The notes under the pieces are model-generated. The model did no database searches, had not been told where the DNA came from, and saw nothing but the letters and a program-made list of their open reading frames with translations. A DNA stretch of 64,000 nucleotides, taken from positions 1 through 64,000 of the forward strand of contig JBBPTG010000110.1 in the NCBI GenBank assembly GCA_038093975.1, read 5' to 3'. Shown here piece after piece: positions 1 to 64,000 of this stretch. The first letter of the stretch is position 1, and every line of letters begins with the position of its first letter. The position numbers and the translations under genes were made by a program. The stretch is from Chalciporus piperatus. Its lineage: Eukaryota > Basidiomycota > Agaricomycetes > Boletales > Boletaceae.

Positions 1-1
1 T

Positions 2-2041
2 GTCGTAGCGGGCTTTGGGTGGTTCGCGTACGTTTGTATCACTTGTCTCCCACTAACACCCTCTGAAATTGTTAATAACAATCTATTTACAGCGATAGTG
101 TGTGGCCAGTGAGTGGAATATAAACCATGCCGCACGGTCCCGCATGATACCAATTTCTGCCAGCTCTTGAGTGGACTGATCCTGACGCCTGTGATATACG
201 AGTTCCATTTCAATGGGCCATTCCTTTCTTTGGCGTCGAACATTGGGCTCTTAGCTGGGGCCATGTTTTGGAGCCTCGGGTGCGACATTTGGGGTAGAAG
301 GTCTCCGTGACTATCTGTAACACATTCCGAAGATATTGACGAGCATCCGTCTGTTCTGCAGGTGGTCTTTCAACTTCACGCTTCTCATTGCAGGGGTTTT
401 TGGCTTAGCGGCTGGTGGCTCACCCGACTTTATTACCCTGGCTTCTTTGATTGCCGTCGTTGGCGTTGGAGCGGGTGGTATGTGTCCTCCGTGCTTGAAG
501 TGTGCCATCTTTTCAACTCCACTCTAGGTAATATGCCTGTAGATTCAGCTGTCTTTTTAGGTAGGTTCCATTTCCTTCCTCGGGGAATTTGTTGGCTTAT
601 CTTGCCATCAGATTTCGTTCCCGGGTCTCACCAATACCTCTTAACCATCCTCTCCATATGGTGGTCGCTCGGTCAACTGCTTTGCAGTCTCGTAAGTAGC
701 AAATTCCTTCCAAGCCCTCGTTACTGACGACGATTGAATCAGATTGCTTGGCCCCTGATTGGCAACTATTCTTGCTCCTCCGCCGAGCAATGCGAAAAGT
801 CAAACAATATGGGTTGGAGATACCTTCTTTTCGCTCTCGGAGGCCTTACCCTGTTTCTCTGGGGCCTCCGTTTCTTCGTCTTCACCCTCTTTGAGAGCCC
901 CAGATTCCTCTCTGGCATCGGCAAAGATGCAGAGGCAACCGATGTCATGCACCAGTTGGCACGATACAACGGAAAGACGACTACGCTCACGATCGAAGAA
1001 CTGGAAATGGTAGGACAGAAGGGGGATGCAAACCCATCGACTCGGCGTGACGTTCTCTCGAAAGACTCGAAGTATGATGCTAAACATATTAGGGCGCTGT
1101 TTGCGACCCCGAAGATGGCTTGGTCTACCAGCCTACTGATTGCGCTTTGGGGTATGTCAACGAGTGTCGATCCGGTATGGCCAGTATTTATGTCTTTCTC
1201 ATTGAAGGCATTATCGGTCTTGCATCAACGCTGTATAACAGCTTTTTGCCTTACTTGTGAGTGAAAGTCAGGTAGCATTTCGGTGTCTCTGACGCTTAGA
1301 ACAGATTGGCCAGTCGCGGCGCTGCCTTCGGAGACGGGTCCCTTTACACCACTTATCGTAACGTACATATCTCCTTCAACGGCTAAGGTCAGATCGGTGT
1401 GCTAACACCCTATTCAGCAAGTCATACTGAGCGTCATCGGCGTGCCTGCCGCCTTCCTCGCAGGATGGGCAGTCGAGCTCCCATACATAGGACGTAAAGG
1501 CACTCTCGCAATTGCCTCAGGCAAGTATCCCCTGCCTTGCAAGACTGACATTACTCAACGACCTCTCGCGAAATAAAGGGCTCACTGGCGCGTTTCTCTT
1601 CGCGAGCACCACCGCTCGGACCTCCAACGAGCTCTTGGGGTGGAACTGTGGATACGTTTTCTGTAGCAACGTGAGTTCTCATGAACGAGCTCCATCGCAC
1701 GACGGTGGACTGACAAGATGAGGGCGTGGGATAGACGACGTATGGCGTCTTATACGCTGTGTCACCCGAGATCTTCCCTGCCAAGGATCGTGGAACTGGG
1801 AATGGTTTGACAGCTATGGCGACTCGGGTGTTCGGGGTGATGGTGGGTTGCAAGTTTCCTTGGAGCGTGGAATCGTGGGCTTGACGATCATGATGATACC
1901 TTTGACCAGGCACCCGTCATCGCTCTTTATGCCAATATCACGACAGCGGTGCCTGTATACATCGCTGGGGGCATGATCATCTTTGCAGGTTTCTTGGCTC
2001 TGCTGTTGCCGTATGAACCTAGAGGTAAGGCATCCATCTAG
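2..2041 (+). CDS. MFS transporter, SV2/SVOP-like (5' end outside window)
   Basis: This is a major facilitator superfamily membrane transporter of the SV2/SVOP-like type common in fungi; the substrate cannot be read from the sequence. The window opens inside the first transmembrane region (AGFGWFAD, split by an intron at 28-92). The MFS motif A follows as GCDIWGRR near 290, then a segment around FNFTLLIAGVFGLAAG, the PVDSAVFL and VPGSHQYLL stretches, the loop FESPRFL, and the C-terminal YAVSPEIFPAKDRGTGNG. The protein ends LLPYEPRGKASI with a stop at 2039-2041. I could join every exon in frame across about ten short introns (for example 109-163 and near 476-528). One intron near 1520-1577 needs a GC-AG donor. 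The gene looks intact apart from the missing N-terminus. The next locus is a broken sugar transporter on the same strand. Confidence 0.88.
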
Positions 2042-2429
2042 ATGGTGTATAGGTATAGGTAACTCTACCTTGAATGATCGAATGAATAAAACGGTGGTCC
2101 GCCACGGTCTCGTCAACTGATGTAACTCTCGTACCGCATACTGGATAGCTGAAGATCTGAGTTTACTAGTTGGGTCTAAGTAAAAAGTGAAAGTTGATCA
2201 AGAACAAGATCGCGAATGCAGGTTAATCGCATTAGTAGACACTTGCAGTGGCGAGCTAACCTTCTTTGATGCCGTCCTTCTACTTCCAACTTAATTCCAG
2301 CGTTGACAATATTGTGAGCTTGAGTACATTCAACACCTCATTAAATACAACAAGCTGACTGTATGCTCAGGATTTCAAGCCGTGTTTGCCTTCCTCCTTT
2401 TTCTCCAAGACCCGGGCCGTACTTAAGTC

Positions 2430-3240
2430 CTGATTCACCTCGTTGGCTCGTAGTCCCTAGACCATCCCGAGGTGGTCAAGAAGCTTAAGGAAATAGAAAT
2501 ATCGCTCGAGCAGGAAAGCCCAGGAGGTAGAGCATTTCCGGTTGCTTCTTCTCCCTCGCTATCTCCAATATGGTTTTGCTATGTAGAACCTATCTAAGGT
2601 GGCCCATTAGGAAACCTTCGGAGAATGTGCCCATGTGCAGGCGTGAACATCATGCAACAGTTCACAGGGTGCGTTCTCCACGATCCAACCCGATTGAAGA
2701 GCAAACACGACAAAGTAAGTGAGATGTACAATTTCCTTCTCTGGTATGAATGGAAGCTCTAATTTCGCCCATGGTGCAAAGCTATCTGGCGCCCGTTGTG
2801 TATCAGAACACGATGTCCTTCAAGATTCTTAGTGGCTGCACAGCCGTTACATTCATGTTCGCATCCTTCATTCCTCAGTGGGTGAGCGCCGTACGATCAT
2901 AACGGGGTGATTATATCCTCAAATAGTCTTTAGACCGTCGATAGATATGGCAGGCGTATCTTGCTGATGATATCTTCCGCTGGCCATTCTCTCTGCTTCA
3001 TTTTAACTGCGGGATTGCTTTCGACAGGTAGTAAGTCTGCTGCTTACGGCGCGACTGCCATGGTCTTCCTCCTCCAAGTCTTTGTTGGAATAGGGTTCCT
3101 GCCCATAGTAAGATCTCTGCTTTCTCCTTTCAATCACCTCTTATCATGCTTATCTATACAGCCATGGTTGTACCCTGCGGAGGTAAGCTTTCGGCTTAGG
3201 ATCGTTTACTCAATCCTTCACGGCATTTTCACATAGATAT
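2430..3240 (+). pseudogene. Sugar transporter (MFS) pseudogene, N-terminal part
   Basis: This is the remnant of a proton-coupled sugar or lactose-permease type MFS transporter. Recognisable pieces in order are a DHPEVVKKLKEIE-like intracellular loop near 2460, GVNIMQQFTG near 2637, YLAPVVYQNTM near 2785, the family signature DRYGRRILLM near 2940-2965, a membrane segment with GFLPI near 3100, and PWLYPAE near 3165-3180. The N-terminal domain before 2430 cannot be found, and stops interrupt several joins. The exon after PWLYPAE would start at 3237. A Mutator-like element begins at 3241 and the coding sequence resumes at 10058. It was probably a neighbour-type paralogue of the upstream MFS gene in function but belongs to a different MFS family. 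Confidence 0.75.
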
Positions 3241-3290
3241 GAGTTCTGTGTCGCTTGTTACCACTCGGAGGTTTTCTCGGCTAACGATTT
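3241..3290 (+). repeat. Left terminal inverted repeat of the Mutator-like element
   Basis: This stretch matches the reverse complement of 10011-10057 over roughly 45 bases. The longest identical run is TGTGTCGCTTGTTACCACTC followed by GGAG, and the pairing continues with CTCGGCTAA versus ATCGGCTAA. Confidence 0.85.
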
Positions 3291-3483
3291 CCAGGTACCA
3301 GCATGGTCGTCTTAATTGTGTCCGAGGGACCTCAAACACCCGCGGTGACTAGGCGGCATTGTTTTTTTTTGTTTGGTTACTAACATTATTTTCTGTTTTT
3401 ATAACACCGCATCACTCTTGTTTCTCAACCACCACCATCCCCCATGCCCCCCCACGGGGTTTGGCTTATGCCTTCCCCTTCCT

Positions 3484-3640
3484 GCCGTGGTATCTGCTAT
3501 CGTCGTCGTCGTCACCACTACTTCGTCCACCACTACTTCGTCCCCGTCATCATCGCCATCACCGCACTTAGCCATCATCATCACCGCCATCTCCAGGCCT
3601 CGTCGTCGTCATTACCTCCAGCAGTCCTTGTTGGGACTTG
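3484..3640. repeat. Trinucleotide-rich tract (CGT/CAT/CAC)
   Basis: This is a degenerate trinucleotide microsatellite inside the left end of the Mutator-like element. It opens reading frames of 60-100 codons on both strands that look like low-complexity artefacts, not genes. Confidence 0.6.
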
Positions 3641-3878
3641 GCCGCCATCGTGCGTCCATCATCCCAGCGCATGTGACAACGCGCTGTACTTGCTAGAGTA
3701 AGTCGTGAGTGTTTGTGATTCGTGAATTTTGTCTATGTTGATTGTGTCTTCTGGTTTCTCGCAGGATGGTGTACTGTACGTCGTAATTGGCTTGTCGTTG
3801 TGTTTTCGAGTTGATTTGCGATTCCGCTTTCGTGCTTCGTGCTGACGCTGTTGAACTCGCACTGGACACTTGTCAGCT

Positions 3879-6800
3879 TCATTGTAATATGTAAGTTTCG
3901 GCCTTACCTGTGCGACTCACCGCGCGTGTGGCGCGGAATGTATGTGTTGACATTGCATCTCGAGGATTGATTCCATGTTGGGCATGAAGATCAATGCCAG
4001 ACATTGTTCGCATGTCGTATTGTTGTCCTCGCATGATACCGGCCAGAAGGGTAAGTCCAATACCATCTCTGTTTACATTGCGGTGTGCTTGCTCATTACC
4101 ATTGGTTGTCGAAGGTGAGGCCTTCCAGATGTATGCTGGTATAAGGCTATGGGGTTGGTAGAGAGCAGGGATCATGAACTTGGCGGTTTCTTTGTCTTTC
4201 AACCATGCTATGAGGTGATCAGTGCGTGTTTCTTTTGTAGTTAAAACTTTGTACCACCTACCTATGGCCTTTGGACCCCCGCTGCGAATGGTAGCTAATG
4301 TCTTGTTGAAGTTTGTATGTGGATCTGCTGATGAGATACTGTACATTGCCTCGATCACTGCTGGTTGAAGCTGATGCCTAAGGGGCTGGATATTGCGCTT
4401 GAAGTGAACAATGCAAACACGAAAAAAGCGCCGGAGATGATCATATGGATCAAGGTCTCGGATGGAACGACGAGGCTCAGATCTACATGGCCACCAGTTG
4501 TCCTTGCAAAGCTCTACACAAAATTTGCCAAGTCCTGTGACATATAAGTCTCGAGTAGGATGCCCAAGGAGAGAGGCCTACCTAATGCTTGCCCCCGATG
4601 TCCATCTGCGACGACCGACTCGATGCCAATGCCGTGGATGTGGAAAAAACGTACTGGAACGCCAGTGTCTTGTCTTGCAATTTCAAAAATCCGGCGGAAG
4701 AGGATCACGTGCGCGTCTGCGGATTGCGACGTCGTGAACGCGCGTGCTAAGACGACAGCTGTAGTGATATTAAAATGTCTTCGATCATTGAATGTAAACA
4801 AAACTTACATCTGCTGTGTGTGTTGTTCCAGCCTTCTATTTCGAATTCTTGCCATCCGTGGACTCGCTTGAACGACGTGTCAATCGAGATTCGTCTTGCC
4901 TGAAGCAGGAGTAATGACATTCGGGCCGTCATGCAGATGACGAGCCGGAACTTGTCTTCGCCAGGAATATCATGCTCTTCGACACACCGCAGATAGCGTT
5001 GTTCGAGCGGGAGGCTCTTGTGTTCACCCGCAAGTAACTGGGCACCTGGGTAAGGATTAAGGACCACAGAAAATGAAATATTGATAATCAAACTATACCT
5101 TGAAATCTCGTTCCATGTGGAAAGTTGAAGTTTCGAAGAAGATTAATTAGGCGGCGAAGGTGGTCGAGATTGCCGAGTGACGGGTGGAGATCATGAGGGG
5201 ATGGATCACGTTCATTGTTTATCCAGCCAAGAGCATGTCGAAGGCTGTGCACGAATCCGGAGTCGAGGGCGAGTTTTCGCGGGGTTGCATCAGCAAGCTT
5301 CCAATCGAGGCGTAACAACAGCGAATCAAGAGTGTCGTGTATTTGCGGAGGTGTCTTGATTGGAAGTGGAGGGGAATGGTTATGAGGGTTGGTGGACACA
5401 ATCAGAACTCGAGGGCAACTGCGAAGATCATGGGGGACATAAACATCATATGTCGTCGTGCACTTTCCCACGCCTTTCAATTTGACGAGGGAACCTTGAG
5501 ACAGCGTGTTGTCTGCAGCTCGATGCCAATTCGCTATAAACGAAATTAGAATTTTCAATAAACCAAATGACACTACTCACGACAGTTGTCCTTCTGTTCG
5601 CTCGGAGATGCAGCAAACGAGCAGGGAGCAAGAGGGCCAATCCCGAGTGAACGGGCATAGCTCTCAACTTGTAAATACCACGCGCTGTCATCTTGAAGCA
5701 GCGCGCGGAGGTACGGGATGTCGAATTCTTGCAAATTGCGGAGCAATAGATGGGCCTGCTCGGAGCCCGACGAGCAGTGGTTGGAGCATCTTGCGATGTG
5801 TTGTAAGCACGATGGATGAAAAAAAAAGCGGAGGGACTTACTGTATGTACGGCTGGTTGTAAGTGTCATACCTCAACTCGAGGTGACCACGACACGTTCG
5901 ACTCTTACGCTTACGGCCATTGGTTGACATCTTATCTACACTGTCTACAGGGTCTAGGACAATGTTCTCTTGTTCTATTGTATCACTCGAATCAGGGAAG
6001 TCATCCACAGATGAAAACGCACACCCCTTCTTGACGAGGGCACAAAAGAACCCGAGGGTCTTGTTAAATACCTCGACGTGCGCGTTGTCAATCGGCGCGT
6101 GAACAGTGATGCGTGATGCAGTGGCCTCGTGCGCGAGTGCCTGACGACTCGTGAATGAGTGTGTCATGGGCATAAATGGTCGGAATGAGCAATATCGTAG
6201 TCCCCTACCTGTTAAAGTGCATGTTAGCCTAAATAGTAAAGGAAAATCAATGTAAAAAGACTTACATGTGGTATGAAGCTTCGCACACTTGACAGGTTTA
6301 CCCGATGGGTCACGAAGCATCTTGCACTCAACCTCTTCCCGTCCACCATGTCCATCTCCCAGCGAATACTGGAAGTCGAACCGGGGATGATAGAAGGCAT
6401 CGGGATTGATGTTGAAGATGTGCGCCACTGCAATTGCGGGAGTGGCGCCCGTCTCTGGGTACTCAACAATCGCGTCGAGCGGATGCTCGATGACGCGATG
6501 AGCGATCGTCTCGCGTGTGACCTTGTTTAGGCCCCGACAGATCTCAGTCTCCGTGAATGGGCGCGATGGCAGGGGCTCATACTGTGAGGCGACGACAGCA
6601 GAGGCAGGTGAAGCTGTAGGAAATGGGGAGGGAGAGGGGGAGGGTGTAAATGACAGGGGAGAGGGAGTGAGTCCGAAGAGCGAGGGAGGCGGCGCAAACA
6701 CCTGAGGACCCACTTGTTCGAACGATGGGGCGGAGGGCAGGAACAAGGCATTAGAAGGCGGGAACCATGAGGTAGAGGGTGCGAATGGAGTGGTAGATGG

Positions 6801-7419
6801 CGTGAATGATGATGGAGCAGTAAATGGCGGAAACGACGAGGTAGAGGATACGAACGAAGCAGTAGACGAGGGCGTGAACGATGAGGTGGAGGGCGTGAAC
6901 GATGAGGTGGAGGGCGTGAACGATGAGGTGGAGGGCGTGAACGAGGCATTAGAAGGCGTGAACGACAAGGCAGAGAATGCGAACGGAGCCGTAGAGGGCG
7001 TAAACGATGAGGTAGAGGGCGGGAACGAGGTAGAGGGCGGGAACGAGGTAGAGGGCAGGAACGAAGCATCAGAAGGCAGAAATGACGAGGTAGAGGATGC
7101 GAACGGAGCAGTAGACGAGGGCGCGAACAAGGAATTAGATGGCGTGAACGAGGAATTAGATGGCGTGAACGAGGCATTAGAGAGCGGAAATGATGAACTA
7201 GAGGGTGCAAACGGAGTGGCAGAGGGCGTGAACGAAGCATTAGAAGGCGAGAACGACGAGGTAGAGGGTGCGAACGACGAGGGGAACAGCCCACTGGCAG
7301 GCGGCATGTCCGGAGCTACCTGTGCAGCGTAAAGAGCTGCGGAATACGAGGGATTAAGGTGAGTTCTCATCTGATAAGGAGAACAACTCTGCACTCACCG
7401 TCTTTATATACATCTTCAT
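3879..7419 (-). CDS. Putative MULE-type transposase with Ser/Pro/Thr-rich N-terminal repeats
   Basis: This multi-exon gene runs leftward. The start is either ATG at 7419 (spliced through an intron near 7371-7398) or ATG at 7370. The N-terminal 250 or so residues are low-complexity repeats of the FTPS/SSFTPST type. A Cys-rich segment follows near 6230-6450 (GDGHGGREEVECKML, then PVKC, LHTTC and CSF), which may be a zinc-binding DNA-recognition domain. Further exons near 5870-4520 contain the conserved ISIDTSFKRVHGWQEFEIE, which resembles the first catalytic-Asp region of MULE transposases. The last exon near 4360-3879 contains SPSTTNGNEQAHRNVNRDG, a conserved block I recall from agaricomycete genomes. 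The 9-bp target duplication supports the Mutator assignment. The exact catalytic triad and exon ends are inference. Overlapping open frames across introns suggest the gene may be intact. Confidence 0.65.
6710..7290 (-). repeat. Degenerate tandem repeat coding FTPS-type peptides
   Basis: Short direct repeats of about 21-33 bases encode Ser/Phe/Thr/Pro-rich units on the minus strand, for example SSFTPST. Three perfect 24-base copies lie near 6875-6950. They are in frame with the transposase N-terminus and probably form a disordered region. Confidence 0.7.
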
Positions 7420-8094
7420 TGCGGAGTGTTGAGCAATGAGATGGGGGGGTTGTTCTTGATGGTAGTGGTTTAAGGTCGACGTGCAAGCGTTCCTTATTTG
7501 GGTGTTAAGCATTGCCGACAAAGAATTACCACGCTTCAACCACGCTTCCTGTTCTTCACCTCCACCAGCCGCCAACCCAACCTCTGCTGCTCGTCGCCAA
7601 TCCAACCAAATCCGGCTTCAAGACCACCCTCTCACCCGACGATTCCCGTCACATCTCGTACGATGTCGTGCGCTCGCCGGAACTTGAAGTAGTCGCCGAA
7701 ATACTTCAAGGGTCATTTTTGGAAGGATTAGGTGGATGCTCATATCGGAGAAGAGCCTGTTTGAATGGTTTCTTGTACGTTAGTTCCGCCTCCCATCTAG
7801 CTGCCAAGAAATCCCACAAAATATCATCAGATAATGCCCAGAAAACATACCTTTTCGAGCAATAGCGCTCGTCACTCCCTGTGAATCCAGTAAGCGCCTC
7901 TCGTTCTCCTCACTTAATCACACCCGCTCAACGAGAACGCTGACGTTTGCAGACTTGGAGGTGACGTCGTTTCATAACGGCGACTCGATTTCAAGATTAT
8001 GTCGGATGGACCCTGGCTCAGGTATATAAGGTCTCGAATACGGTGAGTCGCTCATCCCGAACCCCACCATTAACTCTCACTGATTTTCTTTGCC
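7420..8094. promoter_or_regulatory. Divergent promoter region between the two MULE genes
   Basis: This interval of about 675 bases separates the leftward transposase from the rightward second gene. A TATA-like box, TATATAAG, lies at 8023-8030, about 65 bases before the ATG at 8095. No convincing gene was found inside, although 7481-7865 contains open frames without recognisable features. Confidence 0.4.
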
Positions 8095-9756
8095 ATGCCC
8101 GCTGCTCGTGCGCTCTCACCATTGCCCGCCCTCTCCATCAACCCCATCATCCCTGAAATCCCGCCCGTCGAAGCGGTCTTCCATCCTTGCGTTGTAGCGC
8201 AACGCACGACGACCGACATCGTAATCTACTCCCGCGACCTCGGCCGTCTTATCACGGTCGCATAGTAAGTTGGTTTAGCACTTCAAAACACAACGCTGAA
8301 TGGCAGTATAGCCCGATCGGCCCACTTGGTGTTCGAATTGTACCCGGCGGAGTCTTCAACTGGATGGAGCGGCGCGGACTCGTTTTCGAGTGTTTTTGTG
8401 GACTCGTGTCTGGCGAGCCGATCCCCGCTCGATTCGTTACAGAGTTCCTTTCGAAACACACGGTGGTGCGGTGCCACCATGTTGACAACCGATGTGGATT
8501 CTACCGTAAGTTTTTCCTTGCATCTCTCCGAGTGTCTACTCACCTTGTTCCAGTTGACTTGACGAAGATCTATGTCATGACAATGTTGGAATCTCCCTAC
8601 GAGCACATCCCCACTCTGTCCTGTGAGTATTTCATTCAGACATCATGTAGTACTTGCTGACATCTCGTTAGATGGTAACCCAGATATCTGTTATAGTATT
8701 TAAAAACTTTTCAAACTTTTGCCTACAACGGTATTCAAACTCTGGACTTTGTCTACAACTTAGGGGTCAAGCCGGATTCATCTTAATCTGCTCCGGTAGT
8801 CCCTGTAGCATTGCGTAAACTATTACATAATCAGGTCACGTGACAAAGGTCCAGACTTAGATGAGTCAGCAATGATGTCATGGCCTAGACCCTAATCCGT
8901 ACCTGGTACCTTTTCTTATCTATCGTCCCATTTACCTTATTTATCTTTTCCTTTATGATTTCCTTATTCGGCTGTTGGTCTGTGCGCACTTCTCAATAGT
9001 ATATAAGTAGCCCTGTACTTATCACAGACCCTAGTCTAATCCATTTGTTGCTTCACCGCAATTAAGTTTTAGTACTCAGCATACTCCTTCGCAAGGCCTA
9101 GTGTTGCCTTAAGTCCCCGCCGTGTTGTGACTCAGTCATAACAATATCATCCTCTTACTTTCGCGGTGGCGAGCGATGGTTGCCCGGGATGCAACATTGC
9201 TCCGACGCAGTGCACCGTACTTCGATGGGTACCTCGCCATCCATATCTCGATGTACCCCGGCATTCAGCAGCTCCGGAGTGGCCTGCTACAGCCGCTAAT
9301 ATTCAACTCACCCCAGCGCCGCCGTGCATCATATCATCCATATAATCGCCATCATGCAAGTAAGTCAACCAACTGATGATTCAATAGTAAACTAATTACA
9401 TGGAAGGTTTATCTCCAACTACCCGCACGACATTGATACAATCTACGCCCAGTCGGTCATCACGTCGCAGAATTTCAACTAGAGGCTTACCAGCAACTCC
9501 AAGAACCCCCACTCAGACTCCAAGAACTTCCACTCCTGCTGCTGGGAGCTCGACATCAATCGATCAAGTATCAGAGCCATTCAGCGCGCTCGAGGTGGAG
9601 GCTTTGACAGCAGCAAGAATGGGATTCGGGATAAGTGCAGACACTGCAAATGAACTGTTCAAGACGTGCGACCATTGCCAAATGCGATTCATGCGCAGTG
9701 CATTGCGTGTGCACATCAAGCAGGTACACGAAGACAATGCCGCCAACGAGGAGTAG
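8095..9756 (+). pseudogene. Second MULE gene with a C-terminal C2H2 zinc finger, split by a solo LTR
   Basis: The gene starts at ATG 8095 (MPAARALSPLP). It can be spliced through introns near 8264-8310, 8506-8567 and 8624-8671. After the solo LTR at 8689-9143 and one target-duplication copy are discounted, the frame continues without a break as YGNPDIILLLSRWRAM. A further intron near 9360-9405 leads to a Thr/Ser-rich region and a single C2H2 finger, CDHCQMRF and later RVHIKQVH (C-x2-C, then H-x4-H). The stop is at 9754-9756. I do not recognise the family. Its position suggests an accessory DNA-binding protein of the transposon. The LTR makes the present copy non-functional. Confidence 0.6.
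8689..9143 (+). mobile_element. Solo LTR, family 1 (same family as the gypsy element at 47648)
   Basis: This is a 455-bp LTR starting TGTTATAG and ending ATAACA, flanked by a perfect 5-bp duplication ATATC at 8684-8688 and 9144-9148. It is the same sequence family as the LTRs of the full-length gypsy element, in the opposite orientation. It contains a TATATAAG-like box (near 9000) and the bZIP-type sites TGAGTCA and TGATGTCA near 8860-8880. No internal sequence remains, so it arose by LTR-LTR recombination. Confidence 0.92.
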
Positions 9757-10010
9757 AGTCCGACGACGACGACGAGTAGAGTCCGACGACGATGACGAGT
9801 AGAGTCTGACGACGAGGAGTAGAGTCGGACGACAAGGAGTAGAGTCTGACGACAAGGGACAGCGATGGGGGGGATTGTTTTCAAGTGCGTCTATATATGG
9901 TGTGGAGTTAATGATTTTTTTATTTCTTTTGTTTATTTTTGTTTAGTGGTTTTGGGGTCTCCACTTATGTTAACTTTACGGTACTGCACGGGTTCTTGTT
10001 TCTTCTCTAG

Positions 10011-10057
10011 AAATTAGCCGATAATAACTCCGAGTGGTAACAAGCGACACAACACTG
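10011..10057 (-). repeat. Right terminal inverted repeat of the Mutator-like element
   Basis: This is the inverted partner of 3241-3290. The first six outer bases are less well conserved (GAGTTC versus CAGTGT), and the next 22 match exactly. The 9-bp target duplication follows immediately at 10058-10066. Confidence 0.85.
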
Positions 10058-10363
10058 CATAGATACCCACTACACGTAACTTATCAGAGCAAGGGGTTCC
10101 TCGATATCGTCGCTGTCCAATTGGATCAGCACGTTCATCATCGGTATCTCCGCCCTTTTGGTCTACAACGAACGGTTCAATGGGATCCTGACAAGGCTTT
10201 TTTTCCAGTACAGATTACATCCCCTGCTATCGCTAATATCGGTTGGCATGTATTCGTGACCTTCGCCATCTTTAACGCACTCTGGATACCCATTGTGTAT
10301 GCGTTCTTCCCGGAGACTCAGGGTTTAGAACTCGAGGACGTCGATCACATCATCGAAAAATGA
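10058..10363 (+). pseudogene. Sugar transporter pseudogene, C-terminal part
   Basis: This is the other half of the transporter broken at 3240. It reads IRARGSSISSLSNWISTF from about 10086, then an intron (about 10141-10208, ending in a T-rich acceptor), then VQITSPAIANIGW, a last membrane segment, and the diagnostic sugar-transporter tail FFPETQGLELEDVDHI with a stop at 10361-10363. Directly after the target duplication, five extra bases shift the frame between PTTR and IRARG. The gene would therefore be non-functional even without the 6.8 kb insertion. Confidence 0.78.
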
Positions 10364-11209
10364 GGGTTTACAGGTGGGGTTTGGACCAGCAAGGGTGGGC
10401 GGACTGTGCAGAGGCGAAGAACCTCGCACGACATGGAGACTCGTGAATATGATCCGAAGGTTGGCGTGTGATTGGGTTGCAACTCGGGTGAACACGACGG
10501 AGTCTCGGAAGATTTCTTTGGGTCGATTGGTTTGTTTCATGACATAACTTTTATCTTGTTTTTGCGTGAATGAGAATCTTGTTTTTAGAGCGGCGTTCGC
10601 CTTCGTTTTTGTGGGTTTCCGACGCCTGGGAGTTTGAAAGTTTTGGTCCTTTCCTCTTGGCAGATTCATGCTTCCAACTTTCTCGCCTCCGAACGAGTTG
10701 AGTTCGCTTGATGTCAAATTTTTGTCATTTTACTCATCGCCTGTCTCACAGTTGCCCGTACGGGCCACTCTGGTTCTGGCAATACTTACCTCGTTATCAA
10801 GTTGATAGCGGACATTACCCTTCACTCTGCCTTCGAAGCTCTAAGAGCTCTAACTCCCCTTCGAATTCCGATATTGACGCCACCATTCTTGCTATTGAAC
10901 GATGTACACAGTACATCCAAACCGGATTATTGCCTACTCCCGAGTCCCCGACTTATCGAACGTACGAAGGCATGCTGAATCCTCGTGTCTGCCGTTACGG
11001 TGGTGCTGGTACCATAATTTGCGGTATTGGCCGCTTGCTTACTCGGGTACGTAGTAGAAACGGCTCCACTACTCGGTTCATAAGGCCTAAGGATGCGGGG
11101 GGATGGTATCGTGACTGCTAGCACCCTCATCACACTGGCAGTGGGTGCACATCCTGCTCTAGATCTTCTTCTCTGGAGCTCATAATTTTCTTTTTTGGTT
11201 TCAGCTCAA
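10364..11209. other. Intergenic, no supported gene
   Basis: An open stretch at about 10708-11121 on the plus strand translates to an unrecognised peptide with no ATG-anchored exon model that I can defend. It could be the decayed 3' part of another gene. Confidence 0.3.
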
Positions 11210-12949
11210 ATGACAAACATCACGCCGACCGAGACTGGTTCCAGATCCATTGCGATTCCTGTGAGTGATGTCCACGTCGCAGAGAATTTCAGTCTCGTGA
11301 ACATATTTTAGTCCTCCTATTCGAGCTTGCTTCGTTCGAACTTCTGTCCTTCCGACGAACAGTCCACCGGCATCAAATCTCTCATCGAGACTCACGAAGA
11401 CCAGCTCTCCACCATCAGCGATGAAGTCGAGCGTCTCAAGAGATGTCTTTTCGAAATGGAGAGTCGGCGGGCTCAAACAGAGGAAGTTCTCGTGAAACTC
11501 CACGCGACGCTCGCACCGATCAAACGTCTACCTCCTGAGATCATGTCCGAGATCTTTGAGCGGTGTCTCGAGCCTCAAAACTCGGGCGTTTTCGTCGCAC
11601 TGAACGTCCGGTGCAGTGAAGCTCCATTGTTGCCTGGGCGCGTATGCACTGCCTGGCGCGCTATATCACGCACGACCCCACGTCTATGGCGCAATATCTA
11701 CGTGAACGTTTGTGAAGGACGTTACTCGGATGAACTACGCAAGGACGCGCTTCCCATTTTGAAGACATGGCTCGCACATTCCGGTGGTCTTCCACTGAAC
11801 CTCGTCGTTCTTTGCAAGACTGAACGTATTTTGCCTGGTCTCGTTGACTTGTTCGAGATCATCGCTGCCAACGCACCCAGGTGGAAGACAGTGCGAATCC
11901 GTCTGCTGAACTCCCCTGTCATATACAGGCTCGCCTCTCGCGCTCTCACCAAGTGCACGTCATTGTCGACTCTTGATATCACCGATGGTGGTCAGTACGC
12001 ATCCTTCTTTGGGAGTGGACAGGCAACCGGTCTAGAGGAGGTTGCGCAACCTCTCAGTTTCGATCTTCGTCGCGCGTCTCATCTTCGCCACCTTTCATTG
12101 TCCCTCGCTGGTCTTGCGATCCGGGACGTCCATATACCTTGGGCCTCTGTCACGCGCCTCTCGTTCATGCACGATGCTCGTTCTAGCTCGACGTCAATCA
12201 CAGATTACTTTCACGTCCTTCAGCAATGCACCTCGCTCAAGGAGTATGCTCTCACCATCGATACTGGGGCCCGCGATGCACCTCTCCAACCTCTCACACT
12301 TCCCAACCTCGAATATCTTATCATTCAGGTTCTTAGAGACGCCAACAACACCACTCAGATGGGTGACCTACTAGACGCTATCGATGCACCACGGCTTTCT
12401 TCCCTCGCGATCGAGGATTACTGTCCGCGGAGGGAAATGATCTTGTATCACAGCCAACTTAAAGCGTTCTTCCGAACTCACTCCCAGTCCATTCGACATC
12501 TCAAATTCACCACAACCTCCAAGTTCTTCGCATCCGAAGACTTGCTTTCTTTGGTTTCCGAGCTTCCAATGTTGAAGGAATTGGAGTATCTTCCAGACGA
12601 GGAATCATCTCCCAAACCTCTACTGGCGGCTTTGACGCCTCGCGTTGTGGGGGACTCCCTCGAATGCATACTCCCACTCCTGGAACGTTTCACCATGTAC
12701 TGGGACAGCACGGAGACGGTGTCGATGGTGGGGGACATGATCGAGAAGCGCCATGCCCTCACCGAAAGAGGGATCGCTCGGCTGAAACATCTCTCCTGCA
12801 AGCCCGTGAAGATTACCATCCAGCATGATTGCATGCCTGCGCATTTGCTAGTGGAGAACTTGGCTGCTCGCCTTGAGCCTCTTTGTCGGTGTGGGTTGGA
12901 GGTGGACTGGGCGGCGTATAGATATGATCTAGAGTTTCTTTACTGTTGA
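11210..12949 (+). CDS. F-box protein with a leucine-rich C-terminal half
   Basis: There are two exons, 11210-11260 and 11312-12949, joined by a 51-nt intron. The product of about 560 residues starts MTNITPTETGSR. A short coiled coil (DQLSTISDEVERLKRCLFEM) precedes a typical agaricomycete F-box-like domain, IKRLPPEIMSEIFERCL through WRAISRTTPRLWRNIYV. The remainder is leucine-rich with irregular repeats (HLRHLSLSLAGL, LPMLKELEYLP) and resembles the substrate-recognition region of such proteins. The expected role is as the adaptor of an SCF ubiquitin ligase; the target is unknown. The frame is intact and the coding sequence is GC-rich. This family is highly expanded in mushrooms. Confidence 0.85.
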
Positions 12950-14042
12950 ATGGTGGATTCAACTGACCTGTTGTATATATCTTTCTGTTGTTGTAAACTA
13001 GCTTCGAGTTTACACGATAATGTACATTCTGTCTGTTTGCTGTTATGAGTACGGACGTTGTAACTTGTCCACTGAGAGCAGACTAAGAGCGCGGACAGCG
13101 AGGGGTAGAAACCTTGTTGGCGTCAGACCGTGTGCAAAAATGCCCCGACGAAACAGCATGGCAGGAATGTCTGTGGTTAACGTCCCGATTCCGTGTAGCT
13201 GGCAGAGCCAGAGCTTAAGCTCTTCCTTCGCATCGCTAGGACCATATACTAGTCGTTTGATGCACTGGGAAATCTATGCGAACGCGTCAGTTCTGTATGG
13301 TACCGTATTTATAGTACTGTACAGCACGCTCGCTCCGCCGAACAGTACCTCCAAGCTGCAAATCCGCCCCATGTTGATGCGACACCAGAGGTAAGCACCC
13401 CAATGAGTCCGAACCAGCGATCAAACCAAGCGGAGAGGTGCTTGGGTGCCAAGGGATGAGGGATTATCGGTACTATGAGTGCGGTGGTGGGGCTCGGAAG
13501 CAGTCCGGGAAGAGAGGACGAGGCGTATCAGCCCCAGTGCTTGCATGTGTGCATGGCGAGCTACTTGAGGTTGAATCGCTGATACAATGAAACTGAAGAG
13601 ACTCGGATGCGATTTATCGTCATCCGGAAATGTTGGGAGAGACGAAGACTCAGACTTGAGTGTTCACTTGCCCAATCCGACGCGTGTTGGATAAATTCAA
13701 GTGGTCTATTCTTGACGGGGCGCAGCCTAAAGGTAAAGACGGAGCGTCAGTCGGAGTACAAGTTCAACGTTCAACTACCACTCTGCCACCTGGCACGGTA
13801 CTAGGCGGACCTTTGGTACCATCCTAGTACTTCGATGTTAAGTTATTCTAAGTTGATCAGCTTGTCAAGGCCCAGGAACGTTTTGCAGTATTTGCATCCA
13901 CAGGTGGACCCACTGACGCCCACAGAGCATGTGTTCACACAGTTCGAATCAACGCTCCGCTTTGAAGGTGTGTTTACCGGTCATTCAAACGTTCATCTCC
14001 TGTCCTTGACTCATTCCAACCGATGGGCCTAGGCGTGTGACT
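12950..14042. other. Intergenic, no supported gene
   Basis: This interval holds the 3' flank of the F-box gene and the upstream region of the WD40 gene. Only short, unrecognised open frames are present. Confidence 0.4.
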
Positions 14043-15509
14043 ATGGAGCCCCCGGCGCAGGAACGATCAGACGGCGATATCACGGTCGCACAGCCAACTT
14101 TCACCATAGCGGGTCATGAAGAATCGGTATATTGCATAGTATGCCTTGTTGGTGATCGAATCGCCACAGGCTCGGATGACAGGACCCTGCGGATATGGAA
14201 TTTGACGAGTGGCACCCAAGAGGGTACTTCAATAGCACACCAGGAGTTGTTTGGGTGTGCCGTGGCCACAAAAGATGGGCTAATCATTTCATCTAGGACT
14301 TGGGATAAATATCCCATGGTATGGAACGCGGACACACAGGAACCCATAGACCAATCATGGCCAATCGACTCGGAGGATCATGGTCCTATTTGGTCAATGG
14401 CTTTGTCCCCGAACGAAGAGCTTCTTGCGTGCTGTCACTGGAGAAAGATTGTCTTCTGGGAGATGACAGGGACGCTTCAAGTCAGAGGTCACATCCAACT
14501 CGGGTCTGATGAAAAGTTTGACGCGAAGTCGGCCCGTTTTTCTTCAGATGGGAAGAAGCTTGCAGTACTCAGTCGCAACGGCCCAGGAGGACTTGTGATC
14601 ATTGACGTGGAAGTTGGTCAATTGATCTTCGGACCACTCAAGGAACCAGTGAAAGCTTTTGAGATCAACGCTATTATTTGGTCACCCGACGGAGATCGGC
14701 TTTTCTGTGGGTGTAGAGATGGCTTAATCCGCTCCTGGGACCATAACACTGGGGAGACTGTAGGCGAACCATGGACAGGTCACCGCCGCATTGTGAACTG
14801 CTTGTGCTTGTCTCCTGATGGAAAATGGCTCGCAAGTGGTTCAGCTGACGAAACTGTTCGTTTTTGGAATGCGGAATCGGGCGAACCTCTTGGAGAACCA
14901 CTTCATCATGGAACATCTGTGCGGGCGGTCGCATTCTCCCATTCCGGAGAATTCATTGTATGCTCTGGTGGGGCCCCAGGGAAGATTTTAGTATGGCGCG
15001 TCCCGTGGTGGGATGATGAGGTATTACTCTCCGTTCACGTCAACGGTTCTGTTTCGTCCCTAACTAGTCCACTACAGGCCTTCCGTCATCCCCTCCTTGA
15101 TGTGCGTTTTTGACCCGCCCTGGCTGACATTTCTAACATACGATATGTGCAGGTTTCAGCCGTGATTTCACCCGATCGTCCGTCAAATATTCTTCATGAA
15201 TTTGACCTTGGTTTCCTCGACGTGAGTTTGGACGTTATGCATGTCTCTTACCAACATTTTCACCCTGCATTGGCGATTCTAGAGATCCGAACTACATCCA
15301 CGCCTTCCCCCTCGGGGCCGTCCAAGAGAAAATCTACCCAAGGATCCACCCCGAGTACATCGTTCCGTACGCTCTTGGAATTGGTGGTGGAAGATGATAC
15401 CACGGCTCGTTCACGACCGCCCACATTCGATCCTAATGGGATACGCAGAGCCTGCAAGTGGATCCCATTACTTTCTGATTCATTCCAGCCTGAAGTCTGT
15501 CTCAAATAG
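14043..15509 (+). CDS. WD40-repeat protein
   Basis: Exon 1 runs from ATG 14043 (MEPPAQERSDGD) to 15101. An intron at 15102-15152 follows, and exon 2 is open to the stop at 15507-15509. At least six WD40 blades are visible: FTIAGHEESVY with DRTLRIWNL, HGPIWSMALSPNEELLAC, KSARFSSDGKKLAV, INAIIWSPDGDRLFCG with LIRSWDHNTGE, RIVNCLCLSPDGKWLASGS with VRFWNAESGE, and VRAVAFSHSGEFIVCSG with KILVWRV. It should act as a beta-propeller scaffold; the partner is unknown. The Ser/Pro/Thr-rich tail in exon 2 is typical of the large agaricomycete WD40 family. The 3' end is uncertain because further splicing near 15240-15305 is possible and more open sequence continues to about 15884. Confidence 0.8.
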
Positions 15510-16212
15510 CGTGCCTTCGCCGCCCCAAGAAGTTCCGCGGATAGCAGTTCAGGCTCCGAGTCACCTCATCAGTCGGTGCCTACGTCTCCTACACACGATC
15601 CCAATGTCACCGTCGCCGTTGAGGATTACTCGGAGGAGAGCAGCGAGGGGGATACGGCCGATGCAGTCCCACCAGACGACTTAGAGGTTAGTCGAGTTGG
15701 ATGTTGTGGGCTATTCGCTCGTCGAAGGACCAGAGCTACTCCACAACAAAAAGTGGGTCCAGTGGAACATTCTGCACCTACTGCTCGCCCACTTGATACT
15801 GGCGTTTCCGTACCTACTGATCCATCTTCGCATCCGAGTCCTGCACCCCAGGACATCTTGGAACTTTCCGCTGTTATACGATGACCTCACTACAATCCTT
15901 CTTTATCCGTAACTTCCATTGTCCGATTCAGATATCGAGTGCCAGTAAGCATAGAATCATGATCAATTCTACCTGAGCGTAAACTTTGGGTGGCTTCAAC
16001 ACCAAATGGCTCTGTGACACAAGCACGCGTCTCGGCAATACGCGTGGCGCGTGGGCACGACGCGACTTGGATGTTCCTCACGATGCCCAGCATCACACCA
16101 ACTTGCCTTCAACCCCGTTTCCTAACGCGAGAGGCGGCACCAAAAGGTAGTTTGGATTCCTGTCAGTGTCATTGTGCAAGCCCATATCTTACACCGCAGA
16201 CATTGTACCACT
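15510..16212. other. Intergenic or alternative 3' exons of the WD40 gene
   Basis: A plus-strand open frame at 15576-15884 contains an acidic stretch (SEESSEGDTADAV) and CCGLFARRRTRA. This could be the tail of the WD40 protein after another splice. The 5' flank of the histone chaperone gene follows. Confidence 0.3.
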
Positions 16213-17757
16213 ATGGGGTCGACAACACCACTGTTGGACATCCTATCCGCCCATCTTCCTTCCAGGATCTCCTCAGCGGAGATATCGAGTTTAAACTCGT
16301 CCCAGACACGATCAACTGTCGAGACTTTGCTTACCTTCGCTGTCGGAGGCGAATGTCCAATGCGTATCAATGACGCGCGTCAAGATTGGTCTCTCAAACA
16401 ACCCGCAGCTATGAAAGCCCTGCAAGACTTTATTGGTCCGAAAGGCTCCAAGCGAGCTCGCGAAAGCGGAGAGACCAACGATTCCAGTTCAAAGAGACAA
16501 AAGACCACAGACACCGACGTAGACGACGGCCTACCCCTCTTCACTCTCCCTTCCATTTCCACAACGTCGCCTGTCAGAAAGAAGGTCGACATTACGATGC
16601 ACGAATGTTCCCTCCGATTTATCAACACTTCAACTCGTGCCGTAGAAGCGTCCATTCCCATCGCATCCATCTCACGTGCATTCCTATTACCTACCCGCGG
16701 CAAAACAAAGGGACACTGGACTGTGGTTTTGTTGCCGACAGACGTCCCCGACAAGGGTAAAGCTCTAGCTCCATCCTCCCAACAGGTCATCTTTGGACTA
16801 GACGCCCTGAGCGCCGCAAAATTCGAAACGACGTCATATTCCTCTGGTACCTCGACACCTACGTCGACGACAACCATCGCTAAAGGCGAGGAAACCGTGG
16901 CGTCCGTTCGCAAACTCCTTTCATACCTCCCAGTCCCGCTTCTCGAACCCTCGGCGACTGTTTTCCGCAGTGCTTGCGCTACGTCCAAGTCGGGAAACGG
17001 TGCGGCAGGCGTGGATGCCCATCTAGGTGCAAAGTCGGGCACTCTGTGGTTCTTCGACTCGGGAATACTGTGGGGGGAGAATAAGCCTTGCGAGTTCTGG
17101 GCTGCTTCCGACTTGGTGTCCAAGGACGGGGTACGGCTTATCAGCGCGACCGGACGGACATGTTCCGTGATTTTGAGTCGGAGGGGCGTAGAGTCGAAAG
17201 ACGTGAATAGTGGTGAAGATGGCGAGGCCGAGGGTGAGGAGGGTGAGGAGATAACGGAAACCGAGTTCAACGCGATCGATGGGCGAGAGCAAGATCCTAT
17301 CTACGCATGGGCAAGACATCGGAAACATCTTTTCGGAAAGACCTCAGCGTCACACTCCTCCGCGTCAGATCCCAATCAGACAACAGGCAGCGGCAAGGAG
17401 ACGACTACCAAAGGCCCACTCGGGAACGTTACGGCCAAGGGAGCTGCATGGGATGACTCAGATTCTGACGATGAAGACTTTGATTCTGAAGATCTCGACT
17501 CCGGCGGCTCGGATTCGGGCGATAGCGAGGGTGGTGGCGGCAGTGACGACGAGAATGGTAGTGGGAGTGAAGGTGCCGCGGAGAGTAGCGACGGACAGTC
17601 CGAAGCGGAAGAACTCCTGGAAGCCCATCATCCTCTACTGCGGCCCGGTGCCATGCCACGTATATCGAAAGCTGCTATCGACGCCGTGGTGGATATGGTC
17701 CGTGACGACGTAATGGGCGGCGATGCAAGTGATGAAGAGGACGAACTAGACGAATGA
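16213..17757 (+). CDS. Probable histone chaperone, Rtt106-like PH domains
   Basis: The gene starts at ATG 16213 (MGSTTPLLDILSAHLP), giving about 514 residues in one exon. An upstream in-frame GTG is ignored because the sequence before 16213 looks like an intron end. The N-terminal helix region is followed by a Lys-rich segment (GSKRARESGE...SSKRQK), a double PH-type Rtt106-like core (KVDITMHECSLRFINTST, PIASISRAFLLPT, GHWTVVLLPT, then GTLWFFDSGILWGENKPCEF), and a very acidic C-terminus rich in Asp, Glu, Ser and Gly. Family knowledge: such proteins bind H3-H4 and act in replication-coupled nucleosome assembly and silencing in the nucleus. The acidic tail fits a histone-binding role. The gene is intact and single-copy here. 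Confidence 0.78.
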   Translation: MGSTTPLLDILSAHLPSRISSAEISSLNSSQTRSTVETLLTFAVGGECPMRINDARQDWSLKQPAAMKALQDFIGPKGSKRARESGETNDSSSKRQKTTDTDVDDGLPLFTLPSISTTSPVRKKVDITMHECSLRFINTSTRAVEASIPIASISRAFLLPTRGKTKGHWTVVLLPTDVPDKGKALAPSSQQVIFGLDALSAAKFETTSYSSGTSTPTSTTTIAKGEETVASVRKLLSYLPVPLLEPSATVFRSACATSKSGNGAAGVDAHLGAKSGTLWFFDSGILWGENKPCEFWAASDLVSKDGVRLISATGRTCSVILSRRGVESKDVNSGEDGEAEGEEGEEITETEFNAIDGREQDPIYAWARHRKHLFGKTSASHSSASDPNQTTGSGKETTTKGPLGNVTAKGAAWDDSDSDDEDFDSEDLDSGGSDSGDSEGGGGSDDENGSGSEGAAESSDGQSEAEELLEAHHPLLRPGAMPRISKAAIDAVVDMVRDDVMGGDASDEEDELDE

Positions 17758-18059
17758 TCTACTCTTTCACGCTCACGTTATCACGACTCGCGTATATCTC
17801 GTTCGCATATCTTCGAGGGCTACACTTTGTCCAATCGCACGATCGACGCTTTTTAACGACACGGATTTGTACTGTATACATGAAACTCTGGTAGCCTCTG
17901 ATGGGCAACAAACTGAAGTGACGACTGTTGAGTTTCAATTTCCAACAGGGCACCTTGTGCGCGGAGCGAGCGGTCGTGGACATTGGTAGGACAGCAGCAT
18001 TCAAGTTCGGTCAACGCTGAGTCGCTGACTGCTTCGAATTCAATTTGGTGCGAATCAGA
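17758..18059. other. 3' flank, no supported gene
   Basis: A minus-strand open frame (17853-18257) overlaps the duplicated promoter segment below. Apart from the copied exon 1, no family can be recognised in it. Confidence 0.3.
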
Positions 18060-18274
18060 TAACTCACCCGAGACATGTAGAGGAGACGGGGACATGATGG
18101 GCCTCCGCGATACGGAGTAGTCAGTCAGGGATACCTTTATGGGAAATTCAGCTGCCTCGAGGTGTATTCCATGACCGGGCGCAACCGAACAGCGGCGAGC
18201 ATTACCATTGGGACGACATGCTACAGCATTCTTTGACAAAATGGAAAGTGGACCCACGAAGTGTCAGCCAAGCC
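18060..18274 (-). pseudogene. Duplicated promoter and exon 1 of the GTPase gene at 23816-26366
   Basis: This segment matches 26327-26612 in direct orientation, including the minus-strand exon 1 peptide MSPSPLHVSG (MSPSSPLRVSG in the intact copy) and its splice donor. It also matches a perfectly conserved 40-50 base block around GCTACAGCATTCTTTGACA. The rest of the gene does not follow it, so it is an orphan fragment. Confidence 0.65.
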
Positions 18275-18289
18275 TTCTGTTCCTCAAAA

Positions 18290-19367
18290 TCACCTTCCTG
18301 ACTGGTATGGTGCATCACCATGACATTGCCTTGTTCACCAACCTTATATCACCAATCTCTGCCTCTGCCGTCGGACGACCAACTAGCTTCCTGGCTCGTT
18401 CCAGGCTGGCAAAGAAGGTGCTTAGGGGCCGATGGCGGAGAGACAGTGGTGTCATGGTGGCTATCTTTCATTTGCAGCACTGTATACACAATGTGAATCG
18501 ATTGAATTGACTCCAGATCACGTTGGCCGAGTAGCACTGTCTATCAGAGGCTAAATAAGTCAACGCATGGAAAGCACTCCGCTGTTACATGCACATGTAG
18601 GTACAGCCTACAGGATTGGGTACATGCAGCAGCACGTTTGGGCAAGTTATATCTGTCGCATGGGAGGGGCTTACGTCTGCTATAACCTTGGAAGCACCTA
18701 TGCCTGAGCGACTTCGTCAGGAATTTCATTCACGACCAAGATTCAAGAAGGACTTCTTGGACATTCGTGGGAAGATAAAGGAACAGAGAGCCGTGACAGA
18801 TTCACCGTCGCCGTCTTAGTTCGAGTTTCTTTTATATTGTTGAAATGATTACCCGCGGCGACCACCTCAGCATTTACCCCTGAAAGGTGACCGAGTACCA
18901 TTTCTTGTCGCCGAGTCACTTCACCCCGCGCTTGGTCGAGGGGGACGGAGACTTCTCCGTGCTCGCTGTAGGAGTGGGCACCATTAAGTTGACTGTCGTA
19001 AAGAGCTCTTGGCACAATTTTCGGACTTATCTGCAAACAGGTCATCTCACCATCCGAGTCCGCGGAATCCACTTTGATAGGTGCGACCAGACACTCGCCG
19101 GTGTTGAATCCACGACCAGCTCCAGACCCGCGTTGGCCCTTACTCGAAGGTGTGGTGTTGTTCGTGGGCTCTTTGACGGGTGCTGGTCACGGTGGGAGCG
19201 AAGAAGACGTGACAGAGGTGAGACTCTGCTTGACCTACTGGTTGGCCGTTTGTCCTGACGGAGAGGTGCAACACTATCAGTCTGGTCATTCGGGATGGTT
19301 GTGAGTGTTGAACAGATAGATCGAGAAAGGCACCTTCAGCCTGAACACAGAGACTCAGCCAAGATCG
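18290..19367. other. About 1.1 kb absent from the paralogous segment
   Basis: In the copy at 26327-27020 the two flanking blocks are adjacent. Here they are separated by this stretch. It has no clear terminal repeats and no gene I can support. It may be an insertion or sequence lost from the other copy. Confidence 0.45.
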
Positions 19368-19800
19368 AGTGTTCCAGGATTGTCATAAGACCGCCCCACT
19401 ATGTGTTTACGGCTCTTAGAGGCCTCAGTGAATTGGAAAACTTGTAGACAGACTCATCCAAGGGTCCCAAATCCGCACCGAGGTAATCGTCTTAGCAGAG
19501 AGAAGTATGCATTGGAGTTACCGCAAACTCGAGAAGCCTCCTGCGGCAGAAACATGAGTATGAACGCTAATCAGAGACGGACTGCTTACCAGGGGCGCAC
19601 AATGAACACCACAACGCGCATTGGCTGTCCTTCAGAAGAGCAGTCGTAGAACGTTGAAATACTCTGTCGATTTCATGTAGAGCCCGTCTCGACCCTTGCC
19701 TGTGCGATTCGACGCAATGAGCCATCTCCTGTAGACCATCCTGGGGTGTGCGATGGGTAGTCTTTCGAGTCGAATCTGAATGTCGGAAACAATCGAACTG
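19368..19800 (-). pseudogene. Duplicated coding fragment paralogous to 26618-27020
   Basis: This is roughly 85 percent similar by eye to 26618-27020. On the minus strand both copies read SDIQIRLERLP and then HPRM. It appears to be part of a gene of unknown function adjacent to the GTPase promoter. Frames are not continuous in either copy. Confidence 0.5.
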
Positions 19801-20229
19801 GTTGTTTGGGCTAGCTGTGCGGATCGTAGCGTATAGGCGACAAATCGGGCTGGGGAGGAAATGGTCTGAGGGGATGGGGCAGATCGATCATGGCTGACGC
19901 GGACGTTTGCCAACCTGTGACGTTGTAGCTCCGCATGTGCGTCCGCGACTCCGCGTTGTGCAAGGCAAGGCGGTCGGCACTTACACGTAAGTTACTCAAC
20001 TACGGAAAGTACGCAATGTCAGTAAACATAGAGAGCACAATTGGAAAGCACCTACGAGGATAAGGTTCTCAGTTCAATGGTATCTCCAGCCTGAGGTTAC
20101 CGCCAAAGAGGCGCTCGCCGTGAGAGCTTGATCAATCCCGTGCGACACCTGTGCCCAGGGCTTCTTTCCGCCCCCGTCCCATCCAGACTAGTACCATCAG
20201 GCAGGATTACAGCACTCAACCATTCACCA

Positions 20230-23200
20230 ATGTCATTCACCATGATCGGGAACATCGAGTTGGAAAGGACTAGGCGGAAGTTCGAGCGATTCCGCGTCCT
20301 CGTTATTGGGCGCGCCAATGCTGGAAAAACCACACTACTCCAGAGGATCTGCAGGACGACCGAGGCCCCGATTGTTCACGATGGCAACGGTAGCAAGGTC
20401 ACTTGATATCCGTCGTCGCTAAGCATAAGAGGGATATTAATCAATCGCCATAGATCAATCTCGATCTGAAAGGAACTCAGGATGTGTGTATTTTTGTGAT
20501 TCCTCCCCTATCTGCTTGACAACCTACAACAGCGCGGCGAGCATGACATTGAGCACGAGATTTCTTTCGAAAGCAACGACCGCTTTGTTTTTCACGATTC
20601 CCGTGGATTTGAAGCAGGTCGAGCGGATGAGCTTCACAAAGTCCAGTCATTCATCAACCAGCGTGCAAAGACTGTGCAACTCTTAGACCGACTTCATGTG
20701 ATATGGTTTATCTGTGTCTATTGATTATTGGATGGATTTCTGATGTCTTGCTATAGGTATTGCATTCCAATGAGTGATGTACGGCCCTTCACTGCTGCAG
20801 AAGAAGTCTTTTTCTCAGAGTGTGGCACAGGAGAGGGTAAGCTACTTGACTTGTCTATTCATTGTCTAACTCGATTATCAGTGCCTGTCATTGTGATTTT
20901 CACCAAGTTTGATGCATTGCATATAATTGCATTTGGTGAACTTCAGGAACAAGGGAAGGGCCTTCAAGAGGCTGTTGCAGAGGCTTCTCAGCATGCAAAC
21001 AAAATATTTCAGGACAACAAATACTTGAATTGGTTGGCTGCAACCAAGTTTCCACCAAAGGGCCATGTCTGTCTTACAAGTGAGTAGCAATGGATTCATC
21101 ATAAGCCTGAATTGGCTGACTAGTATGGGGATGAAGACATGGAAAGAGAAGAGGCTGATTGTACTCACCTAATTTGGTCTACTGCTGCAGCATTGGATGA
21201 TGAAGTATTAGAGTCCTTGCTTGCATCGGCTCAATGCCACAACCTGGAGATGTGTATTACCTATGCAATCAAGAGGTAAGGTGCTTTGAAGGAACATACT
21301 AGTTGACAATAAGTTGAACTTATCCAGGACCTTGAGAAAATATCTAACAAAGGCTGCAGAATCAAACAAGTATCTGGGGCTAGAAGAGAGTTGGGAACTG
21401 CAGCGTCAATTCGCTAGTTGGTTTCCACATATATATGTAAGTCCAATAAATATGAGAGAATTGAGGGAATATTGATAGAAGTTAGGTAAGCAACAAATGT
21501 TCAATTGAACATATGGATATTTCTACTCACAGATTCCATTGCATGTGTCCTGACAGATCGTAAGTTGATGTGATGGTGTCTTTGGATGCATGCTTACTCT
21601 GATCCCATTGCTTGTGTGCTGACAGGATGTAAGCTGATGCCTAATGGCTCTGAATTCATCATTACTCTGATTCTATTGCTTGTGTTGTGACAGAATGTAA
21701 GTTGATGTGATGTTGTTTCTGAATCAATTCTCATTCCAATTCTGTTGCTTGCATCCCAACAGCTTGTAAGTTAATGGTGATGATGTCTCTGAGTTATGCT
21801 CACCCTGATTTCCTTCCTTGTGTCCTGACAGTTTGTAAGTTGATATGATGGTATCTCTGGATGCATGCTCACTCTGAGCTCATTGCTTGTGATTGAACAG
21901 CGAGTAAGTTAATATGATGGTATCTCTGTATGCATGCTCACTTTGATCTCATTGTTTGTGTGCTGATAGGATGTAAGTTAATATAATGGTATTTTTATAT
22001 CCATTCCCACTCTGATCTCACTGCTTGTGTTCTTACAGAATGTAAGTTGATGTGATTGTGTTCCTGTGACCATGTTCACTTTGATCACATTGCCTATGTT
22101 CTGGCAGGATGTAAGTTGATGTGATTGTGTTTCTGTATCCATGCTCACTCTGATTTCAATGCTTGTATGCTGACAGGATGTAAGTTGATGTGATGGTGTT
22201 CTTGAATCCATGCTCACTTTGACCCCATTGCTTGTGTCTGGATAGTGTGTAAGTTGATGTGATGGTATCTATGAATTCATGCTCACTCTGATATCATTCC
22301 TTATGTGCTGACAGTCTGTAGGTTGATCTGATTTTGTCTCTGTATCCATGCTCATTCTGATCCCAATGTTTTTGTCCTCACAGGATGTATGTTGATGTCA
22401 TCATGGCTCTGGATTCATGCTCACTCTGATCCTATTGCTTGTGTCCTGACAGATTGTAAGTTGATGCCATGGTGTCTTTGGATTGATTCTCACTCCAATC
22501 CTGTTGCTTGTCTAACAGTCTGTAAGATGATGTGATGATATCTCTGGATCTATGCTTACTTTGATCTCATTGCTTATGTCTGGACAGTGTGTAAGTTGAT
22601 GTGATGTTATTCATGAATGCATGCTCACTCTGATCATATTCCTTGTATGCTAACAGGAAGTAAGTTAATCTGATGGTGTCTCTGGGCATGTGCTCACTCT
22701 GATCATATTCCTTGTGTGCTGACAGCAAGTAAGTTGATTTGATGGTGTCTCTGGATGTGTGCCTGCTCTGATTACATTGCTTGTATACTAATTTGCTTTT
22801 TTGCAATCTAGTTGGTGAACTCACTTTCTCTCTTTCATTTTCTGTAAACTTTAATCATCTTTTTTCTAGGAGGTAAGCTTATTTTCTGTAGTTTGTTGTA
22901 TTTTTTTGATGAAAATTTTCAATTATTTTCTGTAGCTTTCATACCTTCGTGGACCTCAAGCTCGAAGGCCTCTTCACACAATGGTTGGTCTATCTACTCA
23001 CCAATCATTTAAACCTTTCACTGTTTTCAGTTCCGGACTTCTTCTGTAAAGGAACAGATTGTCTTTGTTGCCTCCTGTAAGTCACATGTTTCATATTTAC
23101 TGTTTTCAAGTCATAGCTATTCACTTGATTTAGCATGCTTGCTTGTATATCAGCATTCCTATTATGCTTGGTATAACAAAACATCTGGCAATCATCTCAA

Positions 23201-23402
23201 AAAGACTTTTGATCAATATGTTCAATCTCCATGTCCTGCTGCTCTATTGCAAGCTCTTCGTCAAGTCTTTTTGACAAATCATAAAAATGTGGATTCTCTC
23301 TGTGATGCTATCTTACAAGTCACCTTACAACATCGCTTGGGTGAGCTAGTCACTTTTCTCTCCAATTTAATTCAAGTTTTGTCTTATAAATTTATTTCAT
23401 AA
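20230..23402 (+). CDS. G-domain GTPase with a 3-nt micro-exon array
   Basis: The gene starts at ATG 20230 (MSFTMIGNIELER). The P-loop GRANAGKTTL is near 20310, G3 HDSRGFEAG near 20600, G4 FTKFDAL near 20905, and a conserved WYCIPM block lies between them. This is the agaricomycete P-loop GTPase family; the cellular role is unknown. Exons to 21436 end WFPHIY in phase 0. Then comes an array of tandem introns with single-codon exons (21486-22935). Downstream exons at 22936-22983, 23031-23076 and from 23134 continue in the same phase to a stop at 23402 (or to about 23479 if an intron is spliced near 23343). One join around 21070-21125 needs a weak donor or hides a frameshift. The 3' half is AT-rich and its C-terminal region (VYQHSYYAWYNKTSG) is not recognised. 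Confidence 0.7.
21486..22935 (+). repeat. Tandem intron array: about 20 introns separated by 3-nt exons (69-bp period)
   Basis: From 21560 to 22725 there are 17 consecutive units. Each has a donor GTAAGT (variants GTAAGC, GTAGGT, GTATGT, GTAAGA), a body with TGATGTGATGG and CTCACTCTGAT, and an acceptor such as GCTGACAG. Intron lengths are 66 nt in 15 units, 65 in one and 63 in one. Between each acceptor and the next donor lie exactly 3 nt, starting at 21557, 21626, 21694, 21763, 21832, 21901, 21970, 22039, 22108, 22177, 22246, 22315, 22384, 22453, 22519, 22588, 22657 and 22726. Two further 3-nt spacers at 22812 and 22870 are flanked by more diverged introns. The triplets are GAT (five times), AAT, TCT, TGT (twice each), and ATC, CTT, TTT, CGA, ATT, GAA, CAA, TTG, GAG once each. 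None is a stop in phase 0. Confidence 0.85.
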
Positions 23403-23815
23403 TCACTAGACTTTTCCAAAATAAAGCCAAGATCTGGCTTTATCCTGAAATTCATCAGATTTTTCAAGATAGCTAAATAGTATTCTACCACCAAAGCAGA
23501 CACTTCAATCTTGGCTCATTTCAATTCTGCCAGTTCATCTTATGATTGATATACTGTACATATGACAATGTTCTCTCTTGCTATGCTGCTTTACTATGCC
23601 CAATATATCTTCCTCTGTTTATTGAAATTGGTTTCAATGACAGCCCTAGGGAAGAGTGTGGGTAACCCTGGGGTATTTTTACTCATACCCTTACCCTGGC
23701 AGGAAAAAGGAAAAGGAAAAATTGATCAACATGAATACTTGACACATGAAATGAAATGAATCTAGATAGCAAGGTACATATTCAGATCAAGACTGCCTAC
23801 GTAGACATTGAAGTG
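23403..23815. other. AT-rich intergenic, no supported gene
   Basis: This lies between the convergent 3' ends of the two GTPase genes. A possible last exon of the plus-strand gene may extend to about 23479. Nothing else was recognised. Confidence 0.4.
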
Positions 23816-26366
23816 TCACGACCTTGTAACACTCGGAACCTCGTTCAACGGCTTGTGGACAGTGTCCACCCAATCCTCATTGTCATCATCTAACCTCAGT
23901 GTTTGCAAGTCCATCTTTCCAATCGCCACATAGTAGTCAGTGGGTGAACTAGCACTCTGGTCGGGAATAATGAGAGATTCGATCAGCTCTAGGGCAGAAT
24001 CCCGTCCGTGCATATCGCGGTACTCTCCAATCTTTCGATGAACCTGTGATCGAAGATCTGATTGGAAGTAAAACTGTACTGCAAAGTTGATAGCCCGTCG
24101 CGTCAGTCGATCGTGATGCCCTGCTGATAGGACGAAGAGAATTTCCATGATGTGCGTGAGATCCACGATGTAGGCGATGAAGTATCGTTGCACGTTCGAA
24201 CTAAATACGCAAAAAATCTTCAATGTTATTCATAAGGGAGGGAAGAGTTTACGCACGCATGTTGATAGGTGAGATAGAGCCATGCAGTGGCTGCTAGACC
24301 GATGATGATAGGGAGGACAATTGGGGCTGCCGGATTCGCAAGCGATGATACGAAAGCGGAGACCGCAGTGACCAATGCACTACCACTCAGAGAGCTGGTG
24401 GAGAGTTACACTTACAACAAGCACAGAGCACGGTGGGGATAAGGCTCACATCATTCCACTAGGCTTTAGAACATTAGACACTTGCACGTCCTTCACTGAC
24501 TCTACAACGAGCTTCATGAATTCATCACTGGTCAGATACTGTATGTATATGATAAGCAATCGATATCGCACGTAGTGAACGTCGACGTACACATTTTGGA
24601 TCATACAGATTCCATACGGCAATGATGTCTTTATGAATGACTTTCAAGCAGTCCCAGATGGTATGACTCGCAAAGTCCGGGCTCGTGCTTAATGCTTTCC
24701 AGTAACCTGAAGATGTGCATGAGTGACGTCTCGCGGGTTCAATTGAATGATCGAACGTTGTTTGCCTACGCTGCGGAGCATGTCAGGTGGCATCACACAG
24801 AGTCGGGGGGGAAACCTACTAAAGGCATCCACGGATCTTGAGTGTGGGATCAACCCGTTGCGCCATGGAAACTACGATGGATGTTTTCCCGGATACCAGT
24901 TCTTCCGTAAGGTTCACTAACTTCATCAGCGTATCCTCGTATCCCGGTTTGGCTTTCATGTTTGGAGCAGAGTCAATAACAGGTTTACTGTAAGTTAGAT
25001 TCCGATCTGCTTACTGGAAATGACAGCGGTTGGGAGAGTTTGCCCCGAGAACTCATGGACGCGGGAAACATAGTTTGTTACGATGCCATTGGCCTCCTTT
25101 CGAGCAAGCGTCGGGAGCGTCGCGTCGTTGGGACCTGTGTGTTCTAGGACTTTCGGCATTAGCAACTCGTTGACCAATGCGTCGTATTTGGTAAACACAA
25201 CGATCATGGGGACTGCGGAAATGAGAAAAGCACTAGGAGCCACTGAGAGGAGACACCCACCATCTCCCAGTATTTCATTCTTTGCCTTGCAGAAATATTC
25301 CGTGGATGCTTCGAGCAGGCGACCACCAGCAAGGGGCACCTGTGTAGTATACCTTCGAAACGACACATCAGAGCACTGTATCGTCATAACAACAGTCATC
25401 CCACCATACGGCATGAAGTCGTCCCTGCGGTGGACTATGTTGCCGCTGGCGAACAAATTGTTTGACGATTTCAAGCTTGTCGTCTTCGCCAGGCTCGAAG
25501 CCAAGCGAGTCATGGAGGACAAACCGAGGGTTGGCCGGTGACGTGATCTCCTCCGTGATTTCGGCCTTGCCCCGCTCAAAATCAGATGCATGCTGAAGGA
25601 GTGCTTTTGAGCGAGACATCGAAAGAAGGTTGGTTCAAACATACCGCCTTGTTGATCCCGAATGCTTTGTTGATCAACGTGGATTTACCTACACCGGTCT
25701 GTTGGGAGCAGTTGAACACACGTCTATGAAGTCGCACAAATACAGTCCCACCTTTCCCACAACTAGGACACGAAAACTTGAGATATGCATTAGCCCCTCT
25801 ATTCCCTGAACCCTTCGTTGAGACGCACCGTCCGCATTCGTCAAGAATGGCGTTGGTTGTAGGCAGGAGACTGGTTACGCTAGCGTCTGGTGACGTCGGC
25901 TGTTCTTTCTGTTCCTGCCCCAAAAATGTGAGCTCAACCTCGTCCTGTGTGACGGATCGTTGTGCTTGATTCTCTCCGCCTTGTGCGGTTGCAAAGAAAG
26001 GCGCGGTATTAATCTTGATTGTTTTGGTTTTCGACGGAGGGAAGATGCGCCGCCACTTTGCATAGGTGAGCCTCAGTTTGACTTTCTGCGATGGGAGTAT
26101 CTCGCTGGCGTGGGATGGTAGCATCGATGGTTACAAGCAAGAAACGGAGACTTACATGGGACGCGGGAAAGATTGATGTAAACTCCCATCGTGACCTGCC
26201 AGTAATCTGTACTGTTCTCCACCAACGTAAAGATCTCCAGACTCAAGGATGGTATTTTTCTGCAATTTGCTTGATACGGATACCGCTGAGAGAACCAAGT
26301 GAGTGCACCAATCTTGGGGAAGGTTGAAGACTCACCCGAGACACGTAGAGGGGAAGACGGGGACAT
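23816..26366 (-). CDS. G-domain GTPase with C-terminal membrane-proximal region
   Basis: The gene starts at ATG 26366 (MSPSSPLRVSG) and has many short introns. N-terminal exons (to about 25790) form a beta-rich region before the G domain. The P-loop VLVVGKTGVGKST is split by an intron near 25690-25745. G3 is RFVLHDSLGFEPG near 25500 and G4 is VVFTKYDAL near 25180. The last exons contain YFIAYIVDLTHIMEILF near 24190-24130, a hydrophobic helix typical of the family tail, and end VPSVTRS at 23816. The family is a lineage-expanded P-loop GTPase of agaricomycetes; function is unknown. It is convergent with the array-bearing GTPase. Its promoter and exon 1 have been duplicated to 18060-18274. Confidence 0.72.
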
Positions 26367-26617
26367 GGTGGGCCTCCACAATACGGAGTGATCAGTCAGG
26401 AATACGTTTCTGGGAGACTCAGCTGCAGCGCGCCATTTTGCCTCGAGGCACCTTGCATGACCGGGCGCAACCGAACAGCGGTGAGTAGTACTGCTACGGG
26501 GTTGAACGTTGAACGTGTGAGGATGTGGACTCGGCTATCACCGACCTATTGGGACGACATGCTACAGCATTCTTTGACAAAATGGAAAGTGGACCCACGA
26601 AGTGTCAGCCAAGCCTG

Positions 26618-27020
26618 ATTCATCCAAGATCGAGTGTGTCTGTGTGTTTCCGTTTACGGCTCTTAGAGGCGTCGGTGGATTAGAAAACCTGTAGACATTT
26701 GACTCGCTCAAGGGTCCCACATCCACACTGAGGTAATCGCCCTGGCAGAGAGAAGTGTGCATGAAGTTGCCGCAAACTCGAGAAACCGCCTGTGGGAGAA
26801 ACATGAGTAGGAATGCTAAACAGAGACGGAGTGCTTACCAGGGGGGCGCGCACCATGAAATACTCTGGCGATTTCATGTAGAGCCCGGATCTCGATGTCA
26901 CGGAACGCCCTAAATTCCCCGGGGGGCTGTATGATTCGAATGCAATGAACCATCTCCTGCAGAGCATCCTGGGGTGTGCGACGGGTAGTCTTTCGAGTCG
27001 AATCTGAATGTCGGAAGGTA
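26618..27020 (-). pseudogene. Coding fragment upstream of the GTPase gene (copy B)
   Basis: This is the paralogue of 19368-19800. Minus-strand translation gives LERLPVAHPRM and an adjacent HEIARVF-like stretch. I do not recognise the family. Exons do not form a complete gene. Confidence 0.45.
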
Positions 27021-27128
27021 GGCTAAGTACGAGCATTTCGCCGGTGGAACTGAAGTGTAGTGCAAATTGACGAAGACGCTGTGTGACGAAGGTAAGCGGA
27101 GGTACATCATTAAGCGGAAGAGAAATAG

Positions 27129-27164
27129 CTCGTGCTCGATCTCTTGCATGAGATCGAGCACGAG
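27129..27164. repeat. Perfect 15-bp inverted repeat with 6-nt loop
   Basis: The arms CTCGTGCTCGATCTC (27129-27143) and GAGATCGAGCACGAG (27150-27164) flank TTGCAT. The right arm belongs to the GTPase exon fragment. The left arm is an inverted copy of it. Confidence 0.85.
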
Positions 27165-27223
27165 ATTTCTTTTCAAAAGCAATGACTGCATTGTTTTTTA
27201 TGATTCGCGTGGATTTGAGGTAG
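27139..27223 (+). pseudogene. GTPase G3-exon fragment
   Basis: This is about 85 percent identical to the exon at 20545-20630 of the array-bearing GTPase (encoding IEHEISFES and HDSRGFE). It carries indels, so the frame is broken. Only this exon is present. Confidence 0.7.
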
Positions 27224-27891
27224 GTTACGGCGTATGCAGTATGAGATAGTCTACTACTACTACTACTAGTGCTGCACTATATATTTGGTGGCTATGCTGC
27301 CTTACAATTGATGTTCAATACATCTCATCATGCTAGTACTTAAGGCGAGACCAAGCCCTGTGAGTTCTTGGCTGTTTCTAACTTGGTTGTCAAGGATTCT
27401 ATGTGTTCTGTGCAGGACATGTGGAGACTCGTCACAGAACTTGAACATAAACAAGGCCTGGCAGGATGTCATCGTATGTCTACTACTAAAGACACTGTGG
27501 GAAGAAAAGTCACTGGGCTCCAGTGAAATGATGCTCGAATATCAGACAGTTGAGCAATGGACATCAGTGATTACACCCTGGATTTCAGTCATTCCCCGGA
27601 TCACTGAAAGTAGCAAAATGCTAGGTAGTTTTCAGTGATGAGTGTCGTGTATTGCTCACCGATTTCCATTGACTAATGAGGTAGATTTCCATGACCTCAT
27701 TGACTGACTATTGATGGTATCGTCACTGATCATCAAAACATGTCATCCTTGAAATACATTGATTGCAACCTAAGGTACATGCTCGAGAATAACAATAAAT
27801 CACAAATCTAGGTAGTAGTAGTACAGTGGCAAAGAGTGTAACAAGGCGGCATTGTGTGAATACTGATGTGGTTGTCCGACCTGCGGACTGA

Positions 27892-30810
27892 TCACGATGC
27901 CCCCAGGTGTGTGTCAGACTTCGCACTGCCACTCTGGCGAGCGCTCCGGCGCGGCTTGGCATCTGAAGCTTGAGCTGTTTGTGGCATCGGAGCGGTGGGG
28001 GTTTTGTAGGCCTTGGTCCACTTGTTCTTCCCTGTCTTGGCCTTCGCAGGTAGGGTGGTAGCTGATTGCGAAGCTGGGACAGCGGCAGGTGTCGGGCCCG
28101 AGTCGCCTTCATGCTGTTCTGTGAGATTGGCATGGAGCCTTGCTGCTTCGTCGCCTTGCGAGGATGAACTAGCTGTCGGCGACTCAGAGGGATATTCGGC
28201 ACGTGCTCCAGTCTTCTCATGATCACGGGGTGCTTCCTTCTTGCGAGTTATCTTGCGGATTGAGCGTAAGAGGTCTTCGAGGTTATCGTCATCTTCGTCG
28301 TATGGCTGCAGGACGTCTCCGGTGTCGCTGCTGCTGCGCATCAACTGGTACGCTAGGCCGAGCTCACAGCGCAAGTCCTGGGCGATGAGATGAGATGCGA
28401 CGAAGGGAACGAGGAAATAGCGCGTGAAGCGTGGCAGAGTCAGTGGCGCGATGACATTTCCTGGTGGATCGTTCACGCCGACGAGTTGTAAGAGGGTTGC
28501 CTCGATCACGGCAGCACCTTTTGGACCGTAACTACGAAGGAATGTTCTGTGTAGCATGAAACAACTTGAAGGGTGTGACAATGACTTACTAGCCCGGGCG
28601 AGCATTTTGATATACAGCCACTGGTGCATCTTGACTGGCCAGCCTCCTGTAGTCCCATCCAAGACCCACCTCCGCCAAGTCCCTGAGAAACAGCTCGTGA
28701 ATGGCGTTGTTTGCCCTTGCAGATGGCTTGTGGATAATATCGCGGATCTTGTTCTCGATCCCCACGATGCGCGCCGGAAGTTCGTCCCAATGAATCGTGG
28801 TTGGCCAGCCCCACAGAGAAGATTGTTTGAGATGTTCTTCGGTGGCGAGCACGCTGCGTAGCATTGCACATATATCTGTTGAAAGCTTGGCGAATTCGAG
28901 CGAGGATCGAGTCCCTTTCTCACGAATTATCGCCTGTGCTCTTTCAATTCTCTTCGCAAGTCGCTCTGGTGGATTAGCGGGCACAATATCCTTACACTGA
29001 TCAATCGGACAGATGGTCATCTGATCTGAGGTGTCTTCGTTCGATCTGGGCAGGAGATTGTCCATTTCTTCCTCAAATTGGCGTCCATCCTCATCAATCT
29101 AAATAGAAGGTCACAGGATGCGAGTCCCCATTAACAATCATGCCACCTACCTGCTGCATAATGATGTCATCGTCGGGCTCAGACAAATTGGCCTTGGCCT
29201 CTTCGTCCTTGTCCTCCTTGTCCTCCTTGTCCTCGTCCTCAGACTGCCACATGGACTTGGTAAGCGTCGGATCTGGAACATGTACAGCCTACGTACTACT
29301 GGCACTCGAGTGACTCGCCGCTTCTTTTGGCGAGGAACATCAGTGAAGTCGAGCAGATCCCCCCAGTCAGCGGATGTTCGTACTCGCTGCTGAGTCTGCA
29401 TCGACTTGGGCTTCTGAGGCGCGGGCTCATCATCCTCGGTCTGAGACTGCTACATGAACCTGGTAAGTGTCAGAACATGGGGTACGAATGCCTTACATCA
29501 ATATGTTTGGTGACTCGGCACTTCTTGCGGGCACGAACATCATCCCCATCTGAGGTTGCTTGCTTTCGCTTCTTCTCTATCGATCTGGAAAGGGAACCCT
29601 TGGCCAACATCTTCAACTTGGCAGGCATGCCACTGGCAGTGGTGAACTCGGAAGCGGGCTTCGAGGCAGAGGGCTTTGCCTTGGCGTGTTTGGAGCGGTG
29701 CGTACCGGCGGCAGCGGCAGGATCGTCATTGGACAGACCTTGTTTTGACTTTTGCTTGGAAGAGGCCTTCGAGGCAGGGGGCTTTGACTTCGCGTGTTTG
29801 GAGCGATGCGTACCGCCTGCGGCTGCGGCAGGATCGTCATTGGACGAATCTTTTGAGGCAGAGGGCTTTGACTTCGCGTGTTTGAAGTGATGTGTACCGC
29901 CCGCGGCCACAGCAGGATCGTCATTGGACGGACCTTGTCTCGAGTTTTGCTTGGAAGGTATCTTGAGGGTTATTCTGGAAGTTCCAGAGTTGCCTGTATC
30001 GCTTTGCTGCTCCTGCTCGGAGTCAGTAGCATCATCCTCACCATGTGATTCATTCACAACACCCTCTAAATCATCCAGACCATACCCGCCGAACTCGTCA
30101 CCTGTCATTGAAGAGGTTCCGGCAGATTGATATTGTCGGTGATTGCGTAAAAATCGTGCGATGAGGTCCCGCATTGGCCAGTTATTGGGAAAGCGTTTGA
30201 GAAACGGAAACTTTTCTTGTGCCTGTAACAAATGATTAGTTGGAATTTTCTATGCCGCCAATATGCGTACATACCAAGGCTAAGACGAGGGTAAGTGTAT
30301 ATTCTGCTTGATGCCGAATGCTCTTGGAAGTATCGAGGTACTTGTGAACGAGCTGGCGGGCCACAGTCTGTTGGGATAAGGAAAGTGACACAAGGCGCGA
30401 TGGAAGCCTGAGGCACTTACACAGAAACCATTATATTTCCGTCTGTCGTTTTTGAGTCCCATCTCCTCCTGTATAGAATAACCACGAGGTGGTGCTCGAC
30501 CAGGAGCACCTTTTGGCCTTGGAATCATGTTCTGTGGAAGGGCGTTGTTGCGGAAGAGTCGGCGGTCCCGTTTCTTGCCTTGTGCTTCCCCATCATGTGT
30601 TAGTTCCATGCAACTGGTTTTCCCCAGATCTGAACGATCACTCACCCTGAAGAAGACGGATTTCTTCTTGCATCTCACTGATCTTGGAGGCCACATAATT
30701 GACTTTGCTGATTTTCTGCTTGGGGGCTTGGCGGGGCATGATAACGATGGAGAATGGGTGAGAGCGGTGACCGCAGTCAATATGAGGCTGGCACACGTGA
30801 TACCTGCCAT
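27892..30810 (-). CDS. Unknown multi-exon gene of the CACTG element (leftward)
   Basis: The start is uncertain: MPRQAPKQKISKVNY near 30740 is attractive, and another ATG is at 30810. Recognisable segments in order are a coiled-coil-like KISEMQEEIRLLQ, KNDRRKYNGFC and RQLVHKYLDTSKSIRHQAEYT, then AQEKFPFLKRFPNNWPMRDL, a Lys/Ser/Ala-rich tail with three tandem repeats (29640-29930), a nuclear-signal-like basic region, MTICPIDQCKDIVPANPPERL near 29010, and AIHELFLRDLAEVGLGW near 28690. The last exon ends at 27892 and is again basic and Ser-rich. Frames between introns are open, so the gene may be intact. The function is not recognised. Its placement opposite another unknown gene inside inverted repeats suggests a mobile-element protein. 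Confidence 0.5.
29640..29930 (-). repeat. In-frame tandem repeats of about 90 bp in the leftward gene
   Basis: Three units encode the sequence NDDPAAAAGTHRSKHAKSKP and variants on the minus strand, separated by SASK and KQKSKQG linkers. They look like a basic disordered region. Confidence 0.7.
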
Positions 30811-31114
30811 GTGACCAATTACCTTGCTTGCAAGGTCATGTGCGGTTCGAGTTCATCACCTTCACGTGACTCGTTCACGTGATCCATTAGCTTAACGAAG
30901 ACTAAATTCAGTATTGATGTACTGAATTCGCACCTTTATTCTATTTCTACCCAATCTTCATCCCATTTGTGAGGCTAGGATCTGGATTTTCGGTTGGGGC
31001 CATCCCAGCCGGACTGAAGGACCTACCCATGCGCCCCAATTTTCGTTCGGGGCCATCCCGTTCGCACTGAGGGTCCACGCTGGGTCGCCAATTCATTTTC
31101 CCCGCCTGGTTTTC
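30811..31114. promoter_or_regulatory. Divergent promoter of the CACTG element
   Basis: This 304-base region lies between the two divergent starts. It contains two roughly 52-base direct repeats built around TTTTCGGTTGGGGCCATCCC (near 30985-31095), each followed by an ACTGA word. CACGTGA E-box-like sites occur near 30865-30880. Confidence 0.4.
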
Positions 31115-33012
31115 ATGCGTTCATCTCTGTTTCTCACTTTTCATCTTTTACCCTCTTCCGAAATGATTCTTCCCAGTGCCATGACTCGTATCATTTTTCA
31201 AGGTACGTGCAACCACTCCATTACGCCTGCGCTGAGACCATCCGTATCGTCGTCTGCTCAAAACGAAGCGAAGACATCCACGGACGAGACCGCTGCCACA
31301 ACGACAGCGAACGCGTCTGTTGACGCCGACGCGAACGAAAACGGACAGGACGACTCACCAACAGATCCCCAAAGCACGTTGCTCCAGGGGGAGATGGTGA
31401 AGTCGAGCGAATCGACGCCAACTTGCTCACGGAGTCGACGTCGACGAGTCTCGACGGACGAGACTGCTGCCACAACGACAGCAAACGCGTCCGTTGATGC
31501 CGACGCGAACGAACACGGACAGGACGACTCACCAACAGATCCCCAAAGCACGTTGCTCCAGGGGGAGATGGTGAAGTCGAGCGAATCAACGCCAACTTGC
31601 TCACGGAGTCGACGTCGACGAGTCTCGACGGACGAGACTGCTGCCGCAACGACAGCAAACGCGTCCGTTGACGCCGACGCGAACGAAAACGCTTCGACTT
31701 CCCTCCCGCCGCAATCAAAGACCGAGATGGAGGGGCCATTAGCCCAAGAAAACGAAGCGAAGACATCCACGGACGAGACCGCTGCCACAACGACAGCGAA
31801 CGCGTCCGTTGATGCCGACGCGAACGAAAACGGACAGGACGACTCACCAACAGACCCCCAAAGCATGTTGCTCCAGGGGGAGATGGTGAAGTCGAGCGAA
31901 TCGACGCCAACTTGCTCACGGAGTCGACGAAGACCAAGGGCGACGACGACGACGAGTCTCGTCGGTCGTGCGCACCCAGTTAACCCCCAGATGAAGTCGA
32001 AGGGGCAGGGAGTCGAGTCGGCAAGGTGAGAAAGTCGGGGAGGGAGTCGAGCGAGTCGAACGATTTTGTGGCATCTTACAAGCGGGTCTGCATTCACGAC
32101 GGTCTCCATGGAGCAACCTAGATCGCCGGGTCCTCAATATGGCATATCTGGGACAACTCAAAGTGAAGTATGATCTGGATAATGAGTTGGCAGAGTTTGG
32201 TTATGTTCGCGGTCGGGGGGAGGAACTTTCAAGAAGCGAGCATGACTATCCGGGCTGTGCGTCGTTCAGGTTTAGTTTGGACTCGGAGCGTGTCAACTGA
32301 CTGAACATCATTTTTGCAGATCCCATGCAGGCATTACTGGGTCCTTATCGTGCAGCGTATCAGCCAGACAAGGAGCTGCGTCGTCGAGTTGTCGTCTACC
32401 TCAAAGCAATCATCGGTGGGCGGGAAGACCAACTCCTGGCCAACTTACCACGAATCATGCCATCATGGTCCAAACTGCGAATCCGCGAGGGTGGGGACAG
32501 AATTCAGACACGCCGCTCCTTGCGAAGCAGGGCGGAGTCACAACGTGATAATACATTCGTGCGTGTAAGTGGCACTCATGCCAGTCCAACAATAGCGATG
32601 TCAACACATACCTACTAACGGTTACAAACAGTATGAAGTATTGTACGAAAGCTTCGCGAACGAAGAGGGATTCATGAAGATCCATTACGGTCAACTTGAA
32701 CAAATCCTTGTTTGCTCCTTTGGTGCCGAGGCTGTGTGGAAACACCTTCGCGACTCCACCTTACTCCTTGCGCTCATCACGCCCGCAAAGACAGATGGTA
32801 CAGACGCAGTGATTACAACACTAACCTTCTCCCAATTCTTAGCCCCCGTCATTACGGATTTGCGGAACATCAAAGCGGGTATTGGGAGAGTGGCGAGTCG
32901 TGAGCATTGGGGTATTATTGACCGCTCTGCAGGGTCAGCGAGAACGAGTTTTGTACCTGATGAAGCTGAGGTGAATCCTGATGGGAAAGACCAGGATGAG
33001 GACCAGGATTAG
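31115..33012 (+). CDS. Unknown multi-exon gene of the CACTG element (rightward)
   Basis: The gene starts at ATG 31115 (MRSSLFLTFHLLPSS). The first exon, to about 32026, is dominated by four tandem repeats of roughly 180 bp. Later exons encode NMAYLGQLKVKYDLDNELAE near 32150, PMQALLGPYRAAYQPDKELR near 32323, SFANEEGFMKIHYGQLEQ near 32650, and a tail TTLTFSQFLAPVITDLRN with an acidic end (DGKDQDEDQD) at 33012. I do not recognise the family. The conserved C-terminal half and open frames suggest a real protein. It is divergently arranged with the other gene of the element. Confidence 0.5.
31265..31930 (+). repeat. Four tandem copies of a ~180-bp coding repeat
   Basis: Each copy encodes TDETAATTTANASVDADAN, followed in most copies by DSPTDPQSTLLQGEMVKSSE and CSRSRRR. 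Copies start near 31270, 31450, 31630 and 31765; the third is truncated. Copies are almost identical at the DNA level, so the expansion is recent. Confidence 0.85.
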
Positions 33013-33231
33013 TTGCACACAGACGAGTTCATACTACATCATGATTTCCAGTGAATCTGTGATTCAGTCAATGTTTGCATTGTTGATGACCGAAGTGCGT
33101 AAATGCACTGAAAGCCCAGTGCTCCGTGTGACACTGAATACTGCTGAGAGCGGATTAGGTGATCGACTCAATGAAAAGTCATTGTTCGGTGATCGTTGCA
33201 CTGATAGCCAGCGCATTTACTACCCACAGTG

Positions 33232-33849
33232 GCATCTACCATCACATGCACAAAACAGTGCTTCAAGTTGACAGGGACTGTCACGAAAGCACATCAGGAA
33301 AAAAGGTTTCCTCCTGTAGCACGATATAGTCTATATTACAATGGTAGCTATTGTAGTCTTCCCCCTAGTACATAACCTACATAGCTCAGGGATCACTTCA
33401 TTCTGTAGAGCAATGTAGTACCTCAGATGCCCATGTACCAAATTATAGATACTTATTGGCTCAAATTCCGGCTCTTCACACATGTGAAACAAAGGACTTA
33501 ACAAAGCAATTCAATTCCTTGGTAACACTACACATTTGCAAGCTATGTACCACTACTAGTATACTCTGCTCACTGCTGAGGGGATCACGAGGGCAGGATG
33601 GTGGCATGCACGAGCGAGTGAGGTGGCGTGAGGTGGCAGCGTGCACGAGCGAGCTGATTGCACTCGCGAAAAGATGGAGATGGGGACTGGACTGGCAGCA
33701 GCATCCATGAGCGAGCACAATCAGTGCTCATAAACAGGTGGGGAAGGGTGGTGGGTGGGGATGATGGGATAGGTGGCATGGGACAGCAGCATGCACAAGC
33801 CAGTACTGGACATGCTCGTAAAAGTCAGCTGGTGGGACAGCAGGTGAGT
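33232..33849. other. Repeat-derived intergenic, no supported gene
   Basis: A CACATCAGGAAAAAAGG sequence at about 33289 resembles the terminal repeat of the TA-flanked element at 54356, so an old relative may begin here. Its right end could not be found. GC-rich GTGGCA/GCACGAGCGAG repeats start near 33590. Confidence 0.35.
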
Positions 33850-34745
33850 AAAAACTCACCTTGTAATGGCGGTGGGGCTGTTGAGCCCACACTGGCCGTA
33901 ATATTGAGGATGAAGATGAGGTGGGAGGTTGGGCAAACAGCGCACGCGGCTGTGTATGAGGTGAGCGGTCAGGTTCGTTTGCAAGTAAAAACTCACCTTC
34001 AGATGCCGGCGGGTAGTGTTTAAAAGTCCAGTTAAGTTAAGTTTTTATACCTCTTTTGACAAAACTGTAACTGTAACTGGTTATCAATTTCGGCAAAATC
34101 AGTTTAACTGAACTGAAACTCTACATAACTGTCATATCAGTTATGGTCGAGTTTGTGACCGGTTTGTGACCGGTTTTTTGTAATAACTGGACAAACATTA
34201 GAAAGCCCTGATTCGTAGCTTTAAAATGACTCCTGGATCATGTGATTTGGTTCAGTCCTTGAGAAGATATGCTCATTTTATTATATTGCCATGATTATCA
34301 TATGTTTTGGTGGATATAGCATTGGAATGGAGGTCAAGTTAAGTAAAATACAAGCAAATATATAATCTCAGCAGTGCAAATTAAAATGTGTATTTGAGTA
34401 GAGTGTGTTTCAATCAGTCATTTCATCAATTTACTTCAATATTCAGAAAGAAAGTCAAATAAGGTCGGAAGAATTTGTAAAAAATCAGGAAAAATAGTGA
34501 TAAATGACCATATATAGGTTATTATTTATAACCAGTTATAACCAGTTTGTGTACAGTTTTGTAAAATTTTGGAAGTGACAAAACTGTAACTGAAACTGGA
34601 TGTAACCAGTTACAATTTTTCACCCGGTTTCAGTTATATTTCGCCCCAGTTAAGTTAAGTTTCGGTTTTTTTCCAGTTATGTAACTGGACTTTTAAACAC
34701 TACCGGCGGGGCTATTGAGCCCACGCCGGCTGTGTTGTTGTGGTT
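33850..34745. repeat. Hairpin minisatellite (GCCGGCGGGGCT/AGCCC), interrupted by a MITE
   Basis: Two copies of a hairpin-forming unit lie at 33862-33897 and 34005-34013 plus 34703-34731. The stem pairs GGGCT with AGCCC and GCCGGCG with CGCCGGC around a short TTG loop. The second copy is split by MITE A1, whose target duplication CCGGCGGG is part of the stem. Three more copies lie at 54886-55217. Confidence 0.65.
34014..34702. mobile_element. hAT-type MITE, family A, copy 1
   Basis: This is a 689-bp element without coding capacity. The terminal inverted repeats TAGTGTTTAAAAGTCCAG and CTGGACTTTTAAACACTA lie within a perfect 8-bp target duplication CCGGCGGG (34006-34013 and 34703-34710). The 8-bp duplication and TAGTG ends indicate the hAT superfamily. 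A near-identical 689-bp copy is at 39213-39901. Confidence 0.9.
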
Positions 34746-35235
34746 GAGGTTGGGTTGAGGTGTGGTGTCAAGGGAGGAAGGAAGTGACACTCGAAAACGG
34801 CGATGTGGCGAGTTCAACACGGTCACATGACCTATTTGCGCGACTTTTGTCAAGTCCGAGCATTAGGAATGGCTACACATCATTAGCTTACACTACTACA
34901 TTTGTACTACAGACTTAGTACGCTTTTTTGTACACATTAGCTACTCATCTATCCTACACTTTTTTGTACACTTTGCTACAGTTTTTACCACACTTAATAC
35001 ACTTTTTTGTACACTTTCCTATACTTTTTACTACACTTAATACACTTTTTGTACACTTTTGATACATTCAATCCCTACATACTTTGCTACACTTTAGTTC
35101 ATACATGGGTTGATATAGCTTAGCCTCTGTCTACTGTAGTACTTGCCAGTGGTAGCAACTCACCTGTGTTACTGTAGTCATACATAGGAAGTTGTTCTCA
35201 CGCACTGGACAAGCTGACAAACATCGCACTATTTT
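34746..35235. other. AT-rich repeats of TACACTTTTTTGTACAC
   Basis: Repeated TACACTTTT and TTTGTACAC words occur at about 34890-35100, with no gene. A GGTCACATGACC-like palindrome near 34820 matches a GGTCACGTGACC-type block near 37540 and 55305 in related repeat copies. Confidence 0.45.
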
Positions 35236-35758
35236 TGAAACGACTCAACTCAATCAAGAGCTAGCGCTTGCATCAGACGACATGCCCTAGTGAAACCACA
35301 TCAACTCAGTAACTAGAGCTGAGGATCAGACTAGGCAAGCAGGAGTGCTTGGCCCATGAAGTTAAAGAAGAGGAAACTCCAGGAGAACAAGACTGGGGAG
35401 CCAGTGCTTGTCGACCCGGGTTTATATACTATTGACAGTGTTTGTACATGTTGTGGCTAAACCTTAACTATATGACTAGGTATGAGTCATGGCGAGTAAC
35501 AGCCAATAGCATATATGACTAGGAAGCGAGATGAGTCAGCGTGAGTCAGTATGAGTCATTAAGAGTCTGAGTCATGGTGACTCGGTATAAGTCATGGACA
35601 GTGGGGAAAGTGCACAGCCACACACAGCCACATGATCTTGATAAGATAAGATAACAGAAAAGGGAGATAAAGCGACTAAGTCCAAAAGTGAAAGAGAAAC
35701 GTAGTAAGCGTAGTGAAGTGTAGGAAAGACTAGGATAAGAAATTGAGCATTCGTAACA
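35236..35758 (-). mobile_element. Solo LTR, family 2
   Basis: This is a 523-bp LTR with ends TGAAAC...TAACA on the plus strand, flanked by a perfect 5-bp duplication ATTTT (35231-35235 and 35759-35763). Sequence is shared with 60859-61491 in inverse orientation. It has five TGAGTCA bZIP-type sites and a TATATA box near 35425. Confidence 0.9.
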
Positions 35759-36399
35759 ATTTTGGCTACAGAGCTGTGCAGTGTGCTACAGCCATAATTC
35801 TTTTTTGCAGATGCAGCAGCAATTGGACGTGGTTGCCCACATACACTCACTCACAATAGGGGGGATCAGACCTCATGATTGTGAGGTTGATTTCCTGGTT
35901 GATTGTGAGGTTGATTCTGAACAGAGAATCAGGCCAGAATCAGGCAAAGATTTGATCACCCCTGATTCTGGAGCTGATTCTGGGGTGATTCTGAGGTGAT
36001 TTTGGGAGACCTGCAGATTATGTAATTTGCTCTACTGCCGAATAGGAGGGCTCATCCTTTCAATTTTTCATTGCACACTCGTGGCTGGGTCGTCCACGTG
36101 AGGAAGGAGAAGGAAAGCTGTGCAAACACCTGCCAGCATCAGCAAATCATCAGGGAGCTGCACAGTGCTGTGCCGCTCTGCACAGCATGTTACACCTGTC
36201 ACAGCATGACAGAAAGGTCCCCCTCTGTGCAGCATAGCCACAGCACTGTGCAGAGTCTCGATTCTGTGTACACTGTACAGACATGAAATTTCGACCAGCC
36301 TCTGTACCTGCTAGGAACTTTTCTTTGCATGTTCATGACTCGGAGTAGTAGAAAAAATATATTTATTCCATATCAATGGTATCTAATACAAAGGGTACC
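35759..36399. repeat. Short degenerate repeats (GATTCTG and GCACAG words)
   Basis: Clustered repeats of GGTGATTCTGAGG at 35860-36005 are followed by CTGTGCAG/CACAGC words at 36150-36260. No gene was recognised. An AG dinucleotide run lies at 36410-36427 just beyond. Confidence 0.5.
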
Positions 36400-36459
36400 C
36401 AGCATCCGAGAGAGAGAGAGAGAGAGGGAGGGCCTGGTCCCAGGTGCATTGTCCCATCA

Positions 36460-37420
36460 TTGTCCATCGTTAGTATCCGTTGTCCCATCGCATCGTCATC
36501 CCGTCATCTGTCGTTATCGCATCCTCTTCGTCCCATTGTCCCCCTTGTCTTATCGTCCGTTGTTCAGCATCCAGTGTCCATCCCGCGTCATCCAGTCGTT
36601 GTCTCATTGTCGTTGCGTCGTCCATCGTCGTCGTCTTGTCATTCATTGTCGCCATTGTCGTCCCGTCGTGTCCCATCGCATCGTCGCCCTCGTCGTCCCG
36701 TTGCGTTGTGTCGCATTGTCGTCCCGTCGCATTGTCGTCCCGTCGCATTGTCGCCCTCGTCGTCCCGTCGCGTTGTGTCGCATTGTCGTGTCGCGTCGCA
36801 TTGTCGTCCCGTCCCGTCCTGTCGCATTGTCGTCCCGTCCTGTCGCATTGTCGTCCTGTCGCGTCCCGTCGTCATCCAGTCATCGTTGTGTCGTCCATCG
36901 TCGTTGTCTTGTCATTCGTCGTCGCCATTGTCGTCCCGTCGTGTCCCATCGCATCGTCGCCCTCGTCGTCCCGTCGCGTCCTGTCACATCATCGTCGTGT
37001 CGCGTCCTGTCGCGTCCTGTCGCATCGTCGTCCTGTTGCGTCCTGTTGCGTCCTGTCGCATCGTCCTGTCGTGTCCCGTCGCATCGTCGTCCCGTCATCC
37101 GTCGTTATCGCATCCTCTCTGTCCCGTTGTCCCCCTCGTCTTATCGTCCGTTGTCCAGCGTCCATCCCGTCGTCATCCCGTCGTCATCCAGTCGTCGTCT
37201 CGTCGTTCGTCGTTGTCCTCGTCCGCTCGTCTTGTCGTCCGCTCGTTTGCTCGTCTCCTCGTCGATTTGTCCACTCGTCCGTTCGTCCATCCATACGTCC
37301 GTCCGTCCGCCCACTCGTCCTCTTGCGTCCACTCGTTGTCGTCTCGTCGGGTTTGTTCTGTCGTGTTTTTCCTCGCGTTGTCGTTGTCGTGCCCCTTCCC
37401 TGGCACTCTCGATCCCTGTA
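36460..37420. repeat. ~950-bp degenerate GTCGTCCCGTCGC minisatellite
   Basis: Short direct repeats built from CGTCGTCCC, GCATTGTCG and CATCGTC fill the interval. All three plus-strand frames stay open for 330-390 codons because the repeat words lack stops; the peptides are low complexity. I interpret this as a satellite-like tract. It sits in a repeat copy that ends with GGTCACGTGAC near 37546, as in the copies near 34820 and 55305. Confidence 0.75.
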
Positions 37421-38144
37421 CATATTAGCACTACTCACCATATGTATTTTGCTTTGTGGTGTGAAGTGAGAATGAGGCCAGTGAGCGAGTAGTGAGTAGT
37501 GTAGTAAGTAATGAGACAGAGAAAGCGAGAATGTAGTACCAACCAAGGTCACGTGACGTGTTCGCGCGTGAAAATTCTCAAAGTCTCAAGGCATTAGGAA
37601 AATGAGAGCTACACTTCATTAGCATTTTAGACTAATAGTTAGCACCATTCATTTTACTTGGTTTTACTATAGAATATACAGTACTATGTACGCATTTTTG
37701 GTGTATTAGGGACTAAAGGCTTTTACAATTGCGAAATACAAGTTTGCTGATGTACTGTAGGAGGCCTGTACTTGTGTGATTTGGGCTTGCGGCTGTGGCA
37801 TGGCTGTGGCATGGCTGAAAAAAATGGCCGGCGGCTGTGGCGCAGCTGTGGTGGCTGTGGTTCTGTCCCTAAATAGGAGATTTGCTGATGAGTGTTGGGT
37901 TTCGCTCGGCAATCTGTCCCATCGGACCGGAGTTCGAGTCCGAAAGTCTGATCAGAAGGGACAGGGGTAGAGCCGACCGGGAGCCAGGGCAACGAGGCCA
38001 CCCAAACCCGAAAGGCCGAAGGACGCGGTGAGGACAGGCGACAGGTCGATCCCAGTGGGATGTGCGAGACGCAACCCAAGAGCGGACGACGGACAGGGTA
38101 CACAGAAACAATGTATTAAGGGACTAAAGAAACATACGACATGG
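37421..38144. other. Repeat flank and 3' region of the tyrosine-recombinase element
   Basis: GGCTGTGGCATGGCTGTGG repeats lie at about 37785-37860. The GC-rich part from 37900 to 38100 is probably the non-coding end of the retroelement. No gene is supported. Confidence 0.4.
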
Positions 38145-39212
38145 CTATGAACGAGGCAAGCGGGGAAGAACGGCTGGAACAGACGATACATGATTGCCCA
38201 AAAGCTCGACATGAGCCGGTGCGATCTGTTTGACGAAGCGCCAGTAACGCAGGAAAGCGTCTGAACGCCAGCGACCGAGCAATTGTACGAGGTGGGGAGG
38301 AACTCCGTGAAGCAGAAGTTCCGTGGTCCCACCGATACGAAAACAATGCCCGGAGATGCTTGGGTATCCCAGAGGCGACCAAACAGCGTTGCAGACTGAC
38401 AGGAATTTCCGCTTGGTGAGGGGAACACGACGAACACCGTCGTCGATATAAGAAAACAGGTGGTCGCCAGCGGCTAGCGAGTTAATGGCAAGATGGATAT
38501 CGAGCGCAGCGAGGGAATTGGAAGGGCCGCATTGGGAGCCGAGAAAAATATCTTCGCCAGCCTCCTTTGCGATACAAGGACGAAGCGAGGAGGGGGTAGG
38601 AAGAGTGGCAGGTGAGAAGGAGTTGATCGAATCAGGCAGAACCTCGCCGAGGCGGCATTGTTCCCAGTATGAAAAACAAGCAGCCACACGAACGGCAGCG
38701 AAGAGAGGGATCGAGGGATCGAGGGAAGAGCAGAGAGTGTCCAACATCTCCTGGGAGACAGGTGGACGAAGCGCTCGGCGCGAGGAAGCAGGGGTACAGC
38801 GATCAGCGGATTTCAAGCAGTATTCGAGGCGCAGGCCGCCAGACCAAGCAGCACCGTTGACGATGTGCCACACGTGGACACCGTTGATGTCAGAACGAAT
38901 GGCGCCACCCGAGCGAGAACGAGCGGACGATGCAACGAACCCACAGAGGAAGAATTCACTAGCGGGAAGGCACAGATGGGGCGCGATACCCTCAGAGGCA
39001 GCCCACGCTCGGAAGCGAACGACACCGCGGTGGTAGAGCTTGAGGGTTGAAGGAGCCCACGCAGAAGGTAGTAAGTCGGAAATAGCAGACTCCAGGTGGG
39101 GGTGCGAGGAAGGTGACATAGCGGCGTGTGCAGAGAACGAGAGAGGCCGTATCGCGAGCGTATGCCTGTGCGTGGATCCCGAGAATGGTCGAATCAGACC
39201 AACAGTCAAGAC
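38145..39212 (-). pseudogene. Tyrosine recombinase of a DIRS/Ngaro-like retroelement (5' truncated)
   Basis: The product belongs to the tyrosine recombinase (phage integrase-like) fold. The N-terminal SAM-like domain includes STLKLYHRGVVRFRAWA. The catalytic domain shows the first Arg in YWEQCRLGEVLP, the His-x-x-Arg box in GHCFRIGGTTE, and GRWRSDAFLRYWR with the nucleophile Tyr. The conserved active-site residues are therefore present. In DIRS/Ngaro elements this enzyme follows reverse transcriptase and RNase H and performs integration without target duplication. Here the frame runs back directly into MITE A2 at 39213, and no reverse transcriptase is present between it and the gag-like gene. 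Confidence 0.75.
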
Positions 39213-39901
39213 TAGTGTTTAAAAGTCCAGTTAAGTTAAGTTTTTGTACCTCTTTTGACAAAACTGTAACTGTAACTGGTTATCAATTTCGGCAAAATCA
39301 GTTTAACTGAACTGAAACTCTACATAACTGTCATATCAGTTATGGTCGAGTTTGTGACCGGTTTGTGACCGGTCTTTTGTAATAACTGGACAAACATTAG
39401 AAAGCCCTGATTCTTAGCTTTAAAATGACTCCTGGATCATGTGATTTGGTTCAGTCCTTGAGAAGATATGCTCATTTTATTATATTACCATGATTATCAT
39501 ATGTTTTGGTGGATATAGCATTGGAATGGAGGACAAGTTAAGGAAAATACAAGCAAATATGTAATCTCAGCAGTGCAAATTAACATGTGTATTTGAGTTG
39601 AGTGTGTCTCAATCAGTAATTTCATCAGTTTACTTCAATATTCAGAGAAAAAGTCAAATAAGGTCAGAGAAATTTGTAAAAAATGAGGAAAAATAGTGGT
39701 AGATGACCATATATAGGTTATTATTTATAACCAGTTATAACCAGTTTGTGTACAGTTTTGTAAAATTTTGGAAGTGACAAAACTGTAACTGAAACTGGAC
39801 GTAACCAGTTACAATTTTTCACCCAGTTTCAGTTATATTTCGCTCCAGTTAAGTTAAGTTTCAGTTTTTTTCCAGTTATGTAACTGGACTTTTAAACACT
39901 A
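39213..39901. mobile_element. hAT-type MITE, family A, copy 2 (no target duplication)
   Basis: This is a 689-bp element nearly identical to 34014-34702, with TAGTGTTTAAAAGTCC ends. The flanking octamers GTCAAGAC and GGAAGAAC do not match, unlike copy 1. This fits a deletion or recombination between two MITE copies after insertion. Confidence 0.9.
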
Positions 39902-41620
39902 GGAAGAACAGGAGTGGTGAACTTCGAGACTGAGGACGAGGCCCGAAAAGGCAGACCTCGAACCAAAGATTCGATAGCGTCCAAGCGAGAGGAATGAGAA
40001 ACATCCTCTTTGAGCTTGATCTGGTTGTGGCACCAAGATCGCAAACCTAGGTGCAGGTCGGCCGGGTTGAAACGAGACGAGTTCTGCACATAGGTACGAC
40101 GGAAGTGGATACAATAGAGCTTCCAGACCTCGAAGTCTTGCGAGAAGTCATGAGACGAGGTGATGCGAGTGAAGTGAGCCTGGAAGGCATCAGCGATAGC
40201 GTGCGCATTAGGGTTTGGAAGATGAGCGCGGATAAGACGGGGGAAAATGGCGGCCGCCTCACGATAAACCTCTTTGGACATATGGAACTCCTCCTCGTCC
40301 TTTACAGCAGGGATGGAGCCAGTGAAGTGGGAGAGAGCACGGGAGGAAGCAGAGGAAAGGCAGTGTATGGCGATGTGGGTAGACCAACCCTCGCGCAAGA
40401 GACGAACGACATGGGGGTGATCGATGAGGTTGTCAACATCAATGAGGGAGGAAGAATCCCCAGTGGGAGGGGCGGAAAGGGGAGGCGCCCGAGGACAAGA
40501 GACCAATCCCAGAAGATGAGAGGGATCAGAGATGAGATCACGAGCGGGTAAGACTGCGCAGAGCGAAAAGTCAGAGTAGTTCAACGAGGAAGCTCGGAGA
40601 GGAGGGGTGGAAGAGAGCTAAGGAGGTAAAGGTGTAGCGTAGGTAATGGTAGGCGTAAGGAAGGGCGAATGACGTAAAGGTTGGAATGCCCGAAATTGAA
40701 AGAGGGCAGGGGGAAGGGGGAGGAGTCAAGGAAAACTCACGAGAAGGGGTAGTGCTGCCAAGGGAAAGGGCAGGAAGGGCCGCGAAGGCGGCACGCGCTG
40801 CCTGCTGGTCGTACAGAGCAACCATAACAGCCTGGAAATCCTCGCAGGAAAGAGATCTCGCGAGAGTGTCCTGCGCGAGAGAGGCAAGGGAGAGAATGGT
40901 AGAAGAGGCAGCCCCAGGGGGAGGGACAGTGGAGGGAGACGAAGAGAAGGAAGGCATGGTAGAGGAAGGAGGCGCAGCGCTCGCCGAAGGATTCACCGCG
41001 AAAGCAGGTGGGTTCAACGACGCCGCAGGAGCGTTCAGAAAAATGCTAGGTGGACGAACCTGAGCAGCCCCGCCGGGGGACTTGGCTTTACCTTTACCTT
41101 TGCTCGAAGATGTCGGGGTGATCTGCGCAACGGGAGGAGGCACGGAAGGGGGTGCTGAGGCAGCCTGAGAGGTGGAGGCTGCTGGCGGGATGGCGAGTTG
41201 AGGGAAAATCGATGACGTTGAGAGATTTGCCGAAGGGACAGCTGAGGGGAGGGGCGTTGAGGTGGCGAGAGAAGCCGAGGCCTTCTTGCGTGCACGAGTT
41301 CCGGAGGCCAGTGCAGAGGGATCAGCAGATCCCTGACGCGCTCTCTTGGCTGGGGGCGCTGCAGAGGCGGCGGACGAAGAGGCCGCCAGTGAGGAAGCTT
41401 GGCGAACCCGCCGAGAGCCCAACTGCGGCGAATTGAGCAGTGTAGAGCCGGAGTCCTCGAGCATCTCCTCGACGAGATCAGGATCGACAGATCCTTGGGC
41501 AAGGTCAAAGTCATCGGAGAGAGGATCCTCCTTGATCCCAGGGCTCAAGCGAGTGCCCGGTGTGGGTGGGGCGCGAACAGAGCGACCGGGAGGAGTGCGA
41601 GAGAGGTTTGCCAGAGACAT
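39902..41620 (-). pseudogene. Gag-like gene of the tyrosine-recombinase retroelement
   Basis: The gene starts at ATG 41620 (MSLANLSRTPPGRS). A long Ser/Pro/Ala-rich region with nuclear-signal-like PAKRARQG leads by an intron near 40580 into a helical domain (39902-40540). That domain contains VVRLLREGWSTHIAIHCL, DEEEFHMSKEVYREAAAIFP and DFEVWKLYCIHFRR, similar to gag-like proteins that precede reverse transcriptase in fungal DIRS/Ngaro elements (from memory, not searched). The frame ends at MITE A2. Upstream GC-rich sequence (41630-41830) may be the promoter end of the element. Confidence 0.55.
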
Positions 41621-41846
41621 GCATTCGTGGATATGGTGAGGTGATGGTGAAGGATTGGGTAGAAGGGAGAGGATGATGCATAGAACGGGCGGGAGAGCAG
41701 GCTAGATAAGGGAACATCTCGGAGAATCTGATTGGTCCCGACCTGGCACGAGTCTCGGCTCTGTCCGAACTCGTGCCTCGCCCGCAGAGCCTCAAACTGT
41801 TCCATCCTCCATTAGTTCCTATGCCTCGCTATACTCCCTGTCAACA

Positions 41847-44090
41847 ATGTGTACAACATATTCTCAAGTCTTTATCAAATATTACAAACTGAAGCAACTT
41901 CTTGCTCGCAAACGGGCTCGCTCTGCTGCACTTCATTGTAATCAACTTCGCTTGCAAGCGCAGTCATCATCCAAGTTATCTGAATCATCCAGATCATCAA
42001 CCTCAGGCTCCCCAGACACAGAGTCCATGGACTCTGATAGTGGCATGCTTTCTGACTCGGACTCTGGAAATTTGACAACAGACTTAGGCTCTTCAAGCTC
42101 CTTAGACCTAAACTCAGAGTCTGATGGCTCAGTCATGAGTCAGATCACTATTCTAGTATGATATTAATTTATAAACTGATAATCATTTAGGTCTTTCAGC
42201 CTCTCTTTTAGGCTCAAGTTCTGGGGATGAGTCAGATGATGAGTCAGATGGAAGTATATGGCCTTCAGCTAGGCAGCGAACCATACAGCGGGTATGCACA
42301 ACAGTTCAGGATATTCTTTCATGCTGATATGATGCTCCACGGAATATTCCTGTCCCACATCCCCTGTTACAAACACTCCATTTCTTTATCATGCCTACAT
42401 TCTATTACACTTACTAGGTTTCTCTTCATTCATGGACTTAGTTGTTTCTCTTCTCCTTTTGTTATCTTATCTTATTGCCTCGCGTGACACACTTACATAA
42501 GATGGGTCTAGACCTTCGCTTACTCATGATGACTCACTAGTCATCAGTCAGCATCAGTCAGCATTACTCATCATATGACTCACACTTACTTATTCCGCAG
42601 TAGAGCTACGCTATTGGCTAGTAGTCATTATGAGTCATACCTAGTCACATATAATAAGGTTTAACCACAACATGTACAAACATTGTCAATAATATATAAA
42701 CCCAGGTTAACAAGCACTGGACTCCCCAGTCTTGTTCTCCTGAAGTTTCCTCATCGAACCTCAGCCAAGTGCATCGGCTCTTTATTGTCTAGTGTGAGTC
42801 TTAGCTCTTTGTTGAGTTGAGTCGTTTCATCCACCACCACAGCTCCCTCATATCCTCTCTATCACAAAAACTCAGTAACTCAACCACTTTCGCCAGATTT
42901 CTTGTGTTTCTCCAGCTATTTTTGATCACATGGTCTCAGTACTCCAAGAGGACACAGTCTTCACAAATGACGGCTATGTTGATCAGATTTCCCCAGAAAC
43001 TCAGCTTCAGTGACTCTATATTGATTTGGGCACAATGGTAATGCAGCTGGCCAGTTTGCTGTTGCTCGTTGGGCAGGCCTTGGACATGGCACTGTATCTC
43101 TTGTGACCCGTCGAGTCATGATGGCAATTCTCTGCCCAAGATTCATGCAGACTGCTGTTTGCTTTTCAACTGCAACAGAGAAGGAACAAGCCATGGCATG
43201 GCACGATGGATGGTGTCTGGTAGATGGAACACTAGTTCCACTCTATGACCGCTGGAAAGCTACTTTGATCGCAAGTGCAACTATTCTTTAAACATTCAAG
43301 TAACTACTCCTGGCCTCAGTGGTCCAATTAAGGTTGATATCTTTCATAGATTGTTTCATTGCCCAATCTATAGATCATTGATTTCTTCTATGGTCATATG
43401 GGAAGCACCCATGATTCCTCAACATGGGAAAATACTCAGATTAAGAAGAATCATGAGGAATATCTGGAGAATGAAGAATTCATCTTGGCAGACTCTGCGT
43501 ATCTGGTATGTTGTTATTATGCTCAATGATTTTAACATCAATATCATATTATTGAAGCTCCAAATCTTGTGTTGTAGCACCCTACAAAGCTCCAGAAAAA
43601 CTGGTCAGCCGAAATATGGAGTTCAACAACCATGTTTCAATGGTTCGAATTCACTCAGAGCATGCTATTGGATTTTTGGAGGGCTGATTTCAGTCATTGA
43701 AAGGGTTGCGGGTCCGTATCACTGATGAAAAGTCTCACAAGTTTGCAACTTATTAGGTTGCTTATTGCATTGGCCTTCATGGTTTTGCAATGCAATGTGA
43801 GGCTGAGGAGCATACAAAGACTAATTCAGACTCAAATGATGATCTTGATCTGTTCGTTATAGAGGGTTTGTCATCTTCCAGCTCAGGGTCATCAGAGGAC
43901 AAAGATGAGCCTGTCACTGTTCACCATGGAAGAGGTGATCGTCTCCAGGCTCAGGGTCATCAGAGGACAAAGATGAGCCTGTCACTGTTCACCATGGAAG
44001 AGGTGATCGTCTCCGGGCTGGTCGGGCAAAACGGGAGCAGTTGAAGCTGCACAAAGACAAGCCATGGAATCTGATTCTGATTCAGAGTAA
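41847..44090 (+). pseudogene. PIF/Harbinger-type transposase, decayed, split by a solo LTR
   Basis: The N-terminal part (41847-42355) encodes a basic start and an acidic Ser/Asp-rich stretch. After the solo LTR (42365-42829) comes the helix-turn-helix region SPAIFDHMVSVLQED near 42900. Then follow GTVSLVTRRVMMAIL, DGTLVPLYDR (first catalytic Asp), GSTHDSSTWENT and ILADSAYL (second Asp) near 43400-43500, and the region around IHSEHAIGFL near 43650 (final Glu). These are DDE_Tnp_4 hallmarks. Multiple frame changes and stops occur. A 70-base direct duplication lies at about 43880-44020 in the acidic tail. Confidence 0.7.
42365..42829 (+). mobile_element. Solo LTR, family 2
   Basis: This starts TGTTACAAAC and ends GTCGTTTCA, with the same organisation as 60859-61491 but about 465 bp long. 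Flanks TCCCC (42360-42364) and TCCAC (42830-42834) are an imperfect 5-bp duplication. It contains two TGACTCA sites and one TGAGTCA site. It interrupts the Harbinger transposase. Confidence 0.82.
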
Positions 44091-44219
44091 AAATTGTACA
44101 TTTAAATACATAGACTATTAGCCTGGAAAACAAAAACCTTCATATGACATGTTGGCACCAGATGATGATGCACTATCTGAAGAAGCATGACGGGAATTGT
44201 CGAACGGAGGCAGTATGAT

Positions 44220-44897
44220 TAGTGTTCAAAGGTCCAGTCCAGTCCGGTCTTTTTGCCTTTTGTGGCAGGACTGGACCAGGACTGGTCCCAAAACATCAAA
44301 AGCAAGGACTGGACCAGTCCAGACCGGTCCTTTGAAAGACCACATTGTGGCACGTGATAACGTGGGAATTAGGCTTTGCATTAGTCAGCCGAGTTGTAGT
44401 ACACTCTTCTGGCATTCTACTGACTCCCTGGTCAAGCAATTTGGCTCAGTTGATCCAAAGATATCACTATTACGCGGTCACATGCCATTTTAGATCAGTA
44501 TAGTATTGCATGAGTGACATATGAATATGTATCATATAGTGTGAAATCATCAATGTACCCTCAGGATAGTGGTCATTGTGCATCATTTAGGTTATTTTGG
44601 ATAGGATGGATAACATCAAGTGAATTTTTGCATCAATAACACATGATAATCTTTCATTTCCTGACAAAAGATCATAGAAATTTCAGAAAATTACCAATAA
44701 ATCTGCAAAAATTAGAGTAAGTGGTCCTGAATAGTTCTGAATAGGGGGTGGCTGTGCGGACCAGTGCAGACCAGTCCTGGACTGGTCCTTGAAGTTCACC
44801 CAAAATTTTAGGACTGGACCAGGACTGATCAGGACTGTCAAGGACTGGGACCGTAGTTCTGTGAGGACCGGTCCCAGGACTGGACCTTCGAACACTA
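44220..44897. mobile_element. hAT-type MITE, family B, copy 1
   Basis: TAGTGTTCAAAGGTCC and GGACCTTCGAACACTA are terminal inverted repeats. Octamers AGTATGAT (44212-44219) and AGCATGAT (44898-44905) form a 7/8 target duplication. The interior is non-coding and rich in GGACTGG/CCAGTCC words. Confidence 0.85.
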
Positions 44898-45292
44898 AGC
44901 ATGATAGCATCAAGGTTAGAAGGCCCTAGAGTCGCCCCACCATTGTGTAGATTCAAAGAGAAATCAAAGGATGGTGTAGAAGAGTGAAGTGTGGCTGGCG
45001 AAGCAGTCAGATGAGCAACAAGGCTGTGCTTCTGGCATTCACAAAGTTCTCGCCTCACTCGACATTCCCGCAGCTTCTCCCTCTCAAGCTCAATCTGAGC
45101 AAGCTTCACCTTCGCCTTCATCATATCTTTCTCTGCCCTCGCCTTCATTACCTCCATTTCCTTTAAATGAGAGGTCTCCTCAGCTAGTGCGATATCAGAA
45201 AACTAACTCCTCTTGGTTTTCTTCTTTTTCAGAACACCCACAACCTTGATTTCTGCCTTGTCATCAGTCTTGGCTTTGTGCTTTGTCATAGT

Positions 45293-45745
45293 TGTTATAA
45301 TATTTAAAAACTTTTCAAACTTTTGCCTACAACGGTATTCAAACTCTGGACTTTGTCTACAACTTAGGGGTCAAGCTGGATTCATCTTTATCCGCTCTGG
45401 TAGTCCCTGTAGCATTACGTAATCTATGACATAATCAGGTCACGTGACAAAGGTCCAGACTTAGATGAGTCAGCAATGATGTCATGGCCTAGACCCTAAT
45501 CCGTGCCTGGTACCTTTTCTTATCATCGTACCATTTACCTTATCTATATTTCCCTTTGTGTTTTCCTTATTAGGCTGTTGGTCTGTGCGCACTTCTCAAT
45601 AGTATATAAGTAGCCCTGTACTTATCACAGACCCCAGTCTAATCCATTTGTGACTTCACCGTCATTAAGTTTTAGTACTCAGCTTATCCTTCGCAAGGTC
45701 TAGTGTGACCTAAGTCCCCGCTGTGTGTTGTGAGAGATCATAACA
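45293..45745 (+). mobile_element. Solo LTR, family 1
   Basis: This is a 453-bp LTR starting TGTTATAA and ending ATAACA, with a perfect 5-bp duplication ATAGT (45288-45292 and 45746-45750). It is about 95 percent similar by eye to 8689-9143. Confidence 0.92.
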
Positions 45746-45894
45746 ATAGTCAGGTCTCCAGGATTTTCCTTGTCAGAGAGATTGGAGCCAAGAATAGATT
45801 TTGATGCCCTATCAACTGCAGGAGTTGGAGTTGAAGCCATAAGGTCATCTTCAGAGGTATATCCTGCACCCTCGCCAAGGATCACAGATGTGTC

Positions 45895-46605
45895 TAGTGT
45901 TCGAAGGTCCAGTCCTAGGACCGTCAAAAGACTGGCAACCCAATCCACCTTTAACCATCGGCAACCGGTCTTGGTTGGTCTTGGTCTTGGTCTTGGTCTT
46001 TCACTTTGACAGGACCAAAAATTCTAAAAAGACCGGTTGCAACCGATGCACAGCCACCCCCTATCTATTACCCTATTTTTCCTGATTTTCTGCTATTTTT
46101 TCTGATTTTCCTGACCATTATGGACCTTAAGTGATTTTTTGGGAGAAATATTGAGGTTAGTCAATGATAATATTGATCAACATGTCATAGAATTCATTCT
46201 ATCATGTATATACACTCTCTGAGTCACATACTTATGTATATTTTATTGGTATGTGTTGAGAATTGAGTCTATGATTGGTCTTGGCTTCACACATAACTTG
46301 ATATTATCTGATGTATCACTGCAAAAAACATGCCATCTTGAAATGCTCATATCTCCACAGTGTGTGAACCGTTTCACTTGACCCAGGGACCGATTTGTAG
46401 CCGGGAACGAGTATATTAGCCAACGCTTCCAAAAAACTAGTTGCAACTGGTTGCAACCAATGAAAAAGACCGAAAAAGACCAAAGAACAGTTTTTTGCGG
46501 TTTTGGTTCAATTTGACCGACATTTATGGATCAAACAAACTGGTCTCGGTTCGGTCTTTTCAAAAACCGCAAAAAGACCGGACCAAACTGGACTTTTAAA
46601 CTCTA
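45895..46605. mobile_element. hAT-type MITE, family B, copy 2
   Basis: The ends are TAGTGTTCGAAGGTCC and GGACTTTTAAACTCTA. The interior shares CATAGAATTCATTCTATCATG and other blocks with 52123-52820. Flanking octamers GATGTGTC and AATCCACC do not match, so this copy has lost or never had a duplication. Confidence 0.75.
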
Positions 46606-46867
46606 AATCCACCTTCTCTCGAAGAAATGAAGGACTATGGTTTATCCATTGTCTATTGGTTCCTACCAATTACATTCATATTTATACATCAGACATGTGC
46701 CTATGTCAACCTGTCATACATCACATGCTATGCTGTCATGTATTATGTATATAAAGGGCCCTACAACGCCCTCAATCACTAGGTTCTTTTCACCTACTCG
46801 ATCCTCCTCATACCCTGCTATCCTTATAGCACTCTCTTTGTCATTCTTATTCTTCTACTAAGTGTAA

Positions 46868-47647
46868 GTGTCTCCTACACTTATCTCTGCCATCGTTGCT
46901 GGCTGCTATAGAAAGCACGCTCCACACTGTTCCCTTTCTATAGGTTATGAGCCCGTCATTATGATGCCTTTCCCTGCCTGGCATTTGGAAGATGAGACAA
47001 CTCTTTGTTTTCTATGGGTATTCACGTTTGCCATCATGGTTATCTTCAGAAACTGTGAAGCAATGATTTCATGTGCAGCTGTGATGTTCATTCTTTTAAT
47101 CTGTCATGCCACTCTTGATGACATTAGGCTGACCTGTGGAACTGTCCTCTCTCAACAGACCTTGCATATCCAGGCTCAATCAATCCCAAATTATTCTGAG
47201 ACATTTATTCAAGAGCCCCAGTGCGTGCCACATCAAAGTAGGTCTCACAGTCACTCTCATCCTCGTCCCTATCCCCGTCCTCATTCTCCTGTGTCCATCC
47301 ATCATTATACTTCCCATCAACCAACTCTACTTGGTTGACCTTGGGGCCCTAGTGTCTGCCACTGTGTCTATTGTGGTATTCACCTATTAGAATCAGGCGA
47401 AGTCTGTCCAGGTTGCGGGAATTTCAACCCCTACCTACTCTATCGTCTTACTGAGCATCTTGCTCCAGAAGACATCCTCGCAGACTCGCATCCGCAAGTC
47501 AGGTTGACGCTGACTTTGTCGCTCAACCTCCCTCACCTACCGGTTCATACTTCCCTGCACCTGCCTCTACCACAGTGGTCGACTCTGAAGTCAAGCCCAT
47601 TACTCCTTTACCTCCCCCTTCATACTTCCCCCTCTATTCCTCACCAT
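46868..47647 (+). pseudogene. Coding remnant with a zinc-ribbon motif, split by the gypsy element
   Basis: An exon near 47355-47500 encodes CHCVYCGIHLLESGEVCPGC, a C-x2-C...C-x2-C zinc-ribbon-like pair. It is followed by a Pro/Ser/Thr-rich exon (near 47500-47647) that runs into the 5-bp duplication ACCAT. Across the retroelement the frame continues at 53779 as SPSNDSPSRSR. The family is not recognised and upstream exons are uncertain. Confidence 0.45.
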
Positions 47648-48093
47648 TGTTATGATTGCTCACAACACGGTGGGAACTTAGGTACACTAGACCTTGCGAA
47701 AGACTAAGCTGAGTACTAAAACTTAATGACGGTGAAGTCACAAATGGATTAGACTGGGGTCTGTGATAAGTACAGGGCTACTTATATACTATTGAGAAGT
47801 GCGCACAGACCAACAGCCGAATAAGGAAAACATAAAGGGAAAGATAGAGAAGGTAAATGGTACAATGATAAGAAAAGATACCAGGCACGGATTAGGGTCT
47901 AGGCCATGACATCATTGCTGACTCATCTAAGTCTAGATCTTTGTCACATGACCAGATTATGTAATAGATTATGTAATGCTACAGGGACTACCGGAGCGGA
48001 CAAAGGTGAATCTGGCTTGACCCCTATAGACAAAGTCCAGTGTTCGAATACCGTTGAAGGCAAAAGTTTGAAAAGTTTTTAAATACTATAACA
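47648..48093 (-). repeat. 3' LTR of the gypsy element
   Basis: This is 446 bp, bounded by TGTTAT and ATAACA. It differs from the 5' LTR at a handful of bases and by a small deletion near 48027, which suggests a fairly recent insertion. Confidence 0.92.
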
Positions 48094-48104
48094 CTATCCC
48101 CTCT

Positions 48105-49249
48105 CTAGGAATCGCATTCCAGGCAATTCGGCAACTTGCGCTCAGGAACCTCTGTCAGATTTTCGTATTTTTGGAACAAGGCAGAGAAATTTCTCATGGT
48201 CATGTTAATTCGGCGTGGGGTGGATGGGTGCTTTTTGTGAAAAGCTTTGACAGCTTCGGGTGCATTTGTCAAATGCGCTGCCTTTTCCCATGTACGGTCC
48301 GATATGTCCCAGCCTTTCCAATGAACCAGGTACTCTAACTGTCCTTGTTTAACCTGAGATTTTACTACGTAATCCACCTTGTATTTTTCTTCTCCTTCTT
48401 GGTTGACTATTACCGGATCCGGAAGACGGACCGGTTGCCCTTCCAACAGTTCTCGAGCCGGTTTGACTCGTTTGACGTTAACCGTGGGATGTATGTGCAT
48501 AGAATTAGGCAAGTCAAGTGTAACTGCATTGGGAAGGACCTTCGTGATTTGATAAGGTCCAATCCAGTTTTGCCTCATTTTTTTTGGAAGGATAAGGGAG
48601 TTTAAGGTTGTCTGTGGATAACATAACGGAATCTCCGATTTGATAATCTGGAGCTTCGGACCGATGCTTGTCCGCTTGCTCTTTCATCCGGTTCTGAGTT
48701 TCTTCTAATGCCTGCTCAACTTCTTTGTGTGCCTTTCCACATTTTTTAAAAAATGCCCCAGCCGGAGATGAATCGCCTCCAAATCCCATGCGAGTTTTAT
48801 GTGATAGCGAAGGGGATCGTTCCGGTGGCGGTGGAGAGGGAGGAATTGTGATGGAACTGTGCTATCTTCAACCAATCAGCCCATTCCGTTTGTCGTTTAG
48901 CCACGTAAGCGCGGAGATACTGCTGGAGTTCTTGGTTCATACACTCCATTTGGCCATCGGTTTGGGGGTGATAAGCGGTTGACAGCTTCTGTTCTATTCC
49001 TAGAAGGGTGCAAAGCTGCGAAGTAAACTCCGATGCAAATTGCGGTCCTCGATCTGAAACAATCGAAGAGGGAAGTCCGTGTCTACACCAAACATTGTCT
49101 CTAAATAAAATAGCTAGTTCTTTCGAAGAAATTGTCTTTTTACAAGCAATAAACTCGACTTCTTTAGAGAAGCGATCTACAATAACGCAAATAGCATCAA
49201 AGCCACGTGATTTGGGGAAACCCGTGGTAAAGTCTATAGATATATCCTT
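48105..49249 (-). pseudogene. Integrase core and chromodomain
   Basis: The integrase core follows the premature stop: DISIDFTTGFPKS (first catalytic Asp), SDRGPQFASEF (second Asp) and AYHPQTDGQMECMNQEL (Glu). Frame changes occur near 48800-48880 and in a T-run near 48580. The C-terminal chromodomain EYLVHWKGWDISDRTWE lies near 48310-48260, the defining feature of chromoviruses, which direct integration to marked chromatin. Confidence 0.85.
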
Positions 49250-50929
49250 TCAGGGTTCTTTCGGAACTGGAAGGGGAATTAATTTGCCAGCTTGTGCAGT
49301 TGACTTTCCCTTCGTGAGGGCGCACGTTTGACAATGTTCTACGTAAGTTTTAACGTCTTTTGTGACACCAGGCCATGAGAAATAGCGAGTAACCAAATGT
49401 AAAGTACGTCCTTGGCCATCATGGCCGCCAATAGGGGAATCATGAAGGATTGTAAGTAGTTTAGTACGTAAAGAAATTGGAACAAAAACTTTGTTTTTAT
49501 CATTTTTAAATATTATAGATCCCTCGTCAAAAACGAAGCCATCTACCGTATCATTTTTTATTTTTTCTGATTCGTTTTGTATTTCGTCATAAATAGGCAA
49601 AGAAAGAGTAACCGTATTAATGAAAACAGAAGCGGGAAGTACAGTAATATTCTTGTTATGGTTGAGATCTGCTTCTCCGTGATCCTCTCGACGGGATAGA
49701 GCATCAGCCCTTCCATTTGTAGCACCAGGTTTATAAATAATCGAGTAATTATACTCTGAGAGCAACACATTCCAACGTGCTTGACGTGGGCTCAGAGTTT
49801 GGGGAGATTTCCAATATTCGAGATTCTTGTGATCAGTCCAAATCTCGAAATGTTCTCGACCCATTAGATAATGTCTCCATTCCTGCAAAGCCCGAATGAC
49901 AGCTAGAAGCTCCTTGTCATAAACCAGGTAGTTCTTCTCAGCAGAACTAAAGGAATGGGAGATGAAGGCACAAGGCCTCCAGAGGCCATCATCGCATTTA
50001 ACGGAGAGCACAACTCCTGTTGCAATATCACTAGCGTCCGTTTCTACTCTGACTTCTTTAGAGCGGTCAGGATAAGCCAAAAGCGGAGCGGTAGTGAATT
50101 GCTGTTTCAGCTTATCAAAGGCTTGCTGTTGCTCCGGTCCCCACCGGTATGGTGTGTCCTTTTTGGTAAGGACATTCAAGGAACGAGCAATGTCAGCGAA
50201 ACCTTGAATGAAACATCGATAGAAGTTAGCCAATCCTAAAAAGGACTGAACACCCTTCAAACGAGTTGGCGCTGGCCAGTCCAGAATAGCCTGCACCTTC
50301 GGATTGTCCATCTCTACGCCTTTCTGGGAGATAACCATTCCCAGGAAATCTACAGATTCTACTGCAAAACTGCACTTTTCTGGTTTTACGTAAAGATCAT
50401 TCTCTCTGAGATGTTGTAATACAGTTTTAACTATTTTTAAGTGTTCTGCCCTAGATTTTCCGAACGTAAAAATCATGAGATCATCGATATAAATAATGAG
50501 AACCCCATGAAGATCGCTAAATAGAATGTTCATCATTTGTTGGAACGTGGAGGGAGAGTTCGTAAGTCCAAAGTACATGACAACTGGTTCGTAAGCGCCG
50601 AATGGAGTAACAAAAGCCGCTTTCCATTCGTCGCCTTCTTTGATTCTAACATTATTATAGCCCCAACGAAGGTCCATTTTGGTAAACATATCAGCTCCTT
50701 TGAGCTGGTCGATAAGTCCTGAAATGAGGGGAAGAGGGTAAGCATTCTTGACAGTTCCCTCATTTACGTAACAATAGTCCATAACTAATCTCTTTTTACT
50801 GTCCTTTTTTGGAATAAAGGATACAGGAGATGTCTGAGGGGATTTCGACGGACGAACATATCCTTTTGATAACTTCTTATCGATAAACTTTTTGACATCC
50901 TCAAGTTCCTGTTCGGACATCGAAATCAT
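49250..50929 (-). pseudogene. Reverse transcriptase, RNase H and integrase N-terminus
   Basis: The 559-codon frame shows the RT fingers (SPQTSPVSFIPKKDSKKRLV), the catalytic YIDDLMIF box near 50490, the RNase H motifs (ETDASDIATG, YDKELLAVIRALQEW, WTDHKNLEYW), and an HHCC-type integrase zinc region ending CQTCALTKGK. It stops at 49250 through a TGA in place of the conserved Trp (CCC-TGA-AAG). The integrase core continues in the same frame beyond it. Confidence 0.9.
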
Positions 50930-51740
50930 TCACCCGGCCCTTCTTGGGAACAAAATCAGGCTTGAGATCTATTACATGGTTCCACACCTTTCGGGTAGGC
51001 ATATGCTCACTCTCTTGCTCTGAGAAGCCATCTAAGTACTCGTGGAGTTCTACTGGGACTTTCTCGGTGAGCCCCGCCTCAAACACTCGTCGAATAGAAA
51101 AAGAATGTTTCAAATGATAATTTACTACTTTGCACTGATCAGTACAACGTGTGAATTTTACTTGTTTGGACACCCAATCGATTTCAGGGTTGTGCCTTTC
51201 AAGCCAATCATAGCCAATGATCATATGATGAGTGCCAAGTACGGAAACAAAAGTGTCCATATGTTCAAAATGTCCATTGTGTCCCAAAACAAGAGAAACC
51301 TTGTGGGTGACACCGCCTATCGCTCCCTCTGAGCCCTCGGCATTGTACACTGGAATAGGAAAAGGAAGTTCTTCCAGTGTCAAACCATGTCTCTCACAGA
51401 ACGATTTATCTATAAATGTTTCGGTTGCGCCGGAATCCAATAGAGCGGCAAACTCCATTTTCTTCCATTGCTTGCCTTTATCGTACATAATGGTAATATT
51501 GAGATCCAGCTCGTTCTTCCGATTCTGATTCCTTACGTGTATTTTTGATGGGATTTCTTTTTTCGAATAATTTACCTTAAGGGAATTAAGCACGAATTGT
51601 TTTACTTCTGTCGCCACGCCACCAGAGGACGCCCTTTCAGAAGAAGAAGAAAAGTTATGTTTAAACGTAACACAAGGATTGGTACAAATACAACCATTGG
51701 GTAAACTAAGTCCATGCCTTTGAGAACCCATCTCTCTCAT
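50901..51740 (-). pseudogene. Aspartic protease region of the gypsy element
   Basis: The retropepsin active site is FAALLDSGATETFIDKSF near 51450, and the flap/C-terminal motif is HHMIIGYDWLERHNPEIDW near 51200. A frame change near 50925 separates this region from the reverse transcriptase frame. Confidence 0.85.
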
Positions 51741-53322
51741 CGGCTGCTTCCTTTTAAAGCCTCAGCTGCCTGTGCCTTGGCTTCTGACTCAATGTGGTCG
51801 CACCAGTACGCTTCCGCTTCTTGATTGGTATATGCCGCTTGATGCGACATGTAACTTGTGCTGGTGGACGGGCCAGCGGGGTAGGGGGAAGGTTGGGGAG
51901 GGTAGGGTGCAGGGATGGTACCTGCGAAGGGCATCTGCCGATTGTCAATCGGCAGGGAAGTTTCAACGTATTGTTGAGAATATGGATCCCACATAACAAC
52001 TTGTCTCTGGCGTGGCCTTCGGGGTTTCGGACACACATTTGCGAAATGACCTGGTTGGTCGCAATTGAAACAATTTCCCCGAACGGGGGGTCTTGGCATT
52101 TGCTGTGCCGAAGATCCATCGATAGTGTTTAAAAGTCCGGTCCAGTCCGGTCTTTTTTCTGATTAGGAAGGCGACCGGACCGAGACCGGTTTTTCTAATT
52201 AATTAATTCAAAAAGACTGGACCAAAACTGATAAACAGCGGTCTTTTGGCGGTTGCAACCGGTTTTTTGCTTAGCGTGGGAGAAACCAACAATAGTACCT
52301 GTCCCTGGCTATAAATCGGACCCTGGTTCAAGCGAAACGGTTCACACGCCATACAGATATGACCTTTTCAAAACAGCATGTTTTTTGTAGTGATACATCA
52401 GATATTATCAAGTTACATGTGAAGTCAAGACCAATCATAGACTCAATTCTCAACACAGACTAATAAAATATAGATAAATATGTAACTCAGAGAGTGTATA
52501 TACATGATAGAATGAATTCTATGACATGTTAATCAATATTGTCATTGACTAACTTCAATATTCATCAAAAAACTCAAATAACATCCATAAAGGTCCAGAA
52601 AAATCAGGAAAAATCCGGAAAATCAGGGAAAATAGGGTAATACATAGGGGGTGGCTGTGCATCGGTTGCAACCGGTTGCAACCAGTCTTTTTTCGGTTGC
52701 AACTGCAGTCTTTTGATCTCAAATGCCGGCAACCGGCAACTGCAGTCCAGTTGCGATCAGTTGTGGTCCAGTCCAGTTGCCAGTCTTTTACCAGTTGCGC
52801 AACTGGACTTTGAAGCACTATCCATCGGGGCTCCACGACCAGGCTGTGTGCTGGTGGGAGTGAAACGGGGAGCCGCATACGGAGCGGGGGGACACGGAAG
52901 TGGACGAGATGCAATTGGGTAACGAGGAGGAGGATACAGGTATGAGGAAGAAGGCCTTGGCGCTGGAGCTGGTGCCTGATGGACTGGTGCACCACGCTCG
53001 ACGACAATACGCTCGAAGGTTTGACCCATCTTTCGATAAGTCTCAATGAGATCGTCAAAGCTTTGCTCATCAGCGTTGGTGCTGATTTGCGCCTGATAGT
53101 AGATTTTGTAGTCTACTGCCTTTTTTAGAATCTCTTCCGCATGGGCATCTGCGATTTCCGATTTGTCCTTCAACAACGTGAATTCTTGTAAGAAGATGTC
53201 AATAGGCTTTCCAGCCTGTTTGAGTGCTTCTAACTTCCGGAAGCTCTCGTGGGCGAGAACATCAATCTGGAAGTAGTTCTTGACAACTTCTGTAAAGGTA
53301 GGCCAATTAGGCCATGCTGCTA
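51737..53322 (-). pseudogene. Gag of the gypsy element, N-terminally deleted and split by MITE B3
   Basis: The coding sequence begins inside gag, directly at the LTR edge, with WPNWPTFTEVVKNYF (capsid-like Retrotrans_gag region). It continues to a Pro-rich linker before the MITE at 52820. After the MITE, a CCHC zinc knuckle CFNCDQPGHFANVC lies near 52070. The N-terminal third expected for fungal gypsy gag is absent. Confidence 0.8.
52123..52820. mobile_element. hAT-type MITE, family B, copy 3, inside gypsy gag
   Basis: The ends are TAGTGTTTAAAAGTCC and GGACTTTGAAGCACTA. Octamers TCCATCGA (52115-52122) and TCCATCGG (52821-52828) form a 7/8 target duplication. The insertion postdates the retroelement. 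Confidence 0.87.
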
Positions 53323-53773
53323 TGTTATGATTGCTCACAACACGGCGGGGACTTAGGTACACTAGACCTTGCGAAAGACTAAGCTGAGTACTAAAACTTA
53401 ATTGTGGTGAAGCAACAAATGGATTAGACTGGGGTCTGTGATAAGTACAGGGCTACTTATATACTATTGAGAAGTGCGCACAGACCAACAGCCTGATAAG
53501 GAAAACATAAAGGGAAAGATAGATAAGGTAAATGGTACAATGATAAGAAAAGGTACCAGGCACGGATTAGGGTCTAGGCCATGACATCATTGCTGACTCA
53601 TCTAAGTCTGGACCTTTGTCACGTGACCTGATTATGTAATAGATTACGTAATGCTACAGGGACTACTGGAGCGGACAAAGGTGAATCCGGCTTGACCCCT
53701 AAGTTGTAGACAAAGTCCAGTGTTCAAATACCGTTGAAGGCAAAAGTTTGAAAAGTTTTTAAATACTATAACA
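53323..53773 (-). repeat. 5' LTR of the gypsy element
   Basis: This is 451 bp and contains a TATA-like TATATAAGT (reverse strand, near 53455) and TGAGTCA/TGATGTCA-type sites shared by all family 1 LTRs. Confidence 0.92.
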
Positions 53774-54031
53774 ACCATCACCCAGCAATGACTCGCCCAG
53801 TCGCAGTCGGATTCTTCTTCAGACTTCCAGACAGAGATGGAAGAGCTGACTCCAGCATTCCATCAAGTCCCTCGTCTCGCACAGGTATCGATCCTCATGG
53901 AGGACATGACCCTGATACTGAGAGTGACAGCACGAGAAGACGAGATTGGAACCTACTTCCTGATGGTTCCAGTTTTCAATTCATACCAAAGGATCCTTGA
54001 TCAGCGAGACTATTACACTTGTACCGGATAG
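53774..54031 (+). pseudogene. Continuation of the zinc-ribbon coding remnant
   Basis: This sequence follows the right-hand target duplication of the gypsy element. The frame first continues the Ser/Pro-rich exon. A downstream frame (MEELTPAFHQVPRLAQVSI) stays open to 54031. It is probably the 3' part of the gene broken at 47647. Confidence 0.4.
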
Positions 54032-54353
54032 GTCAAAGCATAGACGCAAAAGTCTAGTCTGGGACAAAGGTTTCAAGTGTAGCCTAATGATAGGATGTCC
54101 ATGTTAAGGCCTAGCATCTGTTTAAGAGTGGGACGGGGACTCTCAGAGGGTTCAAGGGAAGCGAGGAGCAACGAGATTAGATTGCATAGGTCTAACTTAA
54201 GGTTACAGGAGAGAACTCGAGGGTTTATATAAGTAAAGGAATGAGTTAAGGGTAGGCATGGAACGAGTCAGAATGTGTAAGAACAAGTCATGACGAATAA
54301 GAATGAGTCATACTTGGTAAACGTATAAGTCAGCGATGACGAATCATGGAAGG
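54032..54353. other. Possible LTR-like remnant, no gene
   Basis: GAGTCA words and a TATATAAGT box occur in 54060-54350, resembling LTR promoter sequence. A matching continuation may lie at 56565-56693, ending ATAACA. Ends and target duplication could not be established. Confidence 0.3.
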
Positions 54354-54739
54354 TACATCAGGAAAAACCAACTTTACTCTCATAGCTATAATAGTTCTAT
54401 AGAGTACTATAATTGCATTTATATTGCTTATAGGAAAAAGTGACAAGTCCCCTCTATGGAGCACTCTATAGCACCCCCCAAAACTCTCATAGCTTTTATA
54501 ATACTCTATAGACTCCAAAAGAATCAACAGCTATTGAGCTCTATAATAGCTTTTATAATACTATATAGACAGTACTAATTCTGCAGCGATTTACTGCCCT
54601 TTTTTTGATTTCCCTTCACACCGGTCAAAGATAGATAGGAAAAAATCACTTGTATTGGGAAGTCTATCTACTACATGTTGTATACTAATCTATCACTACA
54701 ATGTGGTGGGGATGGGGCTGAGGTGATACGTCCAAGTCA

Positions 54740-55225
54740 ATAGTCAGTGGGTTGCCAGTGTGAGGCCAGCGGGGCTGTTTTTTGGCGTCAAGGTGGGAGG
54801 TGGTGGTGGGTGAACAGCCCCAAGCAGCTGTGTTAGAGGTGAGCGGCTGGGTTGGTGGGTGCACAAACACTCACTTCTGGGTGCTGGCGGGGCTGTTGAG
54901 CCCGCGCCGGCCTTGTGTTGTTCGAGTGGGGCTGAGGTGGGAGGTGGTGGGCAGACAGACAGCCCCGAGCGGCTGCTAATGAGGTGAGTGGATGGGATGG
55001 TGGGTGAACTGGCGGTGGGCACTCACATCGTGATGCCGGCGGGGGCTGTTGAGCCCGGCTGGCTTTGTTTTTCCAGTTGAGGGTGGGTGAGGTGAGAGGT
55101 GGTGAGGGTGGTGAGGCCAACAGCCTGAGCGGCTGCGAACGAGGTGAGCGGATGGTGTGGTGGGTAAGTTTTCACTTACATCGTGATGCCGGCGGGGCTG
55201 TTGAGCCCACACCGGCGTTGTTGAC
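54740..55225. repeat. Tandem ~120-bp units with a GCCGGC hairpin
   Basis: Three to four units share AGGTGAGCGGNTGGG, CACTCACATCGTGATGCCGG and GGGGCTGTTGAGCCC. Hairpins lie at about 54886-54912, 55036-55066 and 55189-55217. The same unit occurs at 33850-34745. Confidence 0.75.
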
Positions 55226-55401
55226 GTGTTGAGGGTGCTGGTGTACTAGAGATAGAAGGTAGTTAGAGAAACAAATCGAAAAGGCTGACTGGCGAGTTCA
55301 CCACGGTCACGTGACCTGCTCGCGGCGGATTTTTGTGAAGTCCAAAGTTACTAACTTAGTTTACTAACCTACCTTGCTCCGAGCCACAGTATCCTAAGGC
55401 T

Positions 55402-55439
55402 GTGGGAAAGCGCTGCGGTATACCGCAGCGCTTTCCCAC
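55402..55439. repeat. Perfect 38-bp palindrome
   Basis: The left half GTGGGAAAGCGCTGCGGTA is followed without a spacer by its exact reverse complement TACCGCAGCGCTTTCCCAC. It can form a 19-bp cruciform arm. Confidence 0.95.
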
Positions 55440-55729
55440 GTACACATGAGCACAAGAAGCACAACCTACCAACATGCAAAACGCGTTGAAACACACTGAA
55501 GACCCACCCAGCCGCGAGGAAACATGGCCAGACAAGGCCACAGAGCTGTCTAACGAAGGAGTCGAGGGAGTAGCAAGTGAGGCCACAGAGGTTGAGGTGC
55601 AAAGGTGCGTACAAACAGTCAGTGGGTTCAGAGAGTTGAAACGAGCTAAACGAGCGCTACCTCAAAGCAGTGAGTCACCCTCACCTCGCCACCTCACCTT
55701 CATCTCTCAACCCACAACGACAACAGCAA

Positions 55730-56125
55730 CGAACGACAACACGACAAGAAACGCACAACTTATCCGCAGCCCAAACAACTCGCTAACACCCCGGACAACT
55801 CGCTAACACCCCAGACAACTCATCCGCGGTCCAAACGACTCGTTTACACCCCAAGCGACGCACTCGCACCCCAACTAACTCGTTTACACCCCAAGTGACG
55901 CACTCGCACCTCAAATGGCTCACCAACTCCCCAAATGACTGATCTGCAGCCCACACGACTTATCTGCAGCCTACACGACCTATCTGCAGCCCAAACAACT
56001 CACTGACACCCCGAGCGACTCGCCAACACCCCAGACGACTAATCCGCAGTCCGAACAACTCACCGACACTTCAAACAACTTGTCTACACCCGAGCGACTC
56101 GTCAACGCCTCAAATGACTTATTTC
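55730..56125. repeat. Short tandem repeats (AACTCGC-AACACCCC type)
   Basis: About twenty degenerate units of 18-25 bases carry GACTCGTTTACACCCCAA, AACTCGCTAACACCCC or GACTTATCTGCAGCC. There is no coding signature. Confidence 0.7.
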
Positions 56126-56970
56126 GGCACAGCAACACAACAGCGAGATGAGGTGATGACTCAGAGGTGTTGTTTATTAGATATTGTTGTAGTTAGCCAT
56201 TAGTATATATGAAATATCATCTCATTCTACTATTTCACCCAACCTCAACTGGCAATGATGACAAGAAATAACACAATGCATGTGTGCGTTACGAACAGAA
56301 ATGTAAAAACCTGTACCCGAGTACCTGTGCGGCTGTGCCATTCCCTACCCTCATCTTTTGACCTTATGGTAGTTATGATAGAACTTCATAGTACCATATC
56401 TCACTTACAAAATGATATATAGTACTATGACAGATACTATAGAACTTTATAGTGCTCTATCTCACATTCAGAATAATATATAGTAATATAAAAGGTCCTA
56501 TAGTAACTATAGCTCTATATAGATAAGACCCCTTCTATATAGGGAAATGGTTTTTCCTGATGTAAAAGAACATTAGAGAAGGTTCGTTGACTAAAGCAAA
56601 GCGAGAAATGATAGGCCTAGGCAGGACTCGAACCAGCGACTAGGACTTAGTACAAGGGAAAGAGGAAAGGGAAGCATGGGGCAATCATAACATTACCCCC
56701 GTACTAGAATCAAGTCATTGACGAAGATAAAAGCTAGTGAAATGTTCAACCCATAGTGACCCGGGGAGCCGGTCATGTTCGTGTATCCGACATCGTCGGT
56801 TGGATCATCTCCATCATAAACAGTGGCATCGTCGTCATGTAAATAAGTCTCACCCGAGATACAGGTATAGAGGGGAGGAGGTCGTCGAGCAGTTCAATGG
56901 GTATTGGCTGATTGGTGGGAACAGGAAGAGGGAGCAACAGATGGTGTGGTAGTATGCCTCTGTCCACGTC

Positions 56971-57044
56971 TAGTGTTTAAAAGTCCAGTTAACTTAAGTT
57001 TTGTACCTCTTTTGACAAAACTGTAACTGTAACTGGTTATCAAT
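56971..57044. mobile_element. hAT-type MITE, family A, copy 3, left piece
   Basis: TAGTGTTTAAAAGTCCAGTT and the next 54 bases match copies 1 and 2. The copy is interrupted after GGTTATCAAT by a Harbinger element and resumes at 61572. Confidence 0.88.
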
Positions 57045-57146
57045 AGTGATATTCAGGTTACCTATTGGGAGGCTATGTCGGGGCTATTATCCAAATCTGA
57101 AAGACACATTTTTTTGTTTCCATGACCCAGCCGGAGTTTGAACATC

Positions 57147-58870
57147 ATGCCTGCCCTCCGTGTGCTACCTCGTCGTTCTGCAAGGCTTCAAGCCTTGACC
57201 TACAGACCAATTTCGATGGCTGCCAAAGGTCGAACAGCTCAGAAGATGCCCGCAACGGATGCTTCACAAGCTCCCCCAGCAAGAGGTGGTGTACCTGCAC
57301 CTCCGAAGAAAAGACGAGGACGAGGTGCGAAGACCGCTACTGCACCATCTGTCGCAGTGCCTGCTAAGAAGACATCAGTTACAAATATCATCTGGGAAGG
57401 GCGACACTCAGATCTACTTGTTGAGTGGATTACCTCTCATGATGCTGATCAGCATATTCTATTTCATGATAGTCGTTCATCGACCACCTCTACTCCCAAG
57501 CTCTCCCCTGATGATAGGCCATCTGGGAAAAACAAGAAAGATGTTTCGGGCGCAATCACAAGGCAGATTTTTGAAAAGGATCCTGACCACCTCGCTGCAT
57601 ATGCGGACGATCACTCAAGATATGTAACTTTGGTGATCAACCGCTTGAGCACGTAAGTCCCACACTCGATTCCTGTCCTTTGCAGCTCACTCAAGTCGTT
57701 ACAGGCTTAAGTCCAAGTATCCTGAGCACCGCCGCGGCTCACGATTCAAAAGCACAGGAAGTGGTATTTTACCTGAGGCTGATGAGGGAGACACGCCGGC
57801 ATCACAAAATCTGCTGGGTATGTCGTTAATCTTTACCTAGTACATTTCAAGTTGGCCTAACTCCCTTCTAGAAGATGTCCTCCGGGTATTTCCGTATTAC
57901 CAAGAGCTTCATGCCATCTGGAATGGCATTCCGTCGTTTGATAGTGAACTTGTTTCCTCCAAATCAAGCACTAATCACGCCGAAAGCCTGCTTGGTATCA
58001 TCCAGCCAAAGTCAGCAGCTACTAGTAGTAGTAAGAACACGGCTGTGAACGAAGAACTCGAAGACCGTGCCAATGCCGGTGCGCCAGATGAAGATGATGG
58101 TGGACTGGCCCCCCCAGGCCTAGACGATATGGAGGACATTTACGCTCAAGGAGATGAGCAGGCGGAGATGGACAACGACCCTGACTTTGATGACGAGGCG
58201 CCTGCTATGGAAGATATCATAATACCATCTCGCCAGGTATCTATCCGGGTCGTTTTCCCGCCGTCGGTATGTAGATATGTACTCACTACTCTCCTCAGGA
58301 ACCAGAGGCTCGCCAAGCGCGAGTGCAGCCTCCTCAAGAATTTACGCCGTTTTCTGTCAAGCCCAAGGGCAAGACATCATTGCAAGATGGGCGAAACTCG
58401 TTTACAAGACACTCTCCATACCTGTGTTCTCCCAGTTCAGTGTCAGCCGTGCTGCTACCTCCACTAAGAGGGCGGCTTCCTCGGGCTCCACAAATCCGCT
58501 CAATACAAAACTGGCAGAGTTGGATAAGGCTAGCGAGATGCTCATCGACGAGGGGTCTGCCACTGGCAGTGCACCTTCGTCTAAAGTGTTGCGATACACC
58601 TTTGCTATACGCAAGCAGGAGCTTGACAACCAGCGTGAAGAGCTTTCCTACAGGCGAACTGATGCTGAAATGGGGTTCAGACGCGAGGAGCAACTCAAGA
58701 AGCTCGATATTTAACTGAACCAGGAGGAGTCGCATAAGATTACCCAACAGATCGAGTTGTTACGGCTGCAAATCGAGCTTCAGCGTCAGCTCCAATCTGT
58801 GCCTTTGGTTGCTGGTGGACCCTCATCATCTTCCGCTGGACCCTCGTCGTCTTCCGCTGGATTCCCGTAG
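57147..58870 (+). pseudogene. Myb/SANT-like protein of the Harbinger element, premature stop
   Basis: The gene starts at ATG 57147 (MPALRVLPRRSARLQ). A basic Pro-rich region (PPKKRRGRGAK) precedes the Myb/SANT-like trihelix (IIWEGRHSDLLVEWITSH, then VSGAITRQIFEKDP and YVTLVINRLST). Introns follow near 57655-57704, 57815-57872 and about 58236-58300. An acidic central part and a C-terminal coiled coil follow. A TAA at about 58712 interrupts the coiled coil, and the same frame continues as LNQEESHKITQQIELLRLQI to a Ser/Gly-rich end at 58870. Such proteins bind the element termini and import the transposase. Confidence 0.72.
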
Positions 58871-59100
58871 CTGCTCTGTCGTGCCCTTCGCTTCATCCCC
58901 GTTCTCGTTCTCGTCCGACCTGTTCCCTGCAGCCGACTAGCTGCTGTATCCCTATTCACGACCTATGTACCCATCCATCGGCGTTTTTTCTTCGTTCTTG
59001 CAGCATCCAAGTCACGTTCTCTCAATCCCCTTTACTCTGCTTTGTATCATCGTGAAGTGGTGTATCTTTTCTTGATCGTAATACATCTTATGTAACCCTA

Positions 59101-60648
59101 CTATTCCATGTTCTCCTCGTTAACGATGTATTCGTGTCTCCCCAGCGACGAAAATAGCTCCCGCATCAACTCAACACGGAACTGCTGCCCTGGTATTCCT
59201 GCAGGAACAGCCACCATTACAGGATCAACTTCGTGAGTAGCTTCGCTCATCTCCGCACACGCCCAACCTACTGATGGTTCTTTCCCAAGTGCCTCTTCAA
59301 ACCGGATAATCATGTTGTGCAAATGATGCAACATTGCACCCAGTGCATGGCATACTTCATATCCTCTGGGGTGCGGATGTGGAGACGAAGCTCTCAAAGA
59401 GACTGAAACCGTCCCTTAAGAGCCCCGAAGGCATGTTCCACGCAAACACGAACCTAACAAAATGGTTTTTCACAGCTGTCAAGTTGATGTAAGATAAGGA
59501 CATACCCTCGACAGGTGACGGTTAAATAGCTTTTGCGGTTGTGATAACGGCGCACTTCACATGCCCTTAAAAGGCACCACACACCACGGTTTTGTTGGGT
59601 ACGCCCTGTCGGCCCATATCCAGTGACCCTCGGGAATTAAATCCGGCTCCTGCCCCAGTCGTGTTCCTTGGAATATGTATGCATCGTGAACACTCCCGGG
59701 GTGTCCCAAGCCATAATCCACCACAAGAAGGTTGTGTGGCATCACTACAAGCTGGTGTGCTTCAGTAACACGTGATTTGAAGGTACGTTGTAGACCTACT
59801 TGGCAATTTAACGAATACCTTCCTTTTCGGTCGACGAACGTGTCACCATAAAGCGAAGGCTTCTCAAAAAAATTGAAGGTCGACCCATCCGCTGCAAAAA
59901 TCCCCCCGCTCCATGCCGCACACGTCTTCGCCTCCACAAAAATACGCGCCAGTTCTGCATCCATCGAATCTTCCGACGGAATTGAAATGAAGTTGTCGTG
60001 CTGGGCGAGGATAGCAACCATTGAGCGGTTCGTACAATTTACTACGGACCCAACGCTCACACCTGCCCATTGGGCAACGTCTTTAGGCGTTATTGCATTT
60101 CCATAGTGACCTACGTGATTCAAGAAAATGGCAAGCTGGATGGCTACTGGGAGCTGCGGGTTATTTGACTCAAAGTGGAAGACTTCATGGTCGCTGATCT
60201 GGTCGAGAATAAGATCGAAGATTTCCGCATCAGTGCGGACCTTCTTGCGAAAAAGGTGTGGTCGGAAATCAGCAAAATGTTCAAGGAGATGAAGTTGAGA
60301 TGCCCGCAGCTGTGGAACGGGAATGCGGTTCAAGACACGCAATCTCTCGACCTCATCCTGGAGTGCTCTAATCGCGAAAAGAAGCTCGGGATAGCGAGTC
60401 TCCCTCGCGAGTTTCAAGTCAACAGACTCGGCGGAGTCGGAATCACTTTCTGATTCGAAATCGGATAGGAGAGGGGTGATGGGGCTGGGGGGGGTGATGA
60501 CGATGACTTCATCTTCATCGTCTGAGCTGTACTCGTCGTCCAACTCTGCCAATCGGCTGCGTAAGTTCTCGATCCTAGCCAGTAAGGTTTTGTACTCTAA
60601 TTGGTCGAGATTTGACAGTAGTTTCTTTCTCTCAGACACCTGAGGCAT
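59101..60648 (-). pseudogene. PIF/Harbinger transposase (DDE_Tnp_4) with premature stops
   Basis: The gene starts at ATG 60648 (MPQVSERKKLLSNL). An acidic linker follows, then a helix-turn-helix region (ITPKDVAQWAGVSVGSVVN near 60070), the first catalytic Asp in GIFAADGSTFNFFEKP, GLGHPGSVHDAYIF and IWADRAYPTKPW (second Asp), and PFKGM before a TGA at about 59556. The same frame continues past it to VRVCVEHAFGALKGRFQSL (final Glu), with an intron near 59455-59508 and another TGA in place of an Arg codon. A frame change follows near 59340. The copy is therefore inactive. Confidence 0.82.
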
Positions 60649-60858
60649 GATGATGGTGGGAGGTGGGGTTGAAGGGTTTCCTGGCGCTTATCAGCCCCTT
60701 GTATTTGTGGTTCCCTCTCAGCTTATTTATTTTCACTCTTCGAAGGAATCTCGGCTGGACTTAGTCACTACAATGAGTCCCATACCCGGGTGATCGTCGC
60801 TGCCCGGGTCGGCCCGACGCTCGGCAATGAGCAGAGTTTAAAGATTGTTGCTCCTCGA

Positions 60859-61491
60859 TGTTACGAACGCTCAGTTCCTTATCCTAGTCTTTCCTACACT
60901 TACTACGTTTCTCTTTCACTTTTGCACTTAGTCGCTTTCTCTCCCTTTCCTGTTATCTTATCTTATCAAGATCACATCACGTGACCTGCTGACATCAGCT
61001 AGGTCTAGCCTTTCGCTTACGTAACGTGGCTGTGCGTGGCTGTGCATCTTCCCCACTGTCCATGACTCATACCGAGTCACCATGACTCAGACTCTTAGTG
61101 ACTCATTATGACTCACCGTGACTCATACTGACTCACGCTGACTCATACTGACTCATGCTGACTCATACTGACTCACGCTGACTCATCTCGCTTCCTAGTC
61201 ATATACGCTATTGGCTGTTACTCGCCATGACTCATATCTAGTCATACCTAGTCATATAGTTAAGGTTTAGCCACAACATGTACAAACACTGTCAATAGTA
61301 TATAAACCCGGGTTGACAAGCACTGGCTCCCCAGTCTTGTTCTCCTGGAGTTTCCTCTTCTTGAACTTCATGGGCCAAGTGCTCCTGCTTGCCTAGTCTG
61401 ATCCTCAGCTCTAGTTACTGAGTTGATGTGGTTTCGCTAGGGCATGTTGTCTGATGATAGCGCTAGCTCTTGATTGAGTTGAGTCGTTTCA
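60859..61491 (+). mobile_element. Solo LTR, family 2, with a TGACTCA array
   Basis: This is a 633-bp LTR starting TGTTACGAAC and ending GTCGTTTCA, with a perfect 5-bp duplication CTCGA (60854-60858 and 61492-61496). It contains a TATA box (GTATATAAACC near 61298) and an expanded 10-bp repeat carrying bZIP-type sites at 61061-61240. Confidence 0.92.
61061..61240 (+). promoter_or_regulatory. Array of twelve TGACTCA (Gcn4/AP-1-type) sites
   Basis: Twelve exact TGACTCA heptamers occur in about 180 bases, seven of them in a regular 10-bp register (ACTGACTCAC/GCTGACTCAT). They lie 60-240 bases upstream of the LTR TATA box. Fungal Gcn4/CpcA-type bZIP factors bind this heptamer. Confidence 0.75.
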
Positions 61492-61571
61492 CTCGATGGC
61501 TACTCCAGAGCTCAAAAATAGCCTGATAATAGCCCCAACATAGCCTCCCAATAGGTTACTTGAATACCACT

Positions 61572-61775
61572 CATTTCGGCAAAATCAGTTTAACTGAACT
61601 GAAACTCTACATAACTGTCATATCAGTTATGGTCCAGTTGTGACTGGTTTGTGACCGGTTTTTTGTAATAACTGGACAAACATTAGAATGCCCTGATTCT
61701 TAGCGTTAAAATGACCCCTGGATCATGTGATTTGGTTCAGTCCTTGAGAAGATATGCTCATTTTATTATATTATA
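61572..61775. mobile_element. hAT-type MITE, family A, copy 3, right piece (truncated)
   Basis: The sequence resumes with TTTCGGCAAAATCAGTTTAA exactly where 57044 stopped relative to copy 1. It runs about 200 bases to TTTTATTATATT, then breaks off into unrelated sequence. The right end of this copy is missing. Confidence 0.85.
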
Positions 61776-62038
61776 CCACGGCCCTCCGGGCACCCCTGGA
61801 CCCGCAATCTATTTTGCTGCATGAAAAAAAAAGATGAAAACTACTGGTTGATGTCCTCAGGTGCGGCGGGTTCGCAGCTTGGTCTGTGCCACGTTCGCAG
61901 GCAATGCCTTGTGGATTTCATGATTTGTATTTTACATTGGACAAAAATATATCAAACGTGATCGGGATCTTTAGCGTGATGGAGACATGTAGAATGTGGG
62001 CGGATGACTGCCTCCCAGTTATTGAGCTTTTATGCGGA
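61776..62038. other. Intergenic, no supported gene
   Basis: This begins with a sharp break at the truncated MITE and then unique sequence with a short A-run (near 61822-61834). Nothing is recognised. Confidence 0.4.
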
Positions 62039-62911
62039 TTACTCATCCGCCTCATTCTCGAGCTCGTTCTTAATTCTGGCGACATGTTTTGTCAGCAAAT
62101 TCATGGAGAATGCTCTGATGGATTGAATGCTATACTTACGTTTGCAGGACTTCAGCGACACCTACAATGTCGTCTTCTGTTGCATGCTGTGCCAGATACC
62201 CCTCGCCAAGTCTGAAGAGGAGGTAAGGACAGTCGTTTGTACCGTTCATGTGTAAAGTTCGATCAAGTAGGCAAAAGAAGCGTTTGCAACCAACACCACT
62301 TTCGATGTCGACAATACAAGTTTTGATGTTGTCCCTGTTTGGGAACAGGGTTTCGATTGCTGGGATTTCGAAGTTTCCGTTTTCCGCTTCAGAGATGATG
62401 ACTGGGACTAGTCCACTCCATCGTCCAGCTGCAATATAGTAGGTTGTTACAACACGTCTTGCACGCTTTCCGCCGAAAGCTTCCTGTTCTTCTTGAAGAC
62501 TGGTTGGAGTTGGGTGAGTAAGGTGAAGCATCAGCGTGGTCAGTTACTTCACCTTTGAATGGTTGTGATGATGTCGTCCTTATGGTCGATCGTCATGTCC
62601 ACATATTTTTTTGTTTTAGCGTTTCTGCGGAGGAGCAAATAAGGGCATTTAATCAGTCCACGAGGGGCATGCTGCAGGCCCACATCGTAAAGAGCCACCA
62701 TCTCGAAGGCTTCTTCCTCGTTGTTGGATGAGTTGACATAGATGACTTTCTTGGTCTTCCGAGCCAGGAAAAGTTCGTCGTCGACGTCCACTAAATATGT
62801 TACATCCTTTGAAGGCATGTGCTTCAACTGAAGGGTAAGGAACCCTTCCAATAGACCGTTTCCGCGCATGTAGGCGGTGACAATTATAGTGTTGTTGTTT
62901 TCAGTAGTCAT
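62039..62911 (-). CDS. Unknown protein with two tandem homologous halves
   Basis: The gene starts at ATG 62911 (MTTENNNTIIVTAYM). Exon 1 runs to about 62550, a 57-nt intron follows, exon 2 runs to about 62139, another intron follows, and a short last exon (TIKNELENEADE) ends at 62039. The product is about 265 residues. The two halves look related: TIIVTAYMRGNG versus RVVTTYYIAAGRW at their starts, and KCPYLLLRRN...DHKDDIITTIQ versus DCPYLLFRLG...TEDDIVGVAEVLQ at their ends. There is no signal peptide or membrane segment. I do not recognise the fold. It is divergent from the gene at 63073. Confidence 0.6.
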
Positions 62912-63072
62912 GGGCGGTGTGTATGTCTGTAGTCTGAGGCAGAGCGTCCCCCTGTTTATCACAACGTAAGGAAGGAGGTCCGCAAAAGTCCGTTAGCCCC
63001 TGTCTCACCCCCTTTTGAGTTCTGTAAAGTAGATTGGTTCACTGCTTGACGCTTCAATATTCGCGCAACATT

Positions 63073-63978
63073 ATGATGACCAGCTCTTTATTCGTATCGA
63101 ACAAATCTATCAGGGATTACATGTTGGACCTTCTTCCGCTCCCCTCCCTAATGGCGTTTTCCGCTTCCAGCCACTATCACCACGACTGTGTATCTGATCT
63201 GCTTGAACACCGAATCGTGCGCTACATCGGTCGCTTCTTTTCTAATCCGCACACATTGTTTGATGCGCTCCGGCGTTCACGCGGCGTCATATCGGGTTCC
63301 GCTGTTCTCCGGTTGCTGTACTGGGCAGAGAACCAGTCCTGGGAGGCCAACGACCTTGATTTCTATGTGGCTCGCGACCACTCTTCCCCATTGTTTGATT
63401 TTATCCTTGGGCAAGGCTACACAGTTGAGGTCGCATACTCCTCCGCCCTGTATGCAACACCTTCTATCCGGACCATTACCACTTTCCGGCTTGGGTCGCA
63501 CAAGGTCGATGTCATCGAGTCGTCGTGTACATCCCCTCTGATCCCCATCCTCGAATTTCACCTCTCCGCTGTCATGAACTACATATCGGCTGACGGATTC
63601 TTCAGTGCGTACCCATCCTTGACAGCTACCAAACGGGCCATCGTGAATCCGATGGTGTTTGACAAGGGTCAGGTTAAGCTGTCTACTTTGGAAGCCATTA
63701 TGAAATATCGAGCACGACAATTCTCTGTTCAGTCAACTGCGCAATCGTGGCTCGCGGATGTCAGGTCTGGTGATTTGAGGCATGTTTGTGGGAAGACAGC
63801 AGCTTGTTCTATTACGCACAGGCACTCAGATGATCGCAATGCGATGTGGATGACGCTGGATAGACTTGGACACAGTGGTACCAGAGGTGGAGTGCTTGGT
63901 AAGGTTTGTTGGCGTTTAGGAGGCCGTCGGTGTTCACTTGCTCATGGATACGATACACCTCATGTGCACTCGCTGTAG
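63073..63978 (+). CDS. F-box-like / nucleotidyltransferase-fold protein
   Basis: The gene starts at ATG 63073 (MMTSSLFVSNKSIRDYML), a single exon with a stop at 63976-63978, about 301 residues. The N-terminal part DYMLDLLPLPSLMAFSASSH resembles an F-box-like helix pair. The central GSAVLRLLYWAENQ...ANDLDFYV fits the nucleotidyltransferase-fold signature (GS, spacer, D-x-D), followed by TFRLGSHKVDVIES. Similar proteins are common, lineage-expanded hypotheticals in agaricomycetes. Enzyme activity is not established. The C-terminal 60 residues look less conserved, so the true 3' end could involve an intron. Confidence 0.6.
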   Translation: MMTSSLFVSNKSIRDYMLDLLPLPSLMAFSASSHYHHDCVSDLLEHRIVRYIGRFFSNPHTLFDALRRSRGVISGSAVLRLLYWAENQSWEANDLDFYVARDHSSPLFDFILGQGYTVEVAYSSALYATPSIRTITTFRLGSHKVDVIESSCTSPLIPILEFHLSAVMNYISADGFFSAYPSLTATKRAIVNPMVFDKGQVKLSTLEAIMKYRARQFSVQSTAQSWLADVRSGDLRHVCGKTAACSITHRHSDDRNAMWMTLDRLGHSGTRGGVLGKVCWRLGGRRCSLAHGYDTPHVHSL

Positions 63979-64000
63979 ATGTCCCAATTATAATTGTTTG

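Follow-up and report, generated by a model that had tools for sequence, protein, structure and literature searches.

The question raised by this locus of the basidiomycete Chalciporus piperatus is whether a tandem repeat inside a GTPase gene could be a series of spliceosomal introns separated by exons of one codon each, or whether it is a minisatellite lying within one large intron. The locus is located in the window, i.e. the whole stretch of 64,000 nucleotides that was analyzed (positions 1 to 64,000 of contig JBBPTG010000110.1). The original prediction, made from the letters of this window, favored the first of these readings.

Gene model and anatomy of the array

The GTPase gene model on the + strand of the window comprises seven exons (20230-21436), 20 three-base exons and four C-terminal exons, the last of which ends in TAG at 23480. 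The joined exons form a single open frame of 424 codons, and the N-terminal exons match the Pfam family MMR_HSR1 (P-loop GTPase) with 25.3 bits (curated cut-off, 21.9). The array had been placed inside a GTPase gene at a phase-0 junction, and this placement agrees with the gene model. The same domain was detected in the protein of locus L009 (26.7 bits; cut-off, 21.9). The features are listed below; the ordinary exons are those of the gene model, and the 20 single-codon exons are those of the acceptor-NNN-donor series.

20230..20397, +, exon 1, P-loop GTPase start, presumed ATG (Pfam MMR_HSR1 on the joined exons)
20454..20483, +, exon 2
20533..20705, +, exon 3
20757..20836, +, exon 4
20882..21079, +, exon 5
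21191..21275, +, exon 6
21328..21436, +, exon 7, phase-0 end at ...WFPHIY
21437..21556, +, first intron of 120 nt that contains an AG/GTAAGC junction at 21485/21486, a possible 0-nt exon
21557..21559, +, single-codon exon ATC (I)
21626..21628, +, single-codon exon GAT (D)
21694..21696, +, single-codon exon AAT (N)
21763..21765, +, single-codon exon CTT (L)
21832..21834, +, single-codon exon TTT (F)
21901..21903, +, single-codon exon CGA (R)
21970..21972, +, single-codon exon GAT (D)
22039..22041, +, single-codon exon AAT (N)
22108..22110, +, single-codon exon GAT (D)
22177..22179, +, single-codon exon GAT (D)
22246..22248, +, single-codon exon TGT (C)
22315..22317, +, single-codon exon TCT (S)
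22384..22386, +, single-codon exon GAT (D)
22453..22455, +, single-codon exon ATT (I)
22519..22521, +, single-codon exon TCT (S)
22588..22590, +, single-codon exon TGT (C)
22657..22659, +, single-codon exon GAA (E)
22726..22728, +, single-codon exon CAA (Q), last in the 69-bp tandem
22812..22814, +, single-codon exon TTG (L); TTG here in 5/5 family A loci
22870..22872, +, single-codon exon GAG (E); AAG, AAG, AAT and ATG in the other four family A loci
22936..22983, +, C-terminal exon a, where the frame continues in phase 0
23031..23076, +, C-terminal exon b
23134..23340, +, C-terminal exon c (also C-terminal domain search)
23410..23480, +, C-terminal exon d, ends in TAG

The 20 single-codon exons are found within 21557-22872, and 18 of them form a tandem array with introns of 63-66 nt; the expectation of about 20 such exons, with exactly three bases each, was thus borne out. 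Tandem Repeats Finder reported a single array at 21532-22784 with a period of 69, 18.2 copies and 74% matches. Because of the last value, the copies should be called similar rather than near-identical, so that of the proposed "tandem array of near-identical 66-nt introns" the tandem arrangement stands, whereas the near-identity does not; the 17 introns between the first 18 single-codon exons are 66 nt long in 15 cases, 65 nt in one and 63 nt in one. Likewise, a GTAAG donor had been assumed in every unit, and it is present in 16 of the 18 array donors, the remaining two being GTAGG and GTATG. The start of the array had been set at 21486, where a GTAAGC donor is indeed located; however, the AG at 21485 directly adjoins it, which is the layout of a 0-nt exon inside the 120-nt first intron, and the first codon is found at 21557. 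This layout is present in all five loci of family A (defined below).

The introns flanking the last two exons (TTG and GAG) are 83, 55 and 63 nt long. On visual inspection, the beginning of the 83-nt intron resembles an array unit, whereas the 55- and 63-nt introns show no likeness to it, so that at least GAG can be counted as a single-codon exon beyond the tandem. A further three-base exon past the array, with introns also unlike the array unit by eye, was observed in L013-L015.

The other introns of the window gene are 45-120 nt long. If spliced, the window array would encode the peptide IDNLFRDNDDCSDISCEQLE between ...WFPHIY and the residues LSYLRG that follow the array. The exons after the array restart in phase 0 in the seven loci read, the last exon of L011 being uncertain. 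A search of solved structures gave three matches, all to the P-loop of EngA/Der-type GTPases, and no functional lead. A non-coding RNA reading was dropped, because no Rfam match at the gathering threshold was obtained across 20000-24000.

Paralogous arrays in the genome

The array is shared by seven further loci beside the window gene, which brings the paralogous GTPase loci with such arrays to eight in the 35.5-Mb genome. Family A comprises the window (contig C110) and the loci on C128, C220, C20 and C259, with introns of mostly 66 nt, and family B comprises the locus on C229 and two loci on C122, with introns of mostly 72 nt. A DNA search with the window array gave matches on six other contigs, and the L013 array, used as a second query, found the same eight loci; the counts of both searches are lower bounds. 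The C-terminal domain was detected at seven loci, every one of which carries an array, and C220 lacks the first GTPase exons. By eye, unrelated sequence replaces the later C-terminal exons on C259. A paralogue on C3 was considered as an array-less "before" state and discarded, since its copy, by eye, breaks off ahead of the array.

The three-unit pattern GTAAG-N46-76-AGNNNGTAAG-N46-76-AGNNNGTAAG has 147 matches in the 35.5 Mb (53 forward and 94 reverse), as compared with one for the reversed control. Within the eight GTPase loci the same pattern also has 147 matches, on the gene strand only and with strand totals equal to the genome-wide ones; on the basis of these equal counts and totals, all of the 147 genome-wide matches were taken to fall in the eight loci. 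When the exon length was scanned from 0 to 39 nt in these loci, 183 matches were obtained at 3 nt, none at 2, 4, 5 and 6 nt, seven at 0 nt, three at 1 nt, and 0-5 at each length above 6 nt. A scan with a relaxed donor, run on the window and 12 loci, gave matches in the eight arrays only (with none in the five loci L016-L020), and the reversed-sequence control gave two, both in the window. Between 13 and 47 units were found per array copy; the contig of one paralogue ends inside the array, so that the larger number is to be read as at least 47. Several units are broken in L014, and the array of L012 contains insertions.

Conservation of the splice signals and variation of the triplets

The units were segmented with a profile cut in the middle of the intron, which yielded 130 units in family A (five loci) and 94 in family B. 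Although units with intact splice signals had served to train this profile, it also found broken units in L011 and L014; in the window, C128 and C220, where the units adjoin without a gap, few can have been missed.

In family A, the acceptor AG is present in 130 of 130 units and the donor GT in all 129 aligned donors (one unit of L011 has no aligned donor). Changes were counted by parsimony on a tree of the other columns, and recombination between units violates such a tree. Counted in this way, the four GT/AG columns of family A show no change, as compared with a mean of 7.5 over the 64 other columns, five of which, including donor base +5, are also at 0. The exon columns show 39, 41 and 22 changes, and the highest other column shows 20. 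The corresponding values in family B are 30, 26 and 19 changes for the exon columns and 6 for the highest other column. The family B splice columns show 0, 0, 0 and 4 changes, with a body mean of 1.9 and 20 of 67 columns at 0; since they do not stand out from the body, the splice test is uninformative in this family. The argument that a minisatellite would not keep its splice signals consequently holds for family A, in which GT/AG is unchanged, but not for family B, in which GT/AG is not distinct from the body. All unit positions of an ordinary intronic minisatellite would evolve alike, whereas here the triplets change most in both families. The predicted introns of one family stay alike, while the putative codons between them differ strongly from unit to unit.

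The exon is exactly 3 nt long in 220 of the 224 units (129 of 130 in family A and 91 of 94 in family B), and 39 of the 213 intron intervals shorter than 100 nt, the only ones counted, are not multiples of 3. None of the 220 triplets is a stop, as compared with 10.75 (3.97 + 6.78) expected from the column composition; with the units taken as independent, the probability of finding no stop is 0.018 and 0.00087 in the two families. Based on the 100 triplet changes on the trees (60 + 40), the chance of no stop is (61/64)^100, which is below 1%.

Relatives of the GTPase in other fungi

The spliced window protein was used as the query for a search of relatives. Among 7998 scored candidates, 1097 proteins were found at E <= 1e-5, and the best 120 of these 1097 were used. 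Two region searches added five proteins, resulting in 125 relatives, 112 of them from the ncbi source and 13 encoded on short contigs (jgi/lgn, 1.06-2.6 kb); the P0042 region search returned six proteins, P0042 included, and the P0002 region search returned P0002 only. P0045, encoded on a small genome scaffold, was left out of the short-contig set. Among the matches listed, the best are from Boletus, Imleria, Tylopilus, Pisolithus and Suillus, and the lower ones are from Serendipita, Phlegmacium, Athelia and others.

The short-contig proteins were taken as spliced RNA because of their intron-free frames of up to 543 codons, as compared with the six introns that precede the array in the window gene, and these relatives would accordingly represent spliced transcripts. 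Eleven of the 13 have the WFP motif that ends exon 7, ten have an insert there, and eight have the C-terminal motif. The ten inserts, with boundaries set by eye, are 17-71 aa long and located at the array position. Their composition correlates with that of the 220 array triplets (Pearson, 0.86; Spearman, 0.59) better than does the rest of the same proteins (0.37 and 0.36). The residues K, T, Q, M, P, A and C account for 27 of 220 array codons and 35 of 332 insert residues, as compared with 1205 of 3675 other residues, and the bias common to the relatives' inserts is toward D, E, L, R and Y, and against K, T and Q. In four protein pairs, the inserts are 26-33% identical and the flanks 54-88%. 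The putative array codons of one species thus resemble the peptides of other species at the same position. P0109, also from a short contig, reads into what looks like an intron at the WFP position. The array pattern was also searched for in viral contigs (3 matches) and genome contigs (305 matches), and none of these matches was confirmed as coming from relatives.

Among the 112 ncbi-source relatives, the WFP motif was found beyond residue 140 in 51 and was absent there in 61; the restriction of the search to beyond residue 140 dropped P0121 and P0122. The C-terminal motif is missing in 46 of the 51 annotated models with WFP, and 43 of these 46 end no more than 40 residues further. In 35 of the 46, V followed by S, R or G (VG included) is found within 8 residues, and V followed by S or R is the translation of a phase-0 GT[A/G]AG donor that is read through. 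P0081 (Suillus subluteus) has two, and P0111 (S. clintonianus) one, 22-residue stretches that start with V[SR], end with Q and are located beside one or two residues; we read these stretches as putative translated 66-nt introns. The listing of such units was limited to 19-28 residues containing MLI, letters that had been seen beforehand. One more stretch of this type was counted by eye in P0066 (S. cothurnatus).

Of the five annotated models in which the C-terminal motif is retained, none has a clear array-type insert: P0021, P0023, P0115 and P0124 are short at the array position, and P0123 looks like intron read-through. The genes behind these five models may have no array, or the models may have skipped it. 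For 46 of the 51 annotated models that extend to the array, and thus for many relatives, automated annotation seems to break off at exactly this point, and a hypervariable protein region may in this way have gone unread.

Changes of the arrays

Block duplications of whole units were found, with 201/201 (three codons), 279/282 (four codons), 299/303 and 151/151 identical bases. Besides the seven further loci, two observations go beyond the original prediction, namely that the triplets vary more than the introns, and that these whole-unit duplications reshuffle codons at the DNA level with the frame intact. L009 and L010 have their nine first and ten last units in common, with 19 of 19 triplets identical and about one intron difference per unit (~1-2% divergence) in these co-linear ends, whereas the units in between (16 and 24) are not co-linear. 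When all aligned pairs with close flanks are considered, the triplets of L009 and L010 differ at 8 of 69 bases and the introns by 3.0%, and those of L014 and L015 differ at 14 of 42 bases and by 5.2%, respectively.

At a body divergence of 0.03-0.06, the triplet-base divergence is 38% in family A and 54% in family B, the pairs not being independent. Among pairs with identical bodies, which are not independent either, the triplet differs in about 1 of 24 in family A and in 46% of 39 in family B. No sign of fast point mutation of the triplets was thus found in family A, given this low fraction and the 19 identical triplets in the L009/L010 ends. Synonymous differences are present in 0 of 85 (family A) and 4 of 625 (family B) close differing pairs, again not independent. 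This scarcity suggests selection for amino-acid change; a constraint of splicing could partly explain it, since just one of the 220 triplets ends in C. The excess of codon change would be due either to selection for such change or to a homogenization of the introns that spares the codons. Homogenization of units is probable, as judged from the family-specific unit lengths and the block duplications.

Interpretation and alternative explanations

The proposal that the units are real introns with single-codon exons withstood the analysis on three counts: the conservation of GT/AG in family A, the fixed 3-nt exons, and the matching insert in spliced-looking relatives. As far as can be judged from sequence comparison, it is highly probable that serial single-codon exon splicing yields a hypervariable peptide in the middle of this GTPase gene; our confidence derives mainly from family A and from the inserts of the relatives. 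Each unit of ~66 nt would be a complete spliceosomal intron with a GTAAG donor and a CAG or TAG acceptor, and the successive removal of the introns would join the three-base exons in frame, so that the peptide would be located between the GTPase and C-terminal domains. Two spliceosomes are unlikely to assemble simultaneously on introns three bases apart. With acceptor and donor separated by three bases, neighboring introns are probably not recognized together, and their removal would be stepwise. Duplication of whole codon + intron blocks would alter the peptide codon by codon with neither a frame shift nor a stop, and the peptide would be hypervariable between paralogues and species. What we infer here includes splicing in C. 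piperatus itself, the splicing order, the exchange inside introns and a benefit of peptide diversity.

If this reading is right, the spliceosome of these fungi ligates three-base exons in uninterrupted runs of tens, which would challenge the views on minimal exon size when both neighbors need recognition; the array would be a natural test bed for stepwise splicing, and introns could serve as frame-safe recombination sites for single codons. A wider proposal, to which we give somewhat less than an even chance, is a diversification by one residue per exon, in which recombination anywhere in the mutually alike introns of interchangeable codon + intron cassettes adds, removes or swaps single residues with the frame kept safe, splicing can skip any subset, and a recognition-type repertoire results. 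As a part of this proposal, such a hypervariable GTPase segment would tentatively be expected in several Boletales and possibly in other Agaricomycetes. That the GTPase insert serves in recognition is a guess, made by analogy with fungal non-self genes.

The codons could also be spliced as passengers, in arrays that grow by unequal exchange, with selection acting only on splicing and frame, and with codons that are free to drift as part of a tolerated linker. Whole-unit duplications, the non-co-linear middles of L009 and L010 and the wide variation in unit number between copies (13-47 found) agree with such growth, but drift alone leaves unexplained both the larger divergence of the exon than of the intron of the same unit, and the bias of the relatives toward D, E, L, R and Y with avoidance of K, T and Q, which makes this explanation rather unlikely. 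A combinatorial use of the array, with differing subsets of single-codon exons included and many peptides encoded per gene, seems doubtful to the same degree. The exons are of 3 nt (220/224), and the gene models place them in phase 0, so that a donor can be joined to whichever acceptor lies downstream of it with the frame unchanged; the long inserts in relatives, however, indicate that inclusion is common there. Moreover, fungal introns are mostly recognized across the intron, which favors the removal of each 66-nt unit alone.

Very improbable is a minisatellite inside one large intron, with exon 7 joined straight to 22936 and the splice signals as fossils. Both ends are in phase 0, so that full skipping would preserve the frame, and in four of the five annotated relatives with a retained C-terminal motif, no more than a short stretch is present at this position. 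Such an intron, however, would measure from 1.5 kb (window) to more than 3 kb, far outside the 45-120 nt of the other introns of the gene; the splice dinucleotides of family A would not be expected to stay unchanged, nor the exon triplets to change most in both families and to be free of stops in 220 cases; and eight short-contig relatives have both the insert and the C-terminal motif. A plain minisatellite in one intron was rejected on the column-by-column changes and the relatives' inserts. Introner-like elements, which according to the cited text are known in fungi (PMC4457414), would explain mutually alike introns and different codons if inserted between the codons of an ancestral exon, but this hardly tenable idea was rejected, as no copies were found in unrelated genes (two DNA searches with arrays matched only the eight GTPase loci, counts being lower bounds), insertion precisely at each codon boundary is implausible, and the multi-unit block duplications point to tandem growth.

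Comparison with known systems

In the open-licence literature, no description of serial single-codon exons with look-alike introns was found among the matches listed, to the extent of the text these provide; within the same limits, the predicted layout seems unlike any splicing arrangement found described. In a stricter view, the array could be an extreme variant of the micro-exon genes. In schistosome micro-exon genes, according to the part cited, very small symmetrical exons make up much of the coding region, and the splice variants that these allow differ from one another in a few residues (PMC4350168). The likeness consists in very small symmetrical exons that permit variants. The fungal array differs in its one-codon exons, its tandem-copy introns, its GTPase protein and its mostly ordinary exons, and alternative splicing is at most predicted for it; most of the coding region of the schistosome-type genes is in tiny exons, whereas these account for 20 of 424 residues here.

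Splicing of exons as short as 3 nt and 1 nt is described for Ncam, Drosophila TnT and Arabidopsis APC11 in the passages cited (PMC8042270, PMC4674806). These tiny exons are, according to the same passages, single and isolated, whereas those of the fungal array are serial, with 13-47 units. A functional microexon missed by the gene model has been reported for Xlr2 of Trichoderma, a filamentous fungus (PMC11121469); from the part cited, it is one 20-nt exon, not a multiple of 3, that acts as a switch, unlike the fungal array.

The closest evolutionary parallel, by analogy and as far as the cited text describes it, would be the het-d/het-e repeat family of Podospora, with WD-repeats in tandem units, concerted evolution and, in each unit, a few hypervariable codons under diversifying selection (PMC1805685). 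The homogenized part is coding in het-d/het-e as there described, whereas in the fungal array it is the putative intron, with one residue per unit.

At recursive splice sites (ratchet points), according to the section cited, an acceptor is located directly beside a donor and the intron is removed stepwise (PMC8605326). Such sites have zero bases between acceptor and donor, whereas the array junctions keep three coding bases. The ratchet-type layout, AG followed directly by a donor, was found at the first junction only, and it is there, in the DNA of the first intron of family A (AG/GTAAGC in 5/5 loci), that the likeness to ratchet points is seen.

The first intron of the array and the paralogous copies of the gene

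The intron located between exon 7 and the first single-codon exon of the array gene (window 21437-21556) contains an internal AG|GTAAGC junction, which would correspond to a 0-nt exon and resembles a recursive splice site. This internal junction is present in all five loci of family A, the array loci with mostly 66-nt introns. One of them, the C259 locus (L012), is a disrupted copy: its array is broken up by long non-unit stretches (L012 4406-5485), and unrelated sequence is found in place of the later C-terminal exons.

In family B, with mostly 72-nt introns, the two copies on contig C122 (L014 and L015) lie in opposite orientation, spaced just under 60 kb apart, and their identity reaches 97% across 3.7 kb. 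Several array units of L014 (4107-5331, reverse complement) have broken or GC donors, or have lost their acceptors, which means that some copies can lose individual units.

Other features of the window

The minus strand carries a more divergent GTPase match, with 40% identity, at 25398-25598, approximately 2 kb beyond the 3' end of the array gene. Additionally, Tandem Repeats Finder detected a repeat at 31280-31691 (2.4 copies, 96% matches), whose period of 174 bp is a multiple of 3, and dense, overlapping short tandem repeats of the GTCGTCC and GTCGCAT type at 36670-37320.
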